60,974 bases of DNA from a virus. Location of the stretch: IMG/VR virus record IMGVR_UViG_3300047510_002148, positions 1 through 60,974 of that record. The stretch is one strand, 5' to 3'. The position numbers and the translations under genes were made by a program. Numbering within the stretch: position 1 is the stretch's first letter; every line of letters begins with the position of its first letter. Positions 1 to 60,974 of this stretch are shown piece by piece. Below the pieces are notes generated by a model, which was given only the letters and a program-made list of their open reading frames with translations, was not told where the DNA came from and did not search any database.

Positions 1-1106
1 CAAGTGAAATACCAAATACGCCAAATACAACTTTTGTAATTGATGATATTGTTCTATATACAAATCCAATAACTAACGATGATGTGACAATAATAGATAT
101 TGGTTCCATAGCATCAATTAAAATAAACAATGGTGGACAAGGTTATAGTGTTGGTGATGAAATATTGTTTGTACATAAAAATCATTATTTTGGCAGAGGA
201 GCTAGAGCAGAAGTTAATACTGTGAGTTCAAATGGAGTAATAACAAGCGTTAGAGTTTTAGATGGTGGCATAAATTATAGAAAAGATTTTTTACCAACAA
301 TAAAAGTTAATAGTGAAGGAAATGGTGCGAACTTAGAAGTTGATTTGTTTATGCACGAAGGTGCTGAATTTCAGTATGATGTTGATGACGGAATAGCTGG
401 GAAAATTTTAAATATAGAAATAGTTGATAAGGGTAGTGGTTATGAATCAAGTCCACTTCCAGATTTGACAACTAGTGGAAATGGTGATGCTCAATTAACA
501 TCGACAATATCTTCTTCGTATATTTCTTTACCTGGAAAATGGACAAGTGCAGATGGCCTTTTGTCATCAGATGAGATGCGAATACAGGGAGAAAATTACT
601 ACATTGATTTTTCTTATGTTATAACTTCAAAAATAGAGTTTAATCGTTACAGAAAATTAGCAAATGATCTTTTAAATCCAACTGGTTTTATAAACTATGC
701 TAGATATAATTTTGAAGATAATGTTGAAGTTTTAACTACAGAATCAGTATATGAAAATGTATCAAAAGAACTTGCTGGAACTGGTTCTGTTAATGTTACT
801 GCTGGTTCTTACACAATTACTGGAACCAACACTTATTTTGTTTTGGCAAATACTTTAGGATTAATTGGAGAAGGAACTTACATAGTAGTCAATTCTGAAA
901 TAAGAATTGTAAATACTATTATAAATAATACAACGATAACTGTTTCTGAACCTTTTGAATTCACATCAACTAATGTTGGTTTGACGATTTATGTGCCATA
1001 TCCATACTACAGAGGTGTTGTCACTGAGTATTGGAGAGAATTGGCTGCGACTACTCAGAATAACAAACCTAATGTAATATCAACAGAGGATTCAAATGCC
1101 TATTAA
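1..1106 (+). CDS. Baseplate wedge gp7-like protein, C-terminal part (5' end outside window)
   Basis: The reading frame is open from the first bases, so the GTG at 84 is not a credible start and the gene continues upstream. The visible ~367 residues carry two Gly-rich beta units (GGQGYSVGDEI; VDKGSGYESSP), then a segment around LPGKWTSADG...YYIDFSYVITSKI...LLNPTGF. From memory this resembles the C-terminal part of T4 gp7 (the region with YYVMKIKSNL and HPVGFGF). T4 gene 7 lies directly upstream of gene 8, and a gp8 gene follows here after three intervening genes. The identity is by weak similarity plus context; another large baseplate or tail structural protein is possible. The end overlaps the next gene by 11 nt. 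Confidence 0.55.
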   Translation, partial: SEIPNTPNTTFVIDDIVLYTNPITNDDVTIIDIGSIASIKINNGGQGYSVGDEILFVHKNHYFGRGARAEVNTVSSNGVITSVRVLDGGINYRKDFLPTIKVNSEGNGANLEVDLFMHEGAEFQYDVDDGIAGKILNIEIVDKGSGYESSPLPDLTTSGNGDAQLTSTISSSYISLPGKWTSADGLLSSDEMRIQGENYYIDFSYVITSKIEFNRYRKLANDLLNPTGFINYARYNFEDNVEVLTTESVYENVSKELAGTGSVNVTAGSYTITGTNTYFVLANTLGLIGEGTYIVVNSEIRIVNTIINNTTITVSEPFEFTSTNVGLTIYVPYPYYRGVVTEYWRELAATTQNNKPNVISTEDSNAY

Positions 1107-2760
1107 AATTACGCAACTGCCAGAACTACAAACAGTAAGTTCTAATACTGCGAATAATCTTTTAGTGATGGTTGATCTTGAAGAAGAAGACGATTACTTA
1201 AAAACAAAAAAGATAACACTAGAAAACTTTCTTAAAGACTTAAGAGAGTATGGTCAAGCACCAAATGTTTTTTATGTTTCACCATATGGTAATGATAATT
1301 TTGACGGCAAATCTTGGGACAGAGCATTTCAAACGATTGAAAAGGCTTTAGAAGTTGTAGAAGAATTAGAGATGTTGACCCTTATTGAATTAGGAGCTGG
1401 AGTATATTTAACTGAAGGTCATTTAGATGTTCCAGATGATACGATTATAAGAGCTGCACATAGAAGTGCTGTCTTTCGTCCAAAACCAGGATTTGAAGAA
1501 AGAAATGTGTTTCGTTTAGGTTCTGGTTGTTTCTTAGAGGGGCCAATATTTGAAGATTGGCGTTTAGATGATATGGATAATCCAACTGAAGGATTTGCTG
1601 TTTCATTTAGGCCTGGTGCTGTAATACGAAGAGTACCATATGCACACAAGATAGCAGTTAGAACTACACCAACATGGTCATTTGTAGCTCCTCCTCTAGA
1701 CAGAGACCCAGAAGAAGGTGAACCAAATCCTTATGTTGGTAGAGGTGCTGGAGTCGCATTAGCAGATGGTTCAGTATGTTCACCGTATAGTATATTTCCT
1801 AATATTATGACATGGGGTGCTACTCCAGTTTCACATAACGGTATTGGATATTGTGCAAAAAATGGTGGTTTAATTAACGCTGTTAATGCTGTTTGTTTGT
1901 GGGCACATAGACACTTTTATGCTCTTAGTGGGGGTCAAATAATTCTATCAAGCTGTAGTACACAATTTGGTGATTACACAATGGTTGCCAAAGGTGTTCG
2001 TCAAATAATTGACCCATATAAAATAGGAACAATTTCCATAACTGAAGCACAAAGTGCAGAAGCAGATCAACTAATCGATGAATATACTGAAGCTTTAATT
2101 GACAGTCTGTGGACCTCTTTAGTATCAGAAGGTTATACTGCAACTTGGAACGCCGAAGATGAAGAATTTACGAGAAGAGATGCTGCAACATTTTTACAAT
2201 CACTTAGATGGGTCTTATTGACTAAGAATGAACAACCAATATTAGATTTTACTAAATCATTATTTACAACAGAAGCTGATCCAAGTGATCCTACACCTTG
2301 GGATGCAAACACAAAACCAGTTTTTACACAAGATAAGCAAGCAGCATTTGAGTATTCTTTCGATTATTTAAGAGACGAAATAAATGCTTTGCCTGGTATA
2401 AGCGGAAATGCACAAACTATAGTTATCAATACTGTGGCTGCAATAAATAATACATTACAAAATCCAAAAAGAATACTTGAACCTTCTACTATAACTGCTA
2501 TAGGACATACTTGGAGTGGAGTAATGGCAGGTGTAGCATTAACCAAAATACCTCCTGCTAAAAACTCTGCTAAAATACAAGATAGTATACTTGAATTGGA
2601 AAGAGGATTGGTTATAGCAAGTGGTCAAGACGATCAAGGTTCTGCAATATTTGTTGGGGGATTAGAAATTAACGCTGACACTGGTGAACTTTCTGGACCA
2701 CCATTTATTTCTGCGGTAAATAGAATCGCAACAAAAACAGTCATATCAAGGAGTTTTTAA
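1096..2760 (+). CDS. Beta-helix (DUF1565-like) tail/fibre protein
   Basis: A 554-residue virion protein candidate. Residues about 58-80 (FYVSPYGNDNFDGKSWDRAF) match the opening of DUF1565/pectin-lyase-like right-handed beta-helices, followed by repeated short strands and turns. An acidic helical stretch interrupts the helix near residues 315-370, and the C-terminus returns to a helical/beta mix. It is a paralogue of the beta-helix gene at 17080: both share the xVSxxGNDxxDGKS entry and a later (G)GQ...FGD...VAKG/VANG block. Its place between a gp7-like gene and a collagen-like fibre gene suggests an adsorption-apparatus part. No catalytic residues of a glycan lyase can be assigned, so an enzymatic role is unproven. 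Confidence 0.7.
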   Translation: MPIKITQLPELQTVSSNTANNLLVMVDLEEEDDYLKTKKITLENFLKDLREYGQAPNVFYVSPYGNDNFDGKSWDRAFQTIEKALEVVEELEMLTLIELGAGVYLTEGHLDVPDDTIIRAAHRSAVFRPKPGFEERNVFRLGSGCFLEGPIFEDWRLDDMDNPTEGFAVSFRPGAVIRRVPYAHKIAVRTTPTWSFVAPPLDRDPEEGEPNPYVGRGAGVALADGSVCSPYSIFPNIMTWGATPVSHNGIGYCAKNGGLINAVNAVCLWAHRHFYALSGGQIILSSCSTQFGDYTMVAKGVRQIIDPYKIGTISITEAQSAEADQLIDEYTEALIDSLWTSLVSEGYTATWNAEDEEFTRRDAATFLQSLRWVLLTKNEQPILDFTKSLFTTEADPSDPTPWDANTKPVFTQDKQAAFEYSFDYLRDEINALPGISGNAQTIVINTVAAINNTLQNPKRILEPSTITAIGHTWSGVMAGVALTKIPPAKNSAKIQDSILELERGLVIASGQDDQGSAIFVGGLEINADTGELSGPPFISAVNRIATKTVISRSF

Positions 2761-2762
2761 TA

Positions 2763-3233
2763 ATGCCTAGAATAACATGCCGTACACCTTCAACAGGTAA
2801 ACCAATAAATGCAATATATGAGAATGTTCCAACTACATTTACTACTTTAATTGAAGCTCCAGATTTTTCTGTTCCTGATCCATCTAATTCTTTAACAAAC
2901 AGAGATCCGTTAGATGATTCTAGAGCAATAAGACCTGGTGAAGTTTTCTTACTGACACCAATGTATGCTAAAAATAAAAATGCTTCAAATACAGTCAGTA
3001 TAGAAGTTATGTTTCAATCCGAAGAGGGTGCTAATATAGAAATTACTTTAGTGAATATTCCTAAAGGTGAAACAACTTTAGTTCCATTACAAGGAAGAAG
3101 TTTACTTAAAAGAGATCCTGATTCTGCAAATGGAGACATGATCTTAATTAAAGCACAAGAATCAAATTCAATAGATGTTTGGGTTTCTGCTGAAGAGAAA
3201 TTATCCAGTGAACACATTGGAGTGGAGTCATAA
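2763..3233 (+). CDS. Small conserved-type virion protein, beta-rich
   Basis: 156 residues with no signal peptide or membrane segment. The predicted strand pattern (SIEVMFQSEEGANIEITLVNIPKGETTLVPLQGRSLL) and the phrase PGEVFLLTPMY suggest a small beta-sandwich. Its pattern of an alternating beta domain with a charged loop and a terminal xVxVSAEE strand resembles the small beta proteins at 18487 and 21777. It starts 2 nt after the previous stop and ends 3 nt before the collagen-like gene, so the three are translated together. It may be a fibre adaptor or decoration protein; I do not recognise a named family. Confidence 0.7.
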   Translation: MPRITCRTPSTGKPINAIYENVPTTFTTLIEAPDFSVPDPSNSLTNRDPLDDSRAIRPGEVFLLTPMYAKNKNASNTVSIEVMFQSEEGANIEITLVNIPKGETTLVPLQGRSLLKRDPDSANGDMILIKAQESNSIDVWVSAEEKLSSEHIGVES

Positions 3234-3236
3234 CTA

Positions 3237-5432
3237 ATGAATAAGCTTATATCTGGAAAAGAGCAAACACTTGGCCAAGGAATAGTAGTTCCTGTTCCTA
3301 TACAACTAGACCCAGAACCATATATTGGTTCACTAGTTTATGGTAGTGATGGAGAATTGTGGTATTCAGATGGTACTGCATGGTTATTAATTAGGGGACT
3401 ATCTGGTTACTCAGGATTCTCTGGTCCATCAGGTTACTCTGGTTATTCAGGTATATCTGGTTATTCAGGTTACTCTGGTTCAGGTGTATCAGGTTATTCA
3501 GGTTTTTCTGGCATTTCTGGTTATTCTGGATGGTCTGGAATTTCTGGATGGTCTGGTGAATCTGGTACTTCTGGTTTTTCTGGATTTTCTGGTGAGTCTG
3601 GGTTTTCTGGAGAATCTGGATACTCAGGACTTTCTGGGTATTCTGGTTACTCTGGTCAATCAGGTTATTCTGGTTACTCTGGTTCTGGTATATCCGGTTA
3701 TTCAGGATACTCTGGTTATCCAGGACCAGGACTAGAACTTGCTGGTGTAGTTGATCTTTATACAGATTTGGCATTAGAAACACCAAATACTGGTGATGTA
3801 TATTATGTACTAGATACTAATCTATTATATTTTTGGGATGGATCAAATTGGATAGAACTTGGTGACTTTGCTGGAGTTTCTGGAGTATCAGGTTACTCAG
3901 GTTATTCTGGCATCTCGGGTTATTCTGGTTTCTCTGGCTATTCTGGAGATTCTGGTTATTCTGGTTACTCAGGTATTTCTGGTTATTCTGGAGATTTACC
4001 TGGCACATCTGGTTATTCAGGTCTTTCTGGTTACTCAGGTTATTCTGGCCTTTCTGGTTATTCTGGCCATTCTGGTAAATCTGGTTTCTCTGGAGTTTCT
4101 GGTTGGTCTGGCCCTTCAGGATATTCTGGTTACTCAGGTATTTCTGGTTATTCTGGACAAAATCCTGGAGCATCTGGATACTCTGGCCTTTCAGGGTATT
4201 CAGGCAGATCGGGTTATTCTGGTTATTCTGCAATCAATGGTGTACCAAGTGGAATGTATATACTCTCAAGTTTACTTGATACTAATGGTGGAACACCAAT
4301 TGACGGTGCAGATTTTTCGACAAACAATTTAGGATTTGTTGGTACAACAACCATTAAATTAGATAATTTAGATTACTCTTCACTTTTTGACTATAACAAT
4401 TTATTACAATATTATGTTGGTAAAACAACAAATATAATAGTATACGAAACAACAGAGTCTAATGAAAGATATAGTGCAATTTACTCAAATTATGTATTAT
4501 ATGAAGTAACAAATATGACCAATCAAGGAGGTTATTTTGAGCTGACAGTTAATATGCTCGCAAAATCTCCAACTTTAGGTACTGATTGGTCTGGAACAAT
4601 TTATGGCTTTTCTTTTGCGACAATAGGAACATCTGGTTATTCAGGCACTTCAGGATATTCTGGTTACTCTGCTGTTTCTCCTGGGCCATCAGGATACTCT
4701 GGATGGTCTGGTTATTCTGGCATATCTGGTTATTCTGGTTATTCTGGTAGATCAGGATGGTCTGGCCAATCAGGTCTTTCTGGTTATTCTGGATATTCCG
4801 GCACTTCTGGTTACTCTGGTAATTTACCAGGTCCTTCAGGTTATTCTGGAACTTCTGGTTATTCTGGTAGATCAGGATGGTCTGGTTTTTCTGGTTCGGG
4901 TATACAAGGCGATTCTGGTTATTCTGGATATTCTGGGTACTCAAGTTTCTCTGGATATTCTGGTCCATCCGGTTATTCTGGCATATCAGGATGGTCTGGC
5001 ACATCAGTTGATCTAAGAACTGCTAGTGATACATTATCTGGTGCATTTAGATATAATGGTTCAACAAAACAAAATGGTGCTTTATACAATGGAACAGCAG
5101 CTCCATCAAATTCAACTCGTCTAAATTATGATGGTAATTTACATGCCACTGAGTTTCATGCTTTAAATTTTAATAGTTTATCTGATGTGAGTTTAAAATA
5201 TAATTTCAATAACATAGATAATGCTTTAGATGTCTTAGATAAAATAAATCCATTTAGTTTTAATTGGAAAACCAATGACGAGAAATCTTTTGGTTTTATA
5301 GCACAACAAATAGAAGAAGTTTTACCTGAGATTGTTAAAACATCTGGAGATTTAAAATCAGTATCTTATGTACAATTAATCCCAATCTTAGTTCAGGCAA
5401 TAAAAGAACTGAAAAAAGAAATTAAAAAATGA
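3237..5432 (+). CDS. Collagen-like tail fibre protein with C-terminal S74 intramolecular chaperone
   Basis: 731 residues. The order is: an N-terminal adaptor (1-53, ending in a GELWYSDGTAWLLI strand); Gly-X-Ser triplets (about 54-165); a small globular insert (GDVYYVLDTNLLYFWDGSNW); a second triplet block; a globular domain of about 130 residues; a third triplet block; and from about residue 593 a Peptidase_S74 domain. The S74 signature is clear: SDVSLKYNF, then ALDVLDKINPFSFNWK, FGFIAQQIEEVLPEIV and QLIPILVQAIKEL. In this family a Ser and a Lys five residues apart drive self-cleavage after trimer folding; S649 and K654 fit. The product is therefore probably a trimeric fibre or spike that loses about 80 C-terminal residues. 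It ends with a 4-nt ATGA overlap with gene 8. Confidence 0.85.
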   Translation: MNKLISGKEQTLGQGIVVPVPIQLDPEPYIGSLVYGSDGELWYSDGTAWLLIRGLSGYSGFSGPSGYSGYSGISGYSGYSGSGVSGYSGFSGISGYSGWSGISGWSGESGTSGFSGFSGESGFSGESGYSGLSGYSGYSGQSGYSGYSGSGISGYSGYSGYPGPGLELAGVVDLYTDLALETPNTGDVYYVLDTNLLYFWDGSNWIELGDFAGVSGVSGYSGYSGISGYSGFSGYSGDSGYSGYSGISGYSGDLPGTSGYSGLSGYSGYSGLSGYSGHSGKSGFSGVSGWSGPSGYSGYSGISGYSGQNPGASGYSGLSGYSGRSGYSGYSAINGVPSGMYILSSLLDTNGGTPIDGADFSTNNLGFVGTTTIKLDNLDYSSLFDYNNLLQYYVGKTTNIIVYETTESNERYSAIYSNYVLYEVTNMTNQGGYFELTVNMLAKSPTLGTDWSGTIYGFSFATIGTSGYSGTSGYSGYSAVSPGPSGYSGWSGYSGISGYSGYSGRSGWSGQSGLSGYSGYSGTSGYSGNLPGPSGYSGTSGYSGRSGWSGFSGSGIQGDSGYSGYSGYSSFSGYSGPSGYSGISGWSGTSVDLRTASDTLSGAFRYNGSTKQNGALYNGTAAPSNSTRLNYDGNLHATEFHALNFNSLSDVSLKYNFNNIDNALDVLDKINPFSFNWKTNDEKSFGFIAQQIEEVLPEIVKTSGDLKSVSYVQLIPILVQAIKELKKEIKK
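3396..5006. repeat. Gly-Tyr-Ser triplet arrays, three blocks (3396-3731, 3873-4229, 4626-5006)
   Basis: Degenerate 9-nt repeats (GGT-TAT-TCT type) encode Gly-X-Ser triplets in which X is mostly Tyr, Phe, Ile, Trp or Leu and the third position is nearly always Ser. Triplet phase is broken only by two-residue G-S steps (as in GYSGSGVSG) and a few Pro-containing steps at block ends. The blocks are separated by short globular inserts. Confidence 0.95.
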
Positions 5433-7036
5433 CAACAAGTTACACTTCATATAAAACAAAAGTATTAACTGCTAAAGCATTTAGGGACTCTTTCAAAGAG
5501 TCTGCTTTAAAATCTATCGGTTATATGTACATTGGAAAGACTACAGAATTTCCAGACAATGATACACCTGTTGATATGGTAGATTTACCACCAGATGAAA
5601 GAAACAATTGGCAAAATATGGTTGGGGCCAAAAGAGTATCTCCAAAAGATATTGAATTTGTAATACCAAGAGTTCTTTGGCAACCAAATACTAGATATAA
5701 GCAATATGATGACACTCTCCCATTGGAAGATTTAACAAGTATCTCTATCATTGATGGTGAAACTGTTTATCCAATGTATGCTATGACATCTGAAGGTAAT
5801 GTCTACAAGTGTCTTTGTAATAATGTTTCTACTTTATCTCAAGTAGAACCTACTGGCAACTATGTAGAAAATTCTGGTTTCATACAGACAGAATTTAGTG
5901 ATGAAAATGGTTATCTTTGGAAGTACATGTATAACATAAAATTTTCAAATAAATTTTTGACTCCAGATTGGATGCCAGTTCCATACATTCAACCAAGTAC
6001 AAACTATACAGATTATAATTACAATACTCAAAATTTATTAGATGGAACTTTAAACAAAATAGTTGTAGAAAACGGTGGGTCAGATTATTATCATCCAACA
6101 GTAAATGTTGCACCATTTGTTGCTGGAGTTAAAGAGTTAGATATCACAGACGAGATAGATATTTCTACTAGTCTTTTTATAGCAGTTAATATGGCGGTTT
6201 CTGGCAATGGAATTTTTGCAAATGATACACATATAACTAGTATTAGTTCTGCTCAACCTAAAAAATTATTTCTTTCAAGACCAACAATAGGTTCAGGTGG
6301 TGGAAGTGTATTGGGTAATATAATTACTTTATCAACAAGAGTTGTTGTTGAGGGTGATGGAACTCAGACAATTACTTCTGTTCGTTTGAATAATCAAAAT
6401 CAAATTAATAAAATAGATGTTATAAATGCTGGAATAAACTACACTAGAGCTAATGTTACGATTTATGGTTCTGGTACTGGTGCTGAAGCAAGAGCAGTTT
6501 TACCACCAAAATATGGCCATGGTCACAACCCTGCTATGGAACTTGGTGCAACAAATATTATGATCATAAGTAGAGTTGGAGAAATAGATTCTACAGAAAA
6601 TGGTAAAATACCAGACGATATATTTTTTAGACAATATGGTATTCTTATAAATCCCCATAAATATGGTGAGATAGACAGAGTTACAGAATTGACAGCTCCA
6701 AATTCAGTAAGTTTGACTTTAAATTTAGAATTGTTAGGAACCTCTAATTTTGTAGTTGGTGAGATGGTGTATCAAGGAAATATAAATGATCCAACATTTG
6801 TTGGTTATGTTGTTTCTCAAGAAATAAATGTAGTTAGATTAAATAATGTATATAAAACTCCAGACAAAAATGCATTGTTGAGAGGCTTAGATTCTGGTAG
6901 ACAATATAGAATTTTAGAAGTTATAAATCCTGATTTACAACCTTTTTCTGGCCATATTTTATATGCTAGAAATTTTAATAAGATTCAGAGATCGCAGGCA
7001 CAAGCAGAAGAAGTCAAATTAGTATTTCAATTTTAA
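5429..7036 (+). CDS. 8: Baseplate wedge protein gp8
   Basis: 535 residues, longer than T4 gp8 (334) as is usual in marine T4-like phages. The N-terminal third carries EFVIPRVLWQPNTRYKQYDD, NVYKCLCNN, EPTG and GYLWKYMYNI, which parallel T4 gp8 (AVIPRRDWGDTRYPDPY, LVYRCLD, GYVWEYLFEI). The C-terminus FRQYGILINPHKYG...GHILYARN...EEVKLVFQF parallels T4 FRQISIITNPLEAK...GEMIYMEN...EEINILFTF. A glycine-rich insert in the middle (residues about 200-365) accounts for the extra length. gp8 connects gp7, gp10 and gp6 in the baseplate wedge. The start codon overlaps the stop of the preceding fibre gene. Confidence 0.85.
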   Translation: MTTSYTSYKTKVLTAKAFRDSFKESALKSIGYMYIGKTTEFPDNDTPVDMVDLPPDERNNWQNMVGAKRVSPKDIEFVIPRVLWQPNTRYKQYDDTLPLEDLTSISIIDGETVYPMYAMTSEGNVYKCLCNNVSTLSQVEPTGNYVENSGFIQTEFSDENGYLWKYMYNIKFSNKFLTPDWMPVPYIQPSTNYTDYNYNTQNLLDGTLNKIVVENGGSDYYHPTVNVAPFVAGVKELDITDEIDISTSLFIAVNMAVSGNGIFANDTHITSISSAQPKKLFLSRPTIGSGGGSVLGNIITLSTRVVVEGDGTQTITSVRLNNQNQINKIDVINAGINYTRANVTIYGSGTGAEARAVLPPKYGHGHNPAMELGATNIMIISRVGEIDSTENGKIPDDIFFRQYGILINPHKYGEIDRVTELTAPNSVSLTLNLELLGTSNFVVGEMVYQGNINDPTFVGYVVSQEINVVRLNNVYKTPDKNALLRGLDSGRQYRILEVINPDLQPFSGHILYARNFNKIQRSQAQAEEVKLVFQF

Positions 7037-7045
7037 GGTTAATAA

Positions 7046-10000
7046 ATGTTAGACAAATATAATATAAATCCATATTTTGACGATTACAATGAAGATAAAA
7101 ACTTCTATCGTATGTTGTTTAAACCATCTTTTGCTGTTCAGGCAAGAGAATTAACTCAAATACAATCCATATTACAAAAACAAGTTGAAAGATTTGGTAA
7201 TCATGTTTTCAAAAATGGTTCACTTGTTACTGGCGGTCAAACATTTTTCCAAGATGCAACATCATTAAAAATTAATTCTGAGTATTCTGGTGTCACAGTT
7301 ATTGTTGACAATTTTGTTGGCAAAACTATTACTTCTTTAGATGCTACAAAAAGAGCAGAAGTTATTAGGGTATATGAGGCAGATCAAGGTACTGGTGATC
7401 CAAAAACTCTTATTATAAAACAAATCTACGGTGAGCCGTTTACTAATGAAGAAGTTGTAAAAACAACGGATGCTAGTCCATACTTCGCACAAATATTTGC
7501 TACTGGTGGTATAAACCAAGCTAAAATATTTTCTGTTAATGAAGGTGTTTTTTATTATGAAGGTTTGTTTGTTAAAACACTACCACAAACTATAGCGTTA
7601 TCAAAGTATACTTCTGCTAATGTTTCTCTTCGTGTAGGATTTGATGTTGTAGAGAGTGTTGTTTCTTCAAGCTCTGATACATCATTATTAGACCCTGCTT
7701 TAGGTTCTTCTAATTATCAAGCACCAGGTGCAGATAGAGTAAAAGTAGATTTAATACTAAACACCAGATCAATTGATTCTGAAGACGATGAGTTGTTTAT
7801 TGAATTAGTTCGTATTGAAGAATCCGACATTACAAAAGAATACAAATATCCAATTTATTCTGTATTAGAAGAATCATTAGCCAGAAGAACATTCGATGAG
7901 TCTGGTAACTATACAGTAAAACAGTTTCAAATATCTTTAGACAATAATGAAGCAAATTCTGCACAATTAGATATTACATTGTCTCCAGGTAAAGCATATG
8001 TTTATGGCTATGAATTTGAAACAAATTCTCCAACTACTTTAACAGTTGACAAGCCAAGAATCACAAGTAACACACAAAATAGAAGAATTTCTGCTGAATA
8101 TGGTAATTTTATTTACACAACAGAACACTATGGTTCATTTCCAATTTATAATTTAGATACTGTAGATGTGCATTGTGTTCCTTTAGCAAATATTAAAACA
8201 TCAAGTACTGCAACCATAGCAAACACTAAAATTGGAACTGTAAGAGTTAAATCTGTAGAGTTTGATTCTTCTACTGATATCTCAGATTCTTCAACATATA
8301 CATATAGAACTTTTGTTTTTGATGTAAAAATTAACAATCGTATTTCTGGAAATGTGAATCTTGATAATGTTAGTACTAGTACCGAACTTGGATTGGGAGC
8401 CAGTGGTTCAAATTATTCAGATTTTAGTGATGCTTATGTTGGAGCTAAATTTAGAATTGTTACTGGTCCAGGAAGTGGTGAACCAGTAAAAACTATTGTT
8501 GGTTATAATGGTGCAACTAAAGTAGTAACTTTAAATCAACCTTTTATTAATACACCAACATCATCTTCTGTTTGGAATATTGAATTTGAAATTAAAGATA
8601 TTGAATCTTTTGCTTCATTTTCTAGTACTACATTAGAACATGGTGCTAATATTAGTAATTTTTCAAAAGATTTTTCTGAAAATGTTTTTATTTCTGAAGC
8701 TGAAAATGAACCATTAATTTATCCATTAGGTCAAAGTTATATAACACCAAGTACTTTCTCTGACATGTCGTATTCATATAAGAGAATGTATTTGAATCAA
8801 AGTTTTTCTGCCAACACTTCTTCTGCTTTATCATTAGGCGCAGGAGAAAGTATACCTTCTGCAACAACATCAAATAGAAGATCAGAAAATTATTACATAA
8901 CGGTAAAACAACCTAATGATTCAACGTATGCTGTTGGTCAAGTTATTCCATCAGATAAATTTACAGTAGATCCAACAACAAGAAGAATTACTGTTGAAGG
9001 TGCTTTTAATATGGAAGCTGATATCACAGTAACAATAAATGTATCTAATCCAACACGAAAAGCAAAAGAGTATGTTGAGACAAATGTAAATACAATTGGA
9101 ACTGTAAGTCCTGTAAATGTATTTGGTTCTTCAAATACTATAGTTCAAGTATTTACAGATTTAGGTCAAACACACATCCAACAAGATTATTTAAATAAAA
9201 ATCCAAATGAATCACAATCTTTGTTTGTATCAGATGTTTTAGAAATTGTAGAGATTAGAGATTTTCTTGGGCAATCTATTAGTCAAGCTAATTTGGCATC
9301 GTCAGTTGATGTAACTACAAAATATACATTAGACAATGGTCAAAGAGATTCTTATTATGATCATGCTTCTATTCGTTTAAAGCCTTCAGCAAGACCACCA
9401 GTTGGGCCAATAGTTGTTTTCTATAATAGATTTAAATCTTCTGGTTCTGGTTTCTTTACTGTAGACTCTTATAATGAAATTGATTATGGTAGAATACCTT
9501 CTTATGTATCTCCAAGAACAAATAATGCATTTCTATTAAGAGACTGTTTAGACTTTAGACCTGTTCGTTTTGATGCAATTACTGGTTCTGGTAATAATGT
9601 GTTTTTTGATGTTGAACCAAGTTCTACTGGTCCAAAAATTCCATTCACAAACGATGATTTCATAGTAGACTATTCATACTTTTTACCAAGAATAGACAGA
9701 GTTGTTTTAGATAAAAACAAAAAATTTGAAGTAATACAAGGTGTATCATCTCTTTCTCCAGCTGTACCAAATGATACTGATACATCAATGACTTTATACA
9801 TTTTAAGATATCAACCTTATGTTTCTAATCCATCACAAGTACAAGTTCAATATGTAAATAATAAACGATATACTATGCGTGATATTGGTTCTCTAGAAAA
9901 ACGAATAGAGAATTTAGAGTATTATACTTCATTGTCATTATTAGAACAAGAAACTGTAACAAAACAAGACTTAACAATTATTGATTCTGAAAATATTCCT

Positions 10001-13000
10001 AGATTTAAAAATGGTATATTAGTTGACCCATTTACTGGCTCTTCTGTTGCTGATATAGATTATAAAGCATCTATTGATGGTAGAAATAAAGAATTAAGAC
10101 CATCTTTCAAAATTTATAATTACTCTTTAAAATTTGATACTGCTAATTCTACTGGTTATTTACAAAATGGTGCTTTAGTTACATCTCAAGCTTCAAGTGT
10201 AATATTAATAGACCAACCTAAAGCTTCTAGATTCATTAATGTCAATCCATTCAACATTACTAATTTCTTAGGTAAAATTACTTTAAATCCTTCTAGTGAC
10301 ATTTGGTATGATATAAATCAAAAAGCAGATGTATTAGTCAATTTGACTGGTGACAGAGATGCTTGGGAATTACTTGCTGCATCTGCAAACGAACTTCTTG
10401 CTTCAGAAGCAGATTGGGGTAGTTGGCAAGTTATTGGTACTGGTGAAGCAAGAAATGGTAGTTTTGATGTACAAAATAATAGATCAGCAGATTGGCAAAA
10501 TCTAAATGCTGGTGTTGGTGGAGCAAACGATATTGTTCGTCATACTACTCAAACAGTAGATCAGAGCCAACGCAGATTTGGTACAGCAAATCAAATTATT
10601 CCAGAGACAATAACTCAATCTTTAGGTAATAGAATTGTAGATTCTACGATCATACCTTACATGAGAAGTAAAAATATTCTTTTCATTGGAACAGATTTTA
10701 AACCAAATTCTACAGTTTATCCATTCTTTGATAATATTTCAGTTAGAGAAAATGTTGGTAATCGTACTAATAAATTTTTCTTGAATACCAATAATGTTGA
10801 ATTGAGAGTAAACTTAGATGACCCAGAAACAATAACAATTAAAGATGGCTCTACAGTAGTTGGTACTGCTTTTGTTGTACATGCATCTAATAATATAATT
10901 TATGTAACTAATGTTGTCCCAACACAATCATTTGCCAACTCTAGCACATCATTTACAATTGAAGGTCAAAGCACTGGTAAAATTTATCAAGTTACTGGTT
11001 ACGAACATAACGGAGCTGCATCTCAAGGTGCTACATCTAATTCTATTACACTTAGACAAGATGCTGCTGGAGCTATTAATTCTAGTACATTTGTTGGTAA
11101 AGAAATACGAATTGTACAAGGAACTGGAGTAGGACAAGTACGAACAATAACAAATTATAACTCAACCACTAGAGTTGCAACAGTAAATTCAAATTGGACA
11201 ACTTTACCATATAACTCTGATCCTAATAATCCATCAATTTATTCTATTGGTGATATGAAAGTTGACGCTTATGGTTCTGTTGCCGGAATATTTACAATTC
11301 CAGAAGGTAAATTTAGAACTGGTGAGAAACTGTTCAGATTAATGGATAGTCCAAGTGGTGATTTGTCATCATCTTCTACAAGTGGAGATGCATCATTTTT
11401 TGCTCAAGGTCAATTAAATACTGTAGAAGAAACGATTGTTTCTACTAGAGTTCCACAGATTCAAAGAACTAATGTACAAGATGATAGAGTTGTGCCAGTA
11501 ACAACAACTACTAGTCGTGCAGTTGTATGGACTGACCCATTAGCACAAACTTTCTTAGTGAGCCCAGTTCAATTTCCACAGGGAATTTTCTTAAATAAAA
11601 TTCGTGTTTGCTTTAAATCGAAAGATGATAGTATCCCAGTAACATTACAAATAAGACCTGCTGTAAATGGATATCCATCAAGCTCTGTTATATATCCATT
11701 TGGAACAGTAACATTGACTCCAGATAAAGTTAAAGTTACTGACACACCAAGTTTAGATGATCCAACAAAATACACAGATTTTATTTTCAATTCACCACTA
11801 TACATGCAACCTGGTGAACACTGCTTTGTTCTTTTGGCAAATTCTAACAAGTATGAAATTTATAGTGCTGAGATTGGTAAAACAGATTTAACAACAAATC
11901 GTTTAATATCTGAACAACCATATGGTGGTTCACTATTCTTATCTCAGAATGGTTCAACATGGACAGCAGATCAAAACTCTGATATGATGTTTAGACTGTT
12001 TAGATATACTTTCTCTACAAGTCCAGTAAACGCACAATTCTTAGTAGATTTTCCAGAAACATCAGCCGTTCCTTACGATCTCACGCATTTGATTACCGCA
12101 GATGTCACAATGGGTAATACAGCATTAAAGTATGAGTTTAACTCCGAAACATTAACTGGTGATTATGTTGGATACAAAGCAATCAATCCATTCAGTGATT
12201 ATGATATGAATGATGGTGGTGGAACTAGACAATTATCTGTAGAAAAAGGTGATGCATCATTTATATTAAGTGCTCAATTACAATCATCAAACCCAGACAT
12301 TTCTCCGTTCATTGATATTTCTAGAATGGGTTTCTTGGCAGTACACAATCAAATTAATGATTTAGGGCTGTCAAATAATAACATCGTCATATTAAATGGT
12401 GGTACTGGCATAGTTGGTCCTGAAGATGTTACTATAACAATTAGTGGTGGAAATGGTAGTGGTGCAACCGCTGAAGCAAATGTTGTTAATGGTTCAATAG
12501 ATGCAATTAATATTGTTGATGCTGGTTCTGGTTACACTACAACACCAACGATAAACATATCTTTGGCCAGTGGTTCTGGTGCTCAAGCAATAATTTTAGG
12601 TGAAACAAGTAAACGAGGTGGGCCAGCAAAAGCAAGATACATAACTAGAAGAGTCACACTAAACGATGGATTTGATTCCAGTGACTTGCGTGTTTATCTC
12701 AATGTGTATAAACCGGCACAGTCTGAAGTATATGTTTATGCCAAAATGTTATCTGCTTCTGACCCAAATATTTTTGAAGATGTAGAATGGCAATTATTAA
12801 CACCAATTACAAGTACAAACTTTGTATCAACTAATAAGAATGATTTTAGAGAAATGATTTATGCTCCAGGTACAAATGGTGTTGCAAGTAATTCAATAAC
12901 ATACACTTCAAACAACATTACATACAATACATTTAAAACTTTTGCAATTAAGATTGTTATGGCAAGTAATGATTCTGTAAATGTGCCAAGAATTAAAGAA

Positions 13001-13030
13001 CTTCGTGCAATCGCATTACCTGGAGGTTAA
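7046..13030 (+). CDS. Giant DUF4815-type baseplate/tail structural protein
   Basis: 1,994 residues. The N-terminus (NPYFDDYNEDKNFYRMLFKP, QARELTQIQSILQKQVERFG, HVFKNGSLVTGG) is the hallmark of the DUF4815 family found in the baseplate region of marine T4-like phages. Downstream there are many beta-rich segments, two SGxxxGxxxTIxxYN modules around residues 478-505 and 1350-1375, a QTFLVSP...GIFLNKIRVCFKSKD carbohydrate-module-like stretch near residue 1505, and a GSGYTTTPTI beta unit near residue 1830 that resembles units in the gp7-like protein. The gene is immediately 3' of gene 8, where T4 has genes 9 and 10, so a wedge or short-fibre-anchor role is likely but inferred. No enzymatic motif was seen. 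Confidence 0.75.
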   Translation: MLDKYNINPYFDDYNEDKNFYRMLFKPSFAVQARELTQIQSILQKQVERFGNHVFKNGSLVTGGQTFFQDATSLKINSEYSGVTVIVDNFVGKTITSLDATKRAEVIRVYEADQGTGDPKTLIIKQIYGEPFTNEEVVKTTDASPYFAQIFATGGINQAKIFSVNEGVFYYEGLFVKTLPQTIALSKYTSANVSLRVGFDVVESVVSSSSDTSLLDPALGSSNYQAPGADRVKVDLILNTRSIDSEDDELFIELVRIEESDITKEYKYPIYSVLEESLARRTFDESGNYTVKQFQISLDNNEANSAQLDITLSPGKAYVYGYEFETNSPTTLTVDKPRITSNTQNRRISAEYGNFIYTTEHYGSFPIYNLDTVDVHCVPLANIKTSSTATIANTKIGTVRVKSVEFDSSTDISDSSTYTYRTFVFDVKINNRISGNVNLDNVSTSTELGLGASGSNYSDFSDAYVGAKFRIVTGPGSGEPVKTIVGYNGATKVVTLNQPFINTPTSSSVWNIEFEIKDIESFASFSSTTLEHGANISNFSKDFSENVFISEAENEPLIYPLGQSYITPSTFSDMSYSYKRMYLNQSFSANTSSALSLGAGESIPSATTSNRRSENYYITVKQPNDSTYAVGQVIPSDKFTVDPTTRRITVEGAFNMEADITVTINVSNPTRKAKEYVETNVNTIGTVSPVNVFGSSNTIVQVFTDLGQTHIQQDYLNKNPNESQSLFVSDVLEIVEIRDFLGQSISQANLASSVDVTTKYTLDNGQRDSYYDHASIRLKPSARPPVGPIVVFYNRFKSSGSGFFTVDSYNEIDYGRIPSYVSPRTNNAFLLRDCLDFRPVRFDAITGSGNNVFFDVEPSSTGPKIPFTNDDFIVDYSYFLPRIDRVVLDKNKKFEVIQGVSSLSPAVPNDTDTSMTLYILRYQPYVSNPSQVQVQYVNNKRYTMRDIGSLEKRIENLEYYTSLSLLEQETVTKQDLTIIDSENIPRFKNGILVDPFTGSSVADIDYKASIDGRNKELRPSFKIYNYSLKFDTANSTGYLQNGALVTSQASSVILIDQPKASRFINVNPFNITNFLGKITLNPSSDIWYDINQKADVLVNLTGDRDAWELLAASANELLASEADWGSWQVIGTGEARNGSFDVQNNRSADWQNLNAGVGGANDIVRHTTQTVDQSQRRFGTANQIIPETITQSLGNRIVDSTIIPYMRSKNILFIGTDFKPNSTVYPFFDNISVRENVGNRTNKFFLNTNNVELRVNLDDPETITIKDGSTVVGTAFVVHASNNIIYVTNVVPTQSFANSSTSFTIEGQSTGKIYQVTGYEHNGAASQGATSNSITLRQDAAGAINSSTFVGKEIRIVQGTGVGQVRTITNYNSTTRVATVNSNWTTLPYNSDPNNPSIYSIGDMKVDAYGSVAGIFTIPEGKFRTGEKLFRLMDSPSGDLSSSSTSGDASFFAQGQLNTVEETIVSTRVPQIQRTNVQDDRVVPVTTTTSRAVVWTDPLAQTFLVSPVQFPQGIFLNKIRVCFKSKDDSIPVTLQIRPAVNGYPSSSVIYPFGTVTLTPDKVKVTDTPSLDDPTKYTDFIFNSPLYMQPGEHCFVLLANSNKYEIYSAEIGKTDLTTNRLISEQPYGGSLFLSQNGSTWTADQNSDMMFRLFRYTFSTSPVNAQFLVDFPETSAVPYDLTHLITADVTMGNTALKYEFNSETLTGDYVGYKAINPFSDYDMNDGGGTRQLSVEKGDASFILSAQLQSSNPDISPFIDISRMGFLAVHNQINDLGLSNNNIVILNGGTGIVGPEDVTITISGGNGSGATAEANVVNGSIDAINIVDAGSGYTTTPTINISLASGSGAQAIILGETSKRGGPAKARYITRRVTLNDGFDSSDLRVYLNVYKPAQSEVYVYAKMLSASDPNIFEDVEWQLLTPITSTNFVSTNKNDFREMIYAPGTNGVASNSITYTSNNITYNTFKTFAIKIVMASNDSVNVPRIKELRAIALPGG

Positions 13031-13032
13031 TC

Positions 13033-13275
13033 ATGTCAACTTTAGTGAAGATAAAAGATAACAGAGGTTTAGTCAGAGATATTCATTCTAAGGCTGTTTT
13101 AAGTACAGATAAAAATGGGTTAAATGAATATCTTATGAAAAAAGAATTAAGTAGAAAACAAAACGAAGAAAAAGAAGAAATGAAATTAAGAATGGAACAG
13201 ATGGAAAAAGATATGCAGATAATCAAATCTTTGTTATTAGATATCGCAGAGGTAAAAAATAATGCCAATAGTTAA
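13033..13275 (+). CDS. Small coiled-coil protein
   Basis: 80 residues. The first 30 (LVKIKDNRGLVRDIHSKAVL) form a short beta segment; residues 38-75 are a charged coiled coil (KQNEEKEEMKLRMEQMEKD). Similar short proteins, with a LVRD...AVLxxD opening and a helical tail, lie next to fibre genes in other T4-like phages. It starts 2 nt after the giant gene with AGGAGG-like sequence (tggaggttaatc) ahead of the ATG, and overlaps the next gene by 14 nt. A fibre-attachment or oligomerisation role is a guess. Confidence 0.65.
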   Translation: MSTLVKIKDNRGLVRDIHSKAVLSTDKNGLNEYLMKKELSRKQNEEKEEMKLRMEQMEKDMQIIKSLLLDIAEVKNNANS

Positions 13276-13510
13276 TCAGATAAATACATCAAATACTTTT
13301 TTAGATTGGCTAACAACCACTCAATCATTAGTAGACCTTGCGAACAATACTATATTTTATGTAGATACTGCTCCTACTAGTCCTGTTGGTACAATTGGAG
13401 ATATTAAAGGTTCAGTTTATTTGGCAAATAATTATCTATATTATTGTTCAGAAGATTATACTGGAGTTTCTAATATTTGGAGTAGAATTTCTTCTACTGA
13501 TTCTTGGTAA
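13262..13510 (+). CDS. Small fibre-locus protein, unknown
   Basis: 82 residues: an N-terminal helix (FLDWLTTTQSLVDLANNTIF) followed by beta strands (GSVYLANNYLYYCSEDY, SNIWSRI). The end has the YLYYC...IWSRI style of carbohydrate-facing fibre modules, also seen in the inserts of the collagen-like proteins (LLYFWDGSNW). Its start lies inside the preceding gene, suggesting translational coupling. Function not recognised. Confidence 0.6.
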   Translation: MPIVNQINTSNTFLDWLTTTQSLVDLANNTIFYVDTAPTSPVGTIGDIKGSVYLANNYLYYCSEDYTGVSNIWSRISSTDSW

Positions 13511-13534
13511 TAATACGGATAAAGGAGAGCATTA

Positions 13535-13909
13535 ATGGCATTTAGAATTAACGGCAGTGATGTAGTTTACGATAGTGAAGTCGTAAGAGTATCTGCCAAT
13601 ACCACACAAAATAGGCCTGCTCAGCCAATTGTTGGTATGCTTCGATTCAATACGGATGATGATACATTTGAAGGTTATAATGGTATTGAATGGGGCCCAA
13701 TAGGTGGTGGAGGAGGAGATGCTGATTCTGCCAATACTGCTAATACTGCTAATACTGCTAAAGAATTAGTGACAAGTCCAACTACATTTTCAATCAAAGA
13801 AGCTGATGGAAAATTATCTTTTTATTATGGAACAACAAAAATAGCATCATTAGATCAATACGGAAGGTTCATTACTGCCAACAACATCACTGCTTTAGGT
13901 ACACCTTAA
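13535..13909 (+). CDS. Short fibre/adaptor protein
   Basis: 124 residues with a good ribosome site (AAAGGAGAG). The N-terminus contains IVGMLRFNTDDDTFEGYNGIEW, a frequent phrase of phage fibre proteins, then a five-Gly hinge, an Ala-Asn-Thr repeat (SANTANTANTAK) and a short beta tip ending in ITALGTP. This hinge-plus-tip layout suggests a small fibre or a connector onto which a larger fibre docks. No homologue can be named with certainty. Confidence 0.7.
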   Translation: MAFRINGSDVVYDSEVVRVSANTTQNRPAQPIVGMLRFNTDDDTFEGYNGIEWGPIGGGGGDADSANTANTANTAKELVTSPTTFSIKEADGKLSFYYGTTKIASLDQYGRFITANNITALGTP

Positions 13910-13916
13910 TTAATAG

Positions 13917-13924
13917 CATAAATA
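13917..13924 (+). promoter_or_regulatory. T4-type late promoter element (CATAAATA)
   Basis: Matches the T4 late consensus TATAAATA at 7 of 8 positions, lies in the short gap between two genes, and is 26 nt upstream of the TTG start at 13943, with AAAGGAGAG between. Confidence 0.5.
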
Positions 13925-13942
13925 GAATTAAAGGAGAGTATT

Positions 13943-14278
13943 TTGGCAGATTTTGTTGAACTACAAATAGAAGCAGGTTCTACATTTGTCACACAAGTTG
14001 ATGTGAGTGATGCATCTGGTTTACCAAAAAATTTAAATGGTTATACTGTTAGGTCTCAATTAAGAAAATCTTATTATTCTACAAATGCAGTAAATTTCAT
14101 AATAACTATGATAGATGCTCCAAACGGTTCTATAGAATTAAAATTGGATGCAAATACCACATCAAGTATTCGTGCAGGCAGATATGTTTATGATGTAGAA
14201 ATTGAAGAAATAAGTACTGGTACGGTAACAAGAATATTTGAAGGTATAGCTACAATATTGCCTAATGTAACTAGATAA
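13943..14278 (+). CDS. Small beta-sandwich baseplate/fibre protein (TTG start)
   Basis: 111 residues. The start is TTG, chosen because a strong AAGGAGAG ribosome site lies just upstream and no ATG follows nearby. The sequence (VELQIEAGSTFVTQVDVSDASG, NLNGYTVRSQLRKSYYS, GRYVYDVEI, EGIATILPNVTR) has the pattern of Ig-like BppU/phage upper-baseplate domains: intrinsic strands, a polymer-like kink, and a GRYxYDVEI strand. It may bind or terminate a fibre; the family assignment is tentative. Confidence 0.7.
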   Translation: MADFVELQIEAGSTFVTQVDVSDASGLPKNLNGYTVRSQLRKSYYSTNAVNFIITMIDAPNGSIELKLDANTTSSIRAGRYVYDVEIEEISTGTVTRIFEGIATILPNVTR

Positions 14279-14288
14279 AAACATAAAT

Positions 14289-14489
14289 ATGTCAATAAAA
14301 GTAACAATTAAACCAAATAAGTCTTCTGTTTCATCTGTTAATATTGGTCCTAAACCTAGTATTTCTCTAGGACAAATAACAAATGTTGATGCTACAAATC
14401 CAGATAATGGTGAGATTTTAGTTTATGATGCGAATACGAATTCTTATACAGTAAAAACAATACCATTCATTGCCGGAGGCTCGTTTTAA
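14289..14489 (+). CDS. Very small fibre-locus protein
   Basis: 66 residues, beginning SIKVTIKPNKSSVSSVNIG and ending with a GEILVYDANTNSYTVK hairpin and GGSF. The C-terminal GGSF/GGTF ending recurs in the next gene product (ISGGTF) and resembles a docking peptide. No convincing ribosome site precedes the ATG (only A-rich sequence), so translation may depend on the upstream gene ending 10 nt before. Function unknown. Confidence 0.55.
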   Translation: MSIKVTIKPNKSSVSSVNIGPKPSISLGQITNVDATNPDNGEILVYDANTNSYTVKTIPFIAGGSF

Positions 14490-14492
14490 AAA

Positions 14493-15908
14493 ATGGCTAA
14501 TACACTCATACAACTAAAATACTCGACAGTAACGGATATTCCTGTTTCTCTTAATACAGCTGAACCGGCATATTCATATAGTAGTAACACTCTGTTTATT
14601 GGAAATCCTGCTGGCAATGGAACTCTAAACATTGGTGGTTATTTTTATACCAAAACAATCGATGATGCAACTGATGCTTCTACACCAGGAACATTAGTTC
14701 TTCGTGATGCTCAAGGTTCAGCATCGTTCAATGTTATTACTGGTAATCTTATTATTGCAGAAATTGATGGTAATTCAAATTCTGCTACACAATTAAAAGA
14801 ACCATTTGATTTGGGATTAGATGGAGATGTAACTGGTAATGTTTCAATCGATGGAGCTGCTAATGTAACACTCACAGTAGAACTTGTCAATACTGGAGTA
14901 AATGCAGGATCATATGGTTCAACAACACAGATACCTGTCTTTACTGTCGATGAAGACGGTAGACTTACTGATGCAAACACAGTCAATGTTGCAACAACAC
15001 TTGCATTTTCAGCAGATGGTCCCACAACAGGTTCTTTAGATTTACTTACTGACACCTTCACACTTGAAGGTGGTGATGGTATCACAACAACTGCAAATGA
15101 TACAACAAACACAATCGTTGTTGATGTTGATAATACAGTTATTCGAACAACTGGTAATCAAAGTATTACTGGTGATTTAGGAATTACTGGTAACTTAATT
15201 GTTTCTGGCAATACAATTACTCTCGATACGGAAACAATAAGAGTAAACGACTCTATAATGTTATTAGCTGCAAACAATGATCAAGGAGATTTACTTGACA
15301 TTGGTATGACAGCACATTATGGTGTTGGTGGAAATAATCATACAGGTCTTGTTCGTCATGCAGCAGATGGAAAATGGTATCTGTTTGAAAACTACACAGA
15401 ACATTTTATACATGATTTTAATACGATTAATATTGCTGACCCAACATTTGTTACTGCAAATCTTGTAGCAAATATTACTGGTGGTAAAGTATCGGGACTA
15501 ACTGAAGTCATTGTAGTTTCAGATGGTGGTACAGGCCAAAATACATTCACAACAGGTTCAATTATAATTGGTAATGGAACTGGTGGTTTATTAGAACTTG
15601 CAAATACAACATCAACAGGAACATATGCTAATGCGTCACATGTTCCAGTAATTACTGTAGACGAATATGGTAGAGTATCAAATGTAGTAAACACATTAAT
15701 TGATATCGACACATCTCAAGTAACAACTGGTATACTTGGGGTTCCAAGAGGTGGTACTGGTGCAAACACATTTACAACAAATGGAGTCCTTTTAGGCCAA
15801 GGAACTAGTGCAATAACTACAGTTTCTTCTTCTACAGAAGGTCATGTATTAACAATCAATTCTTCAGGTGTTCCAACATTTGAAATGATATCTGGCGGTA
15901 CATTTTAA
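14493..15908 (+). CDS. Tail fibre-like protein with repeated beta modules
   Basis: 471 residues. The N-terminus ANTLIQLKYSTVTD is shared with the protein at 16441 (SNTVIQLKYSTASG), marking a common attachment module. After it come repeated beta units: TGNVSIDGAANVTL, QIPVFTVDEDGRLT and its echo HVPVITVDEYGRVS, then GGTGQNTFTTGSIIIGNGTG and its echo GGTGANTFTTNGVLLGQGTS. These GGTG...FTTG units are widespread in tail fibre shafts. The C-terminus is the short ISGGTF. It is likely a trimeric fibre shaft; the receptor is unknown. Confidence 0.75.
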   Translation: MANTLIQLKYSTVTDIPVSLNTAEPAYSYSSNTLFIGNPAGNGTLNIGGYFYTKTIDDATDASTPGTLVLRDAQGSASFNVITGNLIIAEIDGNSNSATQLKEPFDLGLDGDVTGNVSIDGAANVTLTVELVNTGVNAGSYGSTTQIPVFTVDEDGRLTDANTVNVATTLAFSADGPTTGSLDLLTDTFTLEGGDGITTTANDTTNTIVVDVDNTVIRTTGNQSITGDLGITGNLIVSGNTITLDTETIRVNDSIMLLAANNDQGDLLDIGMTAHYGVGGNNHTGLVRHAADGKWYLFENYTEHFIHDFNTINIADPTFVTANLVANITGGKVSGLTEVIVVSDGGTGQNTFTTGSIIIGNGTGGLLELANTTSTGTYANASHVPVITVDEYGRVSNVVNTLIDIDTSQVTTGILGVPRGGTGANTFTTNGVLLGQGTSAITTVSSSTEGHVLTINSSGVPTFEMISGGTF

Positions 15909-15928
15909 ATTATTTAATAGGAGAGTTT

Positions 15929-16441
15929 ATGAGTGTTGAATTTAGTAATGCTTATCAAGAAATTTTACTTGATAATTTGATTTCAGTTATTAAACAAAAT
16001 TTTGTATTTCAAACGCAACTTAAGTTAGTAGATAAAACAGGTAAAGAGAAAGAAGAACTTCAAAAAAAATTTGAAGAAATAAATTCTCTTTACAATTCTA
16101 CTAAAAATGAAGTTAATCAGTTACAAACTTACAAAGTAAAGGCTGAACAAAATAGTTCTGCACATGAAGAAAAAAATAGAATACAAGCAGCATTAAATGA
16201 TTCTATGAAGAAAAACTCTTCTTTACAGAAAGAAATAGATTCAATAAAGATAGAAAAAAATAAAGAGTTAGAAGAATTAAAAGAAGAAATAAATAATCTA
16301 AAAGCATACATCACAAAACTAGAAGAGAATATCTCAATTACTAAATTGAAAAAAATTAACCCAGAAAAAGTTGCAGCAGAGAATGAAATTAAAGTTATTG
16401 AAAATAATCTACAGAAGGTTTTAGATGGTAGTTCATTTTAA
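15929..16441 (+). CDS. Coiled-coil protein in fibre operon
   Basis: 170 residues, preceded by a TAGGAGAG ribosome site. Residues about 35-150 are an almost uninterrupted heptad-like, Lys/Glu-rich coiled coil (KEKEELQKKFEEINSLYN, KELEELKEEINNLKAYITKLEENI). The C-terminus ends LDGSSF. No enzymatic motif was found. It could be a scaffold or chaperone for fibre trimerisation, or a virion rod. The stop overlaps the next ATG by one base (TAATG). Confidence 0.7.
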   Translation: MSVEFSNAYQEILLDNLISVIKQNFVFQTQLKLVDKTGKEKEELQKKFEEINSLYNSTKNEVNQLQTYKVKAEQNSSAHEEKNRIQAALNDSMKKNSSLQKEIDSIKIEKNKELEELKEEINNLKAYITKLEENISITKLKKINPEKVAAENEIKVIENNLQKVLDGSSF

Positions 16442-17034
16442 TGTCAAATACAGTAATCCAACTAAAGTATTCTACAGCCAGCGGAAATACACCAAGTCAA
16501 TTAGAATTTGGTGAATTAGCAATAAATTCATACGATGGTAAGATATTTTATAGAAACCATCTAAACACAATCAGTTCAATTGAAAACTATCCAGGCCCTT
16601 CTGGATTAGATACTGAAATACAATTTAATGATTCTGGCGTTCTTGGTGCAAATTCTAATTTCACATATGACAAAGCAAATTCAACATTAAATGTAGTAAA
16701 GACAAATGTTAATTCTGCCTTTGATATAGTTGGTACTGAATTAACTACAACCAGTAATACTTCCACAGTTTTATATTCTTTTTCCACAAACAAATATGGT
16801 TCTGGCAAATTTGTTATTCAAGCATCAGATTCAAATAAAAGGCAAGTTACTGAACTTCTAGTTGTACATGATTCTGTTACTGCCTATGCTACGGAATATG
16901 CCATCATAAGAACAAATGGCAATCTATTTGATTTGGAAGTAGACATAGATTCTAACACAGTTCGATTAATGACTACAAGCACTTCTTCAAATAACACCGT
17001 ATATAAAGTATCTGGCAATCTATTGCTAATATAA
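16441..17034 (+). CDS. Fibre protein with IQLKYST attachment module
   Basis: 197 residues. The N-terminus VIQLKYSTASGNTPSQLEFG and GELAINSYDGKIFYRN is a recurrent opening of marine T4-like fibre proteins and is shared in part with the product of 14493. Then PGPSGLDTEIQFNDSGVLGAN introduces a shaft-like segment, followed by a beta-rich globular tip (residues about 80-197). It is shorter than its relatives, so it may be a stub fibre or a receptor-binding head. It is followed closely by a strong late promoter element. Confidence 0.7.
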   Translation: MSNTVIQLKYSTASGNTPSQLEFGELAINSYDGKIFYRNHLNTISSIENYPGPSGLDTEIQFNDSGVLGANSNFTYDKANSTLNVVKTNVNSAFDIVGTELTTTSNTSTVLYSFSTNKYGSGKFVIQASDSNKRQVTELLVVHDSVTAYATEYAIIRTNGNLFDLEVDIDSNTVRLMTTSTSSNNTVYKVSGNLLLI

Positions 17035-17037
17035 ATA
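17030..17037 (+). promoter_or_regulatory. T4-type late promoter (TATAAATA)
   Basis: Exact TATAAATA match, 43 nt upstream of the ATG at 17080, spanning the last codons of the preceding gene and the gap. A purine-rich ribosome site (AAGGAAC) lies between it and the start. Confidence 0.65.
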
Positions 17038-17079
17038 TAATAATAACATCCATTGGGGATAGGGAACCAAGGAACATAA

Positions 17080-18483
17080 ATGGCAAATGATAAAAAATTT
17101 GTAGTCAAAAACGGACTACAAACTCAAAATATAGATTTTGTATATGATGCAGAATCTAACACAGCAACAATTTCCATAAATGAAAATGGTTTAATTTTTG
17201 TCGATGGAGACATAAAGCTTTCTAATGCACTTTATGATTTTACAAAATCAAAAGGTAATGTTGGTGAATCTCTATTTGCTACAACAGAAGGTATTAAATG
17301 GCAAATTCCTTCTTCCCTAATTGGCGTAGATAATGTTCTCTATGTTTCAAAGTCTGGAAATGATTCAAATGATGGCAAAAGTTTAGATAAACCTTTCCTA
17401 ACAATTAAAGCTGCACTTGCAGTTGCAAATACTGGAACTACTGTTTTCGTAAAATCTGGAGATTATACTGAGATAAATCCAGTTACAGTTCCAGAGGGTG
17501 TTGCAATTATTGGTGATAATTTAAGAACAGTAACAGTAAGACCACAAACAACAAATCAAGATTTATTTTATGTGAATAATGGATGTTATCTTTCAGGTAT
17601 GACATTCAGAGATCATGTTTCTCCTGCAGCAGCAGTAGCATTTAATCCTAATGGCTCTGCTGGAAATATAACTACAAGTCCTTATGTCCAAGATTGCTCT
17701 TCAATAACCACTACTGGAACAGGCATGAGAATTGATGGTTCTCATGTAACTGGTAATTTAAAATCTATGGTATTGGATGCATACACACAATTTAATCAAG
17801 GTGGAATAGGCGTTCATATTTTAAATTCTGGGTATGCACAACTTGTTAGTTTGTTTACTATTTGCTGCACCGAATCTGTTCTTTGTGAATCAGGTGGCCA
17901 ATGTTCAATTACAAACTCAAATAGTTCTTTTGGAGACAGAGGTCTCGTTGCAAATGGCAAAAGTTCATTATTATTTTCTGGTTCAACAAACGGCGTAAAC
18001 CCAGATACTAACCGTGCAAATGTAGTTATTGATGGTCTTTCAACTAAACCTGCCGTGAATGATGTTGCAACTTTTGATGGAGGAAATACTTTTTATACAA
18101 TTATTTCAACAACTGGCTTAGTATCTGGTCAAACAACTATTACAGTAGCAGAAACATTACCAACATCAATCCCTAATGATACACAGGTGGATTTTTATCG
18201 TAGAAGTTTTATTAGTGCATCTGGGCATACTTTTGAATATGTTGGTGCAGGAACAACATTAGCTAATGCAATACCTATAGCAGGTGGAGAACCTATACCT
18301 GCAAATGAAGCAGTTCAATTAAATGGTGGTAAAGTATTTTATTCAAGCACAGATCAATATGGTAATTTTCAAATAGGTGGAGAATTGTCATTTATAAATG
18401 CAAAAGGTACTATTGAAGGTAGAACATTCAACCGAAGTTTATTCACAGTAATGACGCCATATATATTGGCGTTAGAGGGATAG
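17080..18483 (+). CDS. Beta-helix (pectin-lyase fold, DUF1565-like) fibre protein
   Basis: 467 residues. The N-terminus NDKKFVVKNGLQTQNIDF is a common opening of marine T4-like fibre proteins. From residue about 88, VLYVSKSGNDSNDGKSLDKP begins a right-handed beta-helix with regular coils (GVAIIGDNLRTVTVRP, CYLSGMTFRDHV, MRIDGSHVTG). A C-terminal beta cap includes HTFEYVGAGTTLANAIP, a phrase seen in cyanophage structural proteins. It is paralogous to the product of 1096. Host-surface glycan binding is plausible; catalytic residues cannot be assigned. Confidence 0.75.
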   Translation: MANDKKFVVKNGLQTQNIDFVYDAESNTATISINENGLIFVDGDIKLSNALYDFTKSKGNVGESLFATTEGIKWQIPSSLIGVDNVLYVSKSGNDSNDGKSLDKPFLTIKAALAVANTGTTVFVKSGDYTEINPVTVPEGVAIIGDNLRTVTVRPQTTNQDLFYVNNGCYLSGMTFRDHVSPAAAVAFNPNGSAGNITTSPYVQDCSSITTTGTGMRIDGSHVTGNLKSMVLDAYTQFNQGGIGVHILNSGYAQLVSLFTICCTESVLCESGGQCSITNSNSSFGDRGLVANGKSSLLFSGSTNGVNPDTNRANVVIDGLSTKPAVNDVATFDGGNTFYTIISTTGLVSGQTTITVAETLPTSIPNDTQVDFYRRSFISASGHTFEYVGAGTTLANAIPIAGGEPIPANEAVQLNGGKVFYSSTDQYGNFQIGGELSFINAKGTIEGRTFNRSLFTVMTPYILALEG

Positions 18484-18486
18484 AAA

Positions 18487-18819
18487 ATGGCAACAGCTTT
18501 AAATAGTTTCAAAACAATTACTGCAAATGTAACAACAAATTTAGAAACAATATATACTTCTCCATCTGGTTACACAGGTATTGTTTTGATGGCTCAAATA
18601 AGTAATGTATCAGAAAATACATCGAATGTAACATTTGTATTAAATGATGGAGTTGCAGATTATGAGTTATTAAAACAGTTTGATGTTCCTAAAACTGATG
18701 CTATATCTGGAACAGTAGGTAAATTAGTTTTGGAAACAGGTAGTTCAGTTAAGATTTCTGCATCTGCAAATAATGAATTAAAAATAGTCTTAAGTATATT
18801 AGAATCAGCAAATGAATAA
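18487..18819 (+). CDS. Small beta-sandwich fibre-locus protein
   Basis: 110 residues arranged as an eight-strand-like beta pattern: NLETIYTSPSGYTGIVLMAQI, NVTFVLNDGV, LVLETGSSVKISASANNELKIVLSILE. The same pattern (a N-terminal strand pair, then a PxxxxL strand, then an L..G..+.+.AS strand and a terminal xSxxE strand) recurs in the gene at 21777, so the two flank the large collagen-like gene as probable paralogues. It may be a fibre tip or adaptor. It overlaps the next gene by 8 nt. Confidence 0.65.
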   Translation: MATALNSFKTITANVTTNLETIYTSPSGYTGIVLMAQISNVSENTSNVTFVLNDGVADYELLKQFDVPKTDAISGTVGKLVLETGSSVKISASANNELKIVLSILESANE

Positions 18820-21763
18820 TAGAATACACAGTGGTAAAGTAAAAAAGATACCATCAGCTAATGTATCTCCAGGTAGATATGAATTCATAAGTTTAGGTGA
18901 AGCTGAGCCAGATTTAGGTTTACCTCAATCAAATTCGTATGTATTAATATCAAATACAGATGGTACTAGATTGTGGGTAAATCCATCGGAAGTTCAAGGT
19001 ATATCTGGTTATTCTGGTATTTCAGGTTATTCTGGTTTTAGTGGAACCCCAGGTTCATCGATATCAATTAAAGGTTCTGTTGCAGATTTTGTAAGTTTAC
19101 CAACACAAAATAATACACTTGGCGATGTTTATTATGTTGTTGATGAAGGCAATTTATATGTTTGGAATGGCTCATCATGGGATTTAATAGGTGAAATTAA
19201 AGGGTCTTCAGGTATATCTGGTTATTCTGGCTACTCAGGAATTTCTGGTCATTCTGGTATATCTGGTTATTCTGGTAGATCAGGATGGTCTGGATATTCT
19301 GGTGAATCTGGCCTCTCAGGAATTTCTGGTTACTCTGGTATTTCTGGATTCTCTGGTGAATCAGGATACTCAGGTTATTCTGGATTTTCTGGCGAATCAG
19401 GATTCTCAGGTTATTCTGGTGAATCTGGCTTCTCAGGTGAATCAGGATACTCAGGTTATTCTGGATTTTCTGGCGAATCAGGGTTCTCAGGTTACTCTGG
19501 TGAATCTGGCCTCTCAGGAATTTCTGGTTACTCTGGTATTTCTGGATTCTCTGGTGAATCAGGATACTCAGGTTATTCTGGTTTAGGTTTATCGGGTTTT
19601 TCTGGTATCTCAGGATACTCAGGTTATTCTGGCATTTCTGGATTCTCTGGTGAGTCAGGAATTTCTGGATACTCTGGCACATCAGGATTCTCAGGTTATT
19701 CTGGTGAATCTGGCTTCTCGGGAATTTCTGGTTACTCTGGTATTTCTGGATTCTCTGGTGAATCAGGATACTCAGGTTATTCTGGATTCAGTGGTGTTGC
19801 ACCAGAATCAATTTTTTATGATGCCAATTCTATAACAACAGTTACAGGAACATATGTTTCTGGTGATGTAACAGATATTCAAACTTTTGGCGATAACAAC
19901 TACTATGTTGTTTCTGAAGTTAGTGGATCTCCAGGTTATTCTATCGAAATTGATTTTACAGGTGTTGCTAATTTTAATAGAGTAGAATTAGCATTAAAAT
20001 ATACACATACCAGTCATATAATTTATTTTGAAATTTATAACAATAACTCTTCATCTTGGGATATAATAGGAACATTCACAGGAACAAATTTAGTTTTTGC
20101 TTCACATATATTTGATGTAATTAGTGATGTACCATATATCAATAATGGATATGTCAACACAAGAATATATCATTATTCTGAAGGTTTTGCTAATATTAAT
20201 GTAGAAATAGACTTTGTTACTATTGGTCTTACAACACAAGGCCCTCAAGGTATTTCAGGACTTTCTGGTTTTAGTGGTAACTCAACTTCAGGATACTCAG
20301 GTATATCTGGCTTCTCAGGAATTTCTGGTTATTCTGGACTTTCAGGTCCCTCAGGTTACTCTGGCATTTCTGGATTCTCAGGTTATTCTGGATCAGGTAT
20401 ATCAGGATTCTCAGGTTATTCTGGTCAATCTGGCGATTCTGGTTATTCAGGTAAATTAGTAAAATGGATTAGAAAAACTGATAATTATACTTCAACATCT
20501 GGTGAAAGAATAATAGCAGATACATCTAATGGTGCTTTTACAATAACATTACCATCATCTCCTGTAGTTGGAGATTCTATAGAAATTTTAGATGGTGATA
20601 GTTGGTCTAATAATAATTTAACAGTATCTAGAAATGGTTCGACTATTGAGAATTTACCAGAAGATTTATTAATAGATGTAACTGGTATATTTGTGACTTT
20701 AGTATATGATGGTTCAACGTGGGAAATAGTTAGTTCTATAGGAACTTCTGGTAAATCTGGATATTCTGGCCAGTCTGGTTATTCTGGTTCAGGTATATCA
20801 GGTTACTCTGGTTTAGGCATATCTGGATATTCTGGTTCAGGTACATCAGGGTATTCTGGCATATCAGGTTATTCAGGTATATCTGGCCATTCTGGTATAT
20901 CTGGTTATTCTGGTAGATCAGGATGGTCTGGTTATTCAGGTATAGGTACATCAGGTTATTCTGGTATATCAGGATATTCTGGTATAGGTACATCAGGTTA
21001 TTCTGGCATAGGCACATCAGGTTATTCAGGTATATCAGGTTATTCAGGTATATCAGGGTATTCAGGTATATCAGGTTATTCTGGTATATCAGGTTATTCT
21101 GGCTACTCAGGTATATCAGGTTATTCTGGCTACTCAGGTAGATCAGGTTATTCTGGTTCAGGTATATCAGGTTATTCTGGTTCAGGTATATCAGGTTATT
21201 CTGGTTCAGGTATATCAGGTTATTCTGGTTCAGGCATATCAGGTTATTCTGGCTACTCAGGTAGATCAGGTTATTCTGGTATAGGCACATCAGGTTATTC
21301 TGGAATCAATGGCGTAGTTGGTGCTGGTGGAGTATATGGTGAGGGTTACTCTCAAGGAACTGGATCAGACTACACTTTTGCTGGCCTTTATGTTGCCAAT
21401 AACAACACATTTGCTTCTGCAACTAATATTAAATTAAATACTTCAGATGGAGGGGCTGTAGATATCAAATCTGCATTTACTAACCTATCTGGCACTTCAA
21501 ATTGGATATTAAGATTTTTTGAACCATCAACTACAGATTCTCAGTTTAAATTTATAGATTTTAAAGTTACTGCTATGACTGTTAATACAAATTGGGTAGA
21601 TTTAACTGTAGTATTTGTTAGAACAAATATAACACAAACAACTTGGACAACAGCATCTTCAGCTGGAACATTTAGTATTAATATACCTGTTGCTGCTTCT
21701 GGTGGCGGTGGGGGTGGAGTAAGTGCTGGTAAAGCTATAACGATGACACTCGTATTCGGATAA
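18812..21763 (+). CDS. Long collagen-like fibre protein
   Basis: 983 residues. An N-terminal adaptor (KVKKIPSANVSPGRYEFISL, SNTDGTRLWVNPSEVQ) is followed by four Gly-X-Ser arrays interleaved with globular domains: GDVYYVVDEGNLYVWNGSSW, a beta domain of about 150 residues, a domain with TSGERIIADTSNGAFTITLP (a fibre module common in phages), and a C-terminal beta head (about residues 833-983) ending near GGGGGGVSAGKAITMTLVFG. No S74 chaperone is present, unlike the protein at 3237. It probably forms a long flexible trimeric fibre. The arrays contain near-exact internal duplications (for example about 80 nt repeated near 19301 and 19499). Confidence 0.85.
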   Translation: MNNRIHSGKVKKIPSANVSPGRYEFISLGEAEPDLGLPQSNSYVLISNTDGTRLWVNPSEVQGISGYSGISGYSGFSGTPGSSISIKGSVADFVSLPTQNNTLGDVYYVVDEGNLYVWNGSSWDLIGEIKGSSGISGYSGYSGISGHSGISGYSGRSGWSGYSGESGLSGISGYSGISGFSGESGYSGYSGFSGESGFSGYSGESGFSGESGYSGYSGFSGESGFSGYSGESGLSGISGYSGISGFSGESGYSGYSGLGLSGFSGISGYSGYSGISGFSGESGISGYSGTSGFSGYSGESGFSGISGYSGISGFSGESGYSGYSGFSGVAPESIFYDANSITTVTGTYVSGDVTDIQTFGDNNYYVVSEVSGSPGYSIEIDFTGVANFNRVELALKYTHTSHIIYFEIYNNNSSSWDIIGTFTGTNLVFASHIFDVISDVPYINNGYVNTRIYHYSEGFANINVEIDFVTIGLTTQGPQGISGLSGFSGNSTSGYSGISGFSGISGYSGLSGPSGYSGISGFSGYSGSGISGFSGYSGQSGDSGYSGKLVKWIRKTDNYTSTSGERIIADTSNGAFTITLPSSPVVGDSIEILDGDSWSNNNLTVSRNGSTIENLPEDLLIDVTGIFVTLVYDGSTWEIVSSIGTSGKSGYSGQSGYSGSGISGYSGLGISGYSGSGTSGYSGISGYSGISGHSGISGYSGRSGWSGYSGIGTSGYSGISGYSGIGTSGYSGIGTSGYSGISGYSGISGYSGISGYSGISGYSGYSGISGYSGYSGRSGYSGSGISGYSGSGISGYSGSGISGYSGSGISGYSGYSGRSGYSGIGTSGYSGINGVVGAGGVYGEGYSQGTGSDYTFAGLYVANNNTFASATNIKLNTSDGGAVDIKSAFTNLSGTSNWILRFFEPSTTDSQFKFIDFKVTAMTVNTNWVDLTVVFVRTNITQTTWTTASSAGTFSINIPVAASGGGGGGVSAGKAITMTLVFG
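19000..21308. repeat. Gly-X-Ser triplet arrays (about 19202-19798, 20241-20456, 20742-21308)
   Basis: Same style of triplet coding repeats as in the 3237 gene. The first array is Glu-rich (GES) with long tandem duplications. The last is dominated by GYS, GIS and the step GSGIS. A short fourth run lies at about 19000-19055. Confidence 0.95.
21146..21241. repeat. Perfect 24-nt tandem repeat, four copies
   Basis: Unit GGTTATTCTGGTTCAGGTAT plus ATCA, repeated four times with a single T-to-C change in the last copy. It encodes GYSGSGIS each time. This is the youngest-looking expansion in the window. Confidence 0.9.
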
Positions 21764-21776
21764 GGACAAAAATAAA

Positions 21777-22139
21777 ATGGCAGCGCCAAACATATTTAAT
21801 GTTGCAACAATAACAGGAAAAACAGTTGGTTTAGCTGTTACTACATCAGCTCAAGCAATTGTTACAAATTCTTCTGGATCAAATAAAGTATTTAAAATTA
21901 ATTCTCTTACAATAGCTAATGTTGATGGAAGTGCTGCAGCAGATATTACTGCTGATGTTTTGAAAAATGGTGCTACTTCATTTAGATTAGCATTTACGAT
22001 TTCTGTTCCAGCAGATTCTACTTTAGTTTTAATTTCTAAAGATACATCAATTTATCTAGAAGAAAATGATAGTATTAGACTTACAGCTAGTGCTACTGGT
22101 GATTTAGAAGCAGTTTGTTCTTATGAAGAATTGAGTTAA
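21777..22139 (+). CDS. Small beta-sandwich fibre-locus protein
   Basis: 120 residues: KVFKINSLTIANVDGSAAADIT, FTISVPADSTLVLISKD, IYLEENDSIRLTASATGDLEAVCSYEEL. The pattern parallels the product of 18487. Similar proteins occur downstream of fibre genes in marine T4-like phages. A trimeric tip or decoration role is inferred only. The ribosome site is weak (AAGGAC 7-12 nt upstream region). Confidence 0.65.
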   Translation: MAAPNIFNVATITGKTVGLAVTTSAQAIVTNSSGSNKVFKINSLTIANVDGSAAADITADVLKNGATSFRLAFTISVPADSTLVLISKDTSIYLEENDSIRLTASATGDLEAVCSYEELS

Positions 22140-22145
22140 AAATAA

Positions 22146-23324
22146 ATGGGGTTTTATACTTATAATGCTGGTCTAATTGGACCTGGTAAAATAAGCACAG
22201 TAAGAGGAATTCACAATTTAGATTTCTCTAAACATAATAAGTCTTTGCCTGGAGATTTAGATTTAACATTTAATGGTTTTGGGACTGGTTTTAATACTGG
22301 AAGTATTGTATATCAAATGGCATTACAGAGTGATGGTAAAATAATGTGTGTTGGCACTTTTACTTCTTTCAATGCTACAACAAGAAATAGAATTCTTAGA
22401 CTTAACTCAGATGGTAGTTTAGATACTGCTTTCAACCCTAGCAGTGGTTTTGATAATAATGTTAAAACTATAGAAATTACTGGAGATGGTTCATATCTAT
22501 GCGGGGGAGATTTTACAACATTTCAAGGTATAACTAGCACTAGGATTGCAAAAATAAATACTTCTGGAAATTATACCAACATGTCTGGATTAGTTCAAGG
22601 ATTTAATTCTACTGTAGAAGTTATTAAAGCAGCTAATTCTACTAAAAGTACTTTTCATATTGGAGGACAATTTTCTACATTTAACGGTGTATCTAATAGA
22701 AATGGATTAGTGTATATAAATGGTGAGTGCCAATATTTAGGTAATGTTAATCTCACTGGAGGTGGTGTTTATGTTATAGGTGTAGCTCCAGATTATAGTT
22801 TTTACGTCGGCGGAGATTTTACAAGTCCGGATCAATACCTTATAAAAGTTCTTTCAGGAAATGAATCTCCATTTCAAGGATCTTATGGTACAATAGATCC
22901 ATTTGGTTTTGAAGCAAACATTGGCGCTAGTTTTCCAAGAGTAATTATACCACAATCAGATGGTAAAATTTTCTATGCTGGTTATTTTGGAATAGCAAGA
23001 TTAAATTCTGACGGAACAACTGATACGAGTTTTGCGTCTCCTACTTACTCTGGCGGACATGTTTTTGCTGGAATTCAGTTGCCAGATGGTAGATATTTAA
23101 TTGGTGGTAGTTTTACTACAATAAATGGTTATATTACAGGTTCGATTGCTTTACTTAATACTGATGGAAGTGTAGACACAACTTTTTTAACTACAGCTGG
23201 AAGTGGTTTTAATAATATTGTTCGTCATATTCTTCTTGCATCACCTAGTACAGCATTGATTTGTGGTGACTTTACAACTTATAATGGATCTAGTTATCCA
23301 AGAATTATTAGGATAAAAGTTTAA
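22146..23324 (+). CDS. Delta-60 repeat beta-propeller protein
   Basis: 392 residues built from repeats of the delta-60/DUF5122 type. Clear units include LQSDGKIMCVGTFTSFN, RILRLNSDGSLDTAFNPSSG, YLCGGDFTTFQG, RLNSDGTTDTSFASP, LPDGRYLIGGSFTTING and LLNTDGSVDTTFLTTAGSG. These repeats form bladed propellers and are known mostly from large bacterial surface proteins. The first 45 residues act as a leader. A receptor-binding or glycan-binding head is a reasonable inference in this fibre cluster. No clear ribosome site precedes the ATG (A-rich), and the gene begins 6 nt after the preceding stop. Confidence 0.75.
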   Translation: MGFYTYNAGLIGPGKISTVRGIHNLDFSKHNKSLPGDLDLTFNGFGTGFNTGSIVYQMALQSDGKIMCVGTFTSFNATTRNRILRLNSDGSLDTAFNPSSGFDNNVKTIEITGDGSYLCGGDFTTFQGITSTRIAKINTSGNYTNMSGLVQGFNSTVEVIKAANSTKSTFHIGGQFSTFNGVSNRNGLVYINGECQYLGNVNLTGGGVYVIGVAPDYSFYVGGDFTSPDQYLIKVLSGNESPFQGSYGTIDPFGFEANIGASFPRVIIPQSDGKIFYAGYFGIARLNSDGTTDTSFASPTYSGGHVFAGIQLPDGRYLIGGSFTTINGYITGSIALLNTDGSVDTTFLTTAGSGFNNIVRHILLASPSTALICGDFTTYNGSSYPRIIRIKV

Positions 23325-23325
23325 G

Positions 23326-25077
23326 ATGAAAAGAAATTCTGGAAATATTGGCGCAAAAAGAACTACTTCAATAACAACAGCATCAGGTGTACATGATACA
23401 TTTGATGCATATAATGCTAGACGCCTTAATATTTGGCCTCCAACATTTAAATATGTTAATCTTGAACCAAATAGTGGTACAATTTTAGAAAACTCGCAAA
23501 CAACATTTACATTGTCGACCGAAAACATATTGAGCAATACTACTTTATATTGGACCATATTACATGGAACAACAGTTGCTGGCGATTTTTTCTCTTCTGT
23601 TACTTCTGGTAGTTTTACTATAAATTCTCTGGCACAGTTGGGAACTTTTATTGCACGTACCAGTATAATAGCAAACCCCTCAAAAGTAGCTAAAACATTT
23701 CAAATTCAAATTAGAACAGGTAGCACTAGTGGTCCAGTTGTATATACTTCTGGTACATATAGCATTCCTGCTTGTACTTGTACTGTATCTTGGTCTTCTT
23801 CTACGATAAATGAAAATTCTCAGAGTTCTTTTTTACAAGTTACTTTAGGAAATATAGGAACTTATACTACCGGTACAGCATCAATTACCTATTCTGGTAC
23901 TGCTTCTTCAACAAAAGACATAGATTTTTCTAGTATTAGTACTGGAATAACCATAGGATTTGGAACAAATCAAGTAGGAGTTACTACAATTGCAGACGGA
24001 GTTCTTGAAGGAACAGAAACATTAACTGCTGAAGTAAGTTACTTTTCATACTCCAATAGTATTTTAGGTAGTGCTACTTTAACCATTACGGATAGTTCTA
24101 CTCCAATTACAGCCACAATTACTCCAACTACAAGTTCAGTCAATGAAGGCAGTTCTGTTACATTTAATATAAGCATCACTAGTGGTAATTTTTCTAGTGG
24201 AACATTATATTGGACATTAGTTCCTTCTGGAACGGTTACTGATGGTGATTTTAGTTCTCCATCTAGTGCAATATCTAGTGGAGGTAGTGTTTCTATATCC
24301 GGTAGTGCTGGTTCAGTAACATTTACATTAAATTCAGATTTAACTACCGAAAGTGCAGCAGAATCTTTTCAATTTCGTTTGAGAAGTGGAAGCACTAGTG
24401 GAGCTATAATAGCAACTTCAAGTTCAGTAACTATCAATGACACATCACAAACTCCAGCTACACCAATATACACAAGAGTATCTGGAACAAAAGCTCCAAC
24501 ATTAGGTGCTGGTGGAGCTGCCACATATCCTCCTTCTGGTTGGACAGGATTACAAAATGCTTCTGCTGATGATGCTAATAGATCCGTAAATATACCAACA
24601 TTCACTATTAGTTCTACTAATTACTTAACTGTTTTTGTTGGTTCAAATACTTATTTAACTTTTGGTAATGGTTCAACTGCATACAGCAGTTTAAGTGCAA
24701 GTAATCCAAATCTTAACAAAATACATATTGGAGCTGCCGACAATTCATATCAAAGGGTATCGACAATATCTTCTGGGTCAAATTATACCCGTATAAGATA
24801 CGAAGGAAATGGAAGTACTAGTGGTACAGTAGGTTCACCAGGAATTGTGTATGAAGCTACATTTTTTAATCAAGCTTCAACTGGAAATGTTCCTGTTGTA
24901 GAAATTTTAGTTGGAAATCATAATCGAACAACTGGCCAAGCTATGATAGCTTCAACAAGTACAGCTTACGCAATATATACTTTGACTGCAAACCAAAGTT
25001 ATGTATTTGTTGGCAATTCAACTGGAACATCATGGACGGTATATTCTGGTAGTTATATGTCAGGCACTGGTTATTAA
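23326..25077 (+). CDS. Calx-beta-domain adhesin-like protein
   Basis: 583 residues. Up to three Calx-beta-like domains are visible: about 45-145 (LEPNSGTILENSQTTFTLS ...), 150-250 (INENSQSSFLQVTLGN ... DGVLEGTETLTAEVSY), and 258-370 (VNEGSSVTFNISITSGN ... TESAAESFQFRLRSGS ... VTINDTS). The C-terminal 200 residues form a separate beta head (YLTVFVGSNTYLTFGNGS ... YTRIRYEGN ... GIVYEATFF) that may bind the receptor. Calx-beta modules are common in bacterial surface adhesins. The gene begins one base after the preceding stop and is followed by a fibre-assembly chaperone gene. Confidence 0.75.
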   Translation: MKRNSGNIGAKRTTSITTASGVHDTFDAYNARRLNIWPPTFKYVNLEPNSGTILENSQTTFTLSTENILSNTTLYWTILHGTTVAGDFFSSVTSGSFTINSLAQLGTFIARTSIIANPSKVAKTFQIQIRTGSTSGPVVYTSGTYSIPACTCTVSWSSSTINENSQSSFLQVTLGNIGTYTTGTASITYSGTASSTKDIDFSSISTGITIGFGTNQVGVTTIADGVLEGTETLTAEVSYFSYSNSILGSATLTITDSSTPITATITPTTSSVNEGSSVTFNISITSGNFSSGTLYWTLVPSGTVTDGDFSSPSSAISSGGSVSISGSAGSVTFTLNSDLTTESAAESFQFRLRSGSTSGAIIATSSSVTINDTSQTPATPIYTRVSGTKAPTLGAGGAATYPPSGWTGLQNASADDANRSVNIPTFTISSTNYLTVFVGSNTYLTFGNGSTAYSSLSASNPNLNKIHIGAADNSYQRVSTISSGSNYTRIRYEGNGSTSGTVGSPGIVYEATFFNQASTGNVPVVEILVGNHNRTTGQAMIASTSTAYAIYTLTANQSYVFVGNSTGTSWTVYSGSYMSGTGY

Positions 25078-25092
25078 AGGAGTTTTAAAAAA

Positions 25093-25542
25093 ATGAGTTT
25101 ATATAGTCATATAGGTAATTATCCAAGTTCTTTACCAGACAGAATTAGATTGTCTAATGGTTTGACTCGTACAGGAAAAGACACTTTCACAGAAGAAGAA
25201 ATTTCTGATGCTGGTTATGTTTTAGTAGAAGACCCTCCAGTTCATAATCAAAGACAAAGACTTTTATGGACAGGTACAACTTGGCAAATTGTAGATTTTT
25301 CAGAAGAAGAAATAGCAGAAATAGTTGAAAAAGAATGGCAAACAATAAGATTCAAAAGAGATGAAAAGATAAAGGAAGTTGAATGGAGAATATTTAGATA
25401 TCAGTCTCAAACTAGATTAGGAGTACCAACAGCTGATAGTGAAGAAAAAATTCATATAATTGATGAGTATATTGAAGATTTAAGAAACATAACTCAACAA
25501 ACTGACCCAACTAATATTATATGGCCAACACTAGAGATTTAA
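25093..25542 (+). CDS. Tail fibre assembly chaperone (phage APC/DUF4376-like)
   Basis: 149 residues with an AAAGGAG ribosome site. The C-terminal half has the pattern of the tail-assembly-chaperone families: W..IR..RDEKIKEVEWRIFRYQ, a loop, then IIDEYIEDLRNITQQTDPTN and IIWP. The N-terminal half is a beta domain (RLLWTGTTWQIVDFSEEEI). Such chaperones usually lie next to the fibre gene they fold, so the Calx-beta protein upstream or the short collagen-like protein downstream is the likely client. Confidence 0.7.
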   Translation: MSLYSHIGNYPSSLPDRIRLSNGLTRTGKDTFTEEEISDAGYVLVEDPPVHNQRQRLLWTGTTWQIVDFSEEEIAEIVEKEWQTIRFKRDEKIKEVEWRIFRYQSQTRLGVPTADSEEKIHIIDEYIEDLRNITQQTDPTNIIWPTLEI

Positions 25543-25548
25543 AAAACA

Positions 25549-25556
25549 CATAAATA
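25549..25556 (+). promoter_or_regulatory. T4-type late promoter element (CATAAATA)
   Basis: Seven of eight positions match TATAAATA. It lies in the gap 26 nt upstream of the ATG at 25582, where the rest of the leader is almost only A and T and has no Shine-Dalgarno sequence. Confidence 0.5.
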
Positions 25557-25581
25557 CCATATAAAAAATAAAAAATAAAAA

Positions 25582-26121
25582 ATGATAACACTAAGTAATT
25601 TTTTAAGTAATAATTTTATTGGCGAATCTGGTTACTCTGGATACTCAGGGCTATCAGGATACTCTGGATCAGGTATATCAGGTTACTCTGGATCAGGTAT
25701 ATCAGGTTACTCTGGTTATTCAGGCATATCTGGAACATCAGGTACATCAGGTTACTCAGGAATTTCTGGCCATTCTGGTATATCTGGTTATTCTGGTAGA
25801 TCAGGATGGTCTGGTTATTCAGGTATAGGTACATCAGGATATTCTGGTTCAGGCGTATCAGGTTATTCTGGTATAGGTACATCAGGTTACTCAGGTATAT
25901 CAGGTTATTCAGGTATAGGTACATCAGGTTATTCTGGTATAGGTACATCAGGTTATTCTGGTATTTCAGGTTATTCAGGTAGATCAGGTTATTCTGGCTA
26001 TTCAGGCATATCTGGAACATCAGGTTATTCTGGTTATTCTGGAAGATCAGGGTATTCAGGTTACTCTGGAACTGGTGGTGTTACATTAGAACAAGCCATA
26101 GCATTTGCAATTGCATTATAA
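25582..26121 (+). CDS. Short collagen-like protein
   Basis: 179 residues: 13-residue leader (ITLSNFLSNNF), about 150 residues of Gly-X-Ser triplets, then a short tail (GGVTLEQAIAFAIAL) that looks like a small hydrophobic helix. It has neither the globular inserts nor the C-terminal domain of the two longer collagen-like proteins. A 74-nt stretch is identical to part of the 18812 gene. It may be a bristle-like fibre or a remnant and donor for repeat exchange. No Shine-Dalgarno sequence precedes the start. Confidence 0.75.
   Translation: MITLSNFLSNNFIGESGYSGYSGLSGYSGSGISGYSGSGISGYSGYSGISGTSGTSGYSGISGHSGISGYSGRSGWSGYSGIGTSGYSGSGVSGYSGIGTSGYSGISGYSGIGTSGYSGIGTSGYSGISGYSGRSGYSGYSGISGTSGYSGYSGRSGYSGYSGTGGVTLEQAIAFAIAL
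25621..26077. repeat. Gly-X-Ser triplet array
   Basis: Continuous triplet coding array, mostly GYS, GIS, GTS and GIGTS steps. Nucleotides 25765-25838 are identical to 20882-20955. Confidence 0.95.
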
Positions 26122-26140
26122 TCAATAAGGTATTTCAATA

Positions 26141-29100
26141 ATGAAAAAACTTTTACATTACTACGAATTTACTCCATCACAAAACAAAATTGTAATTGAT
26201 GGTATTTACAAACCAGAAAGATTTTTATTAATTACTAATGTAACTGCTAATCAAACTATTTTTACATTTAATAGTACCACAGCAGGACTAAACAGTATTA
26301 CATATGATTATCCAAATGAAAAAACTACTTTAATATTAGATTATAATTGCTCAGCAATGAGTTCTACAGATAAATTACAAATATTTGCAGAACAAGATTT
26401 TGGTAATTTTGAACCTAGTGATACTTTTGTAGATCCGGTTAGTAAATTACGAGTTAGTCAGCCATCAAACTTAATTGATACAGACTTTGAATATGGATTA
26501 CAAAGTACAAAATGGGAAACTCTTGAAAAAGTAAAAAACATTCCTACATTTTTTGCAAGGAATGGAGATGCAGATTTAGTAGTTAGTGATATTCAAACTG
26601 TTTCTGGCAGTGATGTTGTGACAGTAACATTAAGTGAAGTTCACACATTATCACCAGGAAGCCCAGTAATTATTTTAGGTTCTAAAAATATTACTTGTGA
26701 TGGTGGATTTGTGGTTGTTTCTGTTCCAAATGACACAACAATATTGTATAAAGCAAAAGGAATTCAATCATTTACTGGAAGTATTAAAGATACTTACACT
26801 CAAGTTTTTCCAGGATCACTTTATACTGGAACAGAATTTGATATTTCTGGTATTGAAGGAATTGTAACTGACGGTAATTCTTCATCTTCATTAACTGTAA
26901 CAACAGCTTATCCAACAGAATTTTCAGTAAATACTAGTTTCTTTTTATCAAACAGTAAAGGAACAGTAGCATTAAATTTTGATACAGCAAATGTTCAACC
27001 AAATACTTATATAGAGTTATCAACAACAGTAAATAATAATACAGCAACTAATGAATCTAACACTGGTTTTATGATAGGTGCTGTTAATCCATATGATTTT
27101 GATCCATTGGGTGCATTTTATTTTACTGCAAGTGACATAACAGTAGATTCGGCACAAGATACTGTTACATTTAATTTCAATCACGGAATAACAGACAATA
27201 CACCATATCTTTATGTTGTTGGTGAAGGAAATACTGGAATAACTGGATTAGCAACTTTTAATGGTTATTATGTTCGTGTTTTAAATTCAACAACAGTTTA
27301 TTTTACAGATAATTTTGGAGGTACAACAAGAATCCAAATAAGTGGATCTGGTTCAAATGGCGGAGTAATGCGATCGGCCCTTATTAGAGCATGGAGAATT
27401 TTAGCTACAGATTCATCTGGATTTAATGGTGATGCTGTATTATTTGATCAAAATCACGATTTCAATTTTTCAACAGATAACAATTTACCTGTTGCTTTTT
27501 TTGATGGTAGCACTGGTAGTGCTGTAACAGTAAATACTACTTTAGCTTCTGTTACTGCATATTATTTCCTTCCAGATTCATCAAATACTAGTGATGTAAC
27601 AAGGTGGGCAAGATTTAGATATACTTTTAATGGGTCAGTAGTTCAATGGAATAATGTTGGTTTGACTAATGTTGGTGCGTTTATGATAAAAATGCGAAAT
27701 TTGACTGATAATAATAGCATTTATTTTCCAAATCATGGTTACACAACTGGTTCTTTAGCTACATTTACAACAGTTTCAGGTGTTACTCCTGGTGGTTTAT
27801 CTAGTGGTGCGTTATATAATGTAGAAGCTGTAAGTGCTAATAGACTTAGATTTAGAACAACTGCTGGAGGATCTATTAATTTAACATCTATAGGTTCGTC
27901 AGATGGTATATATACAGTTTCTTCAAGAGTTTCAAATGCAAACAATGAGTCAATTACAATACAAAATCATAATCTAAGTGATGGTACTGCTGTCATATAT
28001 AACAATGATTCTAATACTGCAATTGGTGGACTAACAAATGGAACTACATATTATGTATTCCAATCCACTCTCAATACAATAAAATTAGCAACAACACCAC
28101 TTGGTTGGATAACGTCATCAATTTCTATAAATCATGGTTTTACAAATTTTGGTACTGACGTATTTACAGCTACTATTGGTACTACTGTAATAGCTCATGG
28201 TTTTACAACAGGACAAGCTGTTCGTTACTCTTCAAGTACTCCTTTACCAGGTTTAATTAATGGTGCTTGGTATTGGGTTAGAGTTTTAAGTTCAAGTGCA
28301 TTTTCATTTCATTGGACTAAAGATGGAGCTATAAACAACACAGATAGAGTGAATGTTGAATTTGGTACAGGAACTGGTTTTGCTAGAACAGCAAATTTAG
28401 TAGATATAACTTCAACTGGTTCAGGAACACAAAGTTTAGAAGCTGTAAGTAATAACGCAGCAGATGGTGTTTATAAACTTACAGAAAAAATAACAGATAC
28501 TTCATTTAAAATAACAGCCAATAATGAATTGCCATTAAGAAAAATTACAATAACATCATCTTTAGATTTAAATAGAAATGCTTTTTTTGTACCTAATCAT
28601 GGTCTTATAACTGGCACTCCAGTAACATATACATCAACTTCTACTGTTATGTCTGGATTAACAAATGACACCACATATTATGTTATAAGATATAATAACA
28701 ATTGGTTTAAATTAGCATCGTCATTAGCAGATGCTGAAAGTTCTATTAATGTATCTATTACATCTAATGGTACTGGGATTCATAGATTAACCACTTCAAT
28801 AGTTTCAGGAGAAGTTTTAGGTTCTGGAACAGTTAGTATATCAAATACTACCACAAAAATTGTTGGTGTTGGTACCAATTTTCCAGCAGTTTTTACTAGT
28901 GGAAATACTATAAAATTATACAAAAATCCATCACAATTAACTGGTTCAATTTCAGGTTATGATGCAGCTAATGATACATTTACAACTCCAATAGTACATA
29001 ATTTTACAACAGGTAACAGTTTATATTTTAATTCTGCTGATGTAGTTCCACAAAATATTGAATTGAATAAAATATATTATGTTAGAGTTTTAACTACTCA

Positions 29101-31306
29101 ACAATTTACTTTACACGCAACGCCATTAGATGCAACAAATAATACAAACAGAATAGATTTTGTAGGTACTGGTACTAATTTAACATATGTTCAAGTTCAA
29201 AATGAAGCTTATTCTACAACATTAGCTCAAATAAAACTAATTAATAGTACCAACGAATTAGAATTATTAAATGCAGTAACAGAAGATTTTACAAATGTCA
29301 ATTATGCTGTTAGTACAAGTTTACTTTTACGATCAGATGGTTTTGCTTTACATCGTCCTTATGATGGTGGTGTAGAATTAATACCAAGTACTAATCCAGA
29401 TTCATCTATGGTTAGACAGACTCGTAAATATTTCCGTTACCAATCTGGTAAAGGTATACAAGTATCATTTGCTATAAATTTTAGTCCAACAACAACAATT
29501 GATACGATGTCTAGAGTTGGAACTACAGCTACAATTGTTACAAGATATCCACATAGATTAACACAAGGATTAGATATAACAATTTTTGGCGCTACAACAT
29601 CTAGTGGAACAAATTATTGGAACGGAACTTTTGAAGTTGCTAGTATAGTAGATCAATATACATTTACCGTAACATTACTTGGAACTCCTGTGAATAGTGT
29701 TGCTGACGGTATTATTGAATTTTATGTTGACGGATGGACAAATAGTGAAACTCGTTGTGGTTTGTTTGATGATCAAAATGGTTTATTTTTTGAATATAAT
29801 GGTTCTGTTTTAAATTGCGTTAGAAGAAGTAGCACACAACAAATTAGTGGAACTGCTTCAGTTTCTTTTAAAGATGCAGTTGTTGTTGGAACAAATACTA
29901 AATTTTTAAGTCAATTAGATGTTGGTGAAAAAATAGTTATAAAAGGCCAAACATATGTAATTTCTAAGATAGAAAGCAATACATTATTGTATATTTTACC
30001 AAGTTATAGAGGGGTAGATTCTACAAATGTAATTATAACGAAAACAGTAGACACTAAAATTCCTCAATCGCAATGGAATATAGATGTTTGTGATGGAACA
30101 GGACCAACAGGATTTTATTTAGATATTCATAAAATTCAAATGGCATATATGGACTACTCTTGGTACGGTGCTGGTAAAGTTCGATTTGGTTTTAAAGATC
30201 AAAGAGGTAAAGTAGTATATGTTCATGAATTTATACACAATAATAAATTTACTGAAGCATACATGCGTTCTGGTAATATTCCTGCTAGATACGAAATAGA
30301 AAACATAGGAGAACCATCTTATGTACCAGCTTTAGCTCACTGGGGTACATCAGTAATTATGGATGGTCGTTTTGATGATGATAAAGCATATATTTTTAGT
30401 GCGACATCAAATCAAATATCAATTACCGGTTCAGCATCAGTTATAGCCAATTGTATAATTGATTCTACATCAACATTTTATGTGTTAGTTGGTAATCAAT
30501 ATAGAGAAGCAGGAAGAGCATTATCTGTAGTTACTCCATCAGCCTCATTTAATAGTATTCCTCCTGGTGTGTCAATAACAGGTTCTAATGTGCCAGCTGG
30601 TACATTAACTAGAGTTCCAATATCAACACAGATAACTCCATATCAAGTTTATTTGCCTGGTGTCACAACAAGGCATACTAATCCATTTAATACATCATCT
30701 CAAGCAACAAGAAATTTATTGTTAATTTCTAATTCTCCAACAGCTACAACAACAGTTGGTAGTAATTATACTGTTACTTTAAGTTCAGCAGTTTCTTCTG
30801 TAGTATATGAACAACCTCTGATTAGTATTAGATTATCTCCTAGTGTCGATAATGGTACACCAGGTCTTTTAGGAGAAAGAGAAATTATAAACAGGATGCA
30901 ATTAATTTTAAATAGTGTTGGTATACAATCCACACATACTTGCGAGGTAACATTAAAATTAAATGGGCAATTGAACAATTATGCTTGGAAAAGAGTTACT
31001 AATCCTAGTTTAAGTCAGTTAATTTATCATGATACTAGTGATAGAATAACTGGTGGAACAACCGTATACACTTTTAGAGCTTCAGGTTCTACAGGAACTA
31101 CAGGTCGTGTTCAACTTAATACTGTGGCAGATTTAGGTGATATTGTTACATTAGGAAATAGCATACTTGGTGGAGATAATGTCTTTCCGGACGGTCCAGA
31201 TATTTTAACTGTAGTAGTACGACTAATTGAAGATCCATCAACAGTGACAGCATCAAATCAATTTATAGTTGGTGGTAGAATTAGTTGGTCAGAGAGTCAG
31301 GCTTAA
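26141..31306 (+). CDS. Giant tail/fibre protein with internal HGxxTG repeats
   Basis: 1,721 residues. The N-terminal part (SKLRVSQPSNLIDTDFEYGL, STKWETLEKVKNIPTFFARN) is typical of large structural proteins of marine T4-like phages. Residues about 345-1010 hold at least six copies of a module of the form HGxxTGxxVxYxxxxxxxGLxxxxxYYVxxxxxxxFxL, for example HGFTTGQAVRYSSSTPLPG and HGLITGTPVTYTSTSTVMSG. The C-terminal half has RQTRKYFRYQSGKGIQVSFA, a conserved phage fibre motif, then YMDYSWYGAGKVRFGF and a beta-rich end. It is likely a long tail fibre or whisker-like component. There is an AAGG ribosome site 10 nt upstream. Confidence 0.75.
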   Translation: MKKLLHYYEFTPSQNKIVIDGIYKPERFLLITNVTANQTIFTFNSTTAGLNSITYDYPNEKTTLILDYNCSAMSSTDKLQIFAEQDFGNFEPSDTFVDPVSKLRVSQPSNLIDTDFEYGLQSTKWETLEKVKNIPTFFARNGDADLVVSDIQTVSGSDVVTVTLSEVHTLSPGSPVIILGSKNITCDGGFVVVSVPNDTTILYKAKGIQSFTGSIKDTYTQVFPGSLYTGTEFDISGIEGIVTDGNSSSSLTVTTAYPTEFSVNTSFFLSNSKGTVALNFDTANVQPNTYIELSTTVNNNTATNESNTGFMIGAVNPYDFDPLGAFYFTASDITVDSAQDTVTFNFNHGITDNTPYLYVVGEGNTGITGLATFNGYYVRVLNSTTVYFTDNFGGTTRIQISGSGSNGGVMRSALIRAWRILATDSSGFNGDAVLFDQNHDFNFSTDNNLPVAFFDGSTGSAVTVNTTLASVTAYYFLPDSSNTSDVTRWARFRYTFNGSVVQWNNVGLTNVGAFMIKMRNLTDNNSIYFPNHGYTTGSLATFTTVSGVTPGGLSSGALYNVEAVSANRLRFRTTAGGSINLTSIGSSDGIYTVSSRVSNANNESITIQNHNLSDGTAVIYNNDSNTAIGGLTNGTTYYVFQSTLNTIKLATTPLGWITSSISINHGFTNFGTDVFTATIGTTVIAHGFTTGQAVRYSSSTPLPGLINGAWYWVRVLSSSAFSFHWTKDGAINNTDRVNVEFGTGTGFARTANLVDITSTGSGTQSLEAVSNNAADGVYKLTEKITDTSFKITANNELPLRKITITSSLDLNRNAFFVPNHGLITGTPVTYTSTSTVMSGLTNDTTYYVIRYNNNWFKLASSLADAESSINVSITSNGTGIHRLTTSIVSGEVLGSGTVSISNTTTKIVGVGTNFPAVFTSGNTIKLYKNPSQLTGSISGYDAANDTFTTPIVHNFTTGNSLYFNSADVVPQNIELNKIYYVRVLTTQQFTLHATPLDATNNTNRIDFVGTGTNLTYVQVQNEAYSTTLAQIKLINSTNELELLNAVTEDFTNVNYAVSTSLLLRSDGFALHRPYDGGVELIPSTNPDSSMVRQTRKYFRYQSGKGIQVSFAINFSPTTTIDTMSRVGTTATIVTRYPHRLTQGLDITIFGATTSSGTNYWNGTFEVASIVDQYTFTVTLLGTPVNSVADGIIEFYVDGWTNSETRCGLFDDQNGLFFEYNGSVLNCVRRSSTQQISGTASVSFKDAVVVGTNTKFLSQLDVGEKIVIKGQTYVISKIESNTLLYILPSYRGVDSTNVIITKTVDTKIPQSQWNIDVCDGTGPTGFYLDIHKIQMAYMDYSWYGAGKVRFGFKDQRGKVVYVHEFIHNNKFTEAYMRSGNIPARYEIENIGEPSYVPALAHWGTSVIMDGRFDDDKAYIFSATSNQISITGSASVIANCIIDSTSTFYVLVGNQYREAGRALSVVTPSASFNSIPPGVSITGSNVPAGTLTRVPISTQITPYQVYLPGVTTRHTNPFNTSSQATRNLLLISNSPTATTTVGSNYTVTLSSAVSSVVYEQPLISIRLSPSVDNGTPGLLGEREIINRMQLILNSVGIQSTHTCEVTLKLNGQLNNYAWKRVTNPSLSQLIYHDTSDRITGGTTVYTFRASGSTGTTGRVQLNTVADLGDIVTLGNSILGGDNVFPDGPDILTVVVRLIEDPSTVTASNQFIVGGRISWSESQA

Positions 31307-31310
31307 TTAA

Positions 31311-31318
31311 TATAAATA
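31311..31318 (+). promoter_or_regulatory. T4-type late promoter (TATAAATA)
   Basis: Exact TATAAATA, 23 nt upstream of gene 13, with AAAGGG as ribosome site in between. It is placed to start the neck-terminase operon 13-14-15-x-16-17. Confidence 0.7.
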
Positions 31319-31341
31319 GACTATAAAACAAAGGGTTTTAT

Positions 31342-32295
31342 ATGTCTACACCTACAACTAGAGCGCAGTTTAAAGATTATTGTCTTCGCAGATTAGGATG
31401 GCCAGTAATTGATATAAATGTTGATGACGATCAAATTGATGATCGTATAGATGATGCATTACAATTTTTTCAAGACTATCACTATGATGGTACAGAAAAA
31501 TTGTACATGAAACATCAAATTACTCAAGCAGATATTGACCGTCGTTGGATTTATTGCCCAGAACCAGTATCTTTTGTTACTGGTGTATTAAGATTTGATG
31601 ATTCTAATTCATCAATTAATATGTTTGATTTACGTTATCAATTAAGACTTCATGATCTGTATGACTTTACATCGGTATCTTATGTATCTTATGAAATAAC
31701 AATGCAACATATCACAACACTCAATCTTCTTTTTTCTGGCACACCACAATTTAGATTCAATCGTAAACAAAACAAATTGTTTCTTGACATAGATTGGACA
31801 AGAGATTTAGATGTTGGTGAATATGTAATTGTAGAATGTTATCGTAAGTTAATACCAGATGTTATAAACCTTACAGGTACAGTTACATTAGACAACACAT
31901 CTAAAACTGTAATTGGAACTAACACAATATTTGATCAAGAAATTGTTGAAAATGATTTTGTAAGTTTTGGAAATCAAAGCCTTCAAGTTCGTAAAATAAA
32001 ATCTCCAACAGAAATAGAATTAGTATATGAACCAACACAATCTGGTTCAAATGTATCTATGACAGTTGCTGGAAACACAGATGTTTGGAATGATAGATTT
32101 CTAAAAAGATATGCAACTGCAAAAATTAAATATCAATGGGGAACTAATTTAAGTAAGTTTGCAGGTATACAATTACCTGGTGGAGTTACATTAGATGGTC
32201 CTCGTATAATGCAAGAAGCACAAGAAGAACTGAGTAAAATAGAAGAAGAAATGTATCAGATGGGTTCTCTTCCTTCTGAAATCTTTATTGGATAA
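31342..32295 (+). CDS. 13: Neck protein gp13
   Basis: 317 residues (T4: 309). Recognisable opening TRAQFKDYCLRRLGWPVIDINVDDDQIDDRI and D(D)ALQFFQDYHYDGTEK, then RFDDSNSSINMFDLRYQLRL, FRFNRKQNKLFLDIDW, VECYRKLIPD, and a C-terminal helix ending MGSLPSEIFIG. gp13 and gp14 form the head-neck ring that closes the packaged head. An 'xVVIGTNTIFDQE' beta unit inside (residues about 180-225) looks like an extra beta domain not present in T4. It starts the T4-order run 13-14-15. Confidence 0.9.
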   Translation: MSTPTTRAQFKDYCLRRLGWPVIDINVDDDQIDDRIDDALQFFQDYHYDGTEKLYMKHQITQADIDRRWIYCPEPVSFVTGVLRFDDSNSSINMFDLRYQLRLHDLYDFTSVSYVSYEITMQHITTLNLLFSGTPQFRFNRKQNKLFLDIDWTRDLDVGEYVIVECYRKLIPDVINLTGTVTLDNTSKTVIGTNTIFDQEIVENDFVSFGNQSLQVRKIKSPTEIELVYEPTQSGSNVSMTVAGNTDVWNDRFLKRYATAKIKYQWGTNLSKFAGIQLPGGVTLDGPRIMQEAQEELSKIEEEMYQMGSLPSEIFIG

Positions 32296-32298
32296 ATT

Positions 32299-33201
32299 GT
32301 GGCAACAAATTTTTACTTCAATAATTTTCCTGCAAATCAAATAACACAAGAGCAACTTCTTGTTGAAGACCTTGTAATTGAGGCCATGCAGATACATGGA
32401 ATGGATGTATATTATTTACCTAAATCTAATGAATCAGAGACAGATTATTTGTTTGGAGATGAACCACTAAAACAATTTACTAGAGCTCATTCAATCGAAA
32501 TGTATCTAGAGAATGTCTCTGGCATGGATGGTGAAGGTGATTTTATTTCTAAATTTGGTTTAGAGATTCGTGATGAAGTTCAATTATTAGTATCTAGAAG
32601 AAGATTTAAATTTTCTACAGCAGGGTCTAATCTAATACGACCAAGAGAAGGCGATTTAGTTTACATACCTTTAGTAGAGAATTTTTTTGAGATTACATTT
32701 GTAGAACATGAAAATGATCAGGCTATGTTCTATACTTTAGGTAGAGGTCGTGGTGGTAATGTATATGTTTATGCTCTTAAATTAAAACAATTTGTTTTCT
32801 CTAATGAAATTGTAGAAACTGGCATAGAAGAAATTGATAGTCAAATTAGAGATAGTTATGCAAGAACAAAAATTACATTATCAAGCGGTTCTGGTCAATA
32901 TATAAATGATGAAATTGTTTACCAAGGAACAGATTTAGCAAATGCAACAGCACAAGCTTTAGTTTATAGTTCTGTAACAAATGGCCCAAATAAATTTGTT
33001 GAACTTTATAGAGTAAACGGTACTTTTGGATCAGGTAGTTTAATTGGCAATACTTCTGGTTCAATTTACACTTCAAATATAATTTCAGACTTTGCTACTT
33101 TAGATAATGCATTTGAAGATATTATAGACAACAATCGTATACAAACTGAGAGTGATGAAATTTTAGATTGGTCTGAGAAAAATCCATTTGGAGAAGGTTA
33201 A
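32299..33201 (+). CDS. 14: Neck protein gp14 (GTG start)
   Basis: 300 residues (T4: 256). The GTG start lies 3 nt after the gene 13 stop; no better start follows. The sequence ATNFYFNNFPANQITQEQLL, EDLVIEAMQIHGMDVYYLP, FISKFGLEIRDEVQLLVSRR and IRPREGDLVYIPL is characteristic of gp14. A beta insert at about residues 195-255 is longer than in T4. The C-terminus (SDEILDWSEKNPFGEG) also fits the family. Ends overlapping gene 15 by one base. Confidence 0.9.
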   Translation: MATNFYFNNFPANQITQEQLLVEDLVIEAMQIHGMDVYYLPKSNESETDYLFGDEPLKQFTRAHSIEMYLENVSGMDGEGDFISKFGLEIRDEVQLLVSRRRFKFSTAGSNLIRPREGDLVYIPLVENFFEITFVEHENDQAMFYTLGRGRGGNVYVYALKLKQFVFSNEIVETGIEEIDSQIRDSYARTKITLSSGSGQYINDEIVYQGTDLANATAQALVYSSVTNGPNKFVELYRVNGTFGSGSLIGNTSGSIYTSNIISDFATLDNAFEDIIDNNRIQTESDEILDWSEKNPFGEG

Positions 33202-34097
33202 TGTTAGGTAACCCACATTTTTATAATCGAACTATAAGAAAAGTTGTTGTAGCATTTGGCACACTTTTTAATGATTTAGAAATCATTCGTTTTAATAAAG
33301 CAAATCAACCACAATTGAAAATGACTGTACCATTATCTTATGGTGCTAAAGAAAAATATTTAACAAGAATAATTTCTGATCCAAATTTAACAAAATCTGT
33401 AAACACAGTAGTGCCAAGAATGTCTTTTAATCTTGACAGTCTATCATATGACATATCTAGAAAACAACAAAGTCTTTTACAAAATTTTGCATATAATTCT
33501 GAGAGTGGTTTAAGTACACAGTTTGTTCCTGTACCATATAATTTTGAATTTTCTTTGTCTATATTTGTTAGACACACAGAAGACGGTACACAAATACTTG
33601 AACAAATACTTCCATTTTTCACACCAGATTTTACTGTAACAGTCGATTTTATAAATGCATTTGAACAAAAATATGATATGCCAATCATATTGAATTCTGT
33701 AACATCAAATGTTGATTATGAAGGTGATATGTCAACAACAAGACTTATTATTTGGGATCTTTCATTTACAGCAAAAGGATATATATGGCCACCAGTTAAA
33801 ATTGGTGGTGGTTTAATTGGTCAATATAGTGATGTTGGTGGGCCAGATGGTACAGGCGGATTTGGTGGAGTTATAGGTAATGTATATGTTGATCCTACTT
33901 TGAATACTAAAACTGCAAAAGTTGAAGTTCAAGCTAATCCATTAGATGCTGAACCAGATGATGGATTTGGTTTTACTGAAACAATAACTGAATATTTTAA
34001 TGCTCAACAATATTCAAATAATATTATTTCTTTATTTACAACAGATTCTACAATTTTTTCTACAGATTCAATTATTATAACTACGGATAAACAATAA
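33201..34097 (+). CDS. 15: Tail sheath stabiliser / terminator gp15
   Basis: 298 residues (T4: 272). Family features: LGNPHFYNRTIRKVVVAFGT, LFNDLEIIRF, VPLSYGAKEKYLTRI, VPRMSFNLDSLSYD, and FELSLSIFVRHTEDGTQILEQ-like LxIFVRHTEDG. gp15 forms the ring joining the finished tail to the head. The last 75 residues are a Gly/Ser-rich then Ser/Thr-rich tail (TTDSTIFSTDSIIITTD) not obvious in T4. Coupled to gene 14 by a TAATG overlap. Confidence 0.9.
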   Translation: MLGNPHFYNRTIRKVVVAFGTLFNDLEIIRFNKANQPQLKMTVPLSYGAKEKYLTRIISDPNLTKSVNTVVPRMSFNLDSLSYDISRKQQSLLQNFAYNSESGLSTQFVPVPYNFEFSLSIFVRHTEDGTQILEQILPFFTPDFTVTVDFINAFEQKYDMPIILNSVTSNVDYEGDMSTTRLIIWDLSFTAKGYIWPPVKIGGGLIGQYSDVGGPDGTGGFGGVIGNVYVDPTLNTKTAKVEVQANPLDAEPDDGFGFTETITEYFNAQQYSNNIISLFTTDSTIFSTDSIIITTDKQ

Positions 34098-35233
34098 TGG
34101 CAAAACAAACAATTAACATAGGCACAGGGCCAAATACTGGTACAGGTGATCCTCTGCGTACAGCATTTATTAAAGTAAATGATAATTTTACTGAAGTTTA
34201 TAATATTGCACAAGCATCTTATAATTATGCCAATAGTATTGTTTCAGATACGCAAGTAGATCCTGTAGCTCGAGAAAAAGCAAATTTAGCATATACAACA
34301 GCTCAAGCAGCTGCAAATACAGTAATATACACACATATAGAACTTACGGAAAGACATGAACCTACATCTAATGTAATTACTTTTACACGAGCAGCAAATA
34401 CAGATATTTCTGATGTTATAGATACTGGTCTTTCTCTTGCAAGAGCAAACAACGGACAAGGAATTTATAACTCTGCCGTAGAAGTTAGTTTTAATAGAGA
34501 TGTAAGTCCAGCAAATACAGAATGGAATTGGTCTGGTTGGAACAATCTCGACAATGTTAAATTTAGACATTATAGAACTTTTACAGAAGCATTAAGAAAA
34601 AAAGTAGGAAGTAACATTGTTGGTGCAGAATTGGTTATGCACGATATTACAAATGATAAGTATTATAAAGTAAAATTTACACAATGGGATTTAGGTGGTG
34701 TTGGAGGTGCAAATGGTTCTTTTGCCTACACAAGAGAGTTAATTGATACCTCTACTGAAGTTGGTGTTGTTTTTGAAGATGGCACAAATCAAATCACTGC
34801 ATCAATTCCATTAGATTGGCCTGTTGTTTGGCTTGATAATGATAACTATACAATAAGATCAATTGATGCTAAGAGAATTCTTCGTGGTTATGATATGACA
34901 ATATCAGTACCAAGAGACAGTGACTTAAATTTTCCAATAGGTTCAGAAGTTGGAATTATAACTGAAAGTATTGGAATAACAGTTGAAAGAGTTCAGCATA
35001 TCGAAGAAGTTGAAGCTCAAATTTATGGTGTTGGATTTGGAGAAGCAAGAGCATCATGGTTTATACCTGCCAGAAGTTTTGCTCGATTGATTAAAATAGA
35101 AGAAAACATTTGGTACTTAATTGTTGCAAATGCTGAAGTTTCAATATCACTAACAGATTTAAAGTCATTAGTTGCTAATACATCAACTTTTGAAGATTTT
35201 AAAACTGCTATTGCTAATTATGGATCAGTATGA
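34097..35233 (+). CDS. Fibre/whisker-like structural protein between genes 15 and 16
   Basis: 378 residues. The opening INIGTGPNTGTGDPLRTAFI and KVNDNFTEVY is a common N-terminal attachment module of fibre proteins in marine T4-like phages. A helical segment (residues 30-75) is followed by a Trp-rich beta part (EWNWSGWNNLDNVKFRHYRT, LVMHDITNDKYYKVKFTQWD) and a C-terminal helix. T4 has no gene here (15 is followed by 16). A neck- or tail-attached fibre is likely. It overlaps gene 15 by 1 nt and gene 16 by 4 nt, so it is part of that operon. Confidence 0.75.
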   Translation: MAKQTINIGTGPNTGTGDPLRTAFIKVNDNFTEVYNIAQASYNYANSIVSDTQVDPVAREKANLAYTTAQAAANTVIYTHIELTERHEPTSNVITFTRAANTDISDVIDTGLSLARANNGQGIYNSAVEVSFNRDVSPANTEWNWSGWNNLDNVKFRHYRTFTEALRKKVGSNIVGAELVMHDITNDKYYKVKFTQWDLGGVGGANGSFAYTRELIDTSTEVGVVFEDGTNQITASIPLDWPVVWLDNDNYTIRSIDAKRILRGYDMTISVPRDSDLNFPIGSEVGIITESIGITVERVQHIEEVEAQIYGVGFGEARASWFIPARSFARLIKIEENIWYLIVANAEVSISLTDLKSLVANTSTFEDFKTAIANYGSV

Positions 35234-35631
35234 AAAAAATAAATGAAAAACTTTCTGAAATATTTGATGTAGAACCTATTCCTTTAGAAGTTCAAGAACC
35301 ACAAAAAGAAATTGTTCCAATTGCGTCTTCTAATCCTATAGAGTCAGACACAGAGATCGCAAGACAAAATATTAAAGAGTTACTTCAAAAAGGAAGTAAG
35401 GCTGTAGATGAATTGGCAGTTGTTGCCCGTGACAGTCAACATCCTCGTGCATATGAAGTTATGGCAACTTTGATTAAGAATATGTCTGATCTAAATAAAG
35501 ACTTGTTAGAGATACAGAAACGCAAAAAAGATTTGATGGTAACATCACAAAACAAAGCTGGAGATGTAAATGTTGAGAAAGCTTTATTTGTTGGTTCTAC
35601 AGCAGAGTTAATGAAACTACTTAAGAAATAA
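35230..35631 (+). CDS. 16: Small terminase subunit gp16
   Basis: 133 residues (T4: 164). Conserved central helices: ARQNIKELLQKGSKAVDELA, VARDSQHPRAYEVMATLIKN and LNKDLLEIQKRKKDLM, which correspond to the gp16 oligomerisation core. gp16 forms rings that regulate the gp17 motor during DNA packaging. The N-terminal DNA-contacting arm is short. Overlaps its neighbours by 4 nt upstream and 1 nt downstream, as expected for a coupled terminase pair. Confidence 0.9.
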   Translation: MKKINEKLSEIFDVEPIPLEVQEPQKEIVPIASSNPIESDTEIARQNIKELLQKGSKAVDELAVVARDSQHPRAYEVMATLIKNMSDLNKDLLEIQKRKKDLMVTSQNKAGDVNVEKALFVGSTAELMKLLKK

Positions 35632-37325
35632 TGTCTGATACAAGTTACTTAGGAAATGCCAACCTTAAAAAAGTTGGTATTCCAATATCATTTAGTGAAG
35701 AACAAATTATAGAATACCAAAAGTGTTCTGAAGATCCTATTTACTTTATTGATAACTACTGTTACATCGTTACACTTGATCACGGTATACAACAGTTCAA
35801 ACTCTACGATTGTCAAAAGAAAAAAATACAAACCATTCATGATAACCGTCGAGTTATCATTATGGAATCTCGTCAGGCAGGAAAAACTACAACATCTGCC
35901 GCATACATTTTATGGTATACTTTGTTTCAAGCAGATAAGAATGTTGCGATTCTAGCAAACAAAGACAAGACAGCCAGAGAGATTCTTTCTCGTTATCAGT
36001 TGATGTACGAGAATTTACCTATATGGATGCAACAAGGTATTAAGACATGGAACAAAGGAGACATAGAACTAGAGAATGGTTCTAAAGTATTTACTGCTGC
36101 AACTACTGCGGCAGGTATTCGTTCCAAGTCAGTCAACCTTCTGTATATTGACGAGGCTGCAATCATTCCAAACAATATTGCAGACCAGTTCTTTACTTCT
36201 GTTTACCCTGTAGTTTCTGCTGGTAAGACAACAAAAATTCTAATTACTTCTACACCTCTTGGTTATAATCACTTTTGGAAGTTTTGGAATGATGCAGAAA
36301 ATGGCAGAAATGGTTTTGTACCTTTGTTCATTCCATATTGGGAAATACCAGGTCGTGATGATAAATGGGCAGCAGAACAACGAGGTGTTCTTGGAGAAGT
36401 AAAATATAATCAAGAAGTTTTATGTAAGTTTCTTGGTTCTGCACTTACACTTATTCGTGCAGATGCAATTGAACAAATGTCGTATAACACTCCAATATTA
36501 CAAGATGATGGCCTAGATGTATATGAGTATCCTGTCGTAGGTCAAAAAGATCAACACGGTAAAGTTTTAGTTAAACCTAGATCATATGTTCTTGTTGTTG
36601 ATACTGCACAAGGAGTAGGTGGAGATTATTCTGCATTTGTTGTGATAGATGTTACAGAAATACCATATAAATTAGTTGCCAAATATAGAAACAATAGTAT
36701 AGCTCCACTCGTATATCCATCTGTCATTTATAAAGTTGCATCTCAATATAATCAAGCTTATGTTTTACTTGAAGTAAATATGTCTGAACAAGTTGCACAC
36801 ATTTTATATACAGAATATGAGTATGAAAATATATTCTTTGTATCAAAAACTTCAAGAGGGCAACAAATAACTGGTGGTTTTGGTGGTTCAGGTAAGACAA
36901 GACTTGGAGTTCATACAGACAGAAAGATAAAACGTATAGGATGTTTTAACTTCAAGTCTTTAATTGAAGAGAAAAAACTATTAGTTTTTGACTCTGATGT
37001 TATATCAGAGATGTCAACTTTTATTGAAAAACGAGATTCATATGAGGCCGACGAAGGATATCATGACGATTTAGTTATGTGTCTAGTTCTTTTTGGATGG
37101 TTAACTACTAATCCATACTTTAAAGAAATAACTGATGTTAATTTAAGACAAGCAATCTATGAAGAAAAAATTAAACAGATCGAAGAAGAGATGTTACCTA
37201 TAGGATTTTTAAATGATGGACAACAAGAAGAGTTGATTGTAGAAGGTGGAGATGTTTGGGGCAATTACAATATGGCAGAAGAGAAAACTGCTTTGCCTCC
37301 AGGGTATTTATCGTCTAGATTGTAA
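35631..37325 (+). CDS. 17: Large terminase subunit gp17
   Basis: 564 residues (T4: 610). ATPase domain: Walker A SRQAGKT (80-86, the SRQxGKT form of T4), Walker B LLYIDEAA (D174, E175) and coupling motif LITSTPLG (204-211). Nuclease domain: VLVVDTAQGVGGDYSAF (D324, D332) and a C-terminal YHDDLVM carrying the remaining metal-binding Asp. gp17 is the packaging motor and headful nuclease. Its start overlaps the gp16 stop by one base (TAATG). No intron or inserted gene interrupts it, unlike in some T4-like phages. Confidence 0.97.
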   Translation: MSDTSYLGNANLKKVGIPISFSEEQIIEYQKCSEDPIYFIDNYCYIVTLDHGIQQFKLYDCQKKKIQTIHDNRRVIIMESRQAGKTTTSAAYILWYTLFQADKNVAILANKDKTAREILSRYQLMYENLPIWMQQGIKTWNKGDIELENGSKVFTAATTAAGIRSKSVNLLYIDEAAIIPNNIADQFFTSVYPVVSAGKTTKILITSTPLGYNHFWKFWNDAENGRNGFVPLFIPYWEIPGRDDKWAAEQRGVLGEVKYNQEVLCKFLGSALTLIRADAIEQMSYNTPILQDDGLDVYEYPVVGQKDQHGKVLVKPRSYVLVVDTAQGVGGDYSAFVVIDVTEIPYKLVAKYRNNSIAPLVYPSVIYKVASQYNQAYVLLEVNMSEQVAHILYTEYEYENIFFVSKTSRGQQITGGFGGSGKTRLGVHTDRKIKRIGCFNFKSLIEEKKLLVFDSDVISEMSTFIEKRDSYEADEGYHDDLVMCLVLFGWLTTNPYFKEITDVNLRQAIYEEKIKQIEEEMLPIGFLNDGQQEELIVEGGDVWGNYNMAEEKTALPPGYLSSRL

Positions 37326-37329
37326 AAAC

Positions 37330-37337
37330 ACTAAATA
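37330..37337 (+). promoter_or_regulatory. Late promoter element (ACTAAATA)
   Basis: CTAAATA form, as described for late promoters of cyanophages, 43 nt upstream of gene 18 and directly after gene 17. AAGGAG lies at the ribosome-site distance from the ATG. Confidence 0.5.
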
Positions 37338-37379
37338 CACAATAAAGAAAATTGATCCAAACAATATAAGGAGAAATCC

Positions 37380-39305
37380 ATGGCATTTCAATTATCAGCT
37401 GGCGTAAATGTATCAGAAATTGATCTGAGTACAGTTGTGCCTTCAATTGCCAGTTCTATTGGCGCATTTGCCGGGAAGTTTGCTTGGGGTCCAGCTAATG
37501 AAGTAGTTACTATTTCTGACGAGATTCGTTTAGTCGAAAGATTTGGTAAACCTACAAATGATAATTATGAATACTGGTTTTCAGCCGCAAATTTTCTAGC
37601 ATACTCAAACAATCTCAAAGTAGTTCGTTCAGTCGCATCAGATTCTTATAATTCAACTTCAAAAAATCCAATTGGTAATACAATTATTCAAGTTAATGGC
37701 ATAGATTATGAAGTTAATGTCAATACAATTATAACAATAGTAGGTGGTGAAGGAGAATCTAATGCAGCAATAAGAATTACAACTGATGCAAATGGTACTA
37801 TTAATACAGCTACTGTTATACAAGGCGGTTCATTTTTTGAATTACCTACAATAAATGCTGCTACTTTAACTGCTGCTTTAGGTGCAAATGGTGTAGGAGG
37901 CCTTATTGATTTAGAATTCGATAATATACAAATTGAAAATGAAATTGATTATCAATTAAATCATACATCTGGCGCAAATACTTATGGTGAATTTGCCGCA
38001 AAATATCCAGGTGTTTTGGGAAATTCTATTACTATAGAGATGGCAGATTCAAACACATTTACTGGTTGGGCATATGCATCTTTATTCACAGATGAACCAG
38101 CTACATCAGATTATGTTTCAAATTTAAGTGGTGCTAACGATGAATTACATATTGTAGTAGTTGATACAGGAGGTTCATTTAGTGGAACAGCAAATGCTGT
38201 ACTAGAAAGATTTGCGTTTGTATCTAAAGCAGCTGATGCTAAAAACCCAGATGGAACTTCAAATTATTACAAAGATGTTTTAAATAATCGTTCAAAATAT
38301 GTTTGGTGGTTATCGCACCCATTATCTACAACAAATTGGGGTGAAAATGCCACAACAGATTTTAATTTGTTAGAAGATGCAATTACAGTTTCACTTAGAG
38401 GTGGTGCAGATGGAGATGTAAATGAAAGTTATATAGCAAATTCATACTCACAAGTTTCCAATCCTGACTCTGTAGACATATCTTTAATTATTGCTGGTCC
38501 TGCTGGAAATACTGTCGCATCTCAGATTATTGATATTGCAGAAGATCGCAAAGATTGTGTTGCATTTATATCACCATTAAAAGCTGATGTTGTAGATAAT
38601 TACGGATCAGAATCAACTGATGTATTATTATATCGTAATACAACATTAAACAAATCTTCTTCATTTGCAGTGATGGATTCTGGTTGGAAATATCAGTACG
38701 ACAAGTACAATGATACTTATCGTTGGGTTCCACTTAATGCTGACATTGCAGGTCTGTGTGCAAGAACAGATTTAGAAAGAGATCCTTGGTATTCACCTGC
38801 AGGTTCAAATAGAGGCATAATTAAAAATATCATTAAACTTTCTTGGAATCCAACTAAGGCTGAAAGAGATGATCTATATGTCAAAGGTATTAATCCTGTA
38901 GTTAGTTTCCCAGGCGAAGGCACAATGTTATTTGGAGACAAAACTCTTCTTGCCAGACCAAGTGCATTTGATCGTATCAATGTTCGTAGACTCTTTATTG
39001 TACTTGAAAAAGCAATTGCAAGAGCTGCTCGTTCTTCATTGTTTGAATTTAATGATCAATTCACAAGAGCACAATTTGTAAACTTAGTTGAACCATATCT
39101 TCGTGATGTTCAAGGACGTCGTGGTATTAGTGACTTCAGAGTTGTATGCGATGAAACAAATAATACAGCCGAAGTAATTGATCGCAATGAATTTATTGGC
39201 GACATTTACATTAAACCTGCTCGTTCAATCAACTTTATTCAACTTAACTTTATTGCAGTAAGAACTGGAGTAAGATTTGAAGAAATAGTTGGTCGTTTTG
39301 GTTAA
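37380..39305 (+). CDS. 18: Tail sheath protein gp18
   Basis: 641 residues (T4: 659). N-terminus FQLSAGVNVSEIDLSTVVP and SIGAFAGKFAWGPANEV, mid-part GENATTDFNLLED, and the conserved C-terminal sheath core: RRLFIVLEKAIARAARSSLF, FNDQFTRAQFVNLVEPYLRD, NEFIGDIYIKPARSINFIQL and NFIAVRTGVRFEEIVGRFG. gp18 hexamers stack to form the contractile sheath. It carries a GG(E)GESNAAIRITTDANGTIN beta insert near residue 120, resembling the Gly-rich beta units in baseplate proteins here. Confidence 0.95.
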   Translation: MAFQLSAGVNVSEIDLSTVVPSIASSIGAFAGKFAWGPANEVVTISDEIRLVERFGKPTNDNYEYWFSAANFLAYSNNLKVVRSVASDSYNSTSKNPIGNTIIQVNGIDYEVNVNTIITIVGGEGESNAAIRITTDANGTINTATVIQGGSFFELPTINAATLTAALGANGVGGLIDLEFDNIQIENEIDYQLNHTSGANTYGEFAAKYPGVLGNSITIEMADSNTFTGWAYASLFTDEPATSDYVSNLSGANDELHIVVVDTGGSFSGTANAVLERFAFVSKAADAKNPDGTSNYYKDVLNNRSKYVWWLSHPLSTTNWGENATTDFNLLEDAITVSLRGGADGDVNESYIANSYSQVSNPDSVDISLIIAGPAGNTVASQIIDIAEDRKDCVAFISPLKADVVDNYGSESTDVLLYRNTTLNKSSSFAVMDSGWKYQYDKYNDTYRWVPLNADIAGLCARTDLERDPWYSPAGSNRGIIKNIIKLSWNPTKAERDDLYVKGINPVVSFPGEGTMLFGDKTLLARPSAFDRINVRRLFIVLEKAIARAARSSLFEFNDQFTRAQFVNLVEPYLRDVQGRRGISDFRVVCDETNNTAEVIDRNEFIGDIYIKPARSINFIQLNFIAVRTGVRFEEIVGRFG

Positions 39306-39311
39306 TAAATA
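39304..39311 (+). promoter_or_regulatory. Late promoter-like element (AATAAATA)
   Basis: Seven of eight positions match TATAAATA, between genes 18 and 19, with ACAGGAG upstream of the ATG at 39332. It overlaps the gene 18 stop codon. Confidence 0.4.
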
Positions 39312-39331
39312 GAAAAACAGGAGATAATTAA

Positions 39332-39877
39332 ATGGCATTTTCAGTAAACGAATTTAGATCACAAATGACTGGAGACGGAGCCCGTCCCAATCTATTTGAA
39401 GTATCCATGCCGTTTCCTGTATTCTCACTACCAGGAAACGCACAACAAAAACTAACATTCATGTGTAAGACAGCACAACTACCAGGATCAACTCTTGGTG
39501 TTGTGCCAGTTCAATACTTTGGTAGAGAATTAAAGTTTGTAGGTAATAGATCATTTGTAGATTGGACAATTACAATTATTAACGACGAAGATTTTATCAT
39601 TCGTAACGCTTTTGAAAGATGGATGAACGCCCTAAATACTCATAGTACTAATGTAAGAAGTCCAATTGCATTAACACCATTAGGTTATAGTGTTGATGGA
39701 GATGTTACTCAGTTTGGTAAAGCTGGTAATGTTCTGAAGAAGTATAAATTTATAGGTCTATTCCCATCAGATATCACTCCAATTGATGTTGATTGGGGTG
39801 CAAATGATACAATTGAAGAGTTCTCTGTAACTCTGTCTTATCAGTGGTGGGAATCTGTAGAGACTGGTGTAGTGTAA
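39332..39877 (+). CDS. 19: Tail tube protein gp19
   Basis: 181 residues (T4: 163). Family phrases: FSVNEFRSQMTGDGARPNLF, FEVSMPFPVF, TFMCKTAQLPGSTLGVVPVQ, YFGRELKFVGNRSFVDWTIT and IINDEDFIIRNAFERWMNAL. gp19 polymerises inside the sheath and forms the DNA channel. Strong expression is expected: the ribosome site is ACAGGAG, and a strong terminator begins at its stop codon. Confidence 0.95.
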   Translation: MAFSVNEFRSQMTGDGARPNLFEVSMPFPVFSLPGNAQQKLTFMCKTAQLPGSTLGVVPVQYFGRELKFVGNRSFVDWTITIINDEDFIIRNAFERWMNALNTHSTNVRSPIALTPLGYSVDGDVTQFGKAGNVLKKYKFIGLFPSDITPIDVDWGANDTIEEFSVTLSYQWWESVETGVV

Positions 39878-39908
39878 TAGGTGGGGGTAACCCCACCTAT
39901 TATTTTTT
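39876..39908 (+). terminator. Rho-independent terminator after gene 19
   Basis: Perfect 11-bp stem AATAGGTGGGG / CCCCACCTATT with a GTAA (GNRA) tetraloop, followed by ATTTTTTTA. It begins inside the gene 19 stop codon and separates gene 19 from the homing endonuclease and gene 20. Confidence 0.9.
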
Positions 39909-39928
39909 TATAGGATGAAAGACACCGT

Positions 39929-40573
39929 ATGGCATTATATTTACTAGTCAAAGAACATGTAGATACAGGTATGAAATACTTGTGTAAACATGTTGCATCT
40001 TCATTTTCTGAATGTGAAAAATATACTGGTTCTGGAATATATTGGAAAAGACATTTAAAGCAACATGGTAATAATGTTAAAACCACTTGTCTTTTTGTAA
40101 CTGAAAATGAAAAAGAATTTCGTGAAATTGCCAAAAAATATTCTTTAAAATTTAATGTTACACAATCTAAAGAATGGGCAAATTTATGTGATGAAGAAGG
40201 ACAAGGTGGACATACTGTTATTGATAAAGAAAAACATGGTAAATTAATGGAACAAATCCATAAAAAAACAGAAGTCAAACAAAAAGTTAAAAAACATTTA
40301 GATGATATTAGATTTTGGACTCAACCTTTAGCTGCACAAGCCGCAAAAGAAAAATTAACAGGTGTTCTTAAAACAGAAGAACACAAACAAAAAATGCGTG
40401 GTAAAAGACCTCATGTAAATCAATCTGGTAGTAAAAACAATAATTCTAAAAAAATAGAAACTCCATTTGGTATTTTTGGTAGTATTAGTGAAGCCTCACG
40501 CCAAATTGAAGGTTATACATATATGATGATATGGTGTAGATTGCAAAATAATAAAGAATGGAGATACATCTGA
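39929..40573 (+). CDS. Freestanding homing endonuclease-like protein (GIY-YIG-like N-terminus, NUMOD motifs)
   Basis: 214 residues. The N-terminus (YLLVKEHVDTGMKYLCKH ... YTGSGIYWKRHLKQHG) resembles the phage family in which the GIY-YIG motif is degenerate and TGxKYLxK and YxGSGxYWxRHLKxHG are conserved. FREIAKKYSLKFNVTQSKEW then NLCDEEGQGG continues that pattern. Residues 147-161 (LKTEEHKQKMRGKRPH) look like a NUMOD3 DNA-binding motif, and 178-214 (ETPFGIFGSISEASRQIEGY) like NUMOD1. It sits between a terminator and the portal gene. Its last codons contain the gene 20 ribosome site (GGAGA at 40560), and its TGA overlaps the gene 20 ATG. Codons are AT-rich, unlike those of flanking genes 19 and 20. 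Activity is unproven. Confidence 0.75.
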   Translation: MALYLLVKEHVDTGMKYLCKHVASSFSECEKYTGSGIYWKRHLKQHGNNVKTTCLFVTENEKEFREIAKKYSLKFNVTQSKEWANLCDEEGQGGHTVIDKEKHGKLMEQIHKKTEVKQKVKKHLDDIRFWTQPLAAQAAKEKLTGVLKTEEHKQKMRGKRPHVNQSGSKNNNSKKIETPFGIFGSISEASRQIEGYTYMMIWCRLQNNKEWRYI

Positions 40574-42222
40574 TGGCAATTCGGCTTTTTGGTTTCAATA
40601 TAGGCAAAAAAGATGTTGTTCAGGAACAACCACCTGAGCAAAAAACTTTTGCACTTCCAACATCTGCACTTGATGATGGTGCAGTTACTATCACTCAAAA
40701 TGCTTACTATGGCACATATGTAGATTTAGAAGGCGCAGTTCGTAATGAATTAGAATTGATCACTCGTTATCGTGAGATGGCAAATCATCCAGAATTGGAA
40801 CAGGCCATTGATGATATTGTAAATGAATCTATAACACATGATGAATCAGGTGAAGTTGTGTCTATTAACATGGACAAACTAAAACAACCACAGACAATTA
40901 AAAAGAAAATTGAAGAAGAGTTTGAAAATATTTTAACTCTTTTAAATTTCAATAATTTGGCAGATGATCTTTTCAAGAGATGGTACATTGACGGTAGAAT
41001 ATACTATCATGTTCTAGTTGATGATACTAATCCAAAAGAAGGCATACAAGAATTAAGATATATTGATCCACGAAAGATCAGAAAAGTTCGTGAGATTCAA
41101 AAAGAAAAAGATCCTAAAACTGGTGCTATGGTAATTAAATCTATAGCAGAATACTATGTATACAATGATCGTGGTACAACAACACAAACTTATACCGCAC
41201 AAGTAAATGCTGGTGTAAGAATTGCACCAGATTCAATTATTAATGTGAACTCTGGGTTGATGGATGCAAAGAATACTTTTGTTATTTCTTATTTGCACAA
41301 GGCTATTAAACCACTCAATCAGTTACGAATGATTGAAGATGCAGTTGTAATCTACAGACTTTCAAGAGCACCAGAACGCCGTGTATTCTATATTGATGTA
41401 GGTAATTTACCAAAAGGTAAAGCAGAACAGTACCTTCGTGATATTATGATCAAATATCGTAACAAGATGGTATATGATGCCAACACTGGTGAGTTGCGTG
41501 ATGATCGTAAACACATGTCAATGCTTGAAGACTTTTGGTTGCCACGAAGAGAAGGTGGTAAAGGTACAGAGATTACTACACTTCCAGCAGGACAAAATCT
41601 TGGCCAAATAGAAGATGTAGATTACTTCCGTAAAAAATTATTGCAGTCTTTAAATGTACCTTATTCTAGAATGGATCAAACACAAGGTGGTGGTTTTGCA
41701 TCACTTGGCAGATCAACAGAAGTAACTAGAGATGAATTAAAATTTGCCAAATTTATCAATAGACTTCGTAATAAGTTCTCACAGATTTTTGATAATGCTT
41801 TAAAAACACAATTAGTTTTAAAAGGCATTTGTACTAAAGAAGAATGGGAAAAATTTAAAGAAGACATTTATTATGACTTCAAGAAAGATAATAATTTTAC
41901 AGAATTAAGAGAAGCAGAACTTCTTCGTGAAAGAGTACAGACACTTACCATGTTAGAACCATTTGTTGGTAAATATTTTTCACAAACATGGATTAAAAAG
42001 AATGTTCTTCGTATGACACAAGAAGAAGTTGATGAGATGGAAAAAGAAATACAAGAAGATGGCTCTGCTGAACAATATGAACAAATGCAACAACAACAAA
42101 ATGGTGGTATGATACCTCAACCACCAGTAGATAATGTAACAGAACAAGATCAACAACAAGAATCTATGACACCAGAATTAGATGCTCAAGTTGACAAGTA
42201 TACTAATATAAATAGAAAATAA
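40573..42222 (+). CDS. 20: Portal protein gp20
   Basis: 549 residues (T4: 524). I choose the ATG at 40573 rather than the in-frame ATG at 40558. GGAGA lies 8 nt ahead of 40573, and MAIRLFGF is the usual start in marine T4-like portals. Conserved stretches: YYGTYVDLEGAVRNELELIT, RYREMANHPELEQAIDDIVN, LQELRYIDPRKIRKVRE-like ELRYIDPRKIRKVREIQ, APERRVFYIDVGNLPKGKAE, YDANTGELRDDRKHMSMLED and WLPRREGGKGTEITTLPAGQ. The dodecameric portal is the DNA entry and the nucleus of prohead assembly. The Gln-rich C-terminus varies in the family. A late promoter lies in its 3' end. Confidence 0.97.
   Translation: MAIRLFGFNIGKKDVVQEQPPEQKTFALPTSALDDGAVTITQNAYYGTYVDLEGAVRNELELITRYREMANHPELEQAIDDIVNESITHDESGEVVSINMDKLKQPQTIKKKIEEEFENILTLLNFNNLADDLFKRWYIDGRIYYHVLVDDTNPKEGIQELRYIDPRKIRKVREIQKEKDPKTGAMVIKSIAEYYVYNDRGTTTQTYTAQVNAGVRIAPDSIINVNSGLMDAKNTFVISYLHKAIKPLNQLRMIEDAVVIYRLSRAPERRVFYIDVGNLPKGKAEQYLRDIMIKYRNKMVYDANTGELRDDRKHMSMLEDFWLPRREGGKGTEITTLPAGQNLGQIEDVDYFRKKLLQSLNVPYSRMDQTQGGGFASLGRSTEVTRDELKFAKFINRLRNKFSQIFDNALKTQLVLKGICTKEEWEKFKEDIYYDFKKDNNFTELREAELLRERVQTLTMLEPFVGKYFSQTWIKKNVLRMTQEEVDEMEKEIQEDGSAEQYEQMQQQQNGGMIPQPPVDNVTEQDQQQESMTPELDAQVDKYTNINRK
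42207..42214 (+). promoter_or_regulatory. T4-type late promoter (TATAAATA)
   Basis: Exact TATAAATA inside the last codons of gene 20, 25 nt upstream of the next ATG (42239), with AAAGGAG between. It probably drives the prohead core genes. Confidence 0.65.
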
Positions 42223-42238
42223 TTTAAAGGAGTTTAAC

Positions 42239-42637
42239 ATGTCTCAAATTAAAGATTTTATTGAACAGTTAGCAGCAGGAGACAATGTTGCAGCTAAAGA
42301 ATCAATTAATAATGCTCTTTCAACAAAAGCATTTGAATCATTAGATGCATTTAAAAAAGAAATTGCATCAACATTATTCAACAACGGTCAAGAAAAAGTA
42401 GAAGTACAAGATACTGCTGATACTCCTATTGAAGATGAAGAGACTGTTACTCAAGAAGAAGTAGAACAGATTGATGAACTTTCAAATGAAACTTTAAAAT
42501 CTTATGCTGGAAAAGTAGTTGACAAAACTAGAACAATGCCACAAGGTGCAAAGAAACAAAAACATTTAGCTGGTTTTGGAAAAGCAATGGATAAGATGCA
42601 AGGTCGTTTACACAGAGACCTTGATCGTATGCCTTAA
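42239..42637 (+). CDS. Prohead core protein candidate at the gene 67 position
   Basis: 132 residues in the place where T4 has gene 67 (after 20). It begins SQIKDFIEQLAAGDNVAAKE, is Glu-rich in the middle (EDEETVTQEEVEQIDEL) and ends in a basic amphipathic helix (KKQKHLAGFGKAMDKMQGRL). The acidic-then-basic layout is typical of internal scaffolding proteins. The IDELSNETLKSYAGKVVDK stretch resembles a recurring motif of marine phage core proteins. Unlike its neighbours it shows few (L/I)xE-A/G/S protease sites. Confidence 0.65.
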   Translation: MSQIKDFIEQLAAGDNVAAKESINNALSTKAFESLDAFKKEIASTLFNNGQEKVEVQDTADTPIEDEETVTQEEVEQIDELSNETLKSYAGKVVDKTRTMPQGAKKQKHLAGFGKAMDKMQGRLHRDLDRMP

Positions 42638-42646
42638 AGAAATAAC

Positions 42647-43495
42647 ATGAAATCATTAACAGAATTTAAACAACCAATTATAGAAGAAGAATCAGACTAC
42701 GCAAAGTTTGATATGCTTGTTCGTGCTGGGCTTGCAAACAAAGCACAGTTACAAAGAATTCATAAGATTCTTGACAAAATGAAAGAAGATAGACCTGTAT
42801 TCAACAATGCAGATAGAATGATTCTTCAAAATCTTTTTAATAAAATGGTTGATTTAATTTCTAATAATAAACAAATATTTCAACAAACTCGCCGTGCTGT
42901 TCGTGAAGAATTAGAAGAAAGTATGCTAGATACTTCTGATTATAAAACAACTAAGTCAGGTAAAAAATATAAAGCACATAGAATTAAAATTGGTGATGAA
43001 CAGTATGGTAGAGAAGAAGACGAACAACAAAAAGAAGAAGTAGAAGTTTTACATAAAGTAGAACTAGATGAGTCACTATCTCAAATAGAACCACCTTTTG
43101 TTTTAGTTCTCAAAAGAAAAGCAATTAGATTGTTTCCAAATGATACAAGAATAGCATTATACTACAGTGATAAAATTAATAAGTATTTTAGTGTTCCTTA
43201 TTCTACAGATAAAAATCTTGATGCACCAGTTCAGGCTGAAAGTGTAGAAAATGTTGAGTTAGAAGAAGCAGTAATGGATCAATTGCATAAGATAGTTGCA
43301 GATAAACAAAAACAAAGAGTTAAATTTGGTAATGGTCAATCTCAATCAGTTGATCACTATACTGCATCGGCAATTACACAAGTTCATAAAGCATTGAACG
43401 ATGATAACAAAAAGAAGTTTGCAGATATGGTTCATAAATCACCTGCACATTTGGCAAAAGCAGCAGACTTTGCATTTAGTAAAGTTAAAAAATGA
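42647..43495 (+). CDS. Prohead core/internal protein
   Basis: 282 residues. A conserved N-terminal helical part (SDYAKFDMLVRAGLANKAQL, ADRMILQNLFNKMVDLISNN, QIFQQTRRAVREELEES) appears in many marine T4-like phages at this locus. A basic linker (TTKSGKKYKAHRIKIG) follows, then a small beta segment and a helical C-terminus. Candidate gp21 cleavage sites of the form (L/I)xE-(A/G/S) are LEE-S (about residue 90), LDE-S and LEE-A. It is likely an internal or scaffold component processed during prohead maturation; not homologous enough to T4 gp68 to name. The stop overlaps the next ATG (ATGA). Confidence 0.65.
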   Translation: MKSLTEFKQPIIEEESDYAKFDMLVRAGLANKAQLQRIHKILDKMKEDRPVFNNADRMILQNLFNKMVDLISNNKQIFQQTRRAVREELEESMLDTSDYKTTKSGKKYKAHRIKIGDEQYGREEDEQQKEEVEVLHKVELDESLSQIEPPFVLVLKRKAIRLFPNDTRIALYYSDKINKYFSVPYSTDKNLDAPVQAESVENVELEEAVMDQLHKIVADKQKQRVKFGNGQSQSVDHYTASAITQVHKALNDDNKKKFADMVHKSPAHLAKAADFAFSKVKK

Positions 43496-43947
43496 AATTT
43501 ATAGATTTTATTTTAAATAATAAATTACAAGAAGCAAAAGATGATATTAGAAATCATCTAAATGAAATATTGAAAAAAAGATTAGCAGAAGCAAAAAGAT
43601 ATATTGCAGCTGATATCTTTGAAGAAGTTGAAACTATAGTTGAAGCTGCACCAAAAAGAAATCCAAACATTGTTAAAATGGGTAGAGTGCAAAGAATTCG
43701 TAGAAGAATTCGTAGGAATGCTAAAGGTAGAATTGTTGTACAAAAAAATGCTAGAAGATCAAGTATTAAAGGTTTTAGAATAGCAGGTAAAGGTAATACA
43801 ATTAAAAGAATACCTACTATTGAAAGATTAAGAAAAGCAAGACTGTTAAAACGATCATGGAAAACAACAAGGAGAGCAAAAATACGCAGGACATTAATGA
43901 AGAGAAAGATGTCTATGCGTAGAAGAGCCTCGATAGGATTAAGGTAA
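43492..43947 (+). CDS. gp68-like core protein fused to an Arg-rich basic tail
   Basis: 151 residues. Residues 1-51 form an amphipathic helix of prohead-core type (AKDDIRNHLNEILKKRLAEA, KRYIAADIFEE). Residues 54-151 are extremely basic, rich in Arg and Lys (RVQRIRRRIRRNAKGRIVV, RRAKIRRTLMKRKMSMRRRA), with hardly any acid. Three sites match the T4 prohead protease consensus (L/I)xE-A: LQE-A (after residue 14), LAE-A (after 33) and IVE-A (after 51). The last falls exactly at the junction, so gp21 could release a basic peptide of about 100 residues inside the head. It is translated with the preceding gene through a 4-nt overlap. Confidence 0.75.
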   Translation: MKFIDFILNNKLQEAKDDIRNHLNEILKKRLAEAKRYIAADIFEEVETIVEAAPKRNPNIVKMGRVQRIRRRIRRNAKGRIVVQKNARRSSIKGFRIAGKGNTIKRIPTIERLRKARLLKRSWKTTRRAKIRRTLMKRKMSMRRRASIGLR

Positions 43948-43948
43948 A

Positions 43949-44314
43949 ATGGCATACGAAATTTTAAATGCTCTTAGAGCTAAATCTACAATTAGAGTTA
44001 CAGGTAATTCTGCAACTACTATTACACTCTCACAATTGGCAGCAAGTCCAGCTGAAACTGTAACTGAAGCTGCTATCGCACAAGTCTCTGCAACAACAGA
44101 TGGTGTTTGGAGAGTATACAGAGGCGATAACACTAGTGGAGAATTGATCTTAGAATTATTGAACACAACACATTTTGTTCTTTATGAATATGATATTTCT
44201 TTTGCCAATAGTGCTACATCAAATGTTCATATTACCAATTCTGGTTCAGGTGGAACATTAATTATACAATTGGCAAAAACAGCAACATACAGCCCATCAC
44301 TAACAGGAATGTAA
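43949..44314 (+). CDS. Small beta-rich head-locus protein, possible capsid decoration
   Basis: 121 residues: AYEILNALRAKSTIRVTGNS, TITLSQLAASPAETVTEAAI, VWRVYRGDNTSGELILELLN, TLIIQLAKTATYSPSLTGM. It is a compact beta-sandwich-like sequence. Similar proteins (xIxVTGNxTxTxxLxxL...W.V.R) occur among head genes of marine T4-like phages. T4 has no counterpart between 68 and 21. Its position among head genes suggests a decoration or accessory capsid protein, but this is inferred. It starts one base after the previous stop. Confidence 0.65.
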   Translation: MAYEILNALRAKSTIRVTGNSATTITLSQLAASPAETVTEAAIAQVSATTDGVWRVYRGDNTSGELILELLNTTHFVLYEYDISFANSATSNVHITNSGSGGTLIIQLAKTATYSPSLTGM

Positions 44315-44315
44315 A

Positions 44316-44966
44316 ATGAAACTAATTAGAGAATCAGTAGAGAATGTAAAATATCTTACCGAAGAAGCAGAAGACGGTAAGAAAAAACTTTACATTGAAG
44401 GAACTTTTCTTGTTGGTGATAGAGTCAACAAGAATAATCGCATGTACAAAATGGATACATTGCGTAACGAAGTTGCTAGATATACCGAAGAGTATATCAA
44501 AGAAGGTCGTGCATTAGGTGAACTTGGTCACCCAGATACACCTTCACTCAATCTAGAAAGAGTATCACACAAAATTCTATCACTTACTGAAAATGGTAAT
44601 ACATTTTTTGGTAAGGCACTTATTCTTGAAACACCTTATGGTCAAATTGTCAGAAACTTTATTGAGAACGACATAAGTGTGGGTGTTTCATCCAGAGCAC
44701 TAGGTTCTCTTGTTCAAACTAAAGAAGGTTATAATTTGGTACAAGATGACCTTAGACTTGCAACTGCTGCTGATATTGTGGCTGATCCATCTGCACCTGG
44801 TGCTTTTGTTAACGGCATCATGGAAAATAAAGAATGGATGTTAATTGACGGTAAATTTGTAGAGGCAAACCATGACCGTGCAAAGAAAACTATTCAGAGA
44901 GCTTCTAAGAAACAAATCGAAGAAGTTGCTCTAAAACTGTTTGAAAATTACCTCAGAAAACTTTAA
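44316..44966 (+). CDS. 21: Prohead protease gp21
   Basis: 216 residues (T4: 212). Serine protease of the herpes/T4 prohead fold with catalytic His in GELGHPD (H72), Ser in GVSSRALG (S125/S126 region) and Asp in IVADPSAPGAFV (D157). It cleaves after (L/I)xE and matures gp23 and the core proteins. LIRE-S near its own N-terminus is a possible autoprocessing site. It starts one base after the upstream stop, within the usual order 67-68-21-22-23. Confidence 0.93.
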   Translation: MKLIRESVENVKYLTEEAEDGKKKLYIEGTFLVGDRVNKNNRMYKMDTLRNEVARYTEEYIKEGRALGELGHPDTPSLNLERVSHKILSLTENGNTFFGKALILETPYGQIVRNFIENDISVGVSSRALGSLVQTKEGYNLVQDDLRLATAADIVADPSAPGAFVNGIMENKEWMLIDGKFVEANHDRAKKTIQRASKKQIEEVALKLFENYLRKL

Positions 44967-44969
44967 TTT

Positions 44970-44977
44970 TATAAATA
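44970..44977 (+). promoter_or_regulatory. T4-type late promoter (TATAAATA)
   Basis: Exact TATAAATA 23 nt upstream of gene 22, with ATAAGGAGA as ribosome site. It would drive scaffold and major capsid synthesis (22-23) separately from 21. Confidence 0.7.
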
Positions 44978-44999
44978 AGAAATCATAAGGAGAATCCTA

Positions 45000-46037
45000 A
45001 TGGCAACAAATCAACTAATGGAAGCAGCAGCAGAAATTCTTGCAGGAAGCAAGAGTAAAGCTACAGCAATGCCTCCACAAAAATTAGAAGGTGGTGTTGT
45101 AGACCTTGGCGGTCCAACTCCACAAAATAGCAAACCTGATGATGATTCTAACAAGATTCATACAACAAAGGCAGCTAAGAGTGCAACTGCACCAACAACA
45201 AAACCTTCTGATGCATCTTCAGCAATGCCTTCTACTAACTTGAGAAAAGAAGAAGAAGAGACTGATGAAGATCAAGAATTAATTGATTCTGAAGAAGAGT
45301 TTCAAAACTCTATTAAAGAAGATGTAGATGCAATCTTTGGTGATGATTCTACAATCTCTGAAGATTTCAGATCAAAAGTTTCTACAATTTTTGAAGCTCG
45401 TGTTAATGACAGAGTTCTTCAGATTCAAGAACAATTAGAAGTTGATTATGCTTCTATGCTTGAAGAAGCAGTAGAAACAATTAAAACAGAATTGACCGAA
45501 AAAGTTGATGACTATCTCAACTATGTTGTTGAGCAGTGGTTAAAAGAAAACGAATTGGCAATTGAATCAGGTCTTCGTGCAGAACTCTCTGAGGAATTTA
45601 TTGCTGGTCTTCGTAATCTATTTGCAGAACATTATATTGATGTTCCTGCTGAAAAAGTCGATCTCGTTGATGAACTTGCTGGTAAAGTTGAAGAACTTGA
45701 AGGTAAACTTAATGAAGAGATTGAGCGTGCAGTTGAGTATAAAAAGGCTCTTGTCGAGTCTGTCAAATCCCAAATTACTTATGAAGTATGTGATGGTTTA
45801 ACGGCAACTCAAGTTGAAAAAATCAAATCACTCGCAGAGAGTGTAGAGTTTTCCACAGAGGAAGAGTACGCAGAAAAACTTGAAACAATCCGTGAAAACT
45901 ATTTCCCATCTGGCGTTAAAAAAGCAGATGCAGAACAACTTCATGAACAAGTAGAAGATACTGAAGATGCAAACAAAAATATCAATGATCCTTTTGTTGC
46001 CGCAGTATCAAAAGCAATTTCTAAAACTAAAATTTAA
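45000..46037 (+). CDS. 22: Prohead scaffold protein gp22
   Basis: 345 residues (T4: 269), acidic and mostly helical, with a low-complexity Pro/Ser/Thr/Lys segment (residues 20-80) and a long coiled region (VDDYLNYVVEQWLKENELAI, GLRNLFAEHYIDVPAEKVDL). Numerous candidate gp21 sites are present: LME-A (residue 8), IFE-A, LEE-A, LVE-S, LAE-S. This matches T4 gp22, which is chopped to small peptides after assembly. Lies directly upstream of gene 23, as in T4. Confidence 0.9.
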   Translation: MATNQLMEAAAEILAGSKSKATAMPPQKLEGGVVDLGGPTPQNSKPDDDSNKIHTTKAAKSATAPTTKPSDASSAMPSTNLRKEEEETDEDQELIDSEEEFQNSIKEDVDAIFGDDSTISEDFRSKVSTIFEARVNDRVLQIQEQLEVDYASMLEEAVETIKTELTEKVDDYLNYVVEQWLKENELAIESGLRAELSEEFIAGLRNLFAEHYIDVPAEKVDLVDELAGKVEELEGKLNEEIERAVEYKKALVESVKSQITYEVCDGLTATQVEKIKSLAESVEFSTEEEYAEKLETIRENYFPSGVKKADAEQLHEQVEDTEDANKNINDPFVAAVSKAISKTKI

Positions 46038-46051
46038 TTAAGGAGTATTTT

Positions 46052-47407
46052 ATGTATCTTTCAGAACAACTTCAAAAGAAATGGGAAGGTGTATTAGAGC
46101 ACCCAGACCTTCCAAAAATTTCTGACCCTTATCGTAAGGCAGTTACAGCTGTTATTCTTGAGAACCAAGCTGTAGAAATGAAGAAAGCTTCTAATATTCT
46201 TACAGAAGCAGGTCCAACATCACAAGTAGGCACAGGCGGTTTTGGTGGTTCTGCTGATGCATACGGCCCAGTTGCAGGTTTCGACCCAATTCTTATTTCT
46301 TTAGTTCGCCGTTCTTTACCAAATCTTATTGCTTATGATGTTTGCGGCGTTCAGCCAATGACAGGTCCAACAGGACTTATTTTTGCAATGAGAACTCGTT
46401 ACGACGGTCAGGCAAATACTAATACTGAAGCCTTCTACAATGAAGCAAATACAGTATTCTCTGGTGCAGGTACATCACAGACTGATCTCGCACTTGCTGC
46501 TAATACTGCATTAGGTTCTGGTAACACATTTACATCTGCATCTGTTGCTGCTGGTGCTGGTATGGCAACTTCTGTTGCTGAATCTCTTGGAGATGTTGCT
46601 GGTGGTTCCGCAGACTTCAATGAGATGGCTTTCTCTATCGAGAAGGTAACTGTTACTGCTAAGACCCGTGCTCTTAAGGCTGAGTATTCTATGGAACTCG
46701 CACAAGACCTTAAGGCAGTTCATGGTCTTGACGCTGAAACAGAACTCGCAAATATTCTTTCTTCTGAAATTCTTGCAGAGATCAACCGTGAAGTTATTCG
46801 TACAATCTACAAGATTGCCAAAGTTGGTGCTCAAGTAGGTACAACAACTGCCGGTACTTTCAACCTTGACACAGATTCAAATGGTCGCTGGATGGTTGAA
46901 AAAGTTAAAGGTCTTGCTTTCCAAATCGAAAGAGAAGCAAACACAATTGCAAAACTTACTCGTAGAGGGAAAGGTAACATCATGATTTGTTCTTCTGATG
47001 TTGCTTCCGCATTTGCAATGGCTGGTATTCTTGATTATCAGTCTGCTCTACAAGGTCAAGTTAATCTAACAGTTGACGATACAGGTAACACATACGCTGG
47101 TACATTGTTTGGTCGTATCAAAGTTTATATCGACCCATATTTCCCAGTTGGTGCAACATCTGAGTTCGCAGTTGTTGGTTACAAAGGTTCTAATGCCTAT
47201 GACGCTGGTATGTTCTACTGCCCATACGTACCATTGCAAATGGTTCGTGCAGTTGATACAGGTACTTTCCAACCAAAGATTGGTTTCAAGACTCGTTACG
47301 GTCTCGTTGCCAACCCATTTGCAGAAGGTACTACACAAGGTCTTGGCGCTCTTGGTGCTATGAGCAACGTATATTACCGTGGCTTCAAGATTGCAAACTT
47401 AATGTAA
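46052..47407 (+). CDS. 23: Major capsid protein gp23
   Basis: 451 residues. Hallmarks: FDPILISLVRRSLPNLIAYD, VCGVQPMTGPTGLIFAMRTR, KTRALKAEYSMELAQDLKAV, HGLDAETELANILSSEILAE, IN(R)EVIRTIY, NIMICSSDVASAFAMAGIL and CPYVPLQMVRAVDTGTFQPK. A gp21 site LTE-A lies after residue 52, matching the family's removal of the N-terminal propeptide (T4 cuts after residue 65). Codon choice favours CGT, GGT and GCT over AGA/GGA, unlike the fibre genes, as expected for the most abundant virion protein. A strong terminator follows. Confidence 0.97.
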   Translation: MYLSEQLQKKWEGVLEHPDLPKISDPYRKAVTAVILENQAVEMKKASNILTEAGPTSQVGTGGFGGSADAYGPVAGFDPILISLVRRSLPNLIAYDVCGVQPMTGPTGLIFAMRTRYDGQANTNTEAFYNEANTVFSGAGTSQTDLALAANTALGSGNTFTSASVAAGAGMATSVAESLGDVAGGSADFNEMAFSIEKVTVTAKTRALKAEYSMELAQDLKAVHGLDAETELANILSSEILAEINREVIRTIYKIAKVGAQVGTTTAGTFNLDTDSNGRWMVEKVKGLAFQIEREANTIAKLTRRGKGNIMICSSDVASAFAMAGILDYQSALQGQVNLTVDDTGNTYAGTLFGRIKVYIDPYFPVGATSEFAVVGYKGSNAYDAGMFYCPYVPLQMVRAVDTGTFQPKIGFKTRYGLVANPFAEGTTQGLGALGAMSNVYYRGFKIANLM

Positions 47408-47445
47408 TTCAGTCTCAAATTATTCTTATAACAATAAGAGACTTT

Positions 47446-47480
47446 AAAAGGGAACTAGAAATAGTTCCCTTTTTTTATTA
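47446..47480 (+). terminator. Rho-independent terminator after gene 23
   Basis: Perfect 12-bp stem AAAAGGGAACTA / TAGTTCCCTTTT closed by a GAAA tetraloop and followed by more T residues. It is the strongest hairpin in the window and has a late promoter right behind it. Confidence 0.92.
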
Positions 47481-47486
47481 TAAATA
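47479..47486 (+). promoter_or_regulatory. T4-type late promoter (TATAAATA)
   Basis: Exact TATAAATA overlapping the end of the gene 23 terminator. It lies only 5 nt before the ATG at 47492, so the mRNA might be leaderless for that ORF or start translation at the internal ATG 47507. It reads toward gene 3. Confidence 0.55.
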
Positions 47487-47491
47487 ATGGT

Positions 47492-47698
47492 ATGAGCGAG
47501 ATACTAATGATAACAGATTTGCTCGACATGCGAGCAAGGAAACAACAAGAGCTAGAATTCTATAATCAACAATTGAAAGAACTTCAGTTGAAGATGTTGT
47601 TCATTCAACAAGAAATAAGTTTAACAAGTAAGATTATAACTATGATAGAGCAAGAACAAATCATAGACATAGCACTTCATATAAAGAAAACTACATGA
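47492..47698 (+). CDS. Small coiled-coil protein upstream of gene 3
   Basis: 68 residues, almost wholly helical (RKQQELEFYNQQLKELQLKM, FIQQEISLTSKIITMIEQEQ). An alternative start is Met6 at 47507, which would leave room for a leader behind the late promoter at 47479. It overlaps gene 3 by 4 nt. A tail-completion partner is possible from position only. Confidence 0.6.
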   Translation: MSEILMITDLLDMRARKQQELEFYNQQLKELQLKMLFIQQEISLTSKIITMIEQEQIIDIALHIKKTT

Positions 47699-48249
47699 CA
47701 GCAATAGTTAGAAATCCAAAAAATCCAAATCTATATCAATCAAACAAATTTCTTTTGTCGTTCGCAAGAGCGCCAAATTTACAATTCTTTTGCCAAACAA
47801 TAAATGTACCAGGTATAGCAACATCTGAAGTGCCTCAAACAAATCCATTTGTTGAAATATATTTACCTGGAGAAAAACCAGTATACGATGTATTGAATAT
47901 TACATTCTATGTTGACGAAGAACTAACAGCTTGGAAAGAAATACACGATTGGATTCGTGCAATGACATTCCCATTTAACTATGATGAATATAAAGCATTG
48001 CCTCAATTAAATTCATATGCCAGATCAATCAACACAAGATTGCCTCAATATTCTGACGCAACACTTACCTTATTGACTTCTTCTAATCAGCCAAGTATTC
48101 GTTTCAAATTCTATGATGTATTCCCCATTTCGGTATCATCATTTGTTGTTTCAACTACCGAAAGTCCAGATTCTATCATAACGGCAGATGCAACATTCCG
48201 TTTTACATTGTTTGATGTAGAAAAAGTAGAAACTGCAAATACTGCTTGA
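47695..48249 (+). CDS. 3: Tail completion / terminator protein gp3
   Basis: 184 residues (T4: 176). It aligns in outline with T4 gp3: NKFLLSFARAPNLQFFCQTI and NVPGIATSEVPQTNPF (T4 has VNFVVSIP...LNAQSVPIPGI), then YDVLNITFYVDEELTAWKEI and HDWIRAM (T4 YDPLIVRFIVDEELKSWIGM, YEWML), and a C-terminal strand RFTLFDVEKV (T4 PYTYFQVEKD). gp3 caps the tail tube and has the tube-protein fold, so its resemblance to gp19 is expected. Marine T4-like phages also place gene 3 between 23 and uvsY. Confidence 0.85.
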   Translation: MTAIVRNPKNPNLYQSNKFLLSFARAPNLQFFCQTINVPGIATSEVPQTNPFVEIYLPGEKPVYDVLNITFYVDEELTAWKEIHDWIRAMTFPFNYDEYKALPQLNSYARSINTRLPQYSDATLTLLTSSNQPSIRFKFYDVFPISVSSFVVSTTESPDSIITADATFRFTLFDVEKVETANTA

Positions 48250-48274
48250 CAACTAATATTGTTTATGTTATCCT
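48246..48274 (+). promoter_or_regulatory. Sigma70-like early promoter of uvsY
   Basis: TTGACA (48246-48251), 17-nt spacer, TATCCT (48269-48274). The -35 box lies in the last codons of gene 3. Transcription would start near 48281, directly at the AGGAGG of uvsY, giving a leader of only about 12 nt. Confidence 0.7.
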
Positions 48275-48291
48275 ATAGATAGGAGGATAAC
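48267..48291 (+). promoter_or_regulatory. Inverted repeat covering -10 box and ribosome site of uvsY
   Basis: Arms GTTATCCT (48267-48274) and AGGATAAC (48284-48291) with a 9-nt loop. In RNA starting upstream the stem would pair part of the AGGAGG site; in RNA starting at the uvsY promoter the left arm is absent. Confidence 0.65.
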
Positions 48292-48292
48292 T

Positions 48293-48727
48293 ATGGTTAA
48301 ATTAAATGAACTTTTAGAGATGTGGGGTAAAGATAGTGAGATTGATCGTACTGAACCAGGTAAAGCACTTCTAGACATTCCAAAACTTCACAGTAAATAT
48401 CTTAACATACTTTCTCATTATCGTCTAGCAATTCGTGACTCTGAGTTTAAGTATAACAAGATGAAGAAGTTAAAGTGGGAATACTATACTGGCAAATTAG
48501 ATGATGCTCAACTGAAACAGTATGGTTGGGAACCATTTCCTTTTGTACTTAAATCCGATATCACTACATACTTAGATAGTGATGAAGATATGAACAAGTA
48601 CAAAGCTCAAAAAATTATGTATGAAGAAATCGTTGAGGTTTGCATCAGCATTATAAAAGAGCTAAATAGTAGAACATATCAATTGAGAGGATTCATAGAG
48701 TATGAAAAATTTATACAAGGTGTTTAA
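48293..48727 (+). CDS. uvsY: Recombination mediator UvsY
   Basis: 144 residues (T4: 137). Pattern matches UvsY: an N-terminal LNELLEMWGKDSEID, then KLHSKYLNILSHYRLAIRDS, KMKKLKWEYYTGKLDD (T4 ...LKARLDYYSGR), LKSDITTYLDSDEDM (T4 MKTVLSADKDVL), and a C-terminal helix IIKELNSRTYQLRGFIEYEKF (T4 ...IKSRGFAIKHIQDMRAFE). UvsY loads the UvsX recombinase on gp32-coated single strands. Ribosome site AGGAGG, 6 nt spacing. First gene of a dense early operon. Confidence 0.88.
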   Translation: MVKLNELLEMWGKDSEIDRTEPGKALLDIPKLHSKYLNILSHYRLAIRDSEFKYNKMKKLKWEYYTGKLDDAQLKQYGWEPFPFVLKSDITTYLDSDEDMNKYKAQKIMYEEIVEVCISIIKELNSRTYQLRGFIEYEKFIQGV

Positions 48728-50197
48728 TTGGCAGATTTAGTTCTACATAAAATAAATGAGTCTTACATACGCATAGAATGTGAGAAACATTTTGCTCAAG
48801 AGTTACATCAATACTTTTCTTTTAGAGTACCAGGATTTCAATTTGTACCTGCATACAAAAATAAAATGTGGGATGGATACATTCGTCTGTTTTCATTACG
48901 AGAACAGACTTTGTATTTTGGATTAGTACCGTATGTTGAAAAATTTTGTAAGGAAAGAGAATACACATTAGAAATAGATTCTGATGTGTCAACTACTGAA
49001 AATTATTCTTTAGTTGAAGCAAAAGCATTTATCGATACATTAAATATACCGCATGAAGTTCGTGACTATCAATTAAAATCTTTTGTACATTCTGTAAGAA
49101 ACAAAAGAATGTTGCTCGTATCTCCTACGGCATCAGGTAAATCACTTATCATATATCTAATTGTAAGATACCTATTAGAGGCTGACTACAAGAAAGGCCT
49201 GTTGATTGTACCAACAACTTCTCTTGTTGAACAGATGTTTAAAGATTTTTCATCATACGGTTTTGATTCAGATGAATATTGCCATAGATTGTATTCAGGT
49301 AAAGATCGCACGATAGATAAGTTTCTTACTATATCTACATGGCAATCTATCTACAAAAATGATCCTGATTATTTTGAGCAGTTCGATTTTGTTCTTGGTG
49401 ATGAAGCACACCAGTTCAAAGCAAAATCACTTACCACTATTCTAACAGGTTGTACTAATGCCAAGTATAGAATTGGCACAACAGGTACACTTGATGGCAC
49501 ACAAACACATAGACTCGTACTAGAAGGATTGTTTGGGCCTGTATATCAATCAACAACAACTTCAGAATTGATTGAACAAAAACATTTGGCAGATTTTAAG
49601 ATCAAGTGTTTAATACTTAAGTACCCAGAAGAAATTTGCAAACAAGCAACGAAATGGGACTATCAAACAGAGATTAACTACATAGTAAGTAACACTAAAA
49701 GAAATGAATTCATTAAGAATTTAACTCTTTCTTTAGAAGGCAATACACTTGTGTTGTTTAATCTTGTAGATAAACATGGCAGACAATTACACTCATTGAT
49801 TAAAGAAGCCGCAAGTAAAAGACATGTATTTTTTGTGTTTGGAGGCACAGATGTCGAAGTCAGAGAATCAGTCAGAGAAATCACAGAAAAAGAAAACAAT
49901 GCAATCATTGTGGCATCTTATGGAACATTCAGCACAGGTATTAACATTCGTAATCTTCACAACATTGTTTTTGCTTCTCCTTCCAAGTCTCGTATCCGTA
50001 ATCTTCAGTCCATAGGTCGTGGGCTTCGTAAAGGTGATAACAAAGAAGAAGCAACTTTATTTGATATCACAGATGATTTTCGTATAGGCAAATATGCCAA
50101 TTACACCTTGAAACATTTCATTGCTAGGTGTATAATCTATGATGAAGAGAAGTTCAATTATAAATTTTACAACATAGAGTTAAAAGATGGAAAATAA
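48728..50197 (+). CDS. uvsW: Recombination helicase UvsW (TTG start)
   Basis: 489 residues (T4: 587 with a longer tail). TTG start, 8 nt after an AAGG site, directly after the uvsY stop. N-terminal substrate domain (HKINESYIRIECEKHFAQEL, NKMWDGYIRLFS), then superfamily 2 helicase motifs: VRDYQLKSF, Walker A TASGKS (134-139), DEAH (225-228), TGTLDG (motif III), and the end motif LQSIGRGLRKG (motif VI). UvsW remodels branched DNA and unwinds R-loops in the switch of replication initiation. The end overlaps the next gene by 11 nt. Confidence 0.95.
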   Translation: MADLVLHKINESYIRIECEKHFAQELHQYFSFRVPGFQFVPAYKNKMWDGYIRLFSLREQTLYFGLVPYVEKFCKEREYTLEIDSDVSTTENYSLVEAKAFIDTLNIPHEVRDYQLKSFVHSVRNKRMLLVSPTASGKSLIIYLIVRYLLEADYKKGLLIVPTTSLVEQMFKDFSSYGFDSDEYCHRLYSGKDRTIDKFLTISTWQSIYKNDPDYFEQFDFVLGDEAHQFKAKSLTTILTGCTNAKYRIGTTGTLDGTQTHRLVLEGLFGPVYQSTTTSELIEQKHLADFKIKCLILKYPEEICKQATKWDYQTEINYIVSNTKRNEFIKNLTLSLEGNTLVLFNLVDKHGRQLHSLIKEAASKRHVFFVFGGTDVEVRESVREITEKENNAIIVASYGTFSTGINIRNLHNIVFASPSKSRIRNLQSIGRGLRKGDNKEEATLFDITDDFRIGKYANYTLKHFIARCIIYDEEKFNYKFYNIELKDGK

Positions 50198-50618
50198 CAT
50201 AAAAATAGTTCGACTACAATCTGGTGAAGATATCATTGCAAATTATTCTGATGATAAAGATAATGATATGGTTCTACTAGATAAGCCAATGCATGTTGTC
50301 TTTAAAAGATTACCTACTGGTAAAACTGTTATGATGATGATGCCTTGGTTACCTGTTGAACTCATTAAAGAGAATTCAGCAATTATTGATGCATCTGACA
50401 TTCTTACTATTGTAGAACCAAGAGATGAACTTGTTTCTTATTATATCAATGCAGCTTTTCAAACAGAAGAACTACTTGGGGATGAACAGATTGGTGAATC
50501 TTTAATGATGTCTGATGAAGAAGATGAAGATGAGTACTACGATGAGGAAGAACAACAACTAACTTTAGAAGAAATGCAAGAGATAATGAAAGAGCAAAAG
50601 AATAATAAGCTACATTAA
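50187..50618 (+). CDS. Small acidic protein, possible Sm/LSM-like fold
   Basis: 143 residues. The N-terminal part IKIVRLQSGEDIIANYSD and LLDKPMHVVFKRLPTG then MMMMPWLPVELIKENSAI has the strand-turn-strand pattern of Sm/LSM-like barrels. The C-terminal 35 residues are strongly acidic (MSDEEDEDEYYDEEEQQ). Related proteins lie between uvsW and gene 55 in marine T4-like phages, and some have been annotated as LSM-like. RNA binding is an inference. Its reading frame starts within the uvsW end. Confidence 0.6.
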   Translation: MENNIKIVRLQSGEDIIANYSDDKDNDMVLLDKPMHVVFKRLPTGKTVMMMMPWLPVELIKENSAIIDASDILTIVEPRDELVSYYINAAFQTEELLGDEQIGESLMMSDEEDEDEYYDEEEQQLTLEEMQEIMKEQKNNKLH

Positions 50619-50638
50619 TTTTCAAACGGGACACCCAG

Positions 50639-50667
50639 ACTATAACACCTGTCAAGCTCCATGTCAA
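50639..50667 (-). promoter_or_regulatory. Antisense sigma70-like promoter candidate in gene 55 leader
   Basis: On the minus strand: TTGACA (50667-50662), 17-nt spacer, TATAGT (50644-50639). One mismatch in the twelve consensus positions. It points away from gene 55 into the Sm-like gene; no long minus-strand ORF follows. Confidence 0.4.
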
Positions 50668-50694
50668 CAACATTTAACCAAGATTGCCTATATC

Positions 50695-51201
50695 ATGAGT
50701 AGAAAAACAAATCATTACATTAACAACCCAGACTTCCTAAAAGCCCTTATAGATTACAAAGAGGCATGTACTGTAGCTGAAAAAGAGAATAGACCAGACC
50801 CACCTATACCAAATTATATTGGTGAATGTTTTCTAAAGATAGCTGATCACCTTTCTCGTAAACCAAATTTTGTATCCTATTCTTTTAGAGATGAAATGAT
50901 TTCAGATGGTATAGAAAATTGCCTTATGTACTTTCGTAACTTTAACCCGGCAAAGAGTAACAATCCATTTGCATATTTTACTCAAATCATATATTATGCT
51001 TTTCTAAGAAGAATAGTTAGAGAAAAAAAGCAACTATATGTCAAGTATAAGGCAACAGAACAATTTGGCATATTTGATGAAATGGAAATGTTTGAAGACG
51101 CAGATGGCCATATGCAACAGTTTCAACTTTATGACAACATCTCTGAATTCATTCATAACTTTGAAGAAGCAAAAGAAAACAAAAAGAAACAAAAAGCATG
51201 A
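50695..51201 (+). CDS. 55: Late transcription sigma factor gp55
   Basis: 168 residues (T4: 185). Conserved: NHYINNPDFLKALIDYKEAC, DHLSRKPNFVSYSFRDEMIS, DGIENCLMYFRNFNPAKSNN, PFAYFTQIIYYAFLRRIVRE and KKQLYVKYKATEQ, all matching T4 gp55 ([51 protein letters not shown]). gp55 is the divergent sigma factor that recognises TATAAATA; such elements occur throughout the structural region here. No Shine-Dalgarno sequence is visible ahead of the ATG, and the reading frame upstream is open without ATG, GTG or TTG. Confidence 0.93.
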   Translation: MSRKTNHYINNPDFLKALIDYKEACTVAEKENRPDPPIPNYIGECFLKIADHLSRKPNFVSYSFRDEMISDGIENCLMYFRNFNPAKSNNPFAYFTQIIYYAFLRRIVREKKQLYVKYKATEQFGIFDEMEMFEDADGHMQQFQLYDNISEFIHNFEEAKENKKKQKA

Positions 51202-51214
51202 ATAGGAAAATATT

Positions 51215-51415
51215 ATGGATAAAGAAAAACTTGAACATCATCTGGTACACTTAGAGAAAGTACATCGTGAACTAGATGCCGAAATAATTAAAGAAGAAAA
51301 ACATTATGGTAATGATGCACTTGTTACCTCAATGAAGAAAAAGAAGTTGCAGTTAAAAACAGAAATTGAACATTTGAAGACACAATTAAAACATGAAACT
51401 TTGTATACTCGGTGA
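51215..51415 (+). CDS. DUF465 (YdcH)-like small coiled protein
   Basis: 66 residues: KEKLEHHLVHLEKVHRELDA, EIIKEEKHYGND, SMKKKKLQLKTEIEHLKTQL. The pattern H..L...HR.LD..I...E ... LKKKKLxLKxxI..L fits the DUF465 family of short helical hairpins. In bacteria these are small helical proteins of unclear role; this copy's function is unknown. It overlaps gene 47 by 23 nt. Confidence 0.75.
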   Translation: MDKEKLEHHLVHLEKVHRELDAEIIKEEKHYGNDALVTSMKKKKLQLKTEIEHLKTQLKHETLYTR

Positions 51416-52463
51416 TAGTCACTTTGGAGCTAGAGGCGATTCGTTAGACTTTCACAACTACTTCAAGAAATTTTATGATGAGATATTTTTTCCTTATATA
51501 AAGGCAAATGATATTGAAGTTATATTTCAAATGGGTGATTTGTTTGATCGCAGAAAATTCATCAACTTCAATACACTACATCTCTGCCGTAGATACTTTT
51601 TTGATCGTTGTGAAATTCTTGGCATCAAACTACATACACTACTTGGCAATCACGATGTTGCATTTAAAAATACTCTTGAGGTAAACTCAACTGGTCTATT
51701 GTTAAATGAATACCAGTGTGTCAAATACTATGATGATTTTGATACCGTAGAATTTGATGGTGTGCCGATTGATATCGTACCTTGGATATGTGACGAGAAT
51801 GAAAAAGAAATCTTTCAGAAAATGAAAAAAACAAAGTCTGAGATATGTTTTGGTCACTTTGAGATTGCAGGCTTTGAAATGGATAAAGGCAATGTTTGTG
51901 ATCATGGGCTTGACAAAAAGGTTCTTTCCAAGTATGATATAGTTCTGTCTGGGCATTTTCACCACAAATCTACAGACGGTAATATTACCTATGTTGGTAC
52001 ACCATATGAAATGACATGGGCAGATCACAATGATCCAAAAGGTTTTCATATCTTTGATACGGCAACAAGAGAGATGCAGTTTGTGAAGAATACTAATACT
52101 ATGTTTAATAAAGTAGTATATGATGACACTAAAACAGACTTTGAATCTTGGAAGAATTATGATTTCTCGTCACTCAAAGATACCTATGTGAAAGTTGTTG
52201 TAGTCAATAAACAAAACCCATTTCTCTTTGATCATGTGGTAGATTTAATTTACAAAACTGGTGTGGCCGACTTGTCTATCGTTGAAGACTTTAATGATCT
52301 GATTCTAGAAGACGATCAAGAACTAATAGATCAGGCAGAAGATACGATGACAATTCTTTCTAAGTATATTGATAACTTATCCCTTGAAGTGGAACCTGAA
52401 AAGTTGAAAACTATTATGCGTGAAATTTATGTTGAAGCTCTGAATACTGAGGTGGCTGATTGA
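51393..52463 (+). CDS. 47: Recombination endonuclease subunit gp47 (Mre11/SbcD-like)
   Basis: 356 residues (T4: 339). Calcineurin-like phosphoesterase motifs: GDSHFG (D8, H10), QMGDLFDRR (D49), GNHD (85-88), a GHF in CFGHFEIAGF, and SGHFHHKS. C-terminal helical region binds gp46. Together with gp46 it resects DNA ends for recombination-dependent replication. Its start lies within the DUF465 gene, and its stop overlaps the gene 46 start. Confidence 0.95.
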   Translation: MKLCILGDSHFGARGDSLDFHNYFKKFYDEIFFPYIKANDIEVIFQMGDLFDRRKFINFNTLHLCRRYFFDRCEILGIKLHTLLGNHDVAFKNTLEVNSTGLLLNEYQCVKYYDDFDTVEFDGVPIDIVPWICDENEKEIFQKMKKTKSEICFGHFEIAGFEMDKGNVCDHGLDKKVLSKYDIVLSGHFHHKSTDGNITYVGTPYEMTWADHNDPKGFHIFDTATREMQFVKNTNTMFNKVVYDDTKTDFESWKNYDFSSLKDTYVKVVVVNKQNPFLFDHVVDLIYKTGVADLSIVEDFNDLILEDDQELIDQAEDTMTILSKYIDNLSLEVEPEKLKTIMREIYVEALNTEVAD

Positions 52464-54172
52464 TACAATTTAAAAGTATCAAATGGAAAAACTTACTATC
52501 AACAGGCAATCACTTTACAGAAGTTAATCTTAACACCAACGCCAATACATTGATAGTAGGTTCTAATGGATCAGGTAAGTCAACATTACTTGATGCATTG
52601 TGTTTTGCATTGTTTGGTAAGGCCTTTCGCAACATTAACAAACCTAATCTGATTAATTCAATCAATGGTAAAGATTGTGTTGTAGAGTTAGAGTTTAATA
52701 CCAATAACAAGTCATACAAAATTGTTCGTGGTATTAAACCAAATGTTTTTGAAATCTACTGCAACAATGAACTACTGAACCAAGATGCGGCATCTAGAGA
52801 CTATCAAGAATACCTTGAACGATTTGTATTGAAACTAAATTATAAATCATTTACACAGATCGTAATTCTTGGTTCAGCCTCATTTACACCTTTCATGCAA
52901 TTGTCTGCATCAGATCGTCGTGCAATCATTGAAGACTTGTTAGACATTCAAATCTTTTCTACGATGAATTCTTTGGTGAAAGAAAGACTGTCTGCCAATA
53001 AAACTTTGATTGGTGATTTGAAGCATGAACTTGAATTGAACAAACAGAAGTATGATCTACAGAAGAAACATCTAGATCAATTGAAACAAAACAATGAAGA
53101 CAAGGTGAAAGAATATGAAAGTGAGATTGAATGTCATAGCAATACCGTATCCTCCTTACTTGAAACTGTTGCGACACTTACCCAACAGACAACCGGATTG
53201 CAACTGGTTACTGCTAGTAAAATTGACACAGAGGCTAAGGTCAAGAAAATTACAAAGCTTGAATCGCAGATTGAAAGCAACTTATCCAAATTTCAGAAAG
53301 ATATCAGTTTCTTTCAGACACATGATAATTGCCCAACATGTAGGCAAACCATTGCCAGTGAATTTAAAGAGGAAGAACTTAATGATCTCTCAGCTAAAGT
53401 CACTAGTTGCAAACATGGCCTCACAGAACTCGAAAAGAAACTGAATGAAGAACAGGCTAAGTTAAACGAGATTGCTGATATTCAGAAAGAAATAACTGAG
53501 AAACAAGTAGAGATTGCAAAGACGAATACCACAATTACTGAAACGAATAAATTGATTGATCGTTTGAGAAAAATGATTGCTGATCTTAAAGCAACGTCAG
53601 TATCGTCCACGCAAGAAGAACAACTGCTGCAAGAACTACGGGAGAGTTTGATAAAACAGCAATCGCACTTAAAAGAATTATTGCAAGAAAATACATATTA
53701 TGAGGTATCCTCTAATTTGTTAAAAGATACTGGTATCAAAACCAAAATCATAAAACAGTACTTGCCAGTAATCAATAAGTTAGTAAACAAGTATTTATCG
53801 TCACTAGATTTCTTTGTAAACTTTAACCTTGATGAATCGTTTAAAGAATCAATTAAGTCCAGACATCGTGACGATTTTTCGTACCATAACTTTTCTGAGG
53901 GTGAGAAACAAAGAATTGATATGGCATTGATGTTGACTTGGCGTGCTGTAGCTAAACTGAAGAATTCTGCAAATACAAATCTACTGATACTAGATGAGAC
54001 ATTTGATTCTTCACTTGATGCAAACGGCACAGAAGAGTTGATGAAGTTGTTACATATGTTAGAAGGTGTAAATATCTTTGTGATATCGCATAAAGGTGAT
54101 ATACTACAAGATAAGTTTAGTAATGTAATTCGTTTTGAGAAGGTAAAGAATTTTTCAAGGATAATAAAATGA
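52460..54172 (+). CDS. 46: Recombination endonuclease subunit gp46 (Rad50/SbcC-like; TTG start)
   Basis: 570 residues (T4: 560). TTG start overlapping the gene 47 stop (TTGA), with GAGG upstream. Walker A GSNGSGKS (34-41), zinc hook CPTC (291-294) at the tip of a coiled coil (residues about 165-415), signature FSEGEKQRIDMALML, Walker B LLILDETFDSSLD and switch VISHKGD. It runs closely parallel to T4 gp46 in sequence (QIVxLGxAxxTPFMxLS). ATP-dependent DNA-end processing with gp47. The end overlaps the deformylase gene by 4 nt. Confidence 0.96.
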   Translation: MIQFKSIKWKNLLSTGNHFTEVNLNTNANTLIVGSNGSGKSTLLDALCFALFGKAFRNINKPNLINSINGKDCVVELEFNTNNKSYKIVRGIKPNVFEIYCNNELLNQDAASRDYQEYLERFVLKLNYKSFTQIVILGSASFTPFMQLSASDRRAIIEDLLDIQIFSTMNSLVKERLSANKTLIGDLKHELELNKQKYDLQKKHLDQLKQNNEDKVKEYESEIECHSNTVSSLLETVATLTQQTTGLQLVTASKIDTEAKVKKITKLESQIESNLSKFQKDISFFQTHDNCPTCRQTIASEFKEEELNDLSAKVTSCKHGLTELEKKLNEEQAKLNEIADIQKEITEKQVEIAKTNTTITETNKLIDRLRKMIADLKATSVSSTQEEQLLQELRESLIKQQSHLKELLQENTYYEVSSNLLKDTGIKTKIIKQYLPVINKLVNKYLSSLDFFVNFNLDESFKESIKSRHRDDFSYHNFSEGEKQRIDMALMLTWRAVAKLKNSANTNLLILDETFDSSLDANGTEELMKLLHMLEGVNIFVISHKGDILQDKFSNVIRFEKVKNFSRIIK

Positions 54173-54738
54173 GTGAAATTTTAACAATTGATACTTCTGA
54201 AGAAGTAGTTAAGAAACAAGAGACAATAGAACCATTACCTTTATATGGTGAAAACTATGTAATGTTAGATGATGAGATACCTGAGTATACAGATCAGTTA
54301 CCTAATCCTGTAATGAATAAATTGATTGCACGATTGAAGATGACGATGAAACTGTATGGTGGTGTTGGTCTTTCTGCAAATCAATGTGGTGTATATGAAA
54401 GAGTGTTTGTAATTGGTACAGATCAGTTTCAGATGGCGTGTATCAATCCAAAAGTACTAGAAGTTTCTGGTGGAGTTGCCAAGGACAATGAAGGTTGTCT
54501 TTCTTTTCCAGGTTTGTTTTTGAAAGTAGAGAGGCCTGTGTCTGTACATGCAGAATATATTGATGAACAAGGGCAAGTACAAAGGAAATGGCTTGACGGT
54601 TTGACTGCAAGATGTTACCTTCATGAACTAGATCATATGAACGGTGTTAAGTTTACTTCTAAAGTAGGTAAAGTTTCTCTTTCTCAAGGTCGTAGGAAAC
54701 AAACCAAGATAATTAAAAGGGCACAGAGACGCAAATGA
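54169..54738 (+). CDS. def: Peptide deformylase
   Basis: 189 residues. All three family motifs are intact: GVGLSANQ (65-72), EGCLS (108-112) and HELDH (152-156); Cys110 and the two His bind the metal. The enzyme removes the N-formyl group from new proteins. The N-terminus has a non-enzymatic 30-residue extension and the C-terminus a basic tail (RRKQTKIIKRAQRRK). Phage deformylases are known in marine T4-like phages, where they are thought to favour turnover or supply of phage-encoded or organelle-type proteins. Here it opens a chain of three protein-modification genes, each overlapping the next by 4 nt. Confidence 0.95.
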   Translation: MSEILTIDTSEEVVKKQETIEPLPLYGENYVMLDDEIPEYTDQLPNPVMNKLIARLKMTMKLYGGVGLSANQCGVYERVFVIGTDQFQMACINPKVLEVSGGVAKDNEGCLSFPGLFLKVERPVSVHAEYIDEQGQVQRKWLDGLTARCYLHELDHMNGVKFTSKVGKVSLSQGRRKQTKIIKRAQRRK

Positions 54739-55343
54739 AAAGGCCAGTTGCTAAAAAATTAAATATACCAAAGTATGAAGGTGATGATAAACTTGATATT
54801 GCTGTAAAGTATATTGAAAACATGTCTCTGTCTTTAGTTAAGACAAAATACAATGATGGTAATTGGGAAGCTATCTCGTTGAGAGGTTATAGTTCTGATC
54901 CAGAAAATATTTTAAAACCTGGTGTATTAAAGTCAGGTATTGATGAATCAGAACTACAAGATACTTCTCTGAGAAGATTACCAGAGATGCAAGCCTTAAA
55001 TGAAATACTATATAAAATACCTGCAACCTTTGAACGAGTTCGTGTGATGCGTTTGAAGGCAGGTACTAAGATAGAAAAACATACCGATAAGATAGATAAG
55101 AGTATTGGATTTGATGATGGACAAATTGTTCGTATACACATTCCAATCAAAACTGATCCCAAAGTTATCTTCTCTTTGTATGAAGGAAAAGAAAAGATCG
55201 ACTTCTTTTTTGAGAAAGGCCATTACTACTATGCAGATGTGACCAAAGCTCATGAAGTACATAACACATGGGATCAAGATCGACTACATTTAGTAGTCGA
55301 CTGCTATTCAAACCCAACAATTAGGAAATTAATTCTAGAATGA
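54735..55343 (+). CDS. 2-oxoglutarate/Fe(II)-dependent hydroxylase, Asp/Asn-hydroxylase-like
   Basis: 202 residues. Pattern of the Asp/Asn beta-hydroxylase group: iron ligands H116 and D118 in IEKHTDKID, RIHIPI strand, then H176 in HEVHNTW and R183 in WDQDRLHLVVDC for 2-oxoglutarate. The target could be a protein Asp/Asn/Pro residue or a small molecule; the sequence does not say. It overlaps both the deformylase and the acetyltransferase genes by 4 nt, so the three are made together. Confidence 0.85.
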   Translation: MKRPVAKKLNIPKYEGDDKLDIAVKYIENMSLSLVKTKYNDGNWEAISLRGYSSDPENILKPGVLKSGIDESELQDTSLRRLPEMQALNEILYKIPATFERVRVMRLKAGTKIEKHTDKIDKSIGFDDGQIVRIHIPIKTDPKVIFSLYEGKEKIDFFFEKGHYYYADVTKAHEVHNTWDQDRLHLVVDCYSNPTIRKLILE

Positions 55344-55804
55344 AAATTGCAACACTTGAAAATTTAGATTCTGTAAAACTTACTTTTGCACCATATCAAA
55401 AAACATATTTTCCACACATTCGTTCTGATTACATTGCAAGAAAGATTCAAAGTGGTAATGTGGTTTATGAAGATGGAGTAGTGATCATCTTTGGTGTGTA
55501 TAAAAGAAAACAAAAGATAGGCAACACTGAAGCTCAAAAAGGTGATGCACACATTGGTCAAATTGTTACCTTAGAACAAGGCAATGGTGTTGCGTCTAAA
55601 GTATTACAAAAGTTTTTTGCCGAAATGAAAACAAATGTTTGGCTTACAGTTCGTGCCGAAAATCTTAGAGCAAGATCGTTCTATGTTAAAAACGGTATGA
55701 AAGAAGTCGGCACGATTAGTTGGTCTGACGGTAAGATACCAGGTGTTGTCTACCTCTATTCATCTCCAGCACATGCTGATTTTTCTTCGGTAACTACTGG
55801 TTGA
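55340..55804 (+). CDS. GNAT-family N-acetyltransferase
   Basis: 154 residues. Acetyl-CoA binding motif A: HIGQIVTLEQGNGVASKVLQ, containing Q80-G-N-G-V-A85 of the (Q/R)xxGx(G/A) type. Motif B: NLRARSFYVKNGMKEVG. The final strand VVYLYSS is typical. The substrate is unknown; small GNATs of this size include protein N-terminal acetyltransferases. Its last 49 nt are overlapped on the other strand by a possible small gene (55756-55869). Confidence 0.85.
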   Translation: MKIATLENLDSVKLTFAPYQKTYFPHIRSDYIARKIQSGNVVYEDGVVIIFGVYKRKQKIGNTEAQKGDAHIGQIVTLEQGNGVASKVLQKFFAEMKTNVWLTVRAENLRARSFYVKNGMKEVGTISWSDGKIPGVVYLYSSPAHADFSSVTTG

Positions 55805-55869
55805 TTGATTATTACCGGTGGTGGTACTTGCGTTGTGTTCAACAATAGTGTTATAATGAGTGAGTTCAT
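55756..55869 (-). CDS. Candidate antisense small protein (37 aa)
   Basis: The minus strand has ATG at 55869-55867 preceded by a perfect AGGAGG (55880-55875) at 5-nt spacing, 37 codons, and a TAG at 55758-55756. The product starts MNSLIITLLLNTTQVPPP (short hydrophobic stretch, then Pro-rich) and ends VVTEEKSACAGDE. It overlaps the GNAT 3' end. Upstream on the minus strand, TATACATA is a one-mismatch late element. No other minus-strand gene is visible in the window, so it could also be chance. Confidence 0.4.
   Translation of the reverse strand: MNSLIITLLLNTTQVPPPVIINQPVVTEEKSACAGDE
55849..55857 (+). promoter_or_regulatory. Extended -10 promoter candidate (TGTTATAAT) for the methyltransferase gene
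   Basis: TG-n-TATAAT in the gap between the GNAT and methyltransferase genes, about 70 nt upstream of the ATG at 55927. The -35 region (TTGCGT) is weak. Confidence 0.4.
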
Positions 55870-55926
55870 TTGTTCCTCCTAAATAATTATGTATAAAAAA
55901 ATGACACAACCAGAAGTGATATAGAT

Positions 55927-57504
55927 ATGACGAAATATTTTTACGAACGAAATACCGACTTTCTAAATTCAAACCTTAACAAATCATTTGAAGAGATTCT
56001 ATGGATGTCTATGGATGAATTTCGTCAATGGGTAATTGATATGCGAAAGGAAGTAGTTCGTCTTTGGGATGAACAAGGACAACCACCAAGAGTTGGCTGT
56101 AATGAGAATGAGATCATTGATCAGTTCAATGAAATGTCAACATATCCTGTACATAAGTTTCTTATGAAAGATGAATTGACAAATGAGTTAGATGTAATTC
56201 GTAACACTAGTATTACTGGTAATGCTGTTAATCAATGGTTTCCAACCATGATGAAAACAAAAATTAACTATACGAAAGATGTAGAGAAAGGCAAATCAAT
56301 CTATGATTACTTTGCCAAAGATGAATTGCTTGAAACATTTGTTACATATGCATCACGACATTTCAAAAGAGATTCTTTTTACAGTCATTCAACACCAGTA
56401 AAAGAAGGTCAAGTAATTTCAAACATAGGTTCTGTACCATTCAAAGTAACATCTGTTGAAAGTTTTGTTGAGTGGTTTGAATCAACAGCTCGTAAGTATG
56501 ATACACATGATTACTGGTTTGAAGGAACATCTGGTGATAATGAGTACACTGGTTATTGTGAAGAACTAAAGAATCAAAAGTATGTTTTGATTTCAAAGAA
56601 CGATCTTCTCAAACTAAATGTACCTGATCAATGCAAAACAAATGTTGATCATAAAGAGGCTCAAACATTTCGTATTCGTTTGTTCAAAAAGGGAAGTAAA
56701 ATATTTCCTGTAGGATTTAAAGCCTTTCGTGTTTCTTTTTGTCAATATGCAGTAAACTTTCCCCCACTGACTGCAAAATATCTCTATGAAAGATATACTG
56801 AACATATTAAGACACAAGAACAAATAAACATATATGATCCATCTTCTGGTTGGGGTGGTCGTTTACTTGGAGCTTTATCTGTAGATGATGCAAGAAACAT
56901 TCACTACATTGGTACTGATCCAAATACAGATCACAATACAGAGAATGGTAGAACTAAGTACCATGAGTTTGCTGATTTCTTCAATACAAAAACATATCGT
57001 GCAGTAGGCTTATTTCCTAAGACACACACATATGAAATTTACCAATTAGGTTCAGAAGAAATACACAAGAACAAAAACTTTCAGAAGTATAAAGGTAAAC
57101 TTGATTTGATATTTACTTCTCCACCATACTTTGCAAAAGAAGCATACTCACAAGATGCCGAACAGTCATACAAGAAATTCAATCAGTATGAATTGTGGAA
57201 AGAAGGATTTCTTCGCAAGACATTAGAAACTTGTGTTGAATGGCTTGCATCAGATCGGTATCTTCTTTGGAATATTGCCGATGCAGAATTTGGTGGAGAA
57301 ATGTTGCCTCTTGAACAAGACTCTATCGATATTTTGGAATCTTTAGGTATGCAATACAAAGGCAAACTTAAAATGAGTTTGGCACAAATGCCTGGTGGCA
57401 ACAGAGTTGATGCCGAAACAGGGTTGCCAAAATCTAAAAACTTCTGTAAAGTAAACGGTCTTTGGCTCAAATATGAACCGATTTTCGTATTTTACAAGGG
57501 TTAG
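55927..57504 (+). CDS. SAM-dependent DNA methyltransferase (SPPY type)
   Basis: 525 residues. Motif I DPSSGWGG (304-311), followed by YIGTDPN (acidic end of strand 2), and catalytic motif IV TSPPY (397-401): an amino-methyltransferase for N4-cytosine or N6-adenine. The N-terminal 290 residues have no assigned fold and may recognise DNA (EILWMSMDEFRQWVIDMRKE ...). Large SPPY methyltransferases of this kind occur in marine T4-like phages. No partner restriction endonuclease is seen, so this is probably a solitary protective or regulatory methylase. Ribosome site weak (AGAAG). Confidence 0.85.
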   Translation: MTKYFYERNTDFLNSNLNKSFEEILWMSMDEFRQWVIDMRKEVVRLWDEQGQPPRVGCNENEIIDQFNEMSTYPVHKFLMKDELTNELDVIRNTSITGNAVNQWFPTMMKTKINYTKDVEKGKSIYDYFAKDELLETFVTYASRHFKRDSFYSHSTPVKEGQVISNIGSVPFKVTSVESFVEWFESTARKYDTHDYWFEGTSGDNEYTGYCEELKNQKYVLISKNDLLKLNVPDQCKTNVDHKEAQTFRIRLFKKGSKIFPVGFKAFRVSFCQYAVNFPPLTAKYLYERYTEHIKTQEQINIYDPSSGWGGRLLGALSVDDARNIHYIGTDPNTDHNTENGRTKYHEFADFFNTKTYRAVGLFPKTHTYEIYQLGSEEIHKNKNFQKYKGKLDLIFTSPPYFAKEAYSQDAEQSYKKFNQYELWKEGFLRKTLETCVEWLASDRYLLWNIADAEFGGEMLPLEQDSIDILESLGMQYKGKLKMSLAQMPGGNRVDAETGLPKSKNFCKVNGLWLKYEPIFVFYKG

Positions 57505-57540
57505 TGAGTACTAACTTACTACAATATATAGTAGCAGTAC

Positions 57541-57558
57541 TGTTGTTTTTATACAACA
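57541..57558 (+). promoter_or_regulatory. 18-nt palindrome, copy 1 (operator-like)
   Basis: TGTTGTTTTTATACAACA: 6-bp arms TGTTGT / ACAACA around TTTTAT. It ends exactly 7 nt before the -35 box of the following promoter. An identical copy lies at 59871. Confidence 0.75.
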
Positions 57559-57565
57559 TCTCGTA

Positions 57566-57593
57566 TTGACAATTCCCCCATTTCTGATATAAT
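57566..57593 (+). promoter_or_regulatory. Sigma70-like promoter of the vWA-peptidase gene
   Basis: TTGACA (57566-57571), 16-nt spacer, TATAAT (57588-57593), followed by a TAGGAAC ribosome site ahead of the ATG at 57619. The -35 box lies in TTGACAATTCCCCC, identical to the second promoter at 59896. Confidence 0.85.
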
Positions 57594-57618
57594 AGTCGTA
57601 TATTCGATAGGAACTGTT

Positions 57619-59868
57619 ATGACTACATTTACTTCCCAAACTAAATCTCAGCTAGCTAAATTGCTTGCGACTGAGAATATTCGTATTGAACACCGTAAAA
57701 TGAATACGGCTGCATTTGATCCTAAAAACCGTGTTCTATACTGTCCCATTTGGAAAGATATGAGTGGCGATCTTTATGACCTTTTGATGGGTCACGAAGT
57801 CGGTCACGCTCTTTATACACCTGCACAAGGTTGGCATGATGCCGTTTGTGACAATGGTAAGAATTTCAAGGCATTTTTGAATGTTATTGAAGATGCCCGT
57901 ATTGAGAAGAAAATCAAACGCAAGTATCCTGGTTTGCGTCCTTCTTTTGTCCGTGCATACAAAACTCTAATGGATCAAGACTTCTTTGGTATTGGAAACA
58001 AAGATATCAATGATCTGTCTTTCATTAACCGTTTGAATCTCTACACTAAATCTGATTATACTCTGTCTGTTACTTTCGGTGCAGAAGAAAAAGATTTGGT
58101 TGACCGTGTTCGTGCTTGTGAAACTTGGGATGATGTAATCAAAATCACTGGTGAAGTCTGGGATTATTCCAAGAAAGAACAAGAAGAACAATTCAATTTC
58201 AATTATGATTCTCCCATGGATGATGCTGAATTCTCTGAAGGTCAAGAATTTGATGACGGCGAATCTTTTGGTGATGATTATGACGAATCAGAAAATGTTG
58301 AAGGTAAAGGTTCGGCCGAAGGTGATACTGATGACGATGGCGATGATGACTTCGATGAAGAAGGTAATGAAATTAATCGTTTCAAAGATTCTTCTCCTTG
58401 TGAATCATTTGATGAACCAGTTTGCGAAACTGACAATAACTTCCGTAATCGTGAGAGTGATCTTCTTGATGAAAAATCAAAAGACTATCTGTATCTAACA
58501 TTACCAAAACCTGTTATGAAACAGATTGTCACACCTGCAAAACGAGTTCATGAGCAGATCGAACAAGATCGCAATTCACGATTCTCTGATGCACAAAAGT
58601 GCAAACTTGAGTCTTTGATTCAAGAGTTCAAGAAACGCAATGAGAAATATGTTTCGCTTCTTGTCAAAGAATTTGAGATGAAGAAAGCTGCATCTCGTTT
58701 TGCAAAGGCAAAGGTTGCGAACACTGGCGATATTGATGTATCTCGCATCTACAAGTATCAGGTAGATGACAATATCTTCCGTAAAGTAATGCGTGTACCC
58801 AAAGGTAAATCGCACGGTCTTGTTCTTCTTCTTGATCGTTCTGGTTCTATGAATGATAACATGGCTGGTTCTATTGAACAGATTCTTGTGCTTACATCGT
58901 TTTGCCGCAAAGTGAATATTCCTTTTGTCGTTTACGGTTTCGGTGATCAAGTTCTCGTTCGTAATACTTGTGACTTTCCGAATGAGTTTTCGCCTAATGC
59001 TAAAGATCGTATTACTGAGCGTATTGCTTGCTTTAGTACGAACCCGAAAGAACTTCAAATGGGTACCGTGTTTTTGCGTGAGTATATGAATTCTAAAATG
59101 TCCAATTCAGAGTACACTAAAGTACTCCGTAACATGGTTCAATTGATGAATTCTTATGGTACTGATCGTTTGTTTTCTGCTTCAATGTCAGAATCATTGA
59201 GTAACACACCAATGAATCAGGCTATGATTGCTCTTGCCAATCTTACTAACGAGTTTCGCAAAGTGAACAATCTTGACATTGTAAACACCGTTTTGATTCA
59301 CGATGGTGATTCTGATTTTTGCAATTACTACTACAACCCTACCATCGAAAAGTCTTGGCATGTAAGTGGTATCAGTTATCAGTACACTAATGTCTTTATC
59401 GTTGACAAGTCTACCAAGAAAGAATATCAAGTTAAACGAGCAGAAGATATTCAACCACAGATCATGAACTGGTATTCTGATAAAACTGGTTCAAAGATTT
59501 TCGGTTTCTTTGTGTCTACTTCCAATCGTTCTGCTATTCCGAATATGATTCGTGACCACTATGTCGATGAAAAAGGTAATGATCTGAACAATCGTTCAAT
59601 TTACAAAGATTGGGAATCATCTAAAGAGAAAGTGAATCTTCTTGTGAAAGAATTCAAGAAAGAAAAACTTTTGATCTCGTACAAACCTGGTTACAATAAG
59701 TTCTTTCTGATTTCTGGTGGCAAAGACCTTAAGATTGAAGATGAAGATTTTACTGTAGAAGGCAAAGTTACTGCATCAAAACTTGCCAATGCGTTTCTGA
59801 AACACAATCAAAAACGCCAAGTGAGCCGTGTACTAGTCTCGAAATTCATTGATGGGATTGCGGTCTAG
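57619..59868 (+). CDS. vWA-domain protein with N-terminal HExxH metallopeptidase-like domain (CobT-like)
   Basis: 749 residues. N-terminal domain: HEVGH (59-63) in LMGHEVGHALYTPAQ and NVIEDARIEKKIKRKYPG with E91/D92 as a possible third zinc ligand: a gluzincin-like arrangement. A strongly acidic stretch (residues about 200-255: FDDGESFGDDYDESE ...). C-terminal von Willebrand A domain: GLVLLLDRSGSMNDN with MIDAS D406-x-S408-x-S410. Relatives in marine T4-like phages are labelled peptidase or CobT-like. With the MoxR/CobS-like ATPase next door it forms an AAA+/vWA pair of the type used to remodel proteins or insert metals. Actual substrate unknown. Confidence 0.85.
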   Translation: MTTFTSQTKSQLAKLLATENIRIEHRKMNTAAFDPKNRVLYCPIWKDMSGDLYDLLMGHEVGHALYTPAQGWHDAVCDNGKNFKAFLNVIEDARIEKKIKRKYPGLRPSFVRAYKTLMDQDFFGIGNKDINDLSFINRLNLYTKSDYTLSVTFGAEEKDLVDRVRACETWDDVIKITGEVWDYSKKEQEEQFNFNYDSPMDDAEFSEGQEFDDGESFGDDYDESENVEGKGSAEGDTDDDGDDDFDEEGNEINRFKDSSPCESFDEPVCETDNNFRNRESDLLDEKSKDYLYLTLPKPVMKQIVTPAKRVHEQIEQDRNSRFSDAQKCKLESLIQEFKKRNEKYVSLLVKEFEMKKAASRFAKAKVANTGDIDVSRIYKYQVDDNIFRKVMRVPKGKSHGLVLLLDRSGSMNDNMAGSIEQILVLTSFCRKVNIPFVVYGFGDQVLVRNTCDFPNEFSPNAKDRITERIACFSTNPKELQMGTVFLREYMNSKMSNSEYTKVLRNMVQLMNSYGTDRLFSASMSESLSNTPMNQAMIALANLTNEFRKVNNLDIVNTVLIHDGDSDFCNYYYNPTIEKSWHVSGISYQYTNVFIVDKSTKKEYQVKRAEDIQPQIMNWYSDKTGSKIFGFFVSTSNRSAIPNMIRDHYVDEKGNDLNNRSIYKDWESSKEKVNLLVKEFKKEKLLISYKPGYNKFFLISGGKDLKIEDEDFTVEGKVTASKLANAFLKHNQKRQVSRVLVSKFIDGIAV

Positions 59869-59870
59869 AG

Positions 59871-59888
59871 TGTTGTTTTTATACAACA
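59871..59888 (+). promoter_or_regulatory. 18-nt palindrome, copy 2 (operator-like)
   Basis: Identical to 57541-57558 (TGTTGTTTTTATACAACA) and again 7 nt upstream of TTGACA. Confidence 0.75.
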
Positions 59889-59915
59889 GAGGGGGTTGAC
59901 AATTCCCCCTTTTTT
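59888..59915 (+). terminator. Terminator of the vWA gene overlapping the next promoter
   Basis: Stem AGAGGGGG (59888-59895) with CCCCCTTT (59905-59912, one G-U pair), loop TTGACAATT, followed by more T residues. The loop is the -35 region of the AAA+ gene promoter. Confidence 0.65.
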
Positions 59916-59924
59916 CGTTATAAT
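59896..59924 (+). promoter_or_regulatory. Consensus sigma70-like promoter of the AAA+ gene
   Basis: TTGACA (59896-59901), 17-nt spacer, TATAAT (59919-59924): a perfect match to the bacterial consensus. GATAGGAG precedes the ATG at 59956. Confidence 0.9.
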
Positions 59925-59955
59925 GTTTTATATACTTTGATAGGAGTTCTATATT

Positions 59956-60974
59956 ATGCCTCGCACTATTAATCGCCAACTTTTCATTGACGCCCTTGTT
60001 GCAACCGGTAAAACTTCTTTGACTCGTACTGAAGTCAAAGAAGTTGCCAAAAAAGTAGGAATTGGAAGTATTCAATGGTTTACCAGTGACGAACAAAATC
60101 GTCTGAAGCGTGGACTATATAAAGTACCCACTGCTGTTGCAAAACCTGCAACAACTGCTCCCATAACTATTGAAATGCAAGCTCAGGTTATTCCTATGCA
60201 AACTTCTAAAAATCGTATCAGTTCGGTTGTGACTGATCTTGAGGTCGAAAACCTTGTACCGAATGTATACAAAAATTATGTACCTTTCGGTCATTTTGAT
60301 GACCTAGTTTCGATCATCGGTTCGAATCAATTCTATCCGATCTTCATTACTGGTCAATCAGGTAATGGTAAAACAATGTCTGTTGAACAGGCTTGTGCCA
60401 AACTAAAACGCAAATTCGTTTGCGTCTCTATGACACCTGAAACTGATGAAAGTGATCTGTTCGGTAATTTCGTTTTGATCAATGGTCAAATGGAATGGCG
60501 TGATGGTCCTGTGACTGTTGCTGCTCGTCAAGGTGCAGTACTATGTATTGATGAGATTGACTACGGTTCACAAAACCTTTCCAGTTTGCAGCGTGTTCTT
60601 GAAGGCAAACCATTCTTGCTTAAAAAGAAGAATGAACTGATTCAACCTGCACCTGGTTTTACAGTGATTGCCACTGCGAACACAAAAGGTAAAGGTTCAG
60701 AAGATGGTCGTTACATGTTCACCAATGTTCTGAACGAAGCATTTCTTGAGCGTTTTCTCAATACTTACGAACAAGAATGGCCTTCCAACAAAACCGAACA
60801 AAAGATTCTCAAGAAAGAACTTGAATCTCTTGGTCGTGCTGATGATGAATTTGCTCAGAAACTTGTTACTTGGGCAGAAGTCATTCGCAAAACCTTTGTT
60901 GAAGGCGGTGTTGACGAAGTGATTTCCACTCGCCGTCTTGTGCATATTGCCAAGACCTACTCTGTGTTCGGAGA
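59956..60974 (+). CDS. MoxR/CobS-like AAA+ ATPase (3' end outside window)
   Basis: 339 codons are visible and the frame is open to the window end. N-terminal 60 residues (INRQLFIDALVATGKTSLTR ...) look like a small helical, winged-helix-like domain. AAA+ core: Walker A GQSGNGKT (133-140), Walker B VLCIDEID (D199, E200), sensor 1 VIATANTKG (N242) and EAFLERF with a likely Arg finger. CobS-like genes are frequent in marine T4-like phages. The neighbouring vWA-peptidase and the shared promoter architecture suggest the two act together, as in MoxR-vWA chaperone pairs, rather than in cobalamin synthesis. Confidence 0.85.
   Translation, partial: MPRTINRQLFIDALVATGKTSLTRTEVKEVAKKVGIGSIQWFTSDEQNRLKRGLYKVPTAVAKPATTAPITIEMQAQVIPMQTSKNRISSVVTDLEVENLVPNVYKNYVPFGHFDDLVSIIGSNQFYPIFITGQSGNGKTMSVEQACAKLKRKFVCVSMTPETDESDLFGNFVLINGQMEWRDGPVTVAARQGAVLCIDEIDYGSQNLSSLQRVLEGKPFLLKKKNELIQPAPGFTVIATANTKGKGSEDGRYMFTNVLNEAFLERFLNTYEQEWPSNKTEQKILKKELESLGRADDEFAQKLVTWAEVIRKTFVEGGVDEVISTRRLVHIAKTYSVFG

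Follow-up and report, generated by a model that had tools for sequence, protein, structure and literature searches.

Two genes at the end of a viral DNA stretch of 60,974 nucleotides (IMG/VR record IMGVR_UViG_3300047510_002148, positions 1 to 60,974; the whole stretch is referred to here as the window) are each preceded by the same palindrome set just upstream of a promoter, which raises the question of what acts at this palindrome. An initial reading made from the sequence alone (the sequence-only reading) had placed two such 18-nt palindromes 7 nt before a -35 box and then TATAAT, and both were found as described: TGTTGTTTTTATACAACA is present as an exact 18-mer at 57541-57558 and at 59871-59888, with TTGACAATTCCCCC 7 nt 3' of each copy, followed by TATAAT (all window features given here lie on the plus strand). 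The description of the entire 18-mer as palindromic was correct for the arms, TGTTGT and ACAACA, and incorrect for the TTTTAT centre, which is asymmetric.

Downstream of the first copy, the -35 box TTGACA (57566-57571) and the -10 box TATAAT (57588-57593) are separated by a 16-nt spacer and are followed by a ribosome-binding site and the ATG (57619) of a gene predicted to encode a vWA-type peptidase of 749 amino acids (57619-59868; phrog_459 'peptidase', E 1e-175). The second copy begins 2 nt beyond the stop codon of this gene and is followed by TTGACA (59896-59901), a 17-nt spacer, TATAAT (59919-59924) and a ribosome-binding site before the ATG (59956) of a CobS-like AAA+ ATPase gene (59956-60974; AAA_5, E 1.6e-23), which continues past the end of the window. 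Both have the make-up of strong sigma-70 promoters (TTGACA, a spacer of 16-18 nt, TATAAT, then a ribosome-binding site and start codon), and with a 17-nt spacer the palindrome is predicted to be centred at approximately -51.5. The window contains no other exact TTGACA/TATAAT promoter (0.32 expected), and a repeat search of the window returned a single 43-nt family of 84% identity with copies 2330 bp apart. The 7-nt linkers between palindrome and -35 box are unlike in the two copies, which diverge outside the palindrome and the -35 region.

The vWA and AAA_5 genes of the window correspond to the peptidase/CobS pair of Kyanoviridae phages, and in Pelagibacter phage HTVC008M the gene row reads peptidase, CobS, ribosomal protein S21 and a winged-helix protein. 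The major capsid protein of the window shares 63-64% identity with its counterparts in cyanophages, in HTVC008M and in Methylophilales phage Melnitz. A longer copy of the window phage (G001, 120 kb) carries the same two cassettes and encodes a gp55-type late sigma factor (phrog_234), so that the cassette promoters presumably form a host-polymerase-dependent early or middle set. This record also has 24 tRNA genes in a single array (L129:7246-11760; 25 on L129 overall), part of which is driven by one palindrome cassette, and a predicted permuted (two-piece) tmRNA (L130:11589-11986) with the tag ANDERFALAA. We take this to be a Burkholderiales tag, in which case the hosts plausibly belong to that group.

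IMG/VR was scanned for the pattern TGTTGT-N6-ACAACA-N7-TTGACA, which was found in at least 119 loci, compared to 6 loci for a swapped-arm control of equal composition. Nearly all of the exact-pattern matches listed preceded a -10 box and either a start codon or a tRNA leader and, when redundancy was removed, a -10 box was present in 87 of 91 N7 cassettes. A chance repeat was ruled out by these counts, together with the 0.32 promoters expected in the window. The exact palindrome was absent from four isolate records (DLP6, HTVC008M, Melnitz and S-H38), each of which has at most two one-mismatch sites, and no description of the motif was found in the open-access literature searched.

The exact cassette was matched 7 times in 257 Gb of bacterial and archaeal sequence, where approximately 7 to 8 would be expected by chance (a rough estimate that assumes uniform composition). 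A palindrome 6-18 nt before TTGAC was found in 6 of 399 Burkholderiales genomes, while 90 Burkholderiales genomes had 0-3 exact palindromes each (29 in total vs 14 for the control), mostly without promoters. A host regulon was therefore rejected for all of these sets, which gave chance-level or single-locus matches only, and the cassette is, within the range tested, specific to phages, with no visible host regulon. Four of the six Burkholderiales matches place the TTGAC box exactly 16 nt past the palindrome, and three of these are seemingly one conserved locus. Pattern-found Burkholderiales loci L199, L201 and L202 share a conserved intergenic palindrome of the type TGTTGTTTT-RR-TACAACA exactly 16 nt before TTGACA, with AATATTGCCTTGACA at the end of the spacer; L202 has no clear downstream ORF, and no Rfam match was found for this bacterial locus.

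Conservation was assessed in viral loci fetched with the winged-helix protein encoded near CobS as the only query, in which vWA and CobS were located by tblastn and an upstream palindrome was called at no more than 2 mismatches in 12. CobS was preceded by the palindrome in 43 of 50 loci, at a distance of 4-9 nt from the -35 box and with a near-perfect -10 box beyond it, and vWA in 23 of 35; among these, loci of closely related phages are not independent. Since the vWA and CobS proteins of these loci are mostly only 45-75% identical, intergenic DNA would otherwise have drifted, and the 18-bp element must have been kept by selection. Among loci selected by the cassette itself, six carried it before both vWA and CobS. 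In L451, L457 and L462 the vWA copy is present and the CobS copy is missing, a pattern that would be compatible with a single promoter serving a single operon. The sequence-only reading had named a lack of conservation in relatives as evidence against its proposal of a shared DNA-binding site co-regulating vWA and AAA+; these loci show the reverse. A shared binding site of dimer type and a conserved co-regulation of the two genes are both supported.

The regulated set also proved to be larger than the two genes first proposed: the pair was retained and further targets were added. In G001, the palindrome accompanies almost every intergenic promoter with perfect consensus boxes. Among cassette-bearing records, the genes that recur downstream encode phrog_27048-type proteins (15 loci), the vWA peptidase (10), SWIM-type proteins (8) and CobS (7); tRNA arrays that have a GTTCTTTAAAAA leader recur there too.

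The site itself was characterised in a set of 1117 nonredundant strong promoters, of which 202 carry the exact palindrome and 71 a version with one mismatch. Of the latter, 69 vary at outer arm positions, namely 1 (15 variants), 6 (28), 13 (20) and 18 (6), while the eight core positions are changed in only 2 of the 71. Changes at position 6 are always T to C and those at position 13 always A to G, so that they mirror each other; the palindrome centre is 89% A/T. This symmetric tolerance yields the consensus GTTGY-W6-RCAAC, which, judged on sequence, would be the signature of a dimer-binding site read as two half-sites. Strong selection thus acts on the element, which has two-fold symmetry, is confined as a promoter cassette to phages and lies upstream of strong sigma-70 promoters of a recurring set of genes. 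Two other arrangements were observed in the course of this survey. Record G433 (L349-L352) carries four copies (55257, 56898, 60499 and 62224) of a longer block, GTGCCGGGGTGTTGT-N6-ACAACA...TTTTGG-TTGAC, with 10-nt spacing. On the minus strand of G011 (L167-L173; e.g. 117630, 114303, 83801 and 66371), TCCAAA lies a few nucleotides before TTGACA or TTGACG in the absence of the palindrome, an arrangement that makes up a second class of promoter in phages of group B.

The distance from palindrome to -35 box was measured in nine whole records from groups A and B, which are distantly related, and was 6-8 nt in 40 promoters or 14-17 nt in 13; these counts are not independent as several of the records share orthologous promoters, and the records were chosen for N7 cassettes, a choice which did not select for the 14-17 class. 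Spacings of 0-5, 9-13 and 18-42 nt were not found in these records, three further promoters had spacings of 43-46 nt, and the swapped-arm control gave none. The centres are predicted to lie at approximately -51.5/-52 for the main class and -60 for the minority. In a wider phage set the spacing was spread over 8-29 nt with peaks at 9, 16 and 20; helical phasing, clear in the nine records, was weak there and was rejected as a universal property. The discrete positions are lineage-specific support for a protein acting from upstream and not a universal rule. The sequence-only reading had regarded a centre at about -50 as the usual place for an activator. A centre at -51.5, however, coincides with neither of the standard activator positions, class I or class II, and both promoters already possess consensus -35 and -10 boxes, so that the role of activator can be called no more than probable.

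A hairpin around the -35 box was also evaluated. The CCCCC common to both window copies stands in different contexts, because only in copy 2 does it pair with GGGGG in a hairpin that encloses the -35 box. This terminator-like RNA hairpin, AGAGGGGG-UUGACAAUU-CCCCCUUU followed by Ts (59888-59912; -12.5 kcal/mol, z -2.6), has the -35 box as its loop. Similar -35-in-loop hairpins occur in the vWA-CobS intergenic regions of L005, L019, L411, L417, L430 and others. The CobS copies of relatives keep a linker-spacer stem with different sequences (e.g. GGTAGGC/GCCTACC and TGGCTGG/CAGCCA), and in none of 500 linker swaps among nonredundant CobS copies was the mean as stable as that of the real sequences; for vWA copies 333 of 500 swaps were as stable, i.e. 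there was no effect. The hairpin is therefore conserved as a group feature of the CobS copies, with stems that differ by lineage, and is absent from the vWA copies; it was rejected as a general feature of the cassette, the overall signal being weak (4 of 200 swaps) and clear in CobS copies only. Most of the relatives' hairpins have no T-run, so termination is likely in the window only, at copy 2, and elsewhere the hairpin may be an mRNA 3' structure.

Three known systems were compared with the cassette. The sites of P2 Ogr and P4 Delta are 18-bp dyads, TGT-N12-ACA, located upstream of a phage promoter (PMC3931495). The cassette contains TGT-N12-ACA exactly and is likewise upstream of a promoter; the Ogr/Delta sites are centred near -55 and bound by a small phage activator. 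The predicted centre of the cassette is -51.5 (N7) or about -60 (N15-16). P2 promoters lack a TTGACA -35 box and drive late genes, whereas cassette promoters have consensus -35 and -10 boxes; the cassette differs further in its core, GTTGY-W6-RCAAC, and in that a search of 24 cassette-bearing records for PF04606 (Ogr/Delta) at E<=0.1 gave no match, many of these records being fragments. By this comparison the cassette shares the form of the Ogr/Delta sites and would act as an upstream activator site does, but would fall outside them on its -35 box and on the protein. As for Crp/Fnr-type sites, the inner triplets of the palindrome are 8 nt apart (TTG-N8-CAA, as in Fnr), and the minority position, 15-16 nt from the -35 box, equals what we take to be the class I position of CRP at lac. 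The main centre of -51.5 is, however, neither -61.5 nor -41.5, the TG/CA flanks are extended, no host regulon was seen in the 90 Burkholderiales genomes, and the Crp-type HTH (PF13545) was not found in 20 records at E<=1 (again, many are fragments). The likeness to T4 consists of strong host-sigma-70 promoters in a T4-like phage with a gp55-type late sigma factor. A MotA box substitutes for the -35 box in T4 middle promoters, whereas TTGACA is intact in the window and in the exact-pattern cassettes, and to our knowledge T4 early promoters carry no palindromic operator.

Of the explanations considered, that the palindrome is itself an RNA hairpin, e.g. a terminator of the preceding gene, is highly improbable: the position of copy 2 just past the vWA stop codon would suit it and the RNA of that copy can be folded (-4.5 kcal/mol), but the stem is weak and has no T-run, other copies precede tRNA arrays or follow long intergenic gaps, and the terminator-like structure at copy 2 is a separate G5/C5 stem. 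Moreover, the T to C change at position 6 (28 of the 71 variants) alone disrupts pairing, so that the variants are better explained by protein recognition than by a hairpin, whether in RNA or as a cruciform. It is less improbable, though still very unlikely, that RNA polymerase alpha subunits read the DNA directly as an UP-element-like or structural feature with no regulator involved; the A/T-rich centre, at approximately -54 to -49, is close to the distal UP subsite, yet the eight positions of the core, four of them G/C pairs, hardly vary and show two-fold symmetry, which the A/T tracts of UP elements lack.

If a protein is bound, it could be a phage repressor or dual regulator that silences strong early-type promoters, for example by an over-tight hold on RNA polymerase, as p4 of phage phi29 does at a promoter whose -35 box matches the consensus. 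In keeping with this, the -35 and -10 boxes are near-perfect throughout, so that added recruitment is not obviously needed, and the phage encodes a late sigma factor, to which early promoters must yield at some stage. We nevertheless regard it as unlikely, since the site is always upstream of the -35 box and never over the -35 box, the -10 box or the start, the usual places for a repressor. That a host regulator binds the palindrome and is exploited by the phages is a little easier to accept, although rather doubtful: TTG-N8-CAA equals the half-site spacing of Crp/Fnr-type sites, the promoters are of the host sigma-70 type, a Burkholderiales host is plausible from the presumed tmRNA tag, no Crp-type HTH was found in the phages, and there are the four Burkholderiales matches with the 16-nt spacing, three of them seemingly at one locus. 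A site so common in phages should, on the other hand, come with a host regulon, and neither the chance-level number of perfect cassettes in 257 Gb of genomes nor the few, mostly promoterless palindromes of the 90 Burkholderiales genomes points to one; for this reason the cassette is treated as a phage feature.

The explanation that we favour, and consider somewhat probable, is that the palindrome is the operator of a dimeric, phage-encoded regulator acting as an upstream activator on the sigma-70 RNA polymerase of the host; from the above we infer that a protein binds, that it activates rather than represses, and that it is of phage origin. A dimer would occupy GTTGY-W6-RCAAC just upstream of the consensus promoters and would most likely contact host RNA polymerase from there, and this contact would raise transcription of a phage regulon comprising vWA, CobS, SWIM-type and phrog_27048-type genes, tRNA arrays and other small genes. 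Against an activator, promoters with perfect -35 and -10 boxes normally need none, and a centre at -52 is no classical activator position.

The regulator would most likely be encoded by the phages themselves, and the most widely shared DNA-binding-like protein found is the 89-amino-acid winged-helix protein encoded near CobS (G001 116114-116383), which is present in both groups and in several other large phage records. Its model has a winged helix and a C-terminal helix (pLDDT 76), and the nearest solved structures are PadR-type dimers (best E 4.6e-3), with no significant match. Because homologues occur in DLP6 and HTVC008M, both of which are without the palindrome, this modelled protein may be considered only a weak candidate. 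G001 also encodes a protein of 172 amino acids (27547-28065; L130:7547-8062) with an apparent N-terminal winged helix and a histone-H1-like KAPKTPK tail, which had no PHROG match and is possibly another DNA-binding protein of the group A phages.

A broader view can be put forward tentatively, as a possibility rather than an expectation: a previously undescribed, phage-encoded dimeric activator, possibly the winged-helix protein by CobS, may define a large promoter class in distantly related aquatic T4-like and jumbo phages, as a second early/middle switch replacing MotA/AsiA. The cassette provides a searchable promoter signature for a regulon in uncultivated T4-like phages and points to a regulator that could be retrieved with an 18-bp bait, and it ties one regulatory site to the widespread and unexplained vWA-peptidase/CobS pair of T4-like phages.
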